From the NCBI GenBank assembly GCA_950295325.1, contig OX485805.1, forward strand, positions 38,797,501 to 38,861,500: 64,000 nt of DNA. Direction: 5' to 3'. Every line of letters begins with the position of its first letter. Position 1 is the first letter of the stretch. Positions 1-64,000 of this stretch are shown here, piece after piece. This DNA comes from Polytrichum commune (taxonomy: Eukaryota; Streptophyta; Polytrichopsida; Polytrichales; Polytrichaceae). Below the pieces are notes generated by a model. The model was not told the DNA's origin. It saw only the letters and a program-made list of their open reading frames with translations, and did not search any database. The position numbers and the translations under genes are program-made.

Positions 1-446
1 GTGGGGGAGGTACTAGATCGTGTGTGTTGTATCTGTCTTTGTTGTATTGTTGCCATAGCCATTTTAGTCTGGTGGTTGGGATGGTGATGAGGTGTCTCCC
101 GGTGTCTTCATATATATGTGTTAATTCGTTTTGTGTATGTATAGTGTTTTCTACAGTGACAATGATTTTTTTTGGGTTGCATTCTATTACTAATATTTGG
201 GTGTGTGGCATTATTGTAGGTGGTGGTATGAATCTTGGATCTTTGGCTTGTGTGGGGGCTAGATGTGTATTTACGATGTTATTATAATAATTGTGTTGAT
301 GTCGTGTGTAATATTCTTTTAGTAATTTAATGTTGTGTTCAATTACTGGGGGTTGGTTAAATGGGAAGAATTTACATTGTGGCAGCCATTTGTGATATGT
401 TGTGTTGTTTTGGAGTGACCATTGGCATAGGTATTTGTTGAATATT

Positions 447-995
447 TTATTTATTTTTCGTTTCGTTTGATTTATAATTTAGTATGATGTGTATGGGAAA
501 TATGAGTGGGTTATTTTTTATGTTGGAGGGTGGGTTGGGTTGTTGGGGTTGTTGTGGTAGCGGTGGTAGTGGTGGGTGTAAGGGATTTTCCTGCATTCTG
601 GGTGTTAGTTCTCTGTTGTTTAATATGTATTTTGTTCTAAATGTGCGGGCTTGTGGGTGCCTATTACATGGGTTTGAGCAGTTTTGGTTACAACTTTCGT
701 GGCAAAAAAGTTGTTCCGCTATATGTAGTGCATTTTTTTCTAATTTTGTCGGTGTTTTATAATAAGTTTGAAAGTCTTTTGGCGACATTAAGTTTGTGCC
801 ATTGGGGAGGGAGATGTGTTTTACCTTTTGTATGTTGTGAGTTAGGAGTTTATGGAGTAGTTTGAGAGATAACTCGGTGTTTAGCTGTGGTAGTACAGTT
901 GTGGCTTGTGTTCTCCATTCTTGTTCTAGTTCTGTCATATGTAGTTGGAAGTTTGCTTCTATATTTTTAAGGTGAGCCCCTCCCTCCTTTTTCAT
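447..995 (-). pseudogene. C-terminal region of LINE ORF2
   Basis: A 182-codon open stretch after the RT. It contains a short cysteine cluster (CHESCNQNCSNPC) in the middle and a proline/glutamine-rich tail. The Cys/His cluster may be the remnant of a C-terminal zinc knuckle found in many LINE ORF2 proteins; spacing is not clearly canonical. The region 1-446 is presumed 3' UTR. Confidence 0.5.
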
Positions 996-1220
996 CAGAA
1001 ATAGTGTTCGTGTCGTAGGTGATCTGATACAGTCTTGGTATTTGATTCTTTGTATATCCTCTGGCCCTCCGTGTTTGGCTAGTATATGTTATATGAGTCT
1101 TTTGTAGATTATTCATAATCTTCCGGGATCATTTAATGCGTTTCAAAGTTGTTCATTAATACATCTTAGGTAGGCATTTTTTAGTGAGAATGCTTCTAGT
1201 CCAAATAGGTCATGTGGTAG

Positions 1221-2450
1221 TCAGGTTATTATGTTTGCTATGCATTTGGGTAAGCCACAGATTACTTTTTGGATTCCAATAAATTTTTTGTCTAATTTTT
1301 TTATGGTTGGTAATGAATATGGAACTGCGTAGAAGCTGTAGGCTATATCGGCTCTAATGACGGTATCCACCATGCTTATTTTTTGTTTGAGTGTAGCTAG
1401 ACAGTTTGTTAGTTGTTTGCATTGGTCTATTATTTTGGCTAAAGTGATTTGTGTTTGGAGCTTCCACTTTAGTAAAGGTTCTAGCTGTATGCCTAAATAT
1501 ACGTAGGGTTCGTTTTGGTGTAGGATAGGTAGTGGTTGATTTATGTAGTTGATATTTTGGGCTTGGATTTTGGCTTTGAATGTTTTGGGTTTTGTTTTTG
1601 ATTTATTTGGGCATCCTGTGATAGCACATTTTGGTACTCCCAAGTCCATTCCGGCCCAATCACAGTATTTGTCCAATTTGTTTAGTTGAGTTTGTATTGA
1701 TTGGAGGTTGTTTGTGATAGCTGCTAGGTCGTCTGCGTATGCTGCCGAGCTGATTGTTAGTTTGGATGTACCAAATGTGTATCCGTTTTTTTCTCTTTTT
1801 GTAGCCATCTTAGTAGAGGTTCTAGGAATATCAGAAAGAGGTATGGGTTAAGTGTATCGCCTTGTATTGTGCCTCTTTGTATTTGTATAGGTTTTGTCTT
1901 TCCGAAGTGTTCGCCAGTGAATATGGTATTGGAGTTTGAGTAATTGTTTCCTATTAGAATCACCGCGTCTTCTGGGTATCCTAAATCTTCGTTATGGCTA
2001 ACAACCTTGCGTGGTTAAGAGAGCCGAAGGCGTTCTTGAAGTCGATATATAATAGGTATATGTCTTGGTTTGTAAATCTTACGTCTTCTAGTGCTGCTAT
2101 AAGGAGTTGAAGTTGTCTGGACGTGCTTCTTTCTACTCTGAATCCTTCTTGACTATCGTGTAGGATTTGGTGTTTCTCCCCGTATGCTGATAGTATGAAT
2201 GTTAGGGTACTTGTAAAAAAATTGTATATTGTGTTTACGAGTGCGATTGGTCGGTGGTTTGGTAGTTTTGAGGGATCTCCTTTTTTATATAGGAGTATGG
2301 TTAAGCTTATTTTCCATGACGTGGGAATTTGTTTTTTTTGTAACAGTGGGAGAAGAATAGGAAAAGTAGTTTGTGGAAGCTTTCGGGCATGTTTTTTAGA
2401 ATTGTGTTAGGGATTTTATCAGGGCCGGGTGTTTTGTTGTTTGCTAGGTT
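1221..2450 (-). pseudogene. reverse transcriptase domain of LINE ORF2, frameshifted
   Basis: RT motifs follow in order on the minus strand: PGPDKIPNTILKNMP (about 2435-2390), a QEGFR-type finger block near 2145-2130, YIDFKNAFGSLNHARL (2050-2000), RGTIQGDTLNPYLFLIFLEP (about 1880-1820) and AYADDLAAIT (about 1745-1715) with the catalytic Asp pair, followed by thumb-like sequence to 1221. The QGDT block and the YADD block lie in different frames that overlap at 1757-1808, a frameshift, and further stops occur upstream. Confidence 0.82.
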
Positions 2451-3269
2451 TTTAAGGCAGATGTCGTATGTTTATCTGTCGAAGTATTCATGTAGTGGAG
2501 TTTGTGGGTTCCCTCTTTTGTCATTGACAAATCCGTCAAGGTCATGCCATGGGTATTGTCTTATTCCGCAAGTACAGTATGGTATGTATTCTCGTTGATG
2601 ATAACATGTTGGTAATGTGGGTCTGTTACTGATTGATTGTTGTTTGTGGATTTCATTGGCTATGTCTACGGGGTTTGTAAGTATATTGTTGTGTTCGTCT
2701 GTAATGCAGTCAAATGGGGGTGTTTTTTGGTTTTTAAAGATTTTTATTTTTATTTTTTTTGGATTTTTTTAATATAATTGTCTGTATTTGGATATTATTT
2801 TTTTGACACATTCTTGGGTGTATTTTGTGGTAATTTTTCGAGCATGTATATTTGCGGTTTTGGCTATTTGAGCTACTATTTTTATCTATTCTTATTGATT
2901 GGGTTCTTGATTTAGGAGGGGTGGGATGACAGCTTGGGTATGGTTTTTTAACTCTTCTATTATTGGGTGTGTTGACCAGTTTGGTGAATTTTTTATGAGG
3001 TAAATTGCTTTCCTGATTATATGGTAGGTGGAAAGGTGATTTTTCCATTTCTTTTGGAGTTTTCTTGGTAGAAAGCCTCCTTGTTGTGATATTCAGTTTG
3101 TGAGATCTGGGAGAGGTGGTGCACTGCACGTGTCTTGGATTTTGTCATAATTTTTTTGTATTAGGTGGTCTAGTATTGTGCAAGATGATTGTCATTGGTC
3201 GTTTGTTATTTGGTCGTTTTTTAATGTGTTTGTAAGTTCATTTATCTGGAGTGCATTTTCTACAAAAAA

Positions 3270-4140
3270 TTATGTTTTGAATTTTTCAATATTTTCATGT
3301 GGGATAGGGTATAATAACCTTGGGGATTTATCTGTAATTGGTGGTATACAACGGGCTAGTAATGTATTTGGTGGTATATGTAGTGTTACTGGGGAGTGGT
3401 CTGAGTTAAGGTTGTAGTCATTATTTGTGGTTGAAGTATATAGGGCATTGTTGGGTATTTTAATGTAGTATCCGTCTATTAAGCTAGTTTGGTTGTAGTT
3501 AAGACCACCTTGTCTAGGATATGAGCTATTCGTAGGGATGTATATGAATTGGAGGTTGTTCATAAATGTACTCCATTCTATATCTTTTGCTTGAGGTGGT
3601 GTTGTGATGTATTCGTTTTGACGTCCTATAAGGGCTATGTCTCTATTAAAGTCTCCGCATAGAATGTGTATGTGGTTTGGGTGATTAGTGGTTTGTTGTG
3701 TTATGTTTTGTTGTATTATTGGTATAAATTTTATATCTTCTTCGTGTGACGGCATGTAGATGTGTATTATTAACCATGGTTGTAGAGGTTGGTTGTTTAG
3801 TTCTATTATTTGTAGGTACGGTGATATTGCGGCTGGAGTGGGGATTTTAGTGATGTTGCCTGGATATGCGTATATTTTATTTATGAGTGTAAGGAGTCCG
3901 CCTCTTGCAGGTGTATATGGCATTCTTTGTTGTATACATCTTGTTAATGCATGCGTATTGTTAAATATTAGTTTAAATTGTGGGAATAGATTTTGTATGT
4001 ATTTTGTGCATTTTGTTGCGGTTAGTTTGGTTTCTTGTATAGTGATAATTGTTGGGTTGTTTGGTGTATTTGATATAAGTTTGTGGAGGTTTGGTAGGGC
4101 TGTGTTTAGTGATGAAGAGTTCCATGTGATTATGTGTGTG
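3270..4140 (-). pseudogene. APE-type endonuclease domain of LINE ORF2
   Basis: In-frame open stretch starting near IITWNSSSLN and ending in a stop at 3270-3272. Motifs in family order: TWNSSS with the catalytic Asn; QETKLT with the metal-binding Glu; GDFNRD; SLIDGYYI; SDHSPVTLH with the catalytic Asp-His. The domain itself is whole, and only the flanking stops break the polyprotein. The reaction is nicking of target DNA to prime reverse transcription. Confidence 0.8.
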
Positions 4141-4774
4141 CTGCGATTTGTTATCTGGTTTGGCTGGGGACGTAATGTGGGTATGTTGGGTAGTGGTGGG
4201 GGATGGGAGTATTCATGTAGTGGCTATTTGCATTTTAGTGCTTCTGTAAGTAATTTTTCTAGTAAAAAAGGGAATTTGTCTGTCATTAGTTGTATGGTTA
4301 GTGGTGCGTTACTTTGTTTGATGAAGTTATATATTTCTTTGTGTATGGTGTTTGGTGGGTTGATAATATCTTGATTTGTTTGTAGGAATTGTGTGTATGG
4401 GTGCATTCTTATGATGTGTCTTTCGGGTGGATTTTGGAGTGAGGCCATACGCTCTAAGACTGTTGTTGTGCAATCTGGTTCTGGAGTTTGTATTAGTATG
4501 TGGTTGCATGTCTCTATTACTGGGCTAATTGTGGTAATAAGTGCATATAATATGCGTGGGGGTGGATGGTGTTGGTTTTTGTAGATGTATCTTGATAGGT
4601 ATGGATAATCTATAATTGTGTCTTGGTGTTTTGGGTGTGCTAGATTTATGATAGGGGAAAATTGTTTTGCTAGGTATTGGTATTCAGGTTGTAACTTGAT
4701 TGTGCATTCTATAAAGTACATTTTGCATTTGTTTTTGTGTGTGGATGGGTGTGTTTGTAGAATATTGGGCATGG

Positions 4775-4850
4775 GTCCCAGGTTGGTTTCAATGTCTCCG
4801 TTGAGTAATAGTAGTAAGTGTAAGGAGAATGCGTGGATAATGGGGAGGTT
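4775..4850 (-). other. 2A-like ribosome-skipping motif at ORF2 N-terminus (altered)
   Basis: Minus-strand translation gives SLHLLLLLNGDIETNLGP followed by MPNIL, in frame with the ORF2 linker and endonuclease. This matches the 2A signature D(V/I)ExNPGP after a leucine-rich stretch, except that the first proline of NPGP is leucine here. 2A-like leaders are known from several LINE ORF2 proteins, where the ribosome skips a peptide bond before the final proline. The substitution probably impairs skipping in this copy. Confidence 0.65.
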
Positions 4851-5011
4851 TGGTCGTTCTTTGTAGGTTATGTACCATTGTTTTTTAGTATTTGTTATTT
4901 TATAGTCTGGGTTTGTTATGTGGCTTGGATGTTTAATGGTTTTTTTTTGTGTTTGTTTGGTATGTCTGGTCTTGTGTTGGTTTTTCTTTCTTATTTTAAT
5001 TTTTTGGTTTT

Positions 5012-5035
5012 GGGCGAGGCCGGTAGGCCGAGCCC
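5012..5035 (-). repeat. GC-rich 24-nt hairpin repeat, copy 4 (nearest ORF2)
   Basis: Identical 24-nt unit located about 170 nt upstream, in LINE sense, of the 2A-like motif that opens ORF2. In the minus frame open here it reads GLGLPASP, a different frame from the other copies, so conservation is at the nucleotide level rather than the peptide level. Confidence 0.8.
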
Positions 5036-6034
5036 TTTTTGGGTGGTTTTATGGATTATATGTTGTGTTATTTTGTTTTGGTGTTTTGGAAACTTCTTTG
5101 GGAGGGGTGGGGTGTTGTTGTGGTTTGTTGTTTTTTGAGTGGTGTAGGGTGTGTTTGTTTGTTTCTTTATTGTCTTTTGTGTGTTGTATGGTTTTAGTTT
5201 TTTGTATGTGTTTTTAGCTTTCCGGAGGCGTTTTTTGGTTGTGGTTAGCTTTTCCTTGTGTTTATTTGTAAGGTTTATGTTTGTTTTGTTTTTGTTTTGT
5301 ATGGTCAAAGGTATTAAGAGATGTTTTGTCTTTATTATTATTTATAATTTTGGGTGTTTGCGTTTGTTTAGGGTTTTTTGAGCCATTGTTGTTTTGTATT
5401 GGGCTATCGGTCTTATTTTGTTTTGTGTTTTGTGTGGGAGTATTGCAAAGTGTTGTATTTGTGATTTTTTGTTGTTTAGGTTTTGGTGATCTTTCTTTTG
5501 GTCTATCTTTTTTGTTTTTTTGTTGTGTGGTTATTTTACCATTGATTAATGTTATGTGATATAAGGTTAGAGTGGGAGTCTTTGGTGTTATTATAGGGTT
5601 TTTTTTTGCACATGTTTGGTTGGTTGTGTGGTGAGGGTGGTGTAGTTAGGTATTGTTGTTTGTTTTCTTATTATCTTTTGTGTTTCATATGGTTTTGGTT
5701 TTTTGTGTGTGTTTTTAGGTTTTCGGGGGCGTTTTTTTGGTTATGTTTATCTTTTCCTTGTTTTTGCTTATAAGGTTTAGGTTTGTTTTTGGTGAGGTTT
5801 TAATGTCTCCACTATGTATTACTAGTAGTTGTAGGGAGGGTGGTTGGTTTACGGGGAGATTTTCACGTTCTATGTGGTTTGGGCTTTGTTGTTTGTTATG
5901 GTTTTTTGTAGAGTTTAGGTTTGTTATATGACTTGGGTGTTTTGTGTTCCTTTGGTGTGTTTGTTTGTTGATATGTGTGGTTTTGTATTGGTGTTTTCTA
6001 ATTTTTTCTTTTTTTCTTTTGGTTACTTTGTTTT

Positions 6035-6058
6035 GGGCGAGGCCGGTAGGCCGAGCCC
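6035..6058 (-). repeat. GC-rich 24-nt hairpin repeat, copy 3
   Basis: Identical over 24 nt to the units at 6749 and 5012. It sits 1,023 nt from the 5012 copy, matching the period of the tandem duplication of the ORF2 leader region. Confidence 0.8.
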
Positions 6059-6436
6059 ATTTTAGGTGGTTTTTATTGGTTTTTTGTATTTGATATTTAT
6101 GTGTATTTTTGTTTTGATATTTTGGGATAATTCTTGAAGGAGGTGTGATGGCATTAGGGTTTGTGTGTTTGTTTATGTGGTTTATTAAAGTAACGTGGAT
6201 TGTGTTAGGTGTGTTTGTTTGTTGTTTCGTTCTTTGTGTTTTGTATGGTTTCGGTTTTTTGTGTGCATTTGTAGTTTTTAGAGGGTATGTGTATAACATA
6301 AGTAGGAGGTGTGTCGGGTATGTTTTGGGGTGGGGTTTTATTTGTTTATGTTGTGTGTGTTCATTATTATTTTTGGGTTTTATGTTATTTGAGTTTGTGT
6401 GTTGTTTGAGCCTCTTCTTGTTTTTATTTTGTTTGT

Positions 6437-6460
6437 GGGCGAGGTCTGTAGGCCGGGCTC
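6437..6460 (-). repeat. GC-rich 24-nt hairpin repeat, variant copy
   Basis: A variant of the same unit: arms GGGC/GCTC and GGTC/GGCC with loop TGTA. The arm changes create only G-T wobbles, so pairing is kept on the plus strand, while one mismatch position changes from GA to GG. Confidence 0.72.
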
Positions 6461-6748
6461 GTTTTATGTGTTTGGTTTTTATTATTATGTTTTTAAGGTT
6501 TTTCCCCTCCTTTGTTTGATGTGTGTTATAGGGAGGTGAGGTGTTTGTCCTTTTGTGTTTAGTTGTGTGTTTTGTTTTTTTGGTTGTGTTAACTATATTC
6601 GTTCTAAGTGTGCATATATATATTTTAGTATTGTTATTTTTTATTATACTTTTGATATTTCTTTGTTTGGGTGTTGTTTTGCTTGAGGTTTTGTTTTGTG
6701 TGTTTGTTGTTTTTGGGTTTTTACCTTTGTTATATCTGCTTTGTTCTT

Positions 6749-6772
6749 GGGCGAGGCCGGTAGGCCGAGCCC
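6749..6772 (-). repeat. GC-rich 24-nt hairpin repeat, copy 1 in LINE sense
   Basis: A 24-nt unit read on the plus strand as GGGC, GA, GGCC, loop GGTA, GGCC, GA, GCCC. The two 4-bp GC stems are separated by GA/GA mismatches (UC/UC in the LINE RNA). It is identical to the copies at 6035 and 5012 and stands out in an AT-rich surround. In one minus frame it encodes ARPTGLA. Confidence 0.8.
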
Positions 6773-6999
6773 GTTTGTGTAAGTTTTTTCTAACTTTCTT
6801 TTGATGTGTGTTTTGATGTTTGGTAGCTATCACTTTGTATCTTTTCGTATGTAAAGTTGGTTTCGTTATGTTGGGTTGGTTTGTTGCTTTGGTTTTATGT
6901 GTGTTAGGGTGTGTTATTTTTGTTTGGTTGTTGTTTGTTATTTTTGGTTGTTTTGGTATGTTTTGGTTTTGTTGTTGTTTTAGTTTATGTATGTGTGCT

Positions 7000-7190
7000 A
7001 AAGCATTTAAGAATGCTTTGGTTTTATTTGTTGTTGTTTTTTTTGGTTGATTTGGTATGTTTTGTTTTTGTTGATGTTTTTGTTGTTGTTTTAGTTTATG
7101 TATTTGTGTGGAAGCATTTAGGAATGCTTTTGTTTTATTTATTATTATTTATTGTTTTATTTCTTTATTGTTAGCATTGCCAAATGCTAA
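7000..7190 (-). repeat. three AGCATT-N4-AATGCT hairpins downstream of ORF1
   Basis: Three short perfect inverted repeats at 7000-7019 (arms AAAGCATT/AATGCTTT, loop TAAG), 7112-7129 (AAGCATT/AATGCTT, loop TAGG) and 7171-7190 (TTAGCATT/AATGCTAA, loop GCCA). The core arm is constant, and the outer bases change together on both sides, so pairing is kept. They lie 109-299 nt past the ORF1 stop in the direction of transcription. They may be RNA structures in the bicistronic message; the role is unknown. Confidence 0.7.
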
Positions 7191-7298
7191 CGGTTTGTTC
7201 TCTTTTCTTTTCTTTTTTTCTCTCCTTCTTTTCTCCTCTTTTTTTTTTTGTGTGGGTACACATTTTTTGTGGATAGGCTATGTGATTGTTTTTCCAAT

Positions 7299-8861
7299 CT
7301 AGTTTTCCAATTGTGGTTGTGTTGGGGCTAGAATGAAGTCTAGCGCTTTTGTTGTCATACTAACCGCTTGTGATGTTAGTGCTAGTTGCTTTCTAATTTC
7401 CGCCAGTTGTAGTTTGACACGTGTTGTCATGTTTTGGGTAATTCTTTCTTCTCGTACATCTGCTTCCAAAGACACCTCTTTTTTGAAGTCTCCCATTTCC
7501 TTGTGTAATTCGGCTGTGAGCTCTGATTTGAGCTCGATTATGAGTTGTCCATTCCTTTTGTCCATGGCGGTTTCAACCAATGCATCAAGGTCGTCATGTG
7601 TGATCATGGTACTTTTCCCTTTGCTTTGTGGTGCATTGCGAGTTGCCTCAAGTGTATCCGCGATTGCTGTGGATATGTCACAAAACCCAAGTTTTTGTTG
7701 CTCCTCCTTGGTGGGTGGTATTGCTCCTTGTAAGCTTTTTGGATGAGGTGAAAAGCTCACATGTTTGCCAAAGATTTCTACGGTCTTGCCTACCCATTGC
7801 CTATAGACAATGGCGTTGAGGCATTGTACATTTGCCGTGCCTTTGTGAAGATCACCTACTTGTCCTCGAAAGTAGAAAGATGCTACATTTAACCCTCCTA
7901 GAACTGCTTTGATGGAGTCCTTTGTATCTTCTATTTTCTTCATTTTGTGAAGACCATAGAGGCACAACATGGTGGCATTCTTTTTTTTGATTTCGTCTTC
8001 TGTGAGTCCTTCTCCGCGGCTCCTTCTCTCTGCTTTGGCTGCTTGTGGTGTGATTACCTGCATGAGTTCTTGTTTGTATGGAACAAAATATTGAATGATT
8101 ATGTTTGCTTGTGTTGGCGTGGTTGAGATGAGCCATCCCCATGTTTCTTCTTTGACCTTTTGCACGCTAGCAATCTCATAGTCATATCCACGTCTGAAAC
8201 TCTCAATTAAAACATCTCTATGTAGCTCACTAGAGGAGATGAGGTGTAGCTTGGGGTTCTCGATTTTTGTAGATAGCAAAGTGTTTCTAGCTATTGAATC
8301 ATAGCATTTGCAAATTTTTCCTAGCATTTGGGTTTTATCTATTGTCAAGATAAAGGGTAGCCCCTTAAGCATGCCAATGCCATCAATTTTGGGATTTTTG
8401 AGATGAATCTTAATGGTCCCCGTCCAAAATTTGATTTTGTTGTTTCTCTCTTTCTCTTTGCATGGGATGTAAATGGGTTCCGCTAGTCCTATCCCCATTT
8501 CGATGCTCATACATGCTAGTCTAGTTGTTGCCATGGTTAGTATCTCATTATGAGTATAGTCTGTTGATGGTCTTTCAAAGTAGACAACTATGTGGTAGTC
8601 AAAGGAAAGCCCAGTGCCGGGATCGACTTCTGTTTCTATGGGTAATTGAGTTAAGTTGAAATGTTGCCCACCTTTCCCATCCGGTCTCTCCAATGGGTAG
8701 AGTAGTTGCTTCACATGTGGGAATGCGATCTTGTAAAGTTGGCTCATCTCCTCTGCTTCTCCTTCAGCTATGCCCATTTCGATAAGGTCTTCTTTCTTCA
8801 TTGATGGCCGACAGTCTTTGGTTTTTACCCCTTCATCAATAGCGAGTTTCTCCATAGCCAC
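7299..8861 (-). CDS. LINE ORF1-like protein (520 aa open frame)
   Basis: A long open frame of 520 residues beginning MEKLAIDEG (after MA) and ending APTQPQLEN. I recognise no named domain. The N-terminal 400 residues look globular. Residues about 425-510 are rich in K, E, L and Q with heptad-like spacing, suggesting a coiled coil, as in many LINE ORF1 proteins that trimerise and bind the element RNA. It is the first ORF of the element and is followed by the hairpin-rich spacer and ORF2. The same frame continues upstream past one TAG at 8871-8873 to a Met at 9212, so the original protein may have been about 638 aa. Its function as an RNA-binding ORF1p is inferred from position only. Confidence 0.7.
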   Translation of the reverse strand: MAMEKLAIDEGVKTKDCRPSMKKEDLIEMGIAEGEAEEMSQLYKIAFPHVKQLLYPLERPDGKGGQHFNLTQLPIETEVDPGTGLSFDYHIVVYFERPSTDYTHNEILTMATTRLACMSIEMGIGLAEPIYIPCKEKERNNKIKFWTGTIKIHLKNPKIDGIGMLKGLPFILTIDKTQMLGKICKCYDSIARNTLLSTKIENPKLHLISSSELHRDVLIESFRRGYDYEIASVQKVKEETWGWLISTTPTQANIIIQYFVPYKQELMQVITPQAAKAERRSRGEGLTEDEIKKKNATMLCLYGLHKMKKIEDTKDSIKAVLGGLNVASFYFRGQVGDLHKGTANVQCLNAIVYRQWVGKTVEIFGKHVSFSPHPKSLQGAIPPTKEEQQKLGFCDISTAIADTLEATRNAPQSKGKSTMITHDDLDALVETAMDKRNGQLIIELKSELTAELHKEMGDFKKEVSLEADVREERITQNMTTRVKLQLAEIRKQLALTSQAVSMTTKALDFILAPTQPQLEN

Positions 8862-8870
8862 GATCCCAAG

Positions 8871-9212
8871 CTAGAAGTCTCTCGGTGTGTCTTTTAGTCC
8901 AGTTGTCAGCTCCGCATTCTTCTTTCGCTTGCTTGAGTTGCTTCCCTTCTTTGCTTCTTGTGTCCTTTTGGTTTGAGTAGTCTCAATCACCATTGTGTCT
9001 TCTGTGTCTTCCATGTTGGTGTCAATGAGGCTCCTCATGATGGCGTCATGTACTGCTTTGCCTCTGCTTGCCATCTGTTGCACACAATAATTGCTAATGT
9101 TTTGGTAAGTTTTTAGGGTAGTGTTTTTATCTCCTCCTTTTTGCGCATGCAATCGGGCTTTGTAGAGGAGATTAGAGCTTTTATTTTTTTGGTTATAAGT
9201 ATTACATATCAT
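8871..9212 (-). pseudogene. N-terminal extension of LINE ORF1, cut off by TAG
   Basis: A 113-codon open stretch in exactly the same frame as the 520-aa ORF1 and separated from it by a single TAG (8871-8873) and three codons. It is basic and polar, with a K/R-rich cluster near its end that resembles a nuclear localisation signal. The frame agreement suggests one original ORF1 of about 638 aa with a premature stop. The alternative is a short separate upstream ORF. No domain is recognised. Confidence 0.5.
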
Positions 9213-11230
9213 ATGAGTTGTTATTGGGAGGTTTGTAAACTTATGTGCTAATTTGTTTGGGGGTATGCTATTGTGTTGAGGGCAACTAAATTATGTGATA
9301 TTCTTACTTATTGATTTGATGTGCGTGAAATGATGGTAAGGGTTAGGGAGCTTACCTGTTACGCTGATTTTGTAGTCGGGTGTCGTTGTTGTAAGCTCTG
9401 CTCTAAGTGATTTGGTGCGGAATGGCCGGTGCATGTGCTTGGTGGAGGTGTGAAGTGTTTGGAGGAGTTGTGGCCCCTAGTGTTTACGGTGGTGAGGTGG
9501 GCTTGGCAGGATGAGTATGTTGACAGTGTGTTGCTCATTCTTTCAACCCGGTGTCATTGTCCAACTACAAGACAAGTCCCCAACTCTTTCAGTTTAGGAC
9601 TAGGGTTTGTACCGAATGGGCAACTCTTGTTGTCGAACAAACATGGGTATGCCTTGCTAACTTCCCTTTCCTAGAGTCAGTAAAATACGGAACAGAATCA
9701 CCCTCCACGTATATGACTTTCCCAGTCTTGGGTCACCGTAAATTGCTTTGGGCAGTGAGAGTATGCTTGATTGGTGTTGTGTCGTTGGGTCGATGTTGGG
9801 ACATAGAGTGCGATCAGTAGCGGCAGTCGGTGATGTAGTTAGTTTTGATGCAGCAGCTGGTCCAGACCTGCACCTACTTGAATGTAGTTGTCGAAAACTA
9901 AAGAAAACACGGGCAGTGGTGCAGTCAAAGGGCGTCGGTGCTTCTCGGTCAACCTGCATACAAGCTGTGCTTTGTATTTCGGGAACTGAACATGGCCGGT
10001 GCCTATCTCCAGTCTGCAACCTCTCCTTGTCTGTATCAGTTTCGCTTGGCTTTGCAGCACAGTGAGCTTTGAGCGTAGGGAGTGCAATCTACAAACAAGG
10101 CTACAACTACATTAGTGATGCACGGGTCCAGTCTTAGACTTGGCGATCTTCGATGGCCAAGTTGTCGACACCGAATTCTCAGTCGGCGGTGTTACCCTCG
10201 ATCTTCAAGGTGACGTGATTTCGATCAGCAGAAACAACGCCCTCTCTCTAAACGGTGATGTCACCTTGGTTCCGATCTGCAAACTGCTACTGCCGTATCT
10301 GCTACAGCCGAATCTGCAATATGTTGTGGGCGGGGTTGCTCATGCCCTGAACTGAGCAATCTTTACAAACTGGTTAGTTAGCTACTTTGATCGCTTCCAA
10401 CCTCACTGATACTACGACCAGATCTGTAGTTGCTTCGACCAGATCTATAAGCTGCTACGTTCAGTTTTACTGAGCACTCCGACTTCCACAATCAGATTTT
10501 ACACACTATGCCGACTAAACGACCACGTGAGCCCTTGCTTAGGGTGTTGCGATCTGCGACAACAGAGGAGTGACTGCGGACTGGTCAGATCTGCACCCAA
10601 CCAAGATTGCGAACACTCTGATTTGTTAGCGATCACTCTAATCTGTCGAGGCCGATCTGCAAGCGCTCCCTCTGACGCTTGCTCCTGCAGCCACACACTC
10701 TGCAAGCACAATTGTGAACGTACACTTCGGAGTGCGCAAATGTACCACTGATATGTTGGGTCCAACCTCCGATCCGGTAGCTCTTCAGCCAATCCTGCAA
10801 ACGCTCACCGGCGAGCTGCAAGCGATCTATCGGTCAGGCGGATCGGAATCACCCTCTGCGCCTGCGACTCAATCGATGCTTACGTCGCCAGAGCTCCTCC
10901 GCCCTACCTCACGAAAAAATCAGAGCGTCGCTCTCACCATCCAGCCTCATCCAAGCCTCTCCACATATAATCACTTACATTTACGTGGCCTCACCAGAAG
11001 CCATGAGTTGCTTTCATCGCCCATAGACTTCTTCTTGATAAGAATACCAAGTCACTGGTTAGGAGAATTTTCAATTTATTTAAACTTTCATATTATTTTT
11101 AACCTAGGTATTTACAAATAGAAATCACATGTGAAACCAACAATAATTGATGGAGAATCGAAAGTTGCTAGCATAAGAATTTGACTTTAATGCAAGCAAA
11201 GTCCATCAGTTGAGAATGTGAGATCCACTA
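9213..11230. other. region with no recognised gene
   Basis: Upstream flank of the LINE followed by about 1.6 kb of higher-GC sequence (9400-11030) with many short open frames on both strands and none with a recognisable domain. Repeated GATCTGC/AGATCT words are frequent between 10380 and 10820, giving a loosely repetitive look. It may be remnants of an old element. Confidence 0.5.
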
Positions 11231-11451
11231 CTCTAATATGTGCAATTAGGTTGTCTTTGCATATGTTGCTTCTTTATGCACAAAAATTATCTTGGGTCAA
11301 AATCATATTACAAAAACATATAATTGTGTTTATATTATATAGTAACCATAATCTTAAAAATAAAGTGTTTATTAAATGTGGCAATAAGTGTTCTAAATAG
11401 TGTGGAATGTCAATGAATTAGCATGGGGAAACATCATTGCACATTTGAGTG
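11231..11451. mobile_element. TA-flanked MITE, family 2, diverged copy C
   Basis: Left end CTCTAATATGTGCAATTAGG, and the right end reads CACTCAAATGTGCAATGATG on the opposite strand. TA flanks both sides. The interior shares the TTGCA...CTTTA...AAAATCA...ACAAAAA order with the copies at 20273 and 20916. About 221 bp. Confidence 0.6.
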
Positions 11452-12517
11452 TAGAGATCTTGTTTGTGTGTTGTGTGGGACCTATTGCTAAAGAGCTATA
11501 CACAACACCATCACATACGAATTACAACTAGGTTCATTTTGAACTCTTTGTGAGATTATTATTATAAGAAGTTGCTTGAAGTTCACTGCACTTTATCTAA
11601 TTTAGTGTGACATTAAAATTGGTGTGTTATGTTAGTTAGGGTGGCCTTCATAACTTGTCACATGTCACTTGGCTTTCACCATGTGATAACTAGACCATTT
11701 ACACAAACTGATGATGAGTGTGGACCTCATTGCATCAGATGTACACTTGACTTAATGTATATTTATATAAAAATGACAAGTAAATGTGGAAGAAACATCT
11801 ATGAACATGGAATAAAAATTATTTTTAGAAAATTCAAGTACAACAAAAACTATTTTATAACCTAATTAATATTATTAATAAAGTAGTAGAGTATGGAAGA
11901 ATTTTTTATAGCTATAGTTTAGAATTTAGTTAAGAAAATCCCAATGAAGACACTCATGGAAGACATTAAAGGTGATTTGATAATATCTAAATGTCTCATG
12001 AAAGTTTGATTAGGGTGGAAAATGTTCATTTTAGGTTATAAAGTTATAAACTAATCATTATGAAGGTTATTTCTTAACAAAGGCTCAAGGGTCTTTTGGA
12101 CGACAATACATGTGTTTGTGACTGTCACTCATACTCATTCTATTCACCTGGACAATAATGTGGTAATGAGTTCGGTTTATTTGGGACCTTGTGTGGTGCA
12201 CATTCATAGGCACAACCTTTTCTTAATTATTTAGTATCCTATTTGAGTCTCTTTACCAAAGCTAAGGGCTCTTTGGAATAATCAATTTTCTCTTGTTTAT
12301 TAATTGATTACCTTTTATTTATTAATTTATATTGTCATACATAATTCAGAGTTTCCAAGCACCAATAATTTGAGCCTGGCCAAACCACATATCAAGGTCA
12401 AAAGCGCATAGTATGGTTGTCTGATTTATCCTTTATGTCGTTGATTGAATGATTCATAGTTAACAATTACAATTGAAATTAGACTAATAATACCATCCAA
12501 CAACACTTACTTGGTTA
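11452..12517. other. AT-rich spacer, no gene seen
   Basis: Short open frames only and no domain or structured repeat recognised. Stop codons are frequent in all frames. Confidence 0.5.
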
Positions 12518-12536
12518 CTCATGTGTGAAGTGGCCC
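12518..12536. mobile_element. solo right end of a GGGCCACTTCACAC-type MITE
   Basis: The 19 bases TCATGTGTGAAGTGGCCC plus T match, with one change, the right terminus of the MITE at 49748-50251. They abut directly the TTA target site of the next MITE (12540). No matching left terminus was found upstream, so it is a truncated copy. Confidence 0.55.
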
Positions 12537-12539
12537 TTA

Positions 12540-13124
12540 GGGCTGGTTTACACCATGGATCATGAAGTCACACCATAGAATATGGCCTTGTTCATGGTCG
12601 TCCGACATCATGGTCCAACTTCCATGGTCCGATTTCTTGAAAAAAAAATTTACAATGCCTTTGGGCCCCTCACTAGGTATAAACCAAATATGCACCAAGA
12701 GGAATGACCATGCACCAAAAAGTGAATGCGTTTTTTTTTTAATATATGCCCAAAAAAGGAGTTTGAAGGGAGAGAAAAAAAAATTCAAGTTTCACCATTC
12801 TCTTGTCTTCTCTTGACTTCATTTTCTCTTCCCAAAAAAAAAAATTTCATTAAAATTTTATTATAACAACATTCCTCTGTCATGGGCCCTTGCCTTTTTC
12901 TACTAGAGCACCTCTTTTGCCTCTCCCACCAAAAACCCGTTAGACCATGTAAGTGGATATTGAAGGCTTTAAAACATGTTTTTTGGGGGACTTCGAACTT
13001 CGTGATCACTCTGACATTTTTTCCTTGGTGTAAAGCGAAATGATCATGAGACGAGTTCAACAGCCAATCACATAATTTATAGGGCCTTGGGACGACTTCA
13101 TGGTCCATCCTGTAAACAGCCCCC
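12540..13124. mobile_element. PIF/Harbinger (Tourist-like) MITE, 585 bp
   Basis: Terminal inverted repeats: left GGGCTGGTTTACACCATGGA, right (opposite strand) GGGGCTGTTTACAGGATGGA, both continuing into CATGAAGTC. It is flanked by TTA on each side (12537-12539, 13125-13127), the 3-bp target preference of PIF/Harbinger elements. It holds A-rich and T-rich tracts but no transposase. Confidence 0.8.
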
Positions 13125-13210
13125 TTAATATAAGCTTCCTCAATGGTTGAGTTTGCTACATGATGGCTGAAGATGCTTATCTTTATCAGGATACCCCTCC
13201 CCCAAAACCT

Positions 13211-13255
13211 CGTTCGTTCGTTCGTTCGTTCTGGAAGGAAGGAAGGAAGGAAGGA
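13211..13255. repeat. adjacent (TTCG)n and (GAAG)n microsatellites
   Basis: About four units of TTCG run directly into about five units of GGAA/GAAG, some 440 nt upstream of the start codon of the S66 peptidase gene, probably in its promoter or 5' leader. Confidence 0.8.
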
Positions 13256-13693
13256 AAACGTCCGCCGTTTCGAAGAGACTCAACGATCGTCTGAAATGGT
13301 CCCCCAACACGACTACATCGACAGCAGCGGGAATTCACACTCTACCGATTCACTTTTCAAATTCCACGCCTATTCTGGAGGACAATTACGTTTCGGCTCT
13401 CGTCATTTCTAGATTGCATTCCTCCAATCCTCAATCTGCCTCAATAATTCATGTAAGTTATCACACAGAGATGGATCCGCCTTTATTTCTCACGATTTAT
13501 CGATTTGTTACGATTTTTGTTTCAAGAAATCCGTTGCAGCGAGAGGAAGAATTTACTTCTCGGTCAAGTTACTATGAGGAGCCGCATTTCAACAAGCTTG
13601 TAGCCTGCGACGAGGCTGTGGCACTGTGAGCGTTGTTTCGATTCATACACATAGGAGAAACGGCGCTTTCATTGTATTTTCCAGGAGAGCGAG

Positions 13694-16477
13694 ATGGATT
13701 CTTCGGCAACTGTGGCGCCGCCGGTGAAGATCGGTGACCGAGTGGCGATCGTGGCGCCTGCTGGCCCTGTTTCCTTGGATTTTCTTGAAGCTGGCGTCGC
13801 TATTCTGGAATCCTGGCGAGTAACATAACCTATAGGAGAGTCGTGATGTACATAGATTTATTACAAATGTTTGTTGGATTAGATATGAAGTTCCTACTAA
13901 TTTCCTGCCCTTGTGTCGCTTGGGAGTGCACTCGGGTCTTTGCGGATGAGGTCTACGTTGTACTATTCCCACTCAAAAATGTAGGCAGTGCAGACTCCAA
14001 GTATTTGATATGGAGTCTTAGTAATTTGCAGGAGACGTCGCGATGAGCTACATCCGATTGGCTTTATTACTTTAGACTTAGTGAGAGACATATTTTGTGC
14101 CCTTCGGTCTGCGCTATATCCTCTATGCACACAATGAATCATATGTTATATACTCATTGAAGTGGATTTACTACAGAGAGCTCTGGAACCTTCTGATAAT
14201 TTAGAGTGTCTTTGGAAGAAGCAATTTTCAATCCTCCTTAGAAATGAAATTTATCCTCTTGCTCGAATGGAAATCATCGATTGAGAAAATTCACACATGT
14301 CCATTGAGCCAATCCACCATTTCTGAATGCGATTCCTTGTCTACGCTGAGCAAATTTTCAATCTAAAGAGATGAGTCTTGTGTTGTTTATGATTCCAAAG
14401 CTGTTTGGGAGCAGAGTATCTTCTCTCGCAGTATTCTCATTTTAAAGTTATTGTGTTCGGTTGCACAGGGGTTTGGTGCCAGTAGTACACCAGCAAGTGT
14501 GGTCAAAGCAAGGCTACCTTGCCGGTTCTGATGAGGATCGAGCTGAAGCTCTAGTGGAAGTTTTTGACAATCCCGCTCTGGCAGCAGTTATTTGCGCGAA
14601 AGGTGGATATGGATGTACGAGATTATTGAATATTCTGCCACCTCACAAGCTTGGTCCGCATAATCTTCTCAAACGCTTCTTTGGATTCTCCGACATCACT
14701 GCCCTCCACAGGTCCATGATGCTGCCTGTTCACTGCAATATCGAAGTGCTTTAATCCTTGTCTAGCCTTTTATAAGCTCTTGTGCGTCATCCATAACCTA
14801 ATCATCGTACAGTCATATAAGCATTTTAATATCAGGAAGTAAATTGTTTCCATAGCTTTGATGGAAACTCGAGTCCTATCATTTACCGTGGAAAGCCTTT
14901 AGGCATTCATTAACTTGGAGCTTCTCCAACTTGAAGCTGGCTTCCTTGTGCTTGTGCACATTTCTTACTTCCTCTCATAACGTTACATCTATGTTTCCAA
15001 CATGAGTTCCACTGGTCGCCGTTTTTCTGTGAGCTGAAATTGAGAATGCGCCATATTGAGGTAGACATTGATACGTGGCAGTTTGATGAGAGCAGTTGTA
15101 CCAAAGTATGTGAGCTTCCATGCACCCATGCCTGCGACTGATTTTTTTGTAGACGGCACGAAGTTGAGTAAAGAGTCGCTTCATCGGGCTTTGTTCGCTC
15201 CGACCCTTGAAGCCGCTTGCCCGCCTTTGAAGGTAATCACAAGAAAGAATTAGTTGTAGGGCACTTGGCAATTTTGAATATGACCTCCTAGGCGCGGTGG
15301 GACATATGTGCATATTAGGCTGGTGTCTAGGTTGGTGTCCGTGAAACTGCTGTCAAAAAAGAGGATGACAAATAATCCGCCCCTTGTAACCAATTCGTGT
15401 TATTGATGTTGTGATGGACCTTGGACCCCTTTTTGAAGATTGCTTATCCATATGTTTAAGTTGGATATTGGTCTGGCAATTAGGGACGATGCTTGCAGAT
15501 GGGAAAGGCCAAGAAAACTGCTGGAGTAGTGCGTGGCCGGCTGATTGGGGGGAACATGACTGTCTTCACTAGTCTACTTGGAACCTCTTGGCAGGAGAAT
15601 CTGAGTGGTTGCGTTCTTCTTCTGGAAGATGGTATGTGTTCTGTCTCTTATCTCGAATGCAACATAGGACAAGATAGGGAAATTCTGGAGGATTTCTCAC
15701 GTTGAATGTTTTGGTCAACTCTGTGGTTACATGCAGTGATATTGGATGTACTTTATGGGCATCACTGGAACCGCCTTGGCATTAATTACAGGTGGTTGGC
15801 ATATCTTGCGCGCAGTCAATGAAGTGGCATATCATGTTGATCGTATGTTCACCCACTTGAGATCTGCATCTGGTGACCAACTTCACAAGCTAGAGGCTCT
15901 TGTTCTAGGGGATTTTGATCGTGCTCTTCAAGACGTGGTTAAGAATGGTACGTCCATACTCAGCTTTCTTCACGCTCCAGCTCTTTTAGCTTCTGTAAAA
16001 GGAAGCTATAATTGGTTAGAAGTTGAGGGATTTGACCTGCATATCGAGTCAACTTTGTTAGAGAAGACAGTTGTTGTCAATTATCTCAACATCCATAGTA
16101 TGCAGGTGGTGTTAGTATACTTTTTATGAGGATGAAGGGACGAGAGCATGTGGGCACATGGTGTAAGTATATTGACATTTGTTGTCAAATGAGCAAGTGG
16201 ATTAAGTATACTGATAGAGTGCACCTGTGCGTTGTTTGCAGAGTATTTTGATAAGATCGAGAAAGAGGACGTGGAGAAAAAGTTTTGGTTAGAACAATTG
16301 CAACTACCCCCGGATCTTCCAGTTCTGTCCGGCCTTCCAATAGGTCATATTATGGACAACAGAGTACTCCCGCTTGGTGCCCTTGTGGACGTGAATTTGA
16401 AGAAATGTGAATTGAGTGTAGGTGCTCCTATGGGTGAAGACCCGACCAAGAAGAGCAGTATGTGGCCATGCTTTTAG
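13694..16477 (+). CDS. LD-carboxypeptidase (peptidase family S66), six exons
   Basis: Predicted 338 aa from exons 13694-13815, 14469-14711, 15082-15232, 15499-15631, 15816-15947 and 16242-16477, all joining in frame. It starts MDSSATVAPPVKIGDRVAIVAPAG, the usual S66 opening. Motifs: GYLAGSDEDRA (about 56-66), KGGYG (85-89), GFSDITALH with nucleophile Ser about 115, HAPM (135-138), GGN (189-191), LLLEDV with catalytic Glu about 215, and GLPIGH with His about 296. Ser, Glu and His occur in the order of the bacterial LdcA triad, and length matches (about 300-340 aa). Bacterial members trim the terminal D-Ala from murein tetrapeptides; the plant substrate is unknown. No clear transit peptide is seen, so it is likely cytosolic. 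Intron 1 appears to be GC-AG (GCGAGT donor). The last exon could splice further, but its stop gives a normal length. Confidence 0.85.
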
Positions 16478-17594
16478 TACACACTAAGGAGTCCCCTATC
16501 ATCGAGTCATGGCTGAGTGACCTATATGTCGAAGTCAATAATGTGATATGTTCGGCATCTATGTGTAGGGGATAATGCAAAACTGTAGCCTTACCTATTC
16601 GGCATCTATGCACAGTGTAGGGGATAGTGCATTTACCTTATCGAGCTCAAGCTGCTGTTTGTTGCGGCCTATGAACTTTCTTAAGTAGCTCTGACCAATA
16701 ATGTTAAGCAAAAGTCTGGTGGCTTCCTCTTCCCTGTTATGTGATTGATGAACATTCGAATATCGATAAACATTGTGTATTTGATTCTGTATCTTATCAT
16801 CAGGGAGGCTATTGCTATCAAGAGACACTGGAAGACTGAAGGACATCAAATATGCAGTAAGTACACTAGGGGCTAATATCACCCACGAAGTCCCCATCCA
16901 GATTCTATTGTGTGGATGATGTACATTATTCAGGAAGAAAAAGAGAAACAGACAGCCAAAGCAACCTCCGTGTGAGCAGATTCTACTCAAGTTTAACACT
17001 AGGTTGGGCCTCTCTACCACTGGTCCACAGAAAGGCCTGTTGACTATAACACCCCTAAAGGGCATGCACGGTGTGCAGCAAATACTCACTCCCGTCTGGC
17101 CGATCTCTCTACACCTCTAATGTCTTGAAGTACCCACGTCTTAGCTTTTGTGAAATTTTATAAATAAAAAGGCCTTCCTGTTGTCTTTTAGCGACGAAAT
17201 TACATACAGAAAGTCTAAAAAGCATGGTACATGTTGAAATCTATTTTTACTCTGCCGCTGTTGATATTCACAATATCGATGAATCTACGTTGGATTGATC
17301 CTGATTCCTGAGGGCACTCAGAAAAGCAGCCTTGTTAACATGAGACTGAGTCACGTGCTGTGTCTTTATTGCTTTTTCAAGAGGAGTTACGCAAGGAAGA
17401 CGTCATCCTGAAAATCCTGATGTATCGTCCTGACAATCCTGAGATATTATCCGAGGTTGTTCAGGTTGTTCCTCAGAAATTTGCATGCTCAGTCTAGATT
17501 TTGGAATTGAAAAGACGAACGTGTGAGAGACCTCAAATTTGGTGGAGATTTGGCGATTTTAAGTTTTAGAGGTTCGAGGAAGTGAGCATTGGGC
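16478..17594. other. intergenic spacer between the S66 peptidase and the FAD monooxygenase
   Basis: Presumed 3' UTR of the peptidase and promoter of the monooxygenase. A short direct repeat is visible: TTCGGCATCTATG followed by GTAGGGGATA at about 16551-16575 and again at 16600-16627. No gene seen. Confidence 0.5.
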
Positions 17595-20500
17595 ATGGCG
17601 ATGGAGGTGGAGATTGCAATAGTGGGAGGCGGACTCGGAGGCTTAGCGTTGGCAGTAGGCTTACAAGAGAGGGGAATTCAGGCGCACGTATTTGAGAGAG
17701 CGCCCAGGCTCCGCAAGCACTCTGGGACCTCCATCAGCATAGCAAAGAATGGTACGTTCGACGTCCACAACCTGGAAATATCACATAAGTCTCTCTCTCC
17801 CCCCCCAGCTCATTCCATTGGCACATGGTTGGCGCTTTCAGTACTTTGACTCAACTTCGTGTCCTCGATTCACCGTAATGCACGCCACTATAAATACTGT
17901 TCTATTAGTACTGTTACCTGAAATTTTATATTCAAGTTATTACATATGAAATGTAGAGATGCCAATTGTTGAAGATAAGAACTACTCAACAAGTTTACAT
18001 TTCCTTAGGTTGGGTACCCCTGATGCGATTGTGCCATGTGCATTCAATCGCTTGACCTACGGGATAATGGCCACACATTCCGTGTCTGTAAGTTTGTAAT
18101 TTGCACTCTATCGTGGTGAATTCTAGGCATACGAGCATTGGAAGGGATCAAACCTGGGCTGAGCTCGAAGATGCAAAGAGAGGATGGTGGAGTTACTACA
18201 ATTAGACGCGTCACTCGACGCCAAGGTCAGCCGGAGAGGGTGACTATCAATCCACAGACTCCAGGAGACATGTTTACGATTCCGTGGAAGCTGGCACAGC
18301 AGATGCTCATGGAGGAATTAGAGGACCCCACCGTGGTTCACTATAGACACACGTTTGTGGACTACGTTCCTTTTGAGGTAAACGTCAAGTGCTTCCATTA
18401 GAGTATGGATTGTCCCTATACCATCAATGGTCTATAGTAGAAGGCACCTGATTTCCGGCACTTTAAGCAAGTGAGCATAGATGCGGATTTTGGATCAACA
18501 TGAAATCAAGTGTATTTGAAAGACAAAGAGATGAGGAATCCAAATCTACAAAATACACTACGTTTGAATCCATAGTGAATATATTATAAATTTTTGAAGT
18601 TGAGATGTCACATACATGCCTCTAAATCCATCACCCTCAAGATTCTGAATATGCCAGTGGTATTACAGGCTGATTGGGTTGTTTCTACTTGTAAGTAACT
18701 TAAGCTTGGAGTAGGGTACTACAAAGAGTTGAAAGACCATCCATTAGTTTCTTGCTGCAGAATTAGAAATTTCTTCTCTAAGAACATTCATTTGTGAACA
18801 CCGAAGAATATGCCAAATTGCAGAAAGTATAATTTCAAGGGTACCCACAAGTGGTGATGGCCTATTGCTGGGCAACAATATCAATGTTAACCTTTTTCTG
18901 AGTAGCTCTGAACTAGCGGAGAAACAACAGTGAGCATTGCTGCAGCTGGTATTCTTAGAAATGCAAACGCTATTACACCGTTTATGGTATTTAGTGTCAA
19001 GTACACTATTTGTGAAGGGCCTAAACTAGATGCCTAGAGGTCTCAAAGGGTCATGTCTGCTATTGCCAACATGATACTATTCATCAACACAAGTAACTTT
19101 TTAAAGTGAAAAATCATTTACATCATGATATTTAGCATAGCACATTGGGATACTTGAGATGATAGTTTTGTGTTTTAGTATGCAAGGGACAAATATTATT
19201 GAGCATACAATGTGTTATGTTTTTGCAATTGTCATGTGTTTACACTTTCGTATGCAAAAGGAAGATATTCTTGAGCATACTAATGTCACATGTCATTTGT
19301 GTAACATAGGCATATACCTCATAACACTATTGAACATACTCATGCCAAGATATTAGTAAGCACACTTGAATGACTAGTGTTATGACAAATGACAAATGGT
19401 GAAGCTGTTGATCATTAGTGTAATATAGCATAGGCCTCAAATAGGGCAAGACACTATTACGCATCTGACACTGATTACCATAAACAGTGTAGTTCTTGAC
19501 CTCAGGTTGTTGTCCTAACCTTCAAAGAATTTTTTTAACTTATGAACTGGTGGCCTTGTAGGGAGGGGTGGAGGCACACTTTGAAGTGCAAGAGGAGCAA
19601 GGGGATGGTGGCGCCAGTAGCATTGGAAAGAGAGTAGTAAAAGCAAAACTGTTAGTGGGTGCTGATGGTGTATGGTCCCAAGTACGCAAATTAGTTGTGG
19701 GCGATGAGCCTCGAGATCTTTCTATGATCACTTGGAACGCAATTGTTCGTACCGACACGATAAGGTTATCTTCAACCCTAACTCTCGCTACTGATCGAAC
19801 ACTCACTGGATATCAGAACAGCCATAGTCATGAGCAGACATATTAATATCACAGTTGGAACATGACCTGGTGTATGCAGGTCACTTAATTTGCACGAGAG
19901 GAATGAGATAAAGTTCACTGATTATGTGGACAAGCTGCTCACCATTTTCGAACTTGATTGTGGTAAGAATACAGGAGTCCCATTTACGCACAGCATGGAA
20001 TGGAGTACTTCATAGCTAGGGCAAGTTTCTCCTGACCCTTGAGTGCAGAACTGAGCTATAGCCTTCTGCCTGAAGGCTATGAAGGCCATGTACCAGGCAA
20101 GGAGGGGTGATCTATAATATGTATTCTGTACATAGTTGTTGAGCCGCGGGGAGAAAGTTCACCATCTTCTCACCTTGTGCTGGCATTTATTGTTGAAGTA
20201 GCTGGATGTGAGATATCATGGTTCCTCTTCACAATATTATACAAGAGGACCCCAGATAGGTATCGGAAGGTACACTGATATGTGCAATTAGGTTGACCTC
20301 GAGAGAAGGTTGACGCTTTACACGTGCAAATTACCTTGCGTCAAAACCAGATCACAAAAACTCATAACTTTGTTTATTCGTATAGCCATGACAGAAAAAC
20401 ATGTTACCTGTGATTCGTTACTGTGGTATAATATATTCAAAAGATTGCAGAATGTCAATAAAATAGAGTGGGTCAACCTAATTGCATATACCATTGTAGA

Positions 20501-23289
20501 GACTTTGAAAGTAGACAAGAAACTACCAGGGTCCTCCCCATGAAGCCAATTCTCTCCCTATGAAAATTTGTGAAGGTTTCATGTAAGGTAACTGGATATG
20601 CATTTCAGGTTCTGGCTACACGCTCTGGCAAGTGCGTGGACCGGATGAAAGTGGAGAAATTTCAAAAGCTTATGCTTTGGATTTAGAGGCCCATGGTCGT
20701 GATGTACGAAAAGTGCGAGCCTTGAAGCTGATTGAGGGCATAGAAGAGCTGCATAACTTACGAGTAGCTATGGAAGCCACTGATCCTGATGCGGTCCGTG
20801 AAAGTCGAGCACACGATCGGGTTCCCCTCACCAGCTGGCTTGATTCAAGTGGCCGCGTTCTGCTCATCGCAGATGGTAAAACATGACACATCTTTATTAG
20901 TTTTGCACATCACTACACTGATATGTCCAATAAGGTTGCCTTTGCAAATAGGTTGCCTCTTTACCCATGCTAATAACCTTGGGGCAAAACCAGATCACAA
21001 AAATCTTATAATATTATAACTGTGGTAGTTAAAATTCAAAATAGTGTGGAATGTCGATATTATCATGGGGCAACCTAATTGCATATATCAATGTACAAAG
21101 AAAGGAAATATAAACAGCATACATATCCAAGTTGGTTTATGTTAATTCTGGGAGCTCATGTCAATATTTCAATTTTCTACTGCTGGGATTACTGTAGTAA
21201 TGAATCTGCTGGCCCAACCACACAGCTTGCACCCAAGCTCAGGCATGCAAGTTCGGTGTAGCCAAGGTGAAAGAATTTGGACCCTAAAATGTGCTCAGAA
21301 TGGTGGACTGTTGTTTCGACACAAGTATTTTCTTGGACTAATTTTCCAAGTTCAAGCCTGAACATCAGACTTGTAATTTCTACAATTACAAGTTTGAGCT
21401 TGAACTTGAAAATTCATTTAGGGACCAACCTTGGGACATGTAATGGCTCAAATCCTGCTATCTTGGCCCACCAAACTTGCAAGCTTTGAGCTTAAGCTCA
21501 AGTTGTGTGTGGCAACCCCACGAATCAGTTAATAGCACGTGAAGTATCTGTTATGGTAGTCCTTTACTGACTCAAAATGTCAAAAAGAGAAAAAGAAAAA
21601 AAGAAGTACCTATTCTATGACTTATACAAAGCAATTTATCATCTCTGTCTTGATTTGAAGAGTACGAAACTGCTTGACACCTTTCCATACATCTAACCAT
21701 CCACTAGCCAGGTAGCTTTTGAACCAACAGTTTGTGTCTAAGACCATGGCTCTCTTGCTTGCATATCATAACTAATGTCTTGCTATGTGCAGCTGCACAT
21801 GGAATGTTCCCTGGCCCTGGACAAGGTGCTCAGACTGCTTTTGAAGATGTTCATCAGCTCTCCATACTCCTGCATGAGGCTTTTTCCAGCTCCACCCCTG
21901 AAGCTGATTTGATAGACGCTCTGAAAAGGTTTCCATCTCAACCTAAAAGAAATGGATATCGTCTCTCAATGTTATGTGCCACAAATAATCATTTCTAGGT
22001 TCAATTTGTCAATAAACTATCGATAGGTTTGCACCGGTCCTGGACTGGTATATGGGTGAATGCATGGGTAACAATAATCAACATCAACAATGGTATTAAG
22101 GAACCTATCTGTGTAACACCACTCAAATAGTAATATTTGGTGGGAATGTCAAGGTGAGAGAATCTTTGTATACCCAAGTTCTTACTTGGGTCAATACCAT
22201 TCTCAAGCATATTGAGACGAGGGCGATTATACCTAGGTATGAAGGTTCTTACATGGTATATAGACATGAATGGTCTCAACAACACAAATATAGTGAGATA
22301 CCCATACCCTACTGATATCGAAATTACTCGGTATTTTCCTAAACTTAGTGTATTGTTTATGGTATTTAGTGTCACACACACTATTGGCAAACAATATTTT
22401 ACTAGATGCCTAGAGGTCTCAACGTGTCACACCCATTAATTTTCAACATCTATTTGCATTGTGAATGGCAAGTGTCATCTACTTATATTTTAGTGTGCAA
22501 GAGGAAGACATTCTTGAACATACTAATGGCAAGTGTCATTTGTGTACACTTTCAGTCAACTTGTAGACCATTGTGTAACATAGGTGTACACCTCATACCA
22601 CTATTGAACACACTCATGCCCAAATATTAGGAAACAAGTGCCATGAGGTGGCACTAATGGTGAAGTTGTTGATCTTTAGTGTAACCTAGCATAAGCCTCA
22701 AATAAGATAAGTAACACTATTACACAAGTGACACAAAATACCATAAAACGGTGTAGTACAGTTATTCCACCTCACCAAATCCTGTTGGCAACCAACCTAA
22801 TGGTAAGCTAACATGATGTAATGCTTGGTAAGTTCGACACTGGAACTTGGATATTTGTGTTAGTAACTTAGGACATGGGGTTAGGAGGCTGGGCTAAATT
22901 TAGGCACTGGCATGTATAAGGTTGTTAACATCAAACCTTACATAATCACAGGAGAGATCAAACAGTTTGGAATGGGTTTGGTATTGAGGAAGGATGATTC
23001 ACAATTCAGTGCTCCTGGAGGTAACAGTTTTTGTTGTGTTTGTTAAATTTTATCTTCTTTCAGATTCGAGCAAATACGCATACCGCGCTGTACAAGGATC
23101 CAAACTTTTGCAGCTGAAACTACGCGAATCTCCAAATTTGTTCCAGAGTGGGTGCAGAACTTGTCTCTAGAAGAGAAGTTTAGGAGATTTCTAGAATTCA
23201 CGGCGTGGACCAGACAGTACCCAGACTCTATAGCAGGTGATCCGGAGCTAACCTACTGGAAGCCAATTCCAGAATCTATTGCAGTTTAA
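17595..23289 (+). CDS. FAD-dependent monooxygenase (class A, zeaxanthin epoxidase/salicylate hydroxylase-like), seven exons
   Basis: Predicted 440 aa from exons 17595-17751, 18127-18377, 19562-19764, 19880-19962, 20609-20875, 21793-21928 and 23064-23289; every junction keeps frame with GT-AG signals. An N-terminal Rossmann fold carries IVGGGLGGLALAVGLQERG (about 9-27) and ends in HVFER, binding the ADP part of FAD. The DG motif is LLVGADGVWSQVR (Asp about 171). The third FAD motif reads ADAAHGMFPGPGQG (about 320-333), where the usual GD is AD. The C-terminal RIPRCTRIQ is also typical. Such enzymes hydroxylate or epoxidise small molecules using NAD(P)H and O2; the substrate cannot be told. No transit peptide or membrane anchor is obvious. 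Introns 2, 4, 5 and 6 contain MITEs. An AATAAA lies at 23443. Confidence 0.87.
18976..19489. mobile_element. TA-flanked MITE, family 1, copy A (intron 2 of FAD monooxygenase)
   Basis: Left end CACCGTTTATGGTATTTAGT; right end on the opposite strand CACTGTTTATGGTAATCAGT; TA on both sides. About 514 bp. The interior shares the phrase ATGCCTAGAGGTCTCAA and a CTCATAACACTATTGAACA stretch with the copy at 22351, and contains a diverged internal repeat ending TTGAGCATAC. Confidence 0.72.
20273..20496. mobile_element. TA-flanked MITE, family 2, copy A (intron 4)
   Basis: Left end CACTGATATGTGCAATTAGG; right end on the opposite strand CAATGGTATATGCAATTAGG; TA on both sides; 224 bp. The interior shares CAAAACCAGATCACAAAAA with copy B. 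Confidence 0.78.
20916..21093. mobile_element. TA-flanked MITE, family 2, copy B (intron 5)
   Basis: Left end CACTGATATGTCCAATAAGG; right end on the opposite strand CATTGATATATGCAATTAGG; TA on both sides; 178 bp. Same interior phrase as copy A, only about 420 bp away across exon 5. Confidence 0.76.
22351..22753. mobile_element. TA-flanked MITE, family 1, copy B (intron 6)
   Basis: Right end on the opposite strand CACCGTTTTATGGTATTTTG with TA outside it. The left end is eroded (TATTGTTTATGGTATTTAGT). Same orientation and interior words as the 18976 copy; about 403 bp. Confidence 0.68.
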
Positions 23290-23319
23290 ATGATCAACTT
23301 GGCATTGCAACCAACGAAT

Positions 23320-23550
23320 GGAGAGAACCAACCGCTAGTTACAGATGAACCGGTTGAGTTTGAGAAATAACCTGTCGAAGTTCTAAGACTTCAGCGAAAT
23401 AACAAATCGTTTTAGAGGAATCTGTGGAACATACCTCAATTTAATAAAGAATACCCGGGAAGATCACAACATGTAACTGGTTGGACTTGGAAGCACTAGG
23501 ACTTTGACTGATTATGCCCAAAAATCTCCCACGACACTGATTGCAACGAT
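23320..23550 (+). repeat. dispersed 230-bp repeat, copy 1, at 3' end of FAD monooxygenase
   Basis: Begins about 30 nt after the stop codon and matches 58369-58595 in direct orientation, including GAACCGGTTGAGTTTGAGAA, TCGTTTTAGAGGAAT, CAATTTAATAAAG and GATTATGCCCAAAAATCTCC. It contains the AATAAA at 23443-23448, so the gene probably uses a polyadenylation signal inside the repeat. Confidence 0.75.
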
Positions 23551-26331
23551 TAGGAGGACAATGTTTTGGTTCCATACAGAAATTGCTTGTTTTGCAATCC
23601 TTGACTTGAAGTAAAATGTAGTGTGTGCCATGTGCCACTAACAAACGATGTGTCCAGTAAGCGATTTGGCAAGTGGGGCCTTGAATCTGCTCTTGTTAAA
23701 GTTCGCTTTGGAAACTCCACTACATAGTCCTGTTACTGTGGCCCACAGTAATTTTCTAGAGCCCACACTAATTCTCATCTGAATCAATGTGGGCCACATT
23801 TATTTTCAACCCACGCTAATTTTTCAGTAACAAACTGGTGTAATGCTTTTCTAGAAAATTAATATGGGTGATTATTTTATTTTGTACTGCTATTGTCTAT
23901 GACTAATGTTTAGTCTGTTGGTTGAAAGTCCTTTGAAGACTTGGGGCAAGAACCGGGGCGTTGGACCCACATTGATTCCAGTGACCAATAAATTAGTGTG
24001 AGATACACTAAGAGGAATATTTAGTGTAGGTCCAAGCAGAGTTCGGGAAGTTTTTGAAGCCTTAGTGGCTAATTGCTGGTAGTTGCTGCGAAGAGTCAGA
24101 TTTTTTCCAATTTACATCCGCAAGAGCTGGTCTTTTGTAAAATCAATCGGCCAATTGCCTATATTTTCATATTTTCATTGGCCAATATCCGATTAAATGG
24201 AATTCATATCGGCATTAATTGTTTTAAAAATGTATGAAAGTTATTAGAAATCATTTCTTAGTACAAAATCTTGAATAAGTGAAAAGAAAGGCATGTTCAA
24301 AACTTTAAATTTGAAGAGTTAATATCCTTGGCAGGAATTGAACCTAGCAATGCCTTCACCGCTTGAAGGCCAAGGGTCCCCCAATTCTTCATAGAAGCAA
24401 TTGGATTTGGTCATGGAAAGGTTGCATAGTTCAAAAAGTTTAAGGTTTAGGGTACTTCCTCAAGTGCATCATCAAATGCCCCAGACAAATAGCGCTCTGG
24501 ATTGCTATACAAATAGCGAAACTTAACAACATCCTTCCAAAGATCTTGCCGCCGTGGAGCAAGTTGCCGTTCATCTTCGAAGCCTTGACCTGCATCCCTC
24601 GATACATGCTTGCACTCAGATACCCATGCTCATGACCCGGAGGGTATCGGTTACCATTTCTTGGGTATCGGCCAATATTTGAATACTTCTTCCGGCTGAA
24701 ATCCAGTAACTCACAAGAAGAATCGACTACATTTCCGGGACATTTTCTGGTCCATCGGCTAATTGCCGGAGGATTGAAATTACAGTCGGATTGCCATCTA
24801 ATGGTTGGAAATTTGAACTGGCCATGAGGGGAAATCCATCAGCTGATAATGAACTAGCCATCGGTTTTCCCCGACCATTGGGTCCAAGTCTTCTCTAATA
24901 AATCTACTGTTGGCAAACACAAATGTGAAGATACAAGTGCAAGAGTGTTTGAGGGTTGGAATTAAGTGATGCGTTATACAAATGTACGAGGTATTTTACT
25001 TGCAATTATTTTTGGAGTTATGAAGGCCATCACATGCTCAAAAGGATAAGATAAGCAGGTGCTATTTGGTTGATTTTCTTATTAAGTCACCTCCATTTTA
25101 GTGGTGTCGTTACATGAGAACAAAGAACTAACATCTAGAAGACATGCAATTGGTAGAGATTGGACTTTTTTCTTCAAATTTTGTCAACTACTCCATAGTG
25201 AATACGAATTGGAAGGACCACTTCCAATAACCATATCTTTTTTTCAGGAGGGCTGATTGTCAATCCAACTTTTGCTGATGCTTCATCATAGATTTGCTAT
25301 AGATTATTCTGTATCTTCATCCAAACTATTTAGTTTAGATGAAGGTACACTAATACACTCACATTTAGGAATATTTAGAAGATTTGTGATTCAGAATACG
25401 TAAGTTTCGTTTTGTTAATTAAAATTGGGAGAAGTTGAAGCACATGAAAAATGAACCAAATAAAAGACACATACCTTTACATCAAGACAATCATCAATCG
25501 ATTGCAATGCTCATCATCCAATCAATAGCTCAAATCAAATTAGTATTATTAATGGATTTGCTGTTAGTGAAACTCTTGTTTGTGTTTACTTCCTCCAAGG
25601 AGAGAGTTCAAGTTCTTGGAAGCATTTCCTATGCATCCATTCACCATAGAAAATGCAAATCATCTGCATCCTTGTCCGATTGTAACATAGCAATGTTTTA
25701 AACCTCACCCTTTCTAAATAGGAGTTATTTGAGAATCTTAACATCTTTATTCCCACTTGAATCTAATATGTGAACCGTGGATGGTGCCTCACAACTTCTC
25801 CCTTGTGGCAATTCAAAAGTACCTTGGTAACATGCACAACATATCTTTACAAGTGCAATACCCCCTCCACTCGCAATTTTTTCTTCATTGACAGCCCAAT
25901 TGTTCAGAACAACAACTCACAGAGGGAAAATAGGAAGAAGAAAAAAAAGGGCACCAGCTTGACGGCCATCTTGAGGATCTTAATTTACAAGTTTCAACCA
26001 GACCAGAAACAATCACACTGTTTGGACAAGGGGAGCCATATGAAAGTGATAAAGTGCAAGGTCCTGTCAAGTATACCTTGCCTTTAAGCCCAACCACCAA
26101 CACAGAATCTTGTCTATGGCTTCACCGAAGCTCTCTTCAGGAGGCGACAATCCTACACTGTCTCTACAATCATCACTTTGTTATAAAAAAAAGAAAAAGA
26201 AAAAAAAGGAGTTTCTCTACACTTCATCGACTCCACATCTACAATAGTGACTCTGGACATGTGGACATAACACAATGTATGTGGGCCAGCTTGCAAGTTG
26301 GTGGCACCCATTATGCAGATTTCTCTATGAT
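23551..26331. other. intergenic spacer, no gene seen
   Basis: AT-rich sequence with short open frames only. Repeated GGCCAAT/ATCGGC words (24140-24900) suggest an old repeat. A tRNA-like fold lies at 24326-24375, reported separately. The right end (25700-26330) is presumed 3' flank of the ALY gene. Confidence 0.45.
24326..24375 (-). other. tRNA-like or SINE-head fragment
   Basis: On the minus strand a 7-bp stem CCTTGGC/GCCAAGG encloses a hairpin (CCTTCA/TGAAGG) and a T-arm-like GGTTCAATTCC resembling a pol III B box. It is only 50 nt, too short for a full tRNA. It may be a tRNA-derived SINE relic or a decayed tRNA. Confidence 0.3.
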
Positions 26332-28992
26332 CTAATTCGTTTGCATTGCCTCTGCATGGTAAGAATCCAGATCAGCATCTAGGTCTTCCACACTCTTGTC
26401 TGCAGCTGGAGGTCCTCCTCTACCTCGGCCCCTGCCACCTCGGCCAGCACCCCGGCCTCGCCCTCCAGCACCACCTCCCCTGCCTCGCTCAGATCCTCTA
26501 CCACGGGTTGTGGGAATCATGGCTCTGTTACCACCAAAACACAAGAGCTGAAGGTAAGCTCAAATGACACTTAACAAGTAAGAAAAACCATTTACATGCA
26601 CTTTCACCATCCAATTTGTACCAACTTTAAGGCCACTTGCTCCGTCACAGTAAGCCAATGTTGTGCCTGTTAATGACACACCATTAAGAAAAAGTTTGAT
26701 CCCAGACGGCCACAACAAACTCTCCATTTCAGGTTCCAAACAGCTTGACACAAACATCTACTCAAATGCAAGACAAGGGACACCTGCTCTTCAACAGAGA
26801 CACCAAGATTTGTTTACAGCAAGACACTGGTACTGCTATCTACATCCAGTGACTTCTCTTTGACAAGATACAGTACTGCATAATTGACAATCACAATCGT
26901 GGAAGAACCATAATCGGATTCAGATTCAAACTACACAAGCTATTGCAAGGATAATTCCCAAATTGATTTGACATATAATTCAGCTCTGCAGCTATACTCT
27001 AAAAATATGTAGTTTTGCCTCCTGCTTTCATTCAGTATACTACAGTCATTGGCTTTATAAGAGACCTAAACAAATCAGGTAAGTAGAATCTGTTCGATTT
27101 TGAGCAAGGAAAGTATGACATACACTCGTGCAGCAGCAGCTCGACCTCGGGCAGCAACAACTGCCAAGGCCCCATTCATAGCTCGAACAGCTGGTGCTAC
27201 AGAAGCTGAGTTCAGATTTGTCCCAATCAGCTCTATCTTCATTGGCTTGCCATCGAGCTGCACATTATTGTATCTCTTAACAGCTGCAATCGCATCAGGT
27301 TTTCTTGTAAAGACTACCTCTGCAGTTCCCTGGTGACACAGAGCACATGTCAGAACATTCCACAAGCATAACTCTGGGTAATGCACACATTATCCCACTC
27401 AGTGATGGTGCCATAATTTGGATAATATCCACTAGAAGTGGTCAGGGTAAGATGGTCCAGCTACTTCCCAGGCTTCATGCTCTATTTTCACCACAAACAA
27501 TCATGTTGCTAGCTTTGCTTTTGAATATGTTCTAAATCACCAGAAGGTTCTCACCTTTGAGCGTCCACTGCGATCATAATTAATGGAGCACCTCTTCAAG
27601 TCACCAACTTCTGAAAACAGCTCCTGATTAGCCCCAGAATACCAAATGTTAAAAAGACACTATACTGACAACTTAAGAAAGGCTCCACAAAAGAGATGTA
27701 CTTCAATGCAATTATTAACCATGAGCTCACAAGTGGTATGCACACAGGTTACACAACATTCATTTACATTGAGTACGCAGTGCTTCACAGGCTTTAAGAC
27801 CCTCTAACAAACCATCCACAGCCCGATCCTTACAGACAAATAGACTGTTGATTGAAGAGAAATAAATATAGAAACAAAGCAGGACAAACAACAAATGCAG
27901 TCATTACAGCTGGTTATTTGATAGGATGATTTATTCAAAAGCAATTAGGTCACATAGATGTGAAAAAACACATAATCTAATGATGGGGATTAGTAGCACC
28001 AGCTGCACTCACCTTGATATCATCGTTTGACACTCCGTAATCCAGGTTTGAGATGTATAACTTTGTGCCTGTCTCTATACCGCCTCCCAGACCTCTGGAA
28101 GGTGCCGGTACTACAGGAGAGAAATCGTTGTACATGTCATGCTGCCATGTTGTGTCAGGAGCTCGTTGGGCCGGCTGTTTCCACAATCAGAACACACAAA
28201 TTGCCAGTGCGCACCACCATCAGCAAAAACAGAATCTCACACTCTCTCGCGAATAACACACACCCACACACTCACACAGCTGCGCCACAAACAACAAGCA
28301 CCAACTACAAACGCTGCAGAAGAGGCGAGCCACATCCTGGGAACTTTTAGATATGGATACCTCCTCCCAGGACATGTGCGTCACACCACAGGAGCTCACT
28401 GTGTACGTGTCAAAGCGCTGACTGGATGGAATTCACCAAAGTAGGCCTCCAGCAGTCCAGCCGGAGATGCACTTAAGCACAGCACGTCCACAAGTCCCCC
28501 AAAAAATTCCAATCATCCCTATCCATATCAAAACCACCAAATCCCTGCTCCCTTGCAACACCGTGCGTCTTCATAATAAAGCTCGCCCTGATGCTCATAG
28601 CATACCAATTCAAACGCCTTTCCTCACTCAAGAATAGGGGGATCCTCAACAGTCTCTGAGCCTGTTCCATCTTTTCTTTTCCTTTGTGTCTACATATATA
28701 TTTTCAATGTGTTTTTCAATGTCTGCCATTGCCACTAGGTGTAAGTGAATAATGAAAGAAGGCCTCTTTTTCTTGCCTTTGCTGTCGCGTAAGGCGTTGC
28801 TCGGGCTGTAGCCCGAGCCATTGGTCTGCGGGCTGGCCCTGAAGTCTTGCTCCCAGGATAGCCCCCAGCACTCGCTGCGCCTCTTCGAGAACCCGTGCCG
28901 CGGCCACCGCCACCACCTCTACCGCCGCCGCGCGTCGCAGTCTTATTGTTCTTGATCAAGTCGTCCAACGACATATCTAAAGCACTCGTCAT
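26332..28992 (-). CDS. ALY: ALY/REF mRNA-export adaptor (THO complex subunit 4), five exons
   Basis: Predicted 281 aa from minus-strand exons 28992-28777, 28174-28013, 27623-27555, 27329-27124 and 26524-26332, all in phase. N-terminal MTSALDMSLDDLIKNNK is the conserved ALY start that contacts UAP56, followed by an RGG-type arm. The RRM runs from TKLYISNLDYGV (RNP2, about 109-120) through SINYDRSGRSKGTAEVVF (RNP1 region, about 140-156) to VQLDGKPMKIEL. A second R/G-rich arm (RGRGSERGRGGGAGGRG) leads to the conserved tail SVEDLDADLDSYHAEAMQTN. It couples the TREX complex and spliced mRNA to the export receptor in the nucleus. Intron 1 appears to use a GC donor (AAAG|GCAAGA); no in-frame GT donor precedes the stop there. 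Length agrees with plant ALY proteins (about 240-295 aa). Confidence 0.92.
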
Positions 28993-31900
28993 CCCTGCTC
29001 CTCTACCTGGGACGCAGAATCCTCCCCTCCCCTGCAGCCGAAACCCGGAACGTCGACTCCTACCAAACCCTAGCTGATGATCGTTGCCGAAATAAATAAC
29101 CTTCCGAAGCGGCGACAATTCCTAGTACCACTCGAAGACGATGAAGTACTGAATACGAAACCGGAGCCCGCGCTATTGAAGACACGGTGGAGCGAATGAG
29201 CAGCAATATGAGATGGCCAAGAATACTTGAAGCAACGGCAAGGTTGAAACGGTCTCGGGGGAAAAAAAATATATCTAAACGCTGGAGCTGGTTCTGACTG
29301 ACTCAGTGTGGGCGAGCGCTTGGAGTGATAAGAAGGGCGAAACTTGTTACGAGGTCGATGAGTTCGTGAGCGTGTCCATACGCCAGGGTATCAGAAGATA
29401 GCAAAATAACAACGGCAATAGAAGTGGCTGATAAGGCAGCGCTGTCCCCAGAGGAGGAAGGAGAGCAACGCAGAGACAGAGCGGAACGAGGGTTTGGTGG
29501 CTATGGCGACAGCAGGACGAAATCTCTGCGAGGGAAACACCAATTCCAAAGGCAGCGATTTAGGTTCCTTCTTCATCCACCTCTCATCATCCATCCATCC
29601 ACTCCTACATCCACATCCACACGTTTTCATCCTTGATGGCGGGAGAGAAACTGCAGCATCGGATGCCCTCCCATGCACTTATTTATCATTCATCCATCGA
29701 TGAGTCAAGGAACAAGTTAACTGTTCAGAAATTGGTTGGGTTGCACCTTTGTTGGCTTTGTTTGTAGGACAGAGCCTATGTATGCATCGACTCCTCTGTT
29801 TCAAGAGCAGATTTCCTAACCACTTTGTGTTCACACTTGGACGTTACTTGTTCCTACTATTTCTGGTCCAGTTTATTTAATGTGGATGTTAACTATAGTT
29901 ATATATATGTAGTTAACTATAGTTTCTCCCTATTATGTATTGAAAAAAATATGATTAATTATAGTTATTTTGGTAGTTGTTAATTATATTATTTTAATTT
30001 TTTGGGTGATAAATAAGTAGCTTCAGTCCTTGACCGGTATTTTGAGAAGAAGGTGCACAAAATCTAAGAAAGGTTTGGTTATAGGCATAGTAAATAGCCA
30101 TGAGCTGGCATGAGCAAAGTGGACAGCTATTGTTGTAGTTTTTCATGAGAAAGGACAAAGCCTCACGGTTCGACCGTTTTCTTGTTTGTAATACATAATG
30201 CACTCCCGCTCATGCATTATCATAAAGTAAAGGCTCGCGGACGGATTTCCTTGGACCCAAGGAGTTTACACTAGGTTCACATGGAAACAATCTTCAAGCC
30301 TGGGTCCAATTTTGAGTTTTAAAAGTAAGATACGTTTAACTTTTAGTATTCCGTATGGATTTTTGTGTCCAAATGCAACATTATAACATGGATGGGATGC
30401 AAATGACTGTGTTTTGTTCAATCTTGTTGTGGCAATGGATGACACTTGTAACTACTTGTTCACATGAAGGTAATATATTTTATCTCAAACATGCTCAAAA
30501 TCCATGTGCAGCAAACATCTTTCACCGGTTGGATGCAACAAAAAAACACACAAATTTTTAATTTTCTTTTGGTCCAAATGTCATGTCGTATAATTTTTAA
30601 AAATTACAAAATGCAAGCCAATGAGTGTGCAAGTATTTCATCATAAGTCATACACTCAACAAAACGAGTGAAAGAATAAGCAATGAATGCCCGTTACTCA
30701 CCCCCCTTAAACCATGGATGAAGTCGTTTTCTTCTTGACTAACACCACAAACAAAATAATAATAATAATAATAATAATAGTTTTAATAAACACTTGTCTT
30801 TGTGAATGATGGTTAATTAGATGAGTAAGTTCATCAACTTAACTTACATGCAGCTCTTTCACATGCCGCTTGCTTAATTGATATGCCAAGAAGCTTGAAT
30901 TGGAGGTCAGATCTCTTGGTCCCCAGCCTCCCTCCCCAAGCTAGCTTTCCGATTCTACCAATTATTTGGTTTGCCCTCTTAACTGGTTTCTCTTATTAAT
31001 TGTGTCTTTTAAAAATATGTATTAAATTTATAAAAATAATTAAATAAACAACTCTAATGTTGCCATTGATGTGGATCATGATGTCGCTTGATTTTCAAAT
31101 TGATCTAAGTTTATATGTAATCCTGAAACATGCATAACAAGAATTAGAGGATCCATGACAACTACTGCCTCCTTTCAAAGATGAATGCTTTGACCGGGCA
31201 TAAACAAGCTAGCAAGCACCTATCTATCTGCCCCAAAGGCAAGCCCCTAGATAAGCCCCTAGGTTTCCAGATGGTATAGTAGGTTGAAAATGTTTGGTTC
31301 GTATAAATACCCCACTATGATTGGGTGGATTGTAGGTGGTAGGGCGCACCATAAATGAAGCCCTTTCATAGTTTATCATGATGGTTATCAAAGCAACACC
31401 ACTCTCAAGGTTGTCAGTGCATGCCTTACCATGGCCATGTGCCTTGATGCAGGGGTGGGCCTCACATATGTCAAAATGGGTTACATGGCCGGCCCAGCCA
31501 AAAAATGGTAGGCAAACCCCGACTACATGAACCTCATGTGCTAAGGCCAACAGAGCTTGTCTCTACTGCAAGTGTGATGATTGCCATGAAGGCTATATAG
31601 TTATTGTCACAATAACTATTGGCCTTCACCAACACAGTGTGAGCGTATATTGCCAAAGTCTAAGGCATTAGCTTTGACGATCCAACCACACCTCCAATAT
31701 GGAAATTTGTAGACCTATCCAACAAGGCATTGACAAACAAACGTCCTAAAACCCCATGCCCCCCTTGTTGAATCTCTCATTTTGTCTTGTTGGTCAGCTT
31801 GTAAGCATTTCTCGGCTTCCACGCTTGTTGAATATATTAATTAACACCAATTATATGTAATCTCGTCAACCCTACTAACATCGATGTGCGGTGGTTAAAG

Positions 31901-33341
31901 CTTTGAATTCTCGAAATTGGATAAACCCCTTAGCACCCTTTCCACCATTATGTCATCCCATAAAGTTCCTCCCAAAGTGGTGATGAGACAAATACCGCAA
32001 GGATGCAAACTATGGAGTCCCTACAAAAGGTGTTGATCCCTTTGGTTATGGCATACTCAACAAATAATGTGGAAAGAGACCAAATGACCCAACAAATAAT
32101 CTAGAGAAAGAGTAATGACCCCTACAAATAAGGTCATCAAGTAGGGCCACACTTTGCCGTGCTACTTGAATTCCTTTTCCTTGGTGTTGGACAAGTCAAC
32201 ATGTGATGATCCTTAAGAAATCTCCAAGGTGAAGGGGCATTCTAAGCATGCTTAAATCACAATCCATTGAAAGAGAATAATTCATCATGATTTAGAGGTA
32301 GCTTTTATATTGGATTTGTGGCAACGTTTGTAAATGCAAGCATGGATTACGAGATGTCAAAATCACCTAAGATCGTGAAACCAAACTTCAAGTCCCTTAA
32401 AAGAATATAGCATATTAGGATCATGACAAGATTTGTGGGACAATTGTATGAGGCATTTATTACCCATGTGGATGATCAACTTTGGGAATGCAATTGAGGC
32501 ACAACATAGGAGGAACTTCACATAAATTCTTGAATCCAATCTTTTGCAATTTTTCTGTCTTGGCTCCAAGTTTGTGCCTTCCAAAATTCTCGCCTAAGAG
32601 TTTGTGTGCAAACTGTGTTGCCATGATCTAAAAGTTGTTATCGTAAAACGTGGTGTTTGTTGCTCCCCCATGACTTGGAGAGTTTGCTCTTGAAGCTTCA
32701 TCCATCTGCGAGGGCTTAAAGGCCGAGATGTGGCACATGTGTAGGCAATGCCAATTAGAATGTTTGTAAATCTATGTTTGAGATGGTAGGCAACACATGG
32801 GTTCAAGATGGCTTTATGGCCTGAATCTAACATGCTCAACATGCACCTTCCATCCTACTTGGCGCCTTGCATGATAAATAACCAGTTGGAGAGAGCACAT
32901 GGAGCATTCAGAATTTCAAAAACTTAAAATGGAAAGGGCCTTTAAGGAACATGTAGCTAAACAAAACAAGGGAAAACCTTTGGTTATTTAACATCAAATT
33001 GATGATAATGTGCAAGAATTCTAATCTCGACTTGTCTTTTTCTAAAGCATTGTAGTTAGAAAGCATTGAGAACTTATTATATAGCTTTGTTTTCACTATG
33101 GCGTTTTGCCATTAATTTAAAAAAATAATGAGTTGTTCATTTTTTGCCTCCTATACCTCTTATATTTGCAATATATTTGGGGAAGTGTGTAGGATTAGAA
33201 TTTCACTTTATGCCTTTATTATTATTTGAGAAGAAACCTCCATAGTTAGGGTTGAGTTGTTTTTTTATTTTTATTTTTATTTGATAGGTTTTATACATCA
33301 ATATGTAGGCTTACACGCCACTTACAAGAAGTGGGTGCAAA

Positions 33342-33376
<35 letters not shown>

Positions 33377-35101
33377 TTAAGGCCACTAATGTGAGTTTGG
33401 TTGAATGTTTAGCACCCATAGTTTGATGAAGTAATATCTTACAAAAATGTGAATAGGGAAGCTATATTCAAAACCAACACAATTTTCATGATACAATTGT
33501 TATACATTTAAGGCCCATTTGAAACCTCTAAAATGTGTGATTGTGGTGAGTAGTGTTAGTTTATGGGTTCATTTTTGGTTTTAGGCAAACCCACCTTAAT
33601 CTCAAAAGTCTATTTTGTTGCCAATTGTTAAGTAGTTTGTTGTCATTGAGAGTTGATATGTCATCCTTGGGTTCCAATCCTAAGTTCATTAGCTTCCAGT
33701 TTAATATTTATCACAAACCTAAAGGTATTCCATGTTTGGTACAAACTTTTATGGACTAGATATTAGAAGGTGAATCCGACCTTCATGCTATTGAACACGG
33801 TGGTGGCTACTTAAGAAATTCCATGCACATCCTTCTTGTCATGGTGCAAAAAACATAAGCCCAAGCTTTTAGTTCTCATTTGGAATAAATGCAATAAACA
33901 TTTGGCACATATTTAAGATCCTTGTTAGAATAACAATAGATGGCACCTATAAAGCATTATGAAAAGGTATTTCGTGGTTATAACAAAGAGAAACAAAGGA
34001 TGTCAAACACATGTCAATGTCTTGGCATTCTAACAAAATTTGCTACCCAAAATTTTCTACTTTCCATTTTCTACTTTCCAGTTTCTACTTTCAATAATCA
34101 ATAGATTAATTTTGCTACTTGCAATTCAAAAATGAAAGTAACAAAATTGAGTGGATTGTTTTTCCTCACTAAGTTATGTGGCCACTATTGGATAGTTCAA
34201 GCATTCTTATGCATTAGTGACACTTTGAAGTCTTGTGCAACAATTTCAATTACTCTTAGTTGTAACCGATTGTTAATTCCAAATGTCACATTTTTGTAAT
34301 TAATTAGAGCAATCTAAAATCTATGCAAAATTTGAGTCAAATCCTAGCTATGTCTTAGAGGGCCTAAATTAAAGGTCTTTTTTCAATCTTATAAGATATT
34401 GTTATATCATACATGTGAAATATTTTTTCAATGTTACATGAAACTGGGTTTTGTCAATGTTATGACCTACTTAATGCTTGTCCCGCGTGCCCATCATTGG
34501 CTCTTAGAAATTTACAAAGTGCTTATTTAGCAACATACCTTCATATTTGGTCAATAGTGCTATCTATCACACAATAAATCCATTGAAAATATGTTCATAA
34601 TTAAAAAAAAATCTAGGACATGATAGGATATCAAATTATGTTTGTATATGTACAAAGCATGTCTAACTAGCATATTTGCAATTTGTGTTTGCACTGCTTA
34701 TACCTAAAACATAAAGTTATACTTTGAAGTTCACAAACAAGATACATCACAGTCAAGTACTTGTGCTAGGCTTGCACTCTAGTTGTATAATGGCCTACCA
34801 CTGTACATCGGTGTTGTTATGGTTTATTAAGTTTCTACAAGGTTGAGATGTCCACATCTAGGCTAGCCTTCACGATGAGCAATTTATTGATTGAAAGCAT
34901 GTTGCACTTAATGCAAGTCTATGGGTGTGTGTTGAGTGCTCACACCACTAAAATTGAGTGCATGAATCACCTATCAAACTCATTTATATGTAATATCTCA
35001 TTAATATTTTTGTGCATGCACAACTGTGCATTTTAGTTTCATATGCCCTCAAAACATTTCCCAAAAACTCAATGGCAATTGGATACGATACAATGTTTCT
35101 A
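28993..35101. other. 5' flank of ALY and long AT-rich spacer
   Basis: 28993-29400 is presumed ALY 5' leader and promoter. Beyond it, to 35101, I see no supported gene. Simple repeats: (ATA)n at about 30752-30778 and (AT)n at about 33342-33373. TTAACTATAGTT-like words recur at 29890-29990. Otherwise short open frames only. Confidence 0.5.
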
Positions 35102-35482
35102 CTATACTTGTTCCACCGCACATAAAAAGAGTACAACGATGAAAAATCTCAATTGGGGATGGTCTTCGATGTATTCTGCCAATTCATTCCATGGGTCAAT
35201 GAGAAGGTTGACAAGGTCATCACCCCGCTCATCTCGCAGCTCCCACAACCTTGAATCTTCTATATCAAATCCTTCACGCTCACCACACAAATTTTGGAGT
35301 GTCATCTCCAAGACGAGGTTGTTAAACAATTTGTGTGTTTTGTCTAGGTCATTGGTTCTCACATGATATTTATGGCAAAACCAATCGGAGGTGAATTGGA
35401 AAGCATCCTCGTCAACTAGTCCATGATGTTGTGGTATAATGGAACTATCCTCTACATATTGCTCAATTTGAAAAAGAACCTA
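35102..35482 (-). pseudogene. decayed paralogue of the 62.2-63.5 kb gene, conserved domain exon
   Basis: Minus-strand open stretch from about VLFQIEQYVEDSSII to FFIVVLFLCAVEQV. The core LWELRDERGDDLVNLLID and WNELAEYIED aligns with FRVDWGDVLVSLLLD and LNELAEFLEY of the gene at 62.2 kb, and the preceding IEDSRL matches LEDAKL. A plausible AG acceptor lies just upstream, and the coiled-coil exon lies about 220 nt further upstream. No known domain is recognised. It could be a live exon, but the upstream exon reads into a stop. Confidence 0.5.
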
Positions 35483-35698
35483 TACGTCAACCATGTCAAT
35501 TTGTTCAATAAACATATTGGATTCACATAATATAACAATTATTCTTAAAGATACAAAGAATAAATGCATTGGAAACAATCAATAAGTACTATAACTACTA
35601 CAAGCAACATACGTATTCATTATAATTATATATGTCCATCTGTTGTTAAAGTGTGTTATCATAGATATCTAGCGAATGTTACCTCTATGGTGTTGTAC

Positions 35699-36046
35699 TC
35701 AAATTTGTTGTATATCCTCCATCTTTTTTATACTACTAGCTTCATAACTTTTGTATGTTTCAAAATCATCTTCTTTAACTTCCAACATCCCATCTTTTTG
35801 TTTCTCTAAGTATTTAATTTTGTTGCTCAATACATGTGTTTCTTCTTGAAGTTCTTCAATGATTTTCACAAGATGTGATTCATAAGGTGGAATTGCATAT
35901 GATTGCATCAAGTTTACAATAGTATAAAAGAGTGTAATAATTATCGATGGACTCCATCTCATTGTGTTAAGTTTATGTTTCAACATACCATTCATATTGT
36001 TATGCCAAAAACGGGTGTGTTTGTCACATGTATCCATTAACACCAA
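35699..36046 (-). pseudogene. membrane-segment plus coiled-coil exon of the same decayed gene
   Basis: 115 codons: a hydrophobic stretch SIIITLFYTIVNLMQSYAIPP followed by a predicted coiled coil (EELQEETHVLSNKIKYLEKQ and on to SIKKMEDIQQI), then TGA. The same order (membrane segment, PP, coiled coil) is found in exon A at 62206-62547. The stop before any donor in frame suggests decay or an unseen splice. Confidence 0.45.
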
Positions 36047-36404
36047 TCCTCTCCAACTGCAAACTCTATTTAATTATGTAGAGAAATAATTTGCATGTCA
36101 TCCTTGAGGTCTATATACTCAAGGTGTGTAAAATTGTCGCATGGCCAAGACTTGCAATTTTTTTACTTGAGGGTTCAAGGTAGAGTTATGTCATATGTGG
36201 AGATGTTCATTTACATCAACATCAATGACTCTTACAACATTGACATTTTGATTCACGACGCCATTCCTTAAACAAGGCCTTGCAAACAACACACAATGCC
36301 ATGCTTACATTGAAGAGTGAAATACTTTTGGTGTACTTCATAAGTTAAATATGTGCTATGCATGTAAGTTGAATTCATATGGCAATTTTGAATTGGTTTT
36401 GACT

Positions 36405-36408
<4 letters not shown>

Positions 36409-36436
<28 letters not shown>
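36409..36436. repeat. (TG)n microsatellite
   Basis: About fourteen TG dinucleotides in a row. Confidence 0.9.
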
Positions 36437-36438
<2 letters not shown>

Positions 36439-38576
36439 GTTTTTACATCTCAATATTTTATTATGAAGGCTTATAACCAAGAGAAACTAGGTTTTGTTCG
36501 AAAGGATAAGTTGTATGTGTCAATTGATCTTGGGTGCATTTAAACTATGTGATATAAATTGTCACGGTGAAAATGTGTCCTACATCATATTCCGTCATCC
36601 TACTTTTATAGTTTCTCCACAGATTATGAGGTTGACATACTTTAGAAAATTGAAAACAAGGAGTTTCATAGGGTTTCCACCATGGGCTATGTGTTGCATG
36701 ATTTTAATAAATTAGCAACTCAAATTTTTTTCCCCAATGACTTATAAATGTAGAGCAATCTTATTATACAAAAACATTATATCAAATATTAACACAAATT
36801 TCCTTTAGTGCTCCTTGTACCTCTTGCAAATGCAAATGAAAGTATAATACTTCCAATGAAATTGAGATGCAAACTAAGAAGAGTTTTTGTTTGTTCCTAA
36901 ATCATGAACCTCTAAATTCATGTGTCAAAATTAATTTCAAATTGATGCAATGACATCAAAACGACAACTTTAAATCAATGCTTACCAAACATAGCATTCC
37001 ACATTTGATATTCTGATTCTATATTTCATAAAATTGCATGATCTTAGAGGCTATTTACAAGTCAAACCAATGTTGAATGCTTTGTTAACTAAATATTGAA
37101 TTGATATTGAAGATTTATGAAATCCTAAAGGGTGTGGACAACATTACCTCAACATAAAATTTTGTTTGCTTGGATTTTAAGATACATAACATCTTTTTTC
37201 TCATGCTCAATATTTTTCTTTGTTTTAAAAAATAAATCTACAATATGCTCTTGGAGCTCCTTAATGTTAGAGTGTTGGAAGACCATCATTTGATAAAGCA
37301 ACTTCAATCATGTATTGTGCCATTAGAGGGCCTTTCACGAATCTCAATGTTATTGGTGGGCTCTTTTATATGAGAGCCTTTGGCATTTTAGTAGTTGAGG
37401 CATGGGCTTGCCACCAAGTGACTTGAGTTCCATTCTTTTGTCCATGATAGTGTTACCACCTCTAGTCTACCTCACCTTATGGGTGGAGATCTCTAGGGAA
37501 ACTGGACATCCAAACAACCATATTGATAAAGGCTTGCCCAACAATGCTTGATGTGGTAACTAGGTATTGAAGGGCTTTCCCAGGCATCATCTTATCCAAT
37601 AGTCCCTTGTGCAAGCCCACATCACAAAGACATTTTGATAACCTATGGTGAAGGTGGGTGAACACCGATGCAGTCAACGTTCCAAGGTTTCAAAATAGCT
37701 GGCTGTTCACAACAACATGTTGAGCAAACAATTTGGGAATGGCATGTGACATTCATTCATATGCACGAATACAATGGGCTGGGACAACATGGATCCAAAC
37801 TAACATGATACATATACATAAGGCATGCTTGCATCATTGCTTTCGTGTCTGCTGAACATAGTAGTTTGTACAAATTACAAATCAACGTTCAATTACGTTC
37901 AATTTTGATATTTACACTGAGAACAATTGTTTGTCAACAACTACAAGTCGTTGGGTCCCAACTGTTTCTATCATTCTACCAACACAATCCTCTACATGAA
38001 AGGAAACTATGTCACTACAATATGATAGGTTTCAATCACTGTTTGAAAATGTAGTATTAGGGAGTCTCAAGTCTTTCTTGCAATTGGACCATCAAGTTGA
38101 TATTAGCCTCTATCTCAAGAAGGCTACCACACTATGCCACTATGGGGAAATAGCCGGTTTGACACAATCCTGATGTACTTTTAGTCCCATAAACCTTTTG
38201 GCTTCCCAGACTTCAAAATCAATTTCATTTCAATATCAATTCCATTGTTCAAAGATCTGGAGTAGGTAGCACTGCCATAGTGTAAAATGGTTGTGCTCGA
38301 TTCTTACATTTACGATCTAGGACTTCAATCTGAAAGAAAGATGCTACAATTCAACAGGTCTATTGAGCACTTTCCGCTCAATCCTTCACCCACATCATGC
38401 TGCATAATGCCAAACCTGACGATCTGTTGATTCAGGCAGGCAAAAGAAAGAAGCAAGACAGAGATGACAGTGATGATAGGCCATCATTAACAAGGGTTTA
38501 CTGCTGAATGAGCTTATCCAAAATGCGTGCTTAAGCCTGAGAGTTAATAAACTCTTTGTATATACACTTTGGATGC
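36437..38576. other. spacer, no gene seen
   Basis: AT-rich sequence without recognisable domains. The right-hand part is presumed 3' UTR and flank of the ELIP gene. Confidence 0.5.
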
Positions 38577-40064
38577 TCAGAACACTGCACTTCCTTTCAG
38601 ATATTCAGTAGCCAGTAAGAGGACAAATCCGACCATTGCAGCTTGTCCATTCAAACGCTCCGCATTTGCTGTAAAACCTTGAAAAGGTTTGACATGCATT
38701 TCAATGTCATTCTTGAGAAGTTCATTGATACGAGGGGCTAGTGAGCCTGCAACTACAGCCAGTGATACCATCATCAAAGCTACGCCGCCTCTGTTACATA
38801 GTCAACATACAGATTTGTTAATTACACTTCAACTTTGACAAGTCTCCTGTACATTTGGAGAAGATTTGAGCAGACATTTATGTTTCCCCAAAGTTCTCAA
38901 CAATTTGGAGTTGACTGGCCAATTGCATACAAAGTTTTACGAGTGTATAGGAGGTGGTACCTGACAGTTAACTGTTGTGATACTGTTAGGCCAGACTCGA
39001 TCTCAACAGTCATAGCTGTAAAGAACCCGAGCATGGCAGTTCTCCCAATTATCATTTCCTGAGCAATCCCTCCTCCAAAAAGTGCATCCTTTCCTACTGC
39101 GATAACCTCCTCAAAGAAATTCGGTTCTTCTAAAGATGCCGCTTCTTGGCCTGTTTCATAACTTTGCTCCAAGGCTTGTAGTACTTCAACCCGTCGCTGA
39201 TGTGCTTGCTGGAAAACATAATCCACTACCACTAATGTGTAACTCTAATTACGAATGTGCAGGATTTGTCTATTCTGATAACATCCAAACAATGAAGGTA
39301 TACAACGAACGTGATGGAAGAATCACAACAAAGATTTGATACCTACCTGCCAGTCAGGTTGCAATTCTTTGGCTGCATCTGACCACCATACCTGCCATGT
39401 GCATGTGAACATCAAAACAAGAGTTTTCTACGCACAAGAACATCTTCACTGATACAATTCTGTTTACAGAAGGTCCTCAAGTGGTAATGAAGGCAGGGGA
39501 AGCTCAAACCATCTGCTAGCAACCTTAAACATGAAGTCACAATGCATAATTGCCTTCTTCCAACACAGATATATAAACTCCCACCGAAGGCTTGTAAATA
39601 GGTGTAATTCGATCTCGGAGCTAAACTGCACGTATAAGAAAATTAAACCATGGTAACTACATGACCTAACTTACATTCTTTCAAGAATTCGAGAGACTAT
39701 AAGTTACGTAAGTGTGATTGAAACGATTTAGACTGAGAGTCAACAACGCTCATTTACAGTACACAGTTTGTCTACGTTTTGCACACAGAAAAATTGATCA
39801 GGTGTGTATATATATTTATATACATAGTGTTCGGTTGCCAATATGGAATGACTTGAAAGCACCTGTAAGAGGACATCCACTTACCACTGCATTGCAGACA
39901 AGACGTGATGATCGAGAAGAGATTCGTCCTTCACGTTGGGGATTTTGTAGCCTTGCTCCAAACAAAGAACTCTTAGGTGCTGAAGAAGCAAAGTGCTTCG
40001 GTCGTCCTGCAGTGCAATTCTGTAAAGAGCTTGTGATAAGGGAGCTTTGCAGAAGAGCTGCCAT
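38577..40064 (-). CDS. ELIP: early light-induced protein (ELIP), chlorophyll a/b-binding superfamily, four exons
   Basis: Predicted 228 aa from minus-strand exons 40064-39885, 39391-39347, 39208-38961 and 38790-38577, in frame with GT-AG introns. Exon 1 (MAALLQSSLITSSLQN...) is Ser/Arg-rich without acidic residues in its first half, a typical plastid transit peptide. Three membrane helices follow: EMIIGRTAMLGFFTAMTVEI (helix 1, ExxxGR-type chlorophyll site), GGVALMMVSLAVVAGSLAP (helix 2) and AERLNGQAAMVGFVLLLATE (helix 3, ending YLKGSAVF). This helix pattern and the C-terminal TEYLKG fit ELIPs, thylakoid proteins that bind free chlorophyll and carotenoid under light stress. In helix 3 the usual NGR is NGQ. 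A stress-enhanced protein (SEP/LIL) is a less likely alternative. Confidence 0.85.
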
Positions 40065-41097
40065 GGGAGTACTTCAATTTGATTCTTCGTTGACAGAAAA
40101 CTATCGCAAGTGTCTTCAATGCTGGTTCCAGTGATGCCACCTGCAACAACAACATAATACAAAAGCTCACCACAAATGTAGTGCAATCCAAAGCTATACA
40201 CGAAAATTCAACAGCTACGAATTTCTAAACACGGTCACCAAAACACAAACATCGTACAAGCCATTTTCAATTAAACGACGGTGAAACGGGCACGGCACAC
40301 AAACAAACAAAGGCACAGCTTCAAAATCCAAAAGCAACACATGATTACAAAGTCCTAGAGCCAACTGCTTCTGCTCTCCAGTGAAATCTGGTGCCACTTG
40401 AAGAATTTCTATTAGCTCTTAGCATTATACCAGAGTTTGAGTCCCAACCGACGTTTGATCGAATGTGTATGTTAGGCGAGTAGACGACACTTACAGAAAT
40501 AATATAGCTGGTAGCGCAAAAATTGGATTTCCAATTCCCCCGAAAGGTCGAACCATTCACACACAGAGCGCGAATGGTTCAAGGTGTGCGTCCCAGTACT
40601 TCGACGGCTACGGAATCAAAAACACCAACACCGTCACAAAACAGCATCCAGCTCTGCAGATGATAATTTCTTTTTATTGTGGATTGGAATCGGAGGTGAT
40701 TGAACTGGCAGACTAAATTTAGCGAAGGAGATTAGGCGAGGAGTAGAGGGAAATGGCCATGGCCGTGGCTCCCAGTCTTTTGGAGGCCATGGCCATGATT
40801 GTTTCCTTTTCTGTGGTCTGAGAGGACGGCACGCAGCGCCACGCTCTTCCTCTTTTCTGTTTCTGTCTTTAGAATTATCAACAACTTTCTAACCTGCTTT
40901 CTTAAGGCCCATGGGTCTTAAATGGTTACTTTTCCCAACTAGCCCACTTCTCCTAGGAGACCGTAAGATGTGTGTTTTAGGCGGAGTTTTTGTGTATGTT
41001 GCTCGCCCACTATCGTCTGGTGGGAATAAGGACAAATGTAAATGAAATTTGCTGGAGGAGGGTTCATGTGTGCCAACCAACTATTGTTATTTTTTAA
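40065..41097. other. ELIP 5' flank and spacer up to the Harbinger element
   Basis: Presumed promoter and 5' leader of ELIP. Around 40750-40800 a GGCCATGGCC-type palindromic word recurs (ATGGCCATGGCC). No gene seen. Confidence 0.5.
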
Positions 41098-41631
41098 GGG
41101 CCGGTTTACACTACGGTGGAGAAGGCCTCCGGTCGGTCAAGAATGCTTGGCCAAGACATGGTCATATGAGGCAAATGGTGGATGTGCCGGAGAAGAATTA
41201 AAGGCAATAAAATATTTCTTAAGGAGTCTTGACCGGTTGAAGTCTAAACACCTAGAGGAGAAGTTTAGCGGAGAAGTCCACCGGAGAAGTCCACCGGTGA
41301 AGAGAAGTTCACCTAATGGTGAACATTTTTTGTGATAAAAAACCATAATTCTTTACATTCACATTGTATCAAAAGATTTCAACAAGAATTGTGTTCATAA
41401 GAATTGTGTAATATAATGTTCAATTTTATTCAAAAGATAATGAAAATTGCCAAATTGCCAATTGTCAAGTTTGGCCCATGTAGGAAATAAATGTCTCAAT
41501 GGGTGTTTAAGAATGAAGAGGGGAAAACCCATACACATTGAACAAAACACTACTCTTTGGTATTATTTAAGACATGCTCTCCTCTTAATCATCCTCATCA
41601 AATTCTCTCTTTTTATCTTTGATCTTCAATC

Positions 41632-42740
41632 ATGGATAATCATAGAAGAGAGATTTTGTGCTCTCTTATGATATTTATGGTTTTGAAATATTTTATCGTT
41701 TCAACTATGGCGATACAAAAAACCATCATGTATCATCATAATGCTTCAATTATGATGATGACATATTTTTTGTTTGGGAGCAAGGAGAGGGTGGTGTGGA
41801 AATTTGACTGGCCAAGTGGATATGTGTCACAATTTCTTCTTGGATCATATAATGCAAAAATGTTCAAAGATCATGTACGGGTGAGTAAGCCTATTTTTTT
41901 TATTTATGTCATTTGCTTGGACTCATGCTGAGTAAGAAATATACAAAATTAAGACTTTGTATTCCAATAGAGTGTAGAATTTCTTTGACATTGCATCGAT
42001 TGGCAACCGGTGATACTTTACATACACTTGCCGATTTGTATGGTATTTCAAAGTCAAGTGTTTCAATCATAGTGAGAGAAGTATGTGAGGGTATTAAAAG
42101 TGTTTTGAGGCCTTAGGTTTTTCCTAAACCAATATTGTCAAGAATGAAGCAAATAACTTTAGAATTTGAAAGTTTGCATGGAATTCCATATATTTTAGGG
42201 GCAAAAGATGGGAGTTACATTCCAATTATAGCTCCTAGTATAGATCATGTTTCATATTATTGTAGGAAAGGATTTTATTCGGTTTTACTTCAAGGTGTAG
42301 TGGATTTTCAATGCAAATTTTCGGATTATGATTTTGGGTGGGCCGGTAGTATACATGATTGGGTCCTATTTTAAAAATCAGAAATTAGACAAAGAACTAT
42401 GAGTGGAACATTTTTACCATATAAGCTTGTTAGAGATGCTGCATATCTTATGCGCCCATGGTTCTATATACCATTCAAAGGAGAGAAGACTGGTCTTTCA
42501 AGGAAGAAATAATATTGGAATTTCATTCAATCAAGCATAAGAATGGCGGTGGAACGTGCATTTGGAATGTTAAAGGGCAGGTGGAGGATTCTACTTAAGA
42601 AGATTGACATGCCACTACGTAGCATTTCGGATATGGTAACCGCTTGCCTTTGCCTTCACAATTTATGCCTAATTCATACTGATGAGTTTGGCATGAATTG
42701 GGCAAGAAGTGTTGAAGAAAACATCTTTACAAAACTTTAG
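41632..42740 (+). pseudogene. PIF/Harbinger DDE transposase with in-frame stops
   Basis: The first exon (41632-41889) ends at CATGTACGG|GTGAGT, a plausible donor. The second block runs from about 41913 in one frame to 42740 but is cut by TAG at 42114, TAA at 42372 and TAA at 42508. Family features are a helix-turn-helix stretch (LHTLADLYGISKSSVSIIVR), then AKDGSYIPI with the first Asp, AGSIHDWVLF with the second Asp, and VERAFGMLKGRWRIL with the catalytic Glu. These catalyse cut-and-paste transposition. All three stops lie in the same frame, so decay is by point mutation rather than indels. Confidence 0.85.
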
Positions 42741-43043
42741 TGATTTTAGAGATATGAATTTGTTCAATGTGTTAGAATCCAGCATTAGTGAGATGAGAAA
42801 CATACAAAGATAAGTAGTACAAATAAAATTCAATGATATTGATACAAATGAGATGGACATGACTTTTGAGCTTGAAGAAAATGTTGCTGAAACAAGAGGA
42901 GATAGAGATGAGAGGACAAAAATTATGTTGAAAGAAACAACTAAATTTCACTTGATGTTAGCAGATATCTATTACAAAGAGCAATTGAAGAGAAAAACTC
43001 AGGTAGTATTTCCAGAAGATGTTAGCATAGAAAATGATGATAT

Positions 43044-44176
43044 TTAGAGCTTCTCAATAAGGCGATCCATTTGCTGATCTACCTTTTGAAGCAATTCATT
43101 AGTTCTAGCAAAGTGATCTAACATTGCTACACCGTTATTTACCATTTTATCAAAGTAATGCAAAGTTTGGTTCTGGAACTTGTTCTTCTTTGAGGCAGAT
43201 GATGGTTCGGATTGAAGGGTACTAACCGATTGTAAAACATAGTCATTAGCATTTGCTGAATTTTCTTGTCCTCCTACACTAGTGTCGTCTATTGTAATAG
43301 CACTAACGTGTTTCATAATGGAACCGCCTGATGCCACCAATGATCAATTGAATCATAAAACTTACACTCGTGCCGGTTATTCTCTGAAATCGAGTTAGCA
43401 AGTTTCTCCTCCTTATATTGCTTGAAAACCATCTCGAATTTCTTTCGACATGCTTCGGCCGTGCGTGAAAATCCTGGAATTGTCACTATCATCCGTGCTT
43501 GAAGTCGAACCCATGTATCAACACTTAATCAATATCAACAAGGTCATTAATACCTTACATGCATATGTCCACCAAAACATGATAAAATGCCCAAAAAATA
43601 AGCTCTAAGCCTTCAAAATGGCTTTGCAAAAATTACTTCAGCATGTGGAGCTAGAGTGAGAAATGTATAAATGCAATTCTAAGAAGATTGGAACACAAGG
43701 AGAAGGTGGGGATGGATGGCTAGCCCGGGTGGCTTGGATTTAGGGTGGGCATGAGGTCCTCGGGTTGATCCTTGTTGGAAGTATTTTGCCAAAATTCCTC
43801 CAAGGCCAATTTTAAACTCCAATGGGGGGCTAATACTGTGGCCTTACTCAACTACGAGCAAAGGGAAAGGCATCAAATGGCATCAGCCTTTTGTTGAAAT
43901 CCCTAACTTCTTACAAAAAGAATTTGCAAAAACATTTAGCAACGTATCTTGTTTTTTTGCATTCTTCTCAAATTTTGTATGAATCTCCCCATGCATAGAA
44001 ATTAATTGCTCAACTTCGCTATCCAACCAGTTTTTCTTCTTCTCTCCTTCTCCTTCATCTTCTTCTTCACCTTCTTCACCTTCTACCTTCACCTTGGTGG
44101 CTCTCCTCTTGGCCGGAGCTTTCTTCTTTGCTATTGGACCTCTCTTCTTCCTTGTGGTCTCAATCGGCCGTTCCAC
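43044..44176 (-). pseudogene. Harbinger Myb/SANT-like DNA-binding protein, frameshifted
   Basis: Minus strand. The N-terminal exon 44176-43883 encodes a basic, then very acidic stretch leading to NWLDSEVEQLISMHGE, the start of a Myb/SANT-like fold. A second block at about 43520-43340 has AEACRKKFEMVFKQYKEEK and SENNRHECKFYDSIDHWW, typical of plant Harbinger accessory proteins. A shift of frame near 43330 joins it to SGGSIMKHVS... (43340-43044), which ends in a heptad-rich tail. The family protein brings the transposase to the transposon ends in the nucleus. Confidence 0.75.
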
Positions 44177-44535
44177 AATTTCTATATAATTTTCTTTCTC
44201 TATCTTTCTTCCTCCTTCAACTCTTCCCTCAAATTCCTTGCAAGTGGAGAAGGGTGTTGAACATAAGCCCTAAAAGCACTTCCTGGAAATTGCCTTGAGG
44301 GCTCAAAATAATTCTCACTACCAATGAGGTCATCCTCATCTTGGCTACTACCAAACTGAAATTATGAGTAACCAGCCATTGCGAAAAAAAATTGCACAAA
44401 AAAAAATCGCTAAGGAGCTACTACAACAAAGAGAGAGAGAAAGAGAGAGAGAAGCTTGCCAACACCTTAGGTTTTGAAAAAAACCAGATCTAAAATCTAC
44501 AGTCCAGATCTGTTTTTGAAAATTAAATTTTTATT

Positions 44536-44579
44536 GAGTTGGGCTTCTCCGGCCTCTTGAGGCCAGAGAAGCCCAACTC
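44536..44579. repeat. 44-nt near-perfect palindrome inside the Harbinger element
   Basis: Arms GAGTTGGGCTTCTC-C-GGCCTC and GAGGCC-A-GAGAAGCCCAACTC around a TT centre pair over 20 of 21 positions. It lies about 185 bp from the right terminus, between the Myb gene and the end. Confidence 0.85.
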
Positions 44580-44767
44580 CAAAAAGTGCCGCCATGTAGG
44601 CGGCCATGGCATTTTATCATCCATGAGAAAAGTTCACCACCATTGTTTTCTTCACCTAGTGTAAACACCCACCGGTCAAGAGTTGCATTTTCGACCAATC
44701 ACAATTGAGAAACGCCCTTTTTTTCATGACCGGTGGACTTCTCCACCGTAGTGTAAACTAGCCCTAA

Positions 44768-45424
44768 GTGTTTAGTGGGCGCATGGAAGTCTAGTGGTCC
44801 ATGATCACAACCCTCCACATTCTAGCAGGCAACTGGAATGTGGTTGGTAAGTAGGTTGGTTGCTATTGTTATCTTCATGAGAACACATCCAAGCTTCTAT
44901 CATCTAGTTAATGGAAACTCACCCATAGTGAGAGATGGTTAGCAAATCCAAATCGAGGCTGAACCACATTCCTCGTCATTATTGGAGATCATATGAACAC
45001 TTTATTCATCATTAAAATGAAGATTCTTGTGCTCGTTAGATAGGTCCTCCCAATCATATCGATTGTTGAACCTAGAATGACTGACATAGTTTAAATCTTT
45101 AAACACACATATATATTCTAGTGTTCACTCTTGAAATTATATCTAACCGCACACAACTCAAATATAGATGTCCAAATAAGTAGTGTTTTCTCCCAAGTAT
45201 TGGCCCAAGGGGGGGGGGTGATGATTGCATGGCATTAATTGTAGGGGAAGGGGGAGGCTACGACAAATGTTGTACTAAAGTGGGAGGTTGCGTAGGGGAC
45301 TAAGCAAACTTTGTCGACTAATACTTATGGCTTCTATTAGACTTTGCAAGTTGCTTTGTGGTTAAGTTTATGTGTCAATATTACTCTAATTGTTGGTAGA
45401 TGAAATTGTGGTGGAAGTGTTTTT
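44768..45424. other. spacer, no gene seen
   Basis: Short open frames only, and a run of G at about 45209-45218. Confidence 0.45.
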
Positions 45425-46232
45425 TTGGCTGAGTTCTTTGAGATGACTCAAAGAATGAGAGAGGTGGGTCATGCACGTGCACAAGAGCACACTCATGCCT
45501 CTTTGAAGTATGTTGAGGCTTTCATCACCATTGCAGTGGGGGGTGTGGACATTTACATTAGATTGTTGGCGAATTTGAGGAGGTTCATGAAGACCATTGT
45601 CTTGCTGGATTGTGCTTTGTTGAGAGGGGAGGTGCATTGACTCATAAGCATTTTAAAATGGTGGTCAAGGGTAATTTCAATAGTTTACCAATGTTGAATA
45701 AGAAAATCAAGATTGCTTTGGGGTGGGATGCAAATCCACGCATGGGGCATGTTGAAAATTATAAGATGAGGGACTACATTATTTTTTTGGGTATGATGGG
45801 GTATTGTGTGAAAGACAATGGGGAGGAGCACTTTGAGTTCGTGCATCACAATGTCTCGACTGATGATATGAATGGGGGAAAAATGGAGTACGCAAAATTT
45901 GGAAAGCTTGGACTTTAAAATCGTGTGAGTTTTTCCCATATAATATATTGCAACATGCTCACCAATGGGCATGTTTTCACATGGAAAAGCACTTGGTTAT
46001 TAGTCTTCTTGGGACATTGTTTCACATGTGTAAAAGTGGGCAATTTTATCCGAATCTTACGTGGGTCATTCCTTTCAAATCCATTGGAATGAATGTGAGG
46101 AGGGTTGTTTCGATTTGGAGGATCATGATGAATCCTCATGACATAAAAATGAAGGATATCTCAAACGTGTTCTTTGACACTATCTCTGGTGTGTTTAAGA
46201 ATGCAGCATTTCAACACACAACAAATTACACT
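45425..46232 (+). pseudogene. Rep-like HUH endonuclease relic (Replitron/CRESS-type), frameshifted
   Basis: Three overlapping plus-strand open blocks (45425-45640, 45610-45918, 45948-46232) read as one decayed protein. The second block has FVERGGALTHKHFKMVV, resembling the Rep metal-binding motif region (His-x-Gln after a Thr/Pro-His), here with Lys where Gln is usual. About 65 residues later comes MGYCVKDNGEEHFEF, resembling Rep motif III (YxxK with the nicking Tyr). One frameshift near 45600 and a stop at 45916 break it. Rep proteins nick and join single-stranded DNA in rolling-circle replication or transposition. I saw no superfamily 3 helicase motif. The assignment rests on motif resemblance only. 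Confidence 0.45.
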
Positions 46233-49200
46233 TGACCACATGGTTGAGGAGCAAAACAATTATGTAGATTTTCACGATGATGATGAGGTACCATTGGAGG
46301 GTGATAGGGGAAATTTTCTCTTCGGGACCTCCATAGCGTTGGCAAGAAGAAGACATGGTGGAGAGGATCGCAAAAGGCGGTGATGGTGGGTGTCAGTGTG
46401 CGGTTGTTTGTGGTTTGTTGGTGGCAACCCTTGCCGTCACCTTCAACTCTAGTGGATGGTCCCATTTAATGTGTGTCTATCTATGACTTGACACCTAGAT
46501 GCACATGCTAGGTTGCTAATGCAAGTGGCAGTGCGGGAAAAGAGGCCACAAGTGTCACATGTGTTGTTATAGATACCAGTGCATGGTCTTCACGACGACG
46601 TCATAGAAGAGGCTTTAAAGGTTTTTCTATTTTTGGTTGTTTGAATAAAATTGTCTTTCCATGCTTGTGATGGTGTGCCAATTTTGGATAAATCTTTTAA
46701 TCGATGTATTTGACAACCCCCTACTAATTAATTGAATTTTCAATATGTCCCAATATGTCCCATTAAGGTAAGTAACTAAACAAGGCATGTCTACTTTACT
46801 TAACTTAAATTGTAGCATTCAAACACCACAAATTTTCAGGGGAAAACTAATAGAATGTTGAAAGAAAATGAAAAATTCAATTAATGTTGTGAAAATTGCA
46901 TAAGTATGTGAGTCTCTTTTATGTCATGCCATTTTTTTTTATTTTTTATTTTTTATGAAACACATTGTTGCATAATTCAATACACATATTCTAGGGTAAG
47001 TATATTAGACACCACCCTTTGGAAGTTTGTGATGAAGTTATTTTTTGGCTTATATGCACAATATTCCAAGTGGTCATCTTATGAATGTAAGGTAACTTCA
47101 TCACCAATCCCGAAGGGTGGTACCACGGTGGTACACTATATAATTATTTTGGTAACATTATACATAGTGGTGAATAATTTAGTTATAGATTGTAATACAT
47201 GCATCATTCTTATGTAACTATTAAATTTGTACTAGGATAACAAGATGCATGTTAGAAAAATTTGAGGAAATCATGCAATTATAAGGATAATATTCATTAA
47301 AAAAAATTATGTTATTTCAATTTACTGGATCTACATGACATTTTTGCCTTCATAAGTTTGTGATGTGGGCCCAAAACAAATGATTTTAGCTTTTCACCGA
47401 CTCCTTCTAAGATTTCTAATCTACAATTATCTAGTACAAGTTGAATAGCAAACCCAAATTGAGGTGGGAGCTATCATCCTCATGATTTTCAGAGCTTGTA
47501 CGAATATGTCACTCATTCTCAATGAAAATATTCCCTTAATACTTCAATTTCATCCTACATTGTTGTGCGGGACACTGGTTCTTGTTCTATGGGGAGAATA
47601 TGTCCACATCTCCATGTGGAAGGGGGGGGGCTTCAATTTTTTTGGATCATTTAATGGTTTTCACCACTTAGCATACACATGGACATGTGCTCAAAAGTCT
47701 ACCAGCCCATGCATCCTATTACTTACAAGACATAATTGTGTGATATGAGGAAATGCCAGTTTTCAATAGTCCCCCCGCAACCCTACACAAAATAAACCGA
47801 TTATATGGTCATTGATTTGTAACATAACAAACTCATCACATTCCGTTTTGAAATATGGATGATTTGAGTTTGTACACAACGAATTGTGAAACTGTTGAAA
47901 CATTATGAAACATGTTATTTAACATAAATTGAGGACGTAATGTCCATTGGAATTGTCCTCTACCTAAATGGGACTTTTCGTTGGGAGTTTGCAATTTTCC
48001 ATTGATTGTTATGCATACAACATCAATAATACTTTCTACTTTGCATACTTGGAGGTAGTGGTGAAATTTGATTGAAAAGCAACTTATTTTGGTTCATAGA
48101 GGGCCAACCTCAATTTATCACTTGTTGGCATGCCAAAAATGAGTTCTTTGTTCTTTGTTGAAACCTCCACACCACAATAATCTCCTGCTTAAGGGTTTAG
48201 CATGAGCTTATGCATCTTATGCACTTTGAACCGGAGCTCCTGGTGTGCACTTAGTTGATAGGTGTGTACTTTACTCATATTGCTTTCTAGACCCTCTGAT
48301 TCGATGTATCGCAATGGCAAACGGATGAAACTTGAGGCAATCCGCTTGACCAAAGCCCAACGATGTGAAATCATTGCAAATTTGAGCAAGCCGAATGCAT
48401 TGAGCAAGCATGCACTAGGGTGAGAGTATGAAGTCAGTGAAGGCGCCATCTAGAAAGTCTAGGATAATCGGGAGAACAAACTGCAACGAAATCCAACCTA
48501 TCGAGACATTTGCCAAATCTGAAAGTGTTACCGACTTCAAAGGCTTTGAAGCTCTACACAACATTGTCCTCGACATCGACGACCAATTGCTTTGCTCCGA
48601 TGTTAAAACAGAAGTTGGACAGATGTATGATGAATTGCGACGATCGTTTGAGACATTTCAACGAAACGTTAACAATCTGACATTTAATGTCAAGCATAAA
48701 AAAAATCATACATTTGTGGCAAATGACTCTGCATGACATGTTCAAATAATAAAGTATGAAACCCTAATTTTTGTCAAAAAATTTGCTCACTTAACCGGGA
48801 TGCGTACTTAAAGGGGTGCATACTCAAGTGGGAGATTACTGTACCTCCAAGCAATGCACTGAAGAATTATGGAAAATGGAAGGTGGTGTATGCAAAACAA
48901 CCAAGTCCCATTTAAAAGTCATGTAGAGTTTATTATATTATGCAAGCTTTCATATGGAAGAGGATACAACATTACACAACTCCTTGGTTGTGTTATGTGG
49001 GAGCATGTATCACATGTGCTTAATCCTCCTTTAATTCCGGGATTCCCTGTTTATGGGAAGCACTCAGGCTATGTATTATGAACTTTTTGACAAGCAGTAG
49101 TGAAATATCATAGTTTTTTAATTGCAATCTTCTTTCTTTGGAAAGAGACCATCATATAGATGCTTGATGATGTTATGGAACAATATTGTCATTTAGTGCT

Positions 49201-49309
49201 TTTCACCAACTTGATTGGCACATGAAAGTGTGTCCTTAAAAAATATGCAAGTGGAAAGCCCAAGCAAGAAGATATGTAAAAAGGGAAGCACGCAAGGTGG
49301 CAACCACTA
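46233..49309. other. spacer, no supported gene
   Basis: AT-rich with scattered open frames. The longest (48428-48736, 102 codons) is rich in charged residues but matches nothing I know. A G-run lies at about 47625-47634 and a C-run at about 47772-47777. Confidence 0.45.
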
Positions 49310-49732
49310 CACTAAATATTGTATTTAATGTCATATGGTATTTTATGTCACTGTGGTAACTTTTCCAATGACACTCTTTGTGAATATTTTTACAAGTGTT
49401 GTCATTCCAACTTACTTTAATCCTTCACCATGGCTTTCTCTCCCTCTTTTGCAAAGGGGCAGTGGATGAACTAAAAGTAAGCTGGGATGACAATACTTGG
49501 AAACCGTCCACCTAATGAAATATTGTCGTGGATGATTGAAGTTTGGATGAAAAACCACTTAGTAAGTGATAGTAGTTGCAACAATACAAGTCTACAATGC
49601 CCACTTGTTCTTACAAGGAATCACAAATTAATGTTTGGTTTACATTTGGTGTTAGTGACACTAAACGGACGGATTACATTTAGCATTGAGCAAGACAAAT
49701 AGAATTGGTGACACTAAATACAATATCTAATG
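49310..49732. mobile_element. TA-flanked MITE, family 3, 423 bp
   Basis: Left end CACTAAATATTGTATTTAAT; right end on the opposite strand CATTAGATATTGTATTTAGT; both continue GTCA; TA on both sides. The ends resemble families 1 and 2 in starting CAC(T/C) after TA. Confidence 0.78.
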
Positions 49733-49747
49733 TAGTCAATGCATGTA

Positions 49748-50251
49748 AGGGCCACTTCACACACGAGCCAAGAGCCATGACCATGAAATTGTGAGAGCCC
49801 AAATGAAGGTGTCCAAAGGTTGTCCTAAGCCACCTCCAAAATCATGGAATGTGGTCACGGACCCTCAAGAGTAGTGTGAAGTCATATGTGACAGGCTCTT
49901 AACCAAATGCTATTTCAACAAATTTCTATTCATGAGGGTCCTCACACATGATATAAAAATAAAATAAATCAACGGTTGTGAGCGTTCGGAATGCCATGGT
50001 CTCCCGGTTTTGTGTTAGGCCTACCTCCCAGAGATGGTTTTTGAAAATAATTCAAGTGACCATGAAACACGATCCATTTGATGCCATGTAGGGATCCACG
50101 TAGACTTTACACCCATCTTGCATTCACACACTCCATTGGTCCCTCAGAGAGTCGTGTGAAGTGAACTTGGACCGGCTCCGCCTTTTCCACCAATGAGAGT
50201 GCTTGAAGTGTAACGGTCATGGGCTCTCAGTCTCGTGTGTGAAGTGGCCCT
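49748..50251. mobile_element. MITE with AGGGCCACTTCACACACGAG ends, 504 bp
   Basis: The first 20 bases (AGGGCCACTTCACACACGAG) recur exactly, inverted, at the right end, and weaker pairing continues for about 18 more. TA on both sides (or TAA/TTA if one base is moved to the flank). It begins only 15 bp after the family 3 MITE ends. A truncated relative is at 12518. Confidence 0.82.
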
Positions 50252-51985
50252 TAAGTTGGACAAAATTTCACAAAATGACAATCCCAAACCCCCAAAAAAT
50301 AATAATAATGTCAAATGTCAGAAGTAATAAATTGTGGTCACCAAATTTTCCAGATTAAAATCTCCTAACATGGATGACGTCATGCTATTAATATAATAAT
50401 ATTGGATGAATGTCGCATTCTATCCAATCCAAGAACTGTCGTGGAATAGGAATCTTCGTGCGACGTTGAGCGCCACTTTGGCCACTATCAAGCTATAACA
50501 AATATGACTAAACATTCACTGGCCGTCGTGGCGCCTGTCAAGATGCAGTCCTTTTGTGAAGCTTCGTCAGAGCATGATTGCTGCACTGCCGTGTGATCGA
50601 ATTGTTTGGAGTGAGCAGCGTCAACCGATCGTGATGGCTTCCAGTGCCGAAGCACGTTGCACCACGGCCGACATTGCTGTCAGCACTGTCCCAAGTGAAC
50701 AATTCTCAACGCTCTCCCCTTGCTTTTGGTTAAAGTTTGTGCATGTTTTAATCCGATTTTGGTGGTCGGGCGTCAGAGGTAGAAGATATTTCGTCCTGCA
50801 GAGTGCAAATCGCTGGACGCTAATTCGGACATTTTATACATGCCTGAGGTTCTGGTTCGTTGTTCATGAAAATTATCCGCTGCTCATGTTAATGTCAAGG
50901 CTTGGAAGGAAATTTCGTAGGAGACATTTGTCACAGTTTATTAAAAAAAACACAATTAGGAGGAGCTGCAGAGTGAGTTATATATATATATCTAGCCTTA
51001 TGGTGGACCCGTATGGCTTTTTAAGGGGTGGTATGTTATCGTCAATTTCCTAATCGTTGGTACCGCTATCCAGCAGAAGTATGGGTATTTGTATCGTTTC
51101 TGAAGATTCATCAAGGTGAACTTCAAATGGAGGCACCTCTGAGATGTCTCTGTTGCGATCATTGCAGGGAGAAAGCTACTCGATTGTCAAGAGGGCCGTA
51201 GCTAAGTTGTACGTTCGCACGACAAAAAACTGTGGTAGGTTTACTAGTGGTCATCAGATGCACGAAGTTGGCCCGGGGCTCTAATTAGAGGTTCAGCCTT
51301 TTCGTCGTGAAAAGAGAGGTCGATAACCTTGAAAGGTTTATGCTTCACGTGAAGAACTATGTGGAATTTCCATGTGCCAATCTTGTGGTTCTTGATGCTC
51401 GACGGCATTAATGTGTATATTGCTAATATACACTCGTCGTGCGATTCGAGGCTATAAATCTCCTGAGTGCCTAAGTATTTGACACTTAGTTTCCGAAGTG
51501 ATCAGAACTATCTGTATCCAGTGAGCATGATTTATTTGTACGATTCATCTGTCTGTTTCCAACAATTCCATCAGATCTTCGCATGCATAAGGGTGATTCT
51601 TGCTGGATCACATCCTTGTGCAGAGCAACATCCGTTCGTGATGTGAAGAGGTTATCAAAAACCAAAGTTTACTGCCTTCTCGCTGTACACGAAGCTCTCT
51701 GAAAGCATATACCAAATTTAAGTTTGTAACTTGAGCTTCATTAAGACCTTTGTTCCGATGAACGCCTACAACATCAAGCATTTTCAATGCACGATGCAGT
51801 AACCAGTATGACAAAAATACACCATATCGTTGGACATGCTAGTATAATGGCAATTTCATTCTTCAACTACTGTGTGCAGGGCCCTTTCTCTTTCCGTCCT
51901 CAGCACCAACCCGTGATGGACATCAATTAGTTTCTATTAATACTCTTCCCACATGAATATAAAATTCCATCTATGGTAGAGTTTC
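50252..51985. other. spacer, no supported gene
   Basis: A 165-codon plus-strand open frame (50556-51053) has no recognisable domain and odd composition; I do not call it a gene. The right end is the 3' flank of the aspartic protease. Confidence 0.45.
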
Positions 51986-53452
51986 TTAAGTGGCAGCGCA
52001 GTCCACTTTCTTGAATCCTATCCTCGATTTTTTGAGGTCATACTCTATACGAAAGTTTTGTTGCTGAACGTTACCAATAATGACGGCTATGGAGCCAGAG
52101 ATTGGGCCGGAATTCATGAAGGCGAAGCAGTAGAGTTCGCCCTGTGTATCAAAGGGCCCGATGAGAATGTTGTCAACGTCAAAGGCAAGGTCGACATTCT
52201 CAAGATGGAAGGTCACTGTGGGAATTTTGGGCGGATAAGAGTGGATGTTGAAGCAGAAATCAAGACCAAGTGTGTTGTTCGAAAGTGGAGCAACAGTGAG
52301 CTTAGACAACTTGAGGAACGTGGACTTGAGGGGCGTGTAAACAACATCTGGCAAGAATGTTATGTACGTCCCGGAGTCAAGAATTGATCCCCCGGTGCCA
52401 TTAGCATCCAGCTTCAACACCGAGGGATCGAAGTTCAACTTCGTCTTGCCCACGCTTACTCCGGTAAAATTGAGGTAATACAGATCCGATCCTCCAGGGA
52501 TGATTTGAAGAGGCGTGAAGGAAAGCCCCTTCAAGTTTGTCTCTCCAAAGTAAAGGAAGCTTGTGGCATTAGGACTCTGTAGCCTGTCCGTGTAACATAA
52601 GGAGAATCTGTGACCAAAAACTCCCTGAAGTTGCGTCGCAAAAGAGAATGTTCCCCTGTCGAGTCCAAGCAACCCTGAATTTCCAACAAACAAGCCCTCA
52701 TTGTAGCGGCCGCAACCAAAGATGAGGTTCGGAACAGCTACAGATCGACCATTTTCGGCGGAGAAAGTGAATGTCTCCGACGACAATGTACCAATTGTGA
52801 AGCTGCCATCGCCATAAGCAGCTTCGTAAGCGCAAGAATTGTCGCCTACCGAACACACAGCAAGGACTCCACCCGTGTTGTTGCACAACGAGTTCTGGCA
52901 ATCGAATCCTAGATATGTTTTTGAGGTAGAAGGACTAAAAATCGGGAGAAGTTGATCGTAACAAAATACGCATGGCGTGCATTGCGTCCATGTGAGCTCG
53001 CTGCCCGTGTCGATGGTCAGGAGGACCTCTTTTGGCGGGGTCCCGACTTTCAAAGAAACGAAGTATTCTTGTGCGCCTGTGCTAGGAGGGGCAGACACGC
53101 CTCCTCCATCTGGTTCTTGAAAAGCTTTATTATAGAAAGAAACTGGACGAGGTTGTTGAAATTTTGAGTTTTTCCGGGAGATTGTCTTCGCAACCTTGTA
53201 GTTGAGGGCGACGAGGCGATTCCAGCTTCTGGAAATAGCAGACAGGAGAACATCGCTGCGACTAGCGGTCGGATGAAAGAAGGGAGATCTAGGATCTTCT
53301 CTGCTCATGAGTTCAAATCCCTGCCCTTGTGATGACCACCATGACTTTCTCGTGAGAGCCTTTGCTTGTACGCAAAGCATGAGGCATAATATGAGGATGC
53401 TGGGAAGCGTTAAAAGCTTCCATGATGTCTTCATCACCTCCACACAAACCAC
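51986..53452 (-). CDS. nepenthesin-type aspartic protease (family A1B), single exon
   Basis: 488 aa without introns. The N-terminus has a hydrophobic signal peptide (LLTLPSILILCLMLCVQAKA); the start may be the Met at 53434 (MKTSWKLL), which gives a more normal signal. A prosegment follows to about residue 125. The catalytic motifs are TIDTGSELTW (Asp about 148) and ILDSGTYITF (Asp about 359), with the flap at AAYGDGSFTIG (Tyr about 213). The cysteine-rich insert CTPCVFCYDQLLPIF after the first Asp is the nepenthesin-specific insertion. Plant A1B enzymes are secreted or plastidial proteases active at acid pH, used in protein turnover, defence or development. The exact role cannot be told. Upstream (53453-53520) is a normal-looking promoter side with no unusual element. 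Confidence 0.93.
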   Translation of the reverse strand: MVCVEVMKTSWKLLTLPSILILCLMLCVQAKALTRKSWWSSQGQGFELMSREDPRSPFFHPTASRSDVLLSAISRSWNRLVALNYKVAKTISRKNSKFQQPRPVSFYNKAFQEPDGGGVSAPPSTGAQEYFVSLKVGTPPKEVLLTIDTGSELTWTQCTPCVFCYDQLLPIFSPSTSKTYLGFDCQNSLCNNTGGVLAVCSVGDNSCAYEAAYGDGSFTIGTLSSETFTFSAENGRSVAVPNLIFGCGRYNEGLFVGNSGLLGLDRGTFSFATQLQGVFGHRFSLCYTDRLQSPNATSFLYFGETNLKGLSFTPLQIIPGGSDLYYLNFTGVSVGKTKLNFDPSVLKLDANGTGGSILDSGTYITFLPDVVYTPLKSTFLKLSKLTVAPLSNNTLGLDFCFNIHSYPPKIPTVTFHLENVDLAFDVDNILIGPFDTQGELYCFAFMNSGPISGSIAVIIGNVQQQNFRIEYDLKKSRIGFKKVDCAAT

Positions 53453-55135
53453 GACAATTTTCTTCCCGGGTGTAGAATTCTAGACTACAGGAGACATAGC
53501 AACTACCGTATCCCGGGCACTACAACATCAACAGATCGAGTTGCTCTCTGTCTGCAGATTTGGAATCTTGTGCTGACTTCTGACAATGAGGGACCAACGG
53601 ACAGACCTGCGCTCCAGATGTGAGGACTTCTGTATGTATGATGGAACCGGACCGGCAGGAATTCGAAGAGGTTACTTTAAAAATTCGATCGCTGTACCAG
53701 GACAACATAAGCAGCAATGGATCAGCAATTAGTGACCCTCTAGCATCAATATCTGCAAATAATGCTAGAACATGGGAGAACCACTTGTCAACACATACAA
53801 TGCCACCTAATGCGACGATTGAAGAGAACCTCAACGAAACATTCCAAGGTCTGAACAAATTACTAGAGGCAGGAGGCACTTTGTACTTACAATAATAGCA
53901 GCATGGTTTGAAGAGAAGGATTCAAGGTATGACACTACTCGAATAGAGAGGCAAGCAATGAGGAAAACGGACAAAGTTTCTAAACGAGGAAGATAAATGG
54001 ATTCTGAAGCGCTTCCAGAACTAAAAACGTTCCTGGAACATGAGGCTTGATGCACGAGTTTAGGAACGGGATAGGAATGAAGTGGACACTCAGGATGCGC
54101 CATAAATTCACTTGGTTAACAATGTAGTGCGAGTGCATCTCACAGCTCAAAGTCGGTATAAAAGGCTATAACAAGGTTCTGGAAAGCTTTCTCGTAAGGC
54201 TTCGCCCTTGATGAAGTTGATCGACTTCACAAGCATGCAGTTCTACATCAAGTGGATTTTGCATAGGCCCCGCACATGTGCACTTTATGATTCGCTCGAG
54301 CATATCATGGGCATGAAGAATAAACTTCAAAAGGATATGTCTCAACTATACTGGCCTTTAGCCCTGGCAGCGTCAACCTGCAGCGCACACATCAATAGGA
54401 GATAAGGGGATTATAGGGCAGTCTGAAGCAGGAGCTCCGACCAGCTCCAATTAATTCTATACGACTCGTTTGGTTCTGACCCGAATAGACTAGTTTGAAT
54501 TGAGTATCAAAATATCAATATTGGTCTCGTATTACGAACACAGAATGCGACCTTACGTTCAATTACCGTACACTAGGAACAACTTTTGGGATCGTGCGAG
54601 GATCGTGCACAGGAATTGTCCTGCGACTAAGTTCTGTAGCTGTATAACTACCAAGCCGGAAAAAGATCACTACCAAGCTGCACAACACAAGACTTGGAGA
54701 TTGTGGAAGAGAACAGAAAGGGCTACGAGGAGAAGGTTCATTAAATGGCAGCTGGAATTTCAACAAGAGACCAAAAACTCATCCACGCGATGATTCTACA
54801 TCATCAAGAGGCACCACACCAGTAATTCTTGCAACGATGATTTTCTCTTACGAGGAAAATTCAAAACAAACGCACTTTGGCATGATAGACAAGGTCCCAA
54901 AGCTACAGCTGAAAACACGTTCCTAGAGCCAGCTGCTTCCTGAAATAACCAGTGAAATTACGCGACGCTTGGAGGTGGATCTTAGCATTGTGACAGAAAT
55001 AGATCTCAGCTTTTAGCTCTTATCCCAAGTGGTCCAAAATCTGCGTCCAAGATGTCGACAACCGCGAAATACCACCGCATGCCCTAGCCAATAAATGAAC
55101 ATTTAGGACACCGATCTGCAACCTATGTTTGATCA
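53453..55135. other. upstream flank of the aspartic protease, no supported gene
   Basis: Short open frames on both strands (for example 53620-53895 plus, 54500-54793 plus) without recognisable domains. Confidence 0.4.
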
Positions 55136-55136
55136 A

Positions 55137-55180
<44 letters not shown>
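55136..55180. repeat. (TG)n microsatellite
   Basis: About 22 TG dinucleotides. It generates Thr-His repeat open frames on the minus strand that are not genes. Confidence 0.9.
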
Positions 55181-55183
<3 letters not shown>

Positions 55184-55856
55184 GTGGTCGAGCAGACGTC
55201 ACTCACATTAGTAATAGCAGGCAGCGCCCAAAATGGATGGACTCTAGACACTTCCGAACAATAAGCCCAAGTGTGCACGGACTGCCTCCCGTATGTCGAC
55301 AGCAGTAGGAAACGCAAAACACCATCACCAATACACCATGATTATTATCCTGGCAAGCGATGATCGATCAAATATGCATTGTGGTCGACGCCACTTACAG
55401 AAACAACCGCTCACAGCGCGAAGAACGCCTAGGTTCACGCTTTTGCAGGTCATGTAACATGCACTTTGTCCTTTCTCAACGAGTCTCACTCTTCCAATTC
55501 ACCTTTCATGCTTTCCGCGATCCTGAATGTACCTGATTCTTGTACATCTCAGGAAAGCAGTGACGACAGCCCCCTTCGTTGCTCGATTGAGCGTCAACCG
55601 GCGAGCTGTAGATCGATGAGCAGCAATCATGGAGGCAAAAGCTCCAAGGCAAACCTCCTCCGATCGCTCTCAAAGGTACTGGATTGTACCGCTCGGTAAA
55701 AAAAACTTGAACTCGCAACAATGATCCAATTGGAAAGTGGTAGTTGAGCTTCTCAATTATTGTCAGCGGGAATTCGTCGGCCTCGGCTTTCGGACTTGTC
55801 TGCTTCTCCGTTTCAACGAAAATTCCAATTGCTCCATTAAACATGAATTTTTCTGG

Positions 55857-56470
55857 AACCGACTAACTGAAATTGCCTACAGTGCAGTGGAACAAATCTT
55901 TCAGGGAGTGTTGGACGACGAATGTCAAACATTTCGGCATCGGATAAAGGCGACGACACAGCTCTCAACCACGTTACAATTGTGTACCACAATGTTTGTG
56001 AAGCACCCACACTAACACGAACTTGACTATATTAGAGAGGCATTTGAGACTCAAGATATAAATTCCGATATTTTTTTTGTTGGGTGTAGTTACATTTGTT
56101 AGAAAATTACCACTAGCGTATCTCGGTCATAGTAATATGAAACTTATTGATTGGGGCCAATTGCCACAGCTGGGACCCCATCCCTGACGTTAAAATTAAT
56201 TGCTCAATAATCCATGAATCTCTCTGATAACCGACTAACTGAAATTTCAGTGCAGGTGGAACAAAACTTTTATGTCTTGACATCTACGGAATTCCAAATC
56301 AGAGAGTGTGGAGGAGGAACGTCAAGCATTTTGGTGTCGGATCAAGGTGATTACACACCTTTCAACTACATTAAAATGTGTACCACAATGTTTTTAGAGC
56401 ACTTTTACTAACACCAACTTGACTATCATTTAAGACTCAAGATGTGGATTCTGCTACTTTTTGTTAGGAG
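55857..56470. repeat. direct duplication of a 250-bp segment
   Basis: Two diverged direct copies, about 55857-56115 and 56225-56470. Shared phrases in order: AACCGACTAACTGAAATT, GTGGAACAAA, GTGTACCACAATGTTT, AACTTGACTAT and GAGACTCAAGAT/AAGACTCAAGAT. No gene product is evident from either. Confidence 0.7.
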
Positions 56471-57589
56471 TAAATTATTTATTGCAAGAAAAGTGCCACT
56501 ACCCTATCATGTCAGTTAATAATATAATACACGATAGCTTGAGCCAAGTGCTATAATGAAACCCCGATACCCCTTTCCACCCTCTGGTTCTTTGGGTTCG
56601 CGCCTTCTATAATCTTCTAATCTCACGACCTCCCTATCTGTCACCTTCTACTTGCTCATTATTCACTATAATGATAAAGATAGAATAAACTTTTATGATT
56701 CTTGTTAGACTTGAAAGTAGTTTGACATTTGCAAACCTTACTCCTTCTGCTATGTAGAGTTTGCATAGTAGGTTATAAGCAACCGACCTCAGGAAACTAC
56801 GGGGAAAGAATGAAAAAGAGATGGGGTCCCCGATGCCACTCTACTCCAAGGGGTGTGTGTTTGTCATCTAGCTCTTCCCTTGTTTGGGATGGTTGACATG
56901 TTTGGATGTTTCTACTTTACTTATTTACTATAAAGCCCTAGGTTCAAGAATCTATGGATCAATCATAGCTTATGATGGGGCTCTCTGACTCCTGAACAAT
57001 GTAGTGCAACATTGTCACAAAACGTCGCAACGTGGTAGTAATTAAGTAGCGTGTACTAGGGGCCATATAGTAGTGTGAAGCTGTCAAGTCTAAGTTTTTT
57101 TAGAATATGTTTCCATCAAGTCAATAGTTATATTGTATGTGTCCCCCTCCTATGACCCATAGGTCACTCTTCTTAGTCGAACCCCCTATGTCTAACTCTT
57201 CTCGCCATGAGTGGCATATCATGGCAAGGCTTGTCAATAAAAACACATGTTCTAACAATACTGGAATATGTATTCAGAACATAGACACCATTCTAGATTC
57301 ATCAGTTCATAAGTTGATTGGTGAAGCCTAAGTTAACTGAATACATACATCCTCTCAATTGTGCTCATTATTGAGTGCGGGGTAGTTTATAAGCTGAAAA
57401 CGTAGTCCAATCGTTTGAAAAACATGGGTCTTCATGATCTCTTGACAATCTCTTTTGTGCTGTGGAAGTTTCTCGTGATGTGTCAAGGACATGCCCAGAA
57501 AGAAAGAAAGAAAGAAAGAAAGAGAAGCCTGCAGTTGAGACTTTTGGCGCTAATTCTTGTAGCAAACCTACCTGGTGCCTAACAACTAA
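56471..57589. other. spacer with a (GAAA)n tract
   Basis: AT-rich. A (GAAA)n run of about six units lies at 57498-57522. No gene seen. Confidence 0.5.
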
Positions 57590-58133
57590 GGGCCGCATTT
57601 ACACCTATAGGTTGGGCCAGTTCCCCTTGAGGCCGATTGCATGAAATTTCAGACCCTTTTGGGTTGGAGGCTGGCCTCAACTACACATTATAATAAGATT
57701 ATAATGGGGGCCAATTTTCCCATATGTAAAGGCCTTAGGGCCAAGAAGCTAGGTTGATTCAATGAATCTAGCATAACCCAACTGATCTAGCCTAATCTAG
57801 CATAGAGCCATTCATATTTCCACATAATCCAATGGATATGGTTCGCTAAATGAATCATATTTCAATTTTTAAAAGTTTTTTTTATAATTGAAATCTGACA
57901 TTGGCCCCAAGGCCAAGAATTGGCCCTCCGTTTTGGGTGCACCCAATTCAACGAGCTCGGGCCATGCCATACCATGCATTTTTTTCATTGAAAAAAAATT
58001 CATACCACCAAATCGACCCAGCCTCTAGGTGTAAAGGGGTTGGGGCCAATTTCAGCCTTTTGGCCAATCACAAGTGAGTATTTCAAGCCTCTTACACAAC
58101 GAATCGGCCTGTCCTCGAAGTCTAAAGCGGCCC
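57590..58133. mobile_element. PIF/Harbinger (Tourist-like) MITE, 544 bp
   Basis: Left end GGGCCGCATTTACACCTATA; right end on the opposite strand GGGCCGCTTTAGACTTCGAG; TAA duplicated on both sides (57587-57589, 58134-58136). The subterminal sequence is GGCC-rich. No coding content. Confidence 0.76.
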
Positions 58134-58368
58134 TAAGTGTACTGCAAGCAACCACACCATTTTCTTAATTTGAGGTCAACACGGAAGTGCTCGTGGGAAC
58201 CAAATCAGGCCTCGCAGATTGGATGCTTGCGGTGCTCGTATACACACAAGAGACAATAATGAAAACTTGTTTACGAAGAATGTTATTTAGCTAGGGAATT
58301 TGAGGTTTTCCTTGTCGAAATTACACATGTCGATGAAGGATTTGGAGTCACAATGATGCTATGATCGG

Positions 58369-58595
58369 GGAGAACCGGCAGTTAGTTACAAATGAACCGG
58401 TTGAGTTTGAGAAATAACCGGTTGAAGTTCTTCAAGACTACAGGAAAATTACCGATCGTTTTAGAGGAATTTATAGGAGAATATACCCCAATTTAATAAA
58501 GGAAAACCAGAGGATGTGAACACGTTACCGGTTGGGCTTGCAAACACTAGGATCTCAACCGATTATGCCCAAAAATCTCCCCGATCACTGCGATG
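58369..58595 (+). repeat. dispersed 230-bp repeat, copy 2
   Basis: Direct-orientation match to 23320-23550. This copy keeps GAACCGGTTGAG and AACCGGTTGAAG on either side of a short spacer, and an AATAAA at 58495. No gene lies immediately upstream here, so the repeat is independent of the monooxygenase gene. Confidence 0.75.
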
Positions 58596-60334
58596 ATGCA
58601 CAAAGTAGTGTCACATTTTGTCAAAGTTGAGGAGGGAGGAAGTACTCCTTACAGTGACGCTTGGTCAAACATGATCCAGTAAAAAGAAACATGCTCCCAT
58701 TCACATCAGGATAAAAGAAACCCAAACATTGCTTTTATTTTTAAAAATTATTTATTGTCAAAGTTGAGCACAAGCCAATGAGTTAGGGCCAAGTGCACAA
58801 ACACCAACTGGCCATCGAGATGTCAGAGGCAACTCATGTATAAGAGTAAGGTATCAAGCACAAGTCACGTTGCTTGCTAGGTCAAATTTGTGTAGGTCTC
58901 TATACTATTAAAAACACATTGCCATGTGGGATGGTCACGTTTTCATCTTTGAAGAATGTTAAAGTTTAGGTAACAACAATTGTTCATCCATCAATTTTTA
59001 GGCACCCTTGATTATATTGTGTTTCGCCATTGCAAAGCTTGCAAGAACACAACACGAGGTTAGGATTGTTTCTCACATTTCGCTCGCTTGCTCCTACACA
59101 TGTTTACACAAGGAATATCTTTGACATTTATGATGAGCTATGTTGAATGCAATGGGGTGTGTTTTATTGTTGCATGTGCAACAATATGTTGCTAGTATAT
59201 GTAGATTATACATTTATATGTATATTCTTATGAATTAGTTGAGTTTTATGCTTTGATATTTAATATTTAAATTTGAAATTTCTTATTATCCATCTTTTTG
59301 CGTGAATAGAGAAAAATATTTTCAACATCTCTTTTTTTGGAGATAAATGTAATTTGAAGATTGAAAGTCAATAATATTCATGAATATAGCGTGTCCCTTG
59401 GGAAAACCATTCATCGGTTGGTTGGTTGGCCATGAGCTCAATAAAGAGCCAACAATATTATAGTAAAGCCAAATTCACTTTTCTCTTTTCACTTTTTATA
59501 AAAGCAAACCTTGCATACTCTCCCAAAAACATTATTCTCTTTTTAAAAAGGACCTCCAGCTATGTGCTTTTGGGGGGTGGTGCACCTGAGCTCCAGACCA
59601 CAATCTGGTCCCCAATAACATCAAGGGTTAAGCAACCTAAATCCACCCCATTGTAAGCACTTCGCTCAAGGGTTGGTATTGAGTATGTTGGCTAATGAGG
59701 TTGGGCATTGATTGGACATGTTAGTGGCTACTTGGGATCAACAAAGGCTAATTAGAAAACGCAGCTAACTAGGTTTAATGATGCATAACAATGAGATGTT
59801 AGATAACACCGAAGTTAGTAAGTCGCATGTTGGCTTGTGGACATATTAAGCCATATGGGGTCCAGTTCATAAGCTCAACATGGAAGGTTTTGAGCCCACA
59901 TCCTAGAAACAGGGACGGACATATTAAGGTTGTGGCAAGTTGACTCTAGGGTAGGACGGGCTAGGAAAAGGCTAGGTGTGGATGAAGGCTATAAAGAACT
60001 TGCTTTGCAATTAAGGTAGTGACCTCGTCAAGGCCCCCCTACATGATGATATTGAGAAGCTACTATGTATGGTGAAAATAATAGCCTGCTATATTTAGGT
60101 TGTAATATGGGGGAGACAAAAGAATAATAATGACAATGTGGATGTGAATATACACACCATGTCTTATACAATTTTGATTCTATATATAGGATAAATCAGC
60201 CAAAGGTCTAGTTTAAGCACCCTCTATCTTGACTTCATATTTTCAATCTTAATGTCATTCAACCTATGTTGCAAGTGCAGTAGGTCCATGACTTTTTCTG
60301 AGAATTTGGCCCCCATGATTCCTAGTGGATTTCC
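58596..60334. other. spacer, no gene seen
   Basis: AT-rich sequence with short open frames only. Confidence 0.5.
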
Positions 60335-60676
60335 CTCGGGGGGGGCAGTGTGTTAAAAAGTTAAGGATATAGGTGCGAACAACCACTATTTTATAGGGGG
60401 GTATTACTTTCAATTCTCTTCTTTTTTTCACATGCTATCATTATGTAAATTTCTACTTTGGGTTAATAGAAAAATGGCTTGCATTACTTATAATTCCAAA
60501 GTACCTATTATTCCATACCCTATAGTACTTTAAAGATGTCCAATGCCATTTTTGATACCCTATATTACTCTTAAGTCGATTTATAATTTTTAGCTCCCAT
60601 GTTTTTAAAATACCCTATCATTTGTTCGCACGTATATTGCTACTCCAACCAATGACTACCCCCCCCCCCCCCTGAG
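60335..60676. mobile_element. hAT-like foldback MITE with G-tract ends, 342 bp
   Basis: Flanked by an exact 8-bp duplication GGATTTCC (60327-60334 and 60677-60684), the hAT target-site length. Left end CTCGGGGGGGGCAGT; right end on the opposite strand CTCAGG followed by a long G-run and TAGT. Inverted similarity resumes inside (GTGCGAACAA both ways, about 60 bp in) and continues with a short run of G or A/T. No coding content. Confidence 0.75.
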
Positions 60677-62205
60677 GGATTTCCTTGTATGACCCGCAAA
60701 TTCAAGTTCATATATCATATGCAAGTAAAATTAGACTAAGTCCAAGGCCAGACGTATGACATGTTGGATTCTATCATAGGACCCTACACGAAGATTGTGT
60801 GATAAGATTCTCTAGTAGATTTATGCATAGTTGATTGTGATAATAATTTATTAGGTGTTTTGATCTATTTTCACTATTCAAATTTAATTTATATAGCTTC
60901 AACATCAAAAATAGATCTTTTATTTCTCCATCATATTGTAATAGCATACCATTCAAGTAATCACTAAAAGACTCATACATTTCCCATAGAATGTAGGTGT
61001 ATCAGAAGTGTGTCAACGAATCCGCCCATAGAATTGAAGGAGTCAAGAAAAGTCCAAATTTTGAAATATGTGTAGATGTGCCTAAATATGAGTTTCATAC
61101 TCTATTACCATTCGATAAGGGAATCAACACCTTGGTAGAAGAATTTGTAGTTATGCACGTTTGTTTGGAATGAGAGTAATCTCTGCAAGCTTAATATGAT
61201 GTTTGGACCCGAGGCGGAATTAACATGCCATCAAATTGGAGTTCAATGCCAAAAAATAAAAAATAAAAATGAGGTTTCATTAAATGAGCTTATGTAAATT
61301 TATGTGGCCATTGTATGTGAATATGACATGACAAGTTAAGCCTCACATGATATGAGTCGGATGTTTCTCATCATGCAAAAGGCAGGCTCATTTGGGGCCA
61401 TCCACATCATCACGCACTTACATCCGGCCATAAATCCTTATTGTCAACCCTTATCCGAATATAATTCACAATTTTTATGTTCCTTTTCATTTTTCTTAAA
61501 CAACTCAAGATATAAAGGCCAATAACCTCACTCGTGCGACATTAAAAATGAGTCAATGCAATGCCGGCCACATTCTAACGTGCATGTTTTACAACAATAC
61601 AACTCTATTCTTCTATATGTTGTTCCCCCAGCTTCACATGAAAATGTTTGATGAACAAATTGTTAAGAGATCCCGTCCAAAGATTCGCCAACATTAGCAA
61701 AGCTTAATTTTGCTTTGCCAAAATGGGCCATAGCGGGTGCAATGCACATGTCTATTTGAAGTGGCGGGCACCAACATACCTACTTCAATTACACATAGCA
61801 CTCTCCAATCATCAAAATCTTGCAAAGGCAAATCGAATCCACAAAGGAACATTGAGCATTGATTGCCAATAACTTCATAAGTTTCATCATCATTGCAATG
61901 TCTTTCAAGTCAAAGAAGCAGCTAAAGAATCGATCACCGTTCCACGCCTATGCAGATGACAATGACAACAATATTCGACATTCAATGATTCTCAAAACAA
62001 TTTTGTGATGTAGATTATAGGCCATTTGTGTTGAGGTTTCACATAATACCATGTTCATCATTTCCAAAGGGCATTGAAGACATTTTGGAAGCAAAATATG
62101 CAAGATTTTATTACTTGGAAAACACCAGCAATTCACGGCAAGACCGGTAGACATTAGTGATTATGTAACAATGACTACCTATGCATTTTTTCCAACAAGA
62201 TCATC
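60677..62205. other. spacer, no gene seen
   Basis: AT-rich; only short open frames. Presumed promoter of the gene at 62206 at its right end. Confidence 0.45.
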
Positions 62206-63475
62206 ATGTGTAGAGGAAGCCAAAAAAATTGCACGGGCATGGACTACGGGAAGAATGCCGCACGAATTTCCTATTTTCTTAAAGTGGCGGTAATGTTCAC
62301 GAGTCTCATTCTTTCAACCGTGTGCAAGTGGCCACCGGATTCCCCCACAAAAGATTCGAGTGCCGCGACATTGGAGGGGCTTCGAAGCGCGATTAAGAGC
62401 TTGGAGCGTGAACGAGATGAATTGGAGGAGAAGAAGGCCGATGTGATTGAAGCTAAAGAATATTCCGCGTCACAACTTGAAAGTCTAAGTTCCTCTTATA
62501 AATCGAAAGCACGTGAGTTGGAAATGTGCCAAAACAACGCCATAGATGTAAGTTCACACCTTCCAAACAACTTCCCACATTTGTGATGGTTCTCCATGGT
62601 TTTGGCACCCCATGTTGTACGGATGTTATAGTTCTTCCAAAGATCAAACAACAAGATCAGTAAGGCGTAGCAAGCATGTCCCCTATTCAAAGTTATCGTG
62701 TGAAAGTCGATGCATGGAACTACACAATCCCCTCCAAAATTTGTGAGGATGTGAACCACAATGCAAGACCACAGTACTCCACAAAATTAGGGTTAAAATC
62801 TGTCCTTCTAAGAAGGAGTTTCCTTCAAGAATTCATGTGATGACACCGATTCCTAATATGTCGATTGGTCATCTGTGTTTGCAGGCTTTGATTAGGGCAG
62901 GATGTGTTGAAAGTAGAGTAAACAAATGTCTTGTATTTGCAAGGCGCGTAGGATCCGTGGATCCGTGGGAATTCCACATTGCCTACATTCCTTGGTATGT
63001 TGCCTTTTATCCCACGAATAGTTATGAAGAACTTCTTGTAAGTGGGGATGAAGATCTTCTCCACTTCAATGCAATTGTTTACAAGATTGTTATTGACTCA
63101 CCAAACACACATCACTTCACATTGGAGGACGCAAAATTGAGTAGATTCCGGGTGGATTGGGGTGACGTGCTCGTGTCCCTTCTTTTGGACCCCCTCAACG
63201 AATTGGCGGAATTCCTCGAGTACACCCACTTGAGGAGCCTTTTTAAGGAGTGGGTCGACAATGGCATCATATCCATGCTTTTGGGGCCCCTCATTGAAAT
63301 TGTGGAAGACCTCAATGCCAACCCCAAAGTACACCCAACAATAGCACACGCCATGATCAAGCTAGTGAATTCCCAAACTCTAACCATGGTGCCATATGCC
63401 GAAGCCATTGTATACTTTGGAGATCTTTTTTGCGGTTATGGCATTGATATGGAGCTTCATGTGGATTGTTTTTGA
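62206..63475 (+). CDS. unnamed protein: membrane segment, coiled coil, conserved domain (two exons)
   Basis: Predicted from exon A 62206-62547 (donor GAT|GTAAGT) joined in phase to exon B 62885-63475 (acceptor TTTGCAG), about 310 aa. Exon A has a hydrophobic segment FLKVAVMFTSLILSTVC, then a strong coiled coil (LEGLRSAIKSLERERDELEE through KSKARELEMCQNNAID). Exon B holds a region with LEDAKLSRFRVDWGDVLVSL and LNELAEFLEY, also found in the relic at 35102. No known family is recognised. It may be a membrane-anchored protein of a repeat family in this genome or a transposon-carried gene. The start codon is the first Met of the open stretch; upstream exons may be missing. Confidence 0.55.
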
Positions 63476-64000
63476 GTTGGTCTAGATGGATGGATCGTGA
63501 GATATACGTAGATGCAACCTTCCTTAAGCATGGCAACGTGAATGACAACAACCTTCATCCACAAGTTGGTCCATTGACATCTGGTAAATGTTCAAATGTG
63601 CCTTTTGCAAACAACATTAGTTGGAGATCACATGCCAAGATAGTTTGATAGTGGGATTGTCATTTGGAATTCAATCGACCATGGGTGTGTACTCGTGGTA
63701 TCCATTGTTGTACTATGTGCTAGAATGAAAAGGTATTTTTATATTTACAATTTGCAGTCTAGTTTTCCAATAGGTACAGTACTTCAATCTTCTTGTCTCA
63801 CTTGGTTGCTTTGTCCATTAGAATAAGGAACAACTGTCTTGAATTGAAATACATTATTTTGTCATATGTATGTAGCATTAAGTACTTGAATGTACCTAAT
63901 TTTCTAAACAACGAGGACACTTTGCTTGTCTATTGCAATTCAAAACGGAACATGCCAATGGCAAAGTCATTTCCGAGAAGTCATGTATGCGAGTTCAACG
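63476..64000. other. 3' flank of the last gene
   Basis: No gene recognised up to the window end. Confidence 0.5.

Follow-up and report, generated by a model that had tools for sequence, protein, structure and literature searches.

Does a LINE retrotransposon of a land plant carry a 2A (StopGo) peptide of its own, and where in its ORF2 does the peptide lie? The question is raised by a locus in the window, the whole 64,000-nucleotide stretch of DNA analysed here, in which the minus strand at 4826-4773 encodes SLHLLLLLNGDIETNLGP in the frame that it shares with a conserved LINE domain and an endonuclease, within a land-plant genome of 408 Mb. Sequences of the 2A type are known from LINEs of trypanosomes and sea urchin, according to PMC5972666. 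A first-pass annotation had placed a 2A-like leader at 4775-4850, a range whose inner end is off by no more than two bases, and had it open ORF2 with the canonical NPGP changed to NLGP. The reading that we favour, with a probability of roughly 0.84, is that ORF2 in this family of plant LINEs contains an internal, predicted 2A and that the window holds a dead copy.

Features of the LINE copy in the window (all on the minus strand)
Feature	Position	Strand	Remarks
2A/StopGo-type peptide SLHLLLLLN-GDIETNLGP	4773..4826	-	
Leucine-rich lead SLHLLLLLN	4826-4800	-	
Core GDIETNLGP	4799-4773	-	
Position-17 codon CTG	4779-4781	-	Leu, P17L
Leader in the 2A frame	4800..7148	-	Long, G-poor; six in-frame stops in this copy
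SLQLLVIHSGDIKTSP	5790..5837	-	Probable decayed second 2A remnant, same frame; by eye
Post-2A conserved domain (MPNILQ...)	4224..4772	-	Closed by in-frame TAG 4224-4226
ORF2 AP-type endonuclease	3270..4223	-	Pfam Exo_endo_phos_2, PF14529, E 1.5e-6
Reverse transcriptase, three pieces in different frames	1221..2406	-	PF00078
ORF2 piece downstream of the reverse transcriptase	447..1088	-	By-eye resemblance to L138
ORF1, two pieces in one frame	7299..9290	-	Stop between them at 8871-8873

The peptide is in frame with the ORF2 domain and the endonuclease, as had been claimed, but in the window copy that frame is interrupted by the TAG between them. This LINE copy is dead, given its many in-frame stops (eight from 7148 to 3270 in the 2A frame, the terminal one included), its split ORF1 and a reverse transcriptase broken across frames, whose three PF00078 pieces score 27.5, 17.9 and 21.8 bits, each below the Pfam cut-off of 29.6. 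The endonuclease match reaches 28.5 bits against a cut-off of 27.4, ORF1 was recognised by eye from its counterpart in a relative (L143), where that frame is open, and ORF2 continues past the window start. At the site itself the copy departs from the 2A core at P17, and MPNILQTHP follows the core directly. The leader homologous to window 4800..7148 has no stops in the best other copies; two further copies (L003 and L007) carry upstream remnants that by eye resemble window 5790-5837 and are apparently decayed 2A copies.

The genome comprises 407.8 Mb in 64 contigs, with the bulk in seven large contigs, all of which contain copies of the LINE. LEAFY is present, its exon being nearest to chain 4bhk, a Physcomitrium protein, among the five solved sequences matched; together with a protease-type gene elsewhere in the window this fits a land plant, probably a bryophyte, and a Polytrichum-type moss with n=7 would be a guess. 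Used as a protein query, the window ORF gave at least 142 matches (783 candidates, 141 scored), and the 2A site was read at 128 of the 142, the window's own included, the remaining 14 standing outside the count. Of these 128 copies, 127 show a recognisable 2A where homology places it; the exception (L040) is frame-shifted at the site, an exact match to the 2A pattern persisting in its DNA. The query contained the 2A, yet most of the score comes from some 180 residues downstream of it, and the search was able to pick up copies lacking a 2A; none without a recognisable 2A occurs among the 127 readable copies. Other copies, compared at this site as the first-pass annotation had suggested, do carry DxExNPGP: the core DIExNPGP is present in 88 of the 127, NIEPNPGP in one more, and exact NPGP, with the other positions left free, in 111. 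The commonest cores are GDIETNPGP (40 copies), GDIEPNPGP (25) and GDIESNPGP (14), followed by GDIHPNPGP (9), GDIELNPGP (7), GDIKPNPGP (5), GDIKTNPGP (4), GDIEPHPGP (4), GDIETNLGP (3), GDIETNPRP (2) and 14 singletons, among them one with its core broken by a stop codon and another with a stop at G18. The observation of a 2A-type sequence in a plant LINE is thus real and confirmed.

The family has the make-up of an APE-type LINE, with the AP-type endonuclease PF14529 in the window and the reverse transcriptase PF00078 in the intact relative L138 (104.6 bits, E 7e-30). Among the ten solved structures matched by the reverse transcriptase the best three are R2 proteins, and LINE-1 ORF2 is also included. 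An RNase H (PF00075) follows the reverse transcriptase in L145 (E 8e-16) and L144 (E 5e-13), both above the cut-off.

The leader is low-complexity and dominated by few amino acids, a setting in which LLLLLNGDIETNLGP might arise by chance. That explanation is refuted, and we give it practically no weight, since the site recurs at the homologous position in 127 of the 128 copies read and a genome-wide scan with GGNGAYATHGARNNNAAYCCNGGNCC, the degenerate DNA pattern that encodes GDIExNPGP, yields 255 exact matches against none for the reversed control. P17 is spelled with four different codons (CCA 41, CCG 37, CCC 37, CCT 6), which indicates that it is the amino acid that has been kept and not the DNA.

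Estimates of dN/dS were obtained from 56 disjoint copy pairs, with the number of usable pairs varying by stretch. The ratio is 0.11 for the core (0.07-0.18, 56 pairs), and 0.16 and 0.20 for the two stretches downstream (56 pairs each). Upstream it climbs from 0.32 at -24..-1 (0.25-0.41, 46 pairs) through 0.60 at -48..-25 (35 pairs) and 0.75 at -72..-49 (27 pairs) to 0.87 at -100..-73 (0.61-1.24, 19 pairs), where the exclusion of pairs below 65% identity in a given stretch (below 68% for all pairs) bears hardest. The slope is the same when all pairs are used, these being non-independent (0.81, 0.82, 0.42, 0.23, 0.06, 0.11 and 0.23 from far upstream to downstream, with 0.23 at -24..-1). Constraint therefore grows over the last 25-50 residues ahead of NPGP, approximately the length of a 2A. 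In-frame stops number 1.3-1.5 per 1000 codons downstream and 12.7 at -108..-73, compared with 24-77 in the other frames. The leader, G-poor as well as low-complexity, is nearly neutral at the amino-acid level in the part measured. A 2A core is accompanied upstream by a supporting stretch some 20-25 residues long, which is present here as a leucine-rich lead, ending in S/C/G-G before the Asp, combined with the low dN/dS at -24..-1.

The lost proline was left by the first-pass annotation as either decay of this copy or a relaxed motif in the family; the former holds and the latter does not. P17L occurs in six of the 127 copies (the window copy, L037, L043, L048, L059 and L067), and all six codons are CTN, which a single C to T change would produce from the CCN used elsewhere. 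The window's CTG is one step from CCG, and its closest copy (L002) has CCA. For five of the six the nearest copy is 91-96% alike with NPGP intact, while the nearest in the set to L067 is merely 69% alike. To judge from this pattern, P17L is recurrent decay. A relaxed family motif as the source of NLGP was rejected, the P17L copies being scattered and five of them having a close NPGP copy. P17 and G18 are described in PMC5972666 as completely conserved and essential in active 2As.

Could the whole site be ancestral baggage, inherited by the LINE as an active 2A that the plant lineage has since ceased to use? The losses in single copies (P17L, G18R and others) and the presence of Lys-14 in a recently active subfamily would fit such a history, but purifying selection on the core and the preceding 24 codons, the close NPGP relatives of five P17L copies and the duplication of the site into tandem all speak against it, and we regard it as very improbable.

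The Lys-14 copies bear on how well the family fits the rules for 2A function. The core is given as (D/G/C/N)(V/I)ExNPGP in PMC12846837, which also reports that natural viral sequences with H14 or H16 are about 90% active or higher; the plant LINE has H14 in nine and H16 in four of the 127 readable copies. The same source associates an LLLLSG-like upstream class with D at position 12, to which the leucine-rich stretch before the Asp is similar. Lys-14, found in 11 of the 127 copies (five of them GDIKPNPGP), is not among the probable functional variants listed there. The Lys-14 copies L138, L140 and L141 are 99.6-99.7% identical (99.66% for L138 against L140, compared over 9,869 bases), and we read their subfamily as very recently active. 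Near-identical pairs also exist in other subfamilies (272 bases compared), and we therefore do not claim that the Lys-14 subfamily is the youngest.

The claim that the 2A opens ORF2 is not supported by the best-preserved of the 14 loci with a long upstream view. In the three best-preserved copies (L138, L139 and L142) the frame is open for 575, 577 and 908 codons upstream of the 2A and crosses the end of ORF1, and an ORF2 start at the 2A is rejected for these copies. From the ORF1 end to the 2A (about 550, 550 and 840 codons) they have no in-frame stop, compared with 25-50 stops in each of the other frames. The 2A is thus internal to ORF2 in these three copies, and it would split ORF2 into two or more products. 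The frame is also open to the edge of view in L149 and L154 (829 and 833 codons), and leaders are shorter in nine loci, the first upstream stop falling at about 515 codons (L152), 490 (L143), 469 (L153), 446 (L148), 356-357 (L150), 314-315 (L140), 224-225 (L151), 64-65 (L141) and 43-44 (L155). Of these, L143 has 18 in-frame stops from ORF1 to the 2A, all of them past 490 codons, and L141 is, by its alignment, 5'-truncated, its match to L138 beginning right at that point. A full-length leader is probable in several loci beyond the best three. L155, with an ATG 21 codons upstream of the 2A, may represent a short leader in some subfamilies. In L138 an ATG in the ORF2 frame lies five bases ahead of the ORF1 stop, an overlap that suggests stop-restart.

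The leader bears on the most serious alternative, namely that ORF2 starts at the ATG immediately after NPGP and that the peptide, no recoding site, is conserved on other grounds, for instance as a signal peptide or as part of an upstream ORF. A Met directly follows NPGP in 125 of the 127 copies, and some copies have stops soon upstream of the 2A; the best copies nevertheless have leaders free of stops for hundreds of codons, and the residues conserved are those of a 2A. A signal-peptide role, as described in PMC4981915, is unlikely where the 2A sits hundreds of codons inside.

Tandem sites and a second lineage also argue against this alternative. Two in-frame 2As without a stop between them occur in two of the 14 loci: L148 has GDIELNPGP 155 codons ahead of GDIHPNPGP, and L154 has GDIQTNPGP 126 codons ahead of its second 2A. 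The pair of L148 recurs, here with a stop between, in a further locus (L164) that was fetched through its first site. The residue after the first site of tandem pairs is L or Q. The second lineage was sought with L165 as query, giving at least 157 matches, the weaker of which fall on the first lineage. In all four loci read (L168-L171) GDIELNPGP is followed by F, I, L and L, respectively, and the first Met comes 95 codons after NPGP. With no Met directly after NPGP, the 2A of this lineage is not a disguised initiation site. The frames are open for 356, 27, 37 and 288 codons upstream, respectively; stops lie about 27-28 and 37-38 codons upstream in L169 and L170, with no Met between. Since a full-length leader is seen in just three loci and, of the four loci read in the second lineage, two have a frame that closes early, our preferred explanation is slightly weakened and a start at the ATG slightly strengthened, although we still consider the latter improbable.

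Some members of the second lineage show a repeated match to the 2A and the following domain in the match tables; the positions C2:36080422 and C2:36081229 each have an exact 2A pattern. The arrangement at G000:C2:36080422-36081870, and at other pairs, seems to be a head-to-tail duplication that places two 2As before the endonuclease.

For the internal 2A that we favour, we propose the following mechanism. Ribosomes would translate the long leader after ORF1, by restart, to give a nascent peptide of the form [L-rich]-(S/C/G)GDIExNPG. The Gly-Pro bond would not be formed and the leader would be let go, whereupon translation would resume to yield a protein starting with Pro and comprising the conserved domain, endonuclease, reverse transcriptase, PCIF1-like region and RNase H. 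Each full-length RNA would most likely give an ORF1 protein, a leader protein and an enzyme protein, and copies with two sites would yield three products; a role in transposition is presumed. In the window copy the site was lost through the Pro to Leu change, alongside many stop codons.

Odon, in 2013, reportedly described 2A-bearing APE-type LINEs of animals, which resemble the present family in that a site of the GD(V/I)ExNPGP type sits in a non-LTR element that encodes an AP-type endonuclease. The present family differs in its land-plant host, in its leader, which in the best copies runs to several hundred codons, and in the tandem sites of some copies. Heras, in 2006, is said to have described L1Tc of Trypanosoma cruzi, an RNase H-bearing LINE with a 2A at the protein N terminus. 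There too the 2A shares its frame with the enzymes that the element encodes and an RNase H is reportedly present, but the 2A of L1Tc is reportedly N-terminal, whereas in the best copies of the plant LINE it lies within ORF2.

Picornaviruses have successive 2A-NPGP sites with tracts of about 50-150 residues between them, according to PMC11512398, and the spacings of 126 and 155 codons in the plant LINE are similar; unlike picornaviruses, the plant element is a cellular retrotransposon with no capsid polyprotein. The 2A-like sequence of sea urchin NLRs, encoded in a cellular genome, works in plant cells, as reported in PMC4981915; unlike the plant LINE 2A, it stands at the N terminus and also serves as a signal peptide. 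PMC12846837 finds no evidence of natural StopGo use by plant viruses and holds natural use to be largely confined to viruses. Among the papers listed in our search of the open literature, with subscription papers, preprints and Repbase outside its scope, none was seen to report that a gene or LINE of a plant has a native 2A. That we have here a native land-plant StopGo, through which well over 100 LINE copies encode their transposition enzymes behind a long leader, with tandem sites in some and a recently active Lys-14 subfamily that works with a core outside the motif so far reported, is put forward tentatively, at somewhat less than even odds. StopGo works in plants when engineered in, and this plant genome, in which the site pattern has 255 exact matches and the family read is under selection, offers native 2A peptides as well as natural H14, H16, K14 and tandem variants. 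For a LINE, StopGo would be a second route, beside stop-restart, to setting the ratio of its proteins.

Several further observations concern the elements and their surroundings. In L146 and L138 (G000:C4:34911200-34924690), of the recently active subfamily, the ORF that precedes ORF2 is open for about 1,830 codons from stop to stop, a figure obtained by adding, not joining, 740 (L146) and 1,092 (L138), and the element could approach 14 kb, which is very long for a LINE. Between the reverse transcriptase and RNase H of L138 (L138:3273-9989, residues 2145-2237) Pfam places a PCIF1_WW domain at 40.5 bits against a cut-off of 31.1, with 13.2 bits in L145, and PCIF1 chains in the PDB match this region with E about 0.05. 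The region is PCIF1-like and possibly derived from an RNA methyltransferase. Predicted structures are poor, with a pLDDT of 42.6 for it and 53.2 for the post-2A domain. The window copy (L147) runs into the PCIF1-like region beyond the window start, with stops.

Within the otherwise G-poor leader of the window copy lies a GC-rich hairpin of 24 bases (5012-5035, minus strand) that reads RARPTGLAQ in the 2A frame and folds at -14.4 kcal/mol (z -2.5). Exact copies are found at 6035-6058 and 6749-6772 and a variant near 6437; the genome holds 35 exact copies (control 0), and none was seen in the L138 leader. Elsewhere in the window, 497 codons are open on the minus strand at 51989-53479; the translation has xylanase-inhibitor (TAXi) and aspartyl-protease domains, and the gene probably encodes a plant protease of the nepenthesin type.
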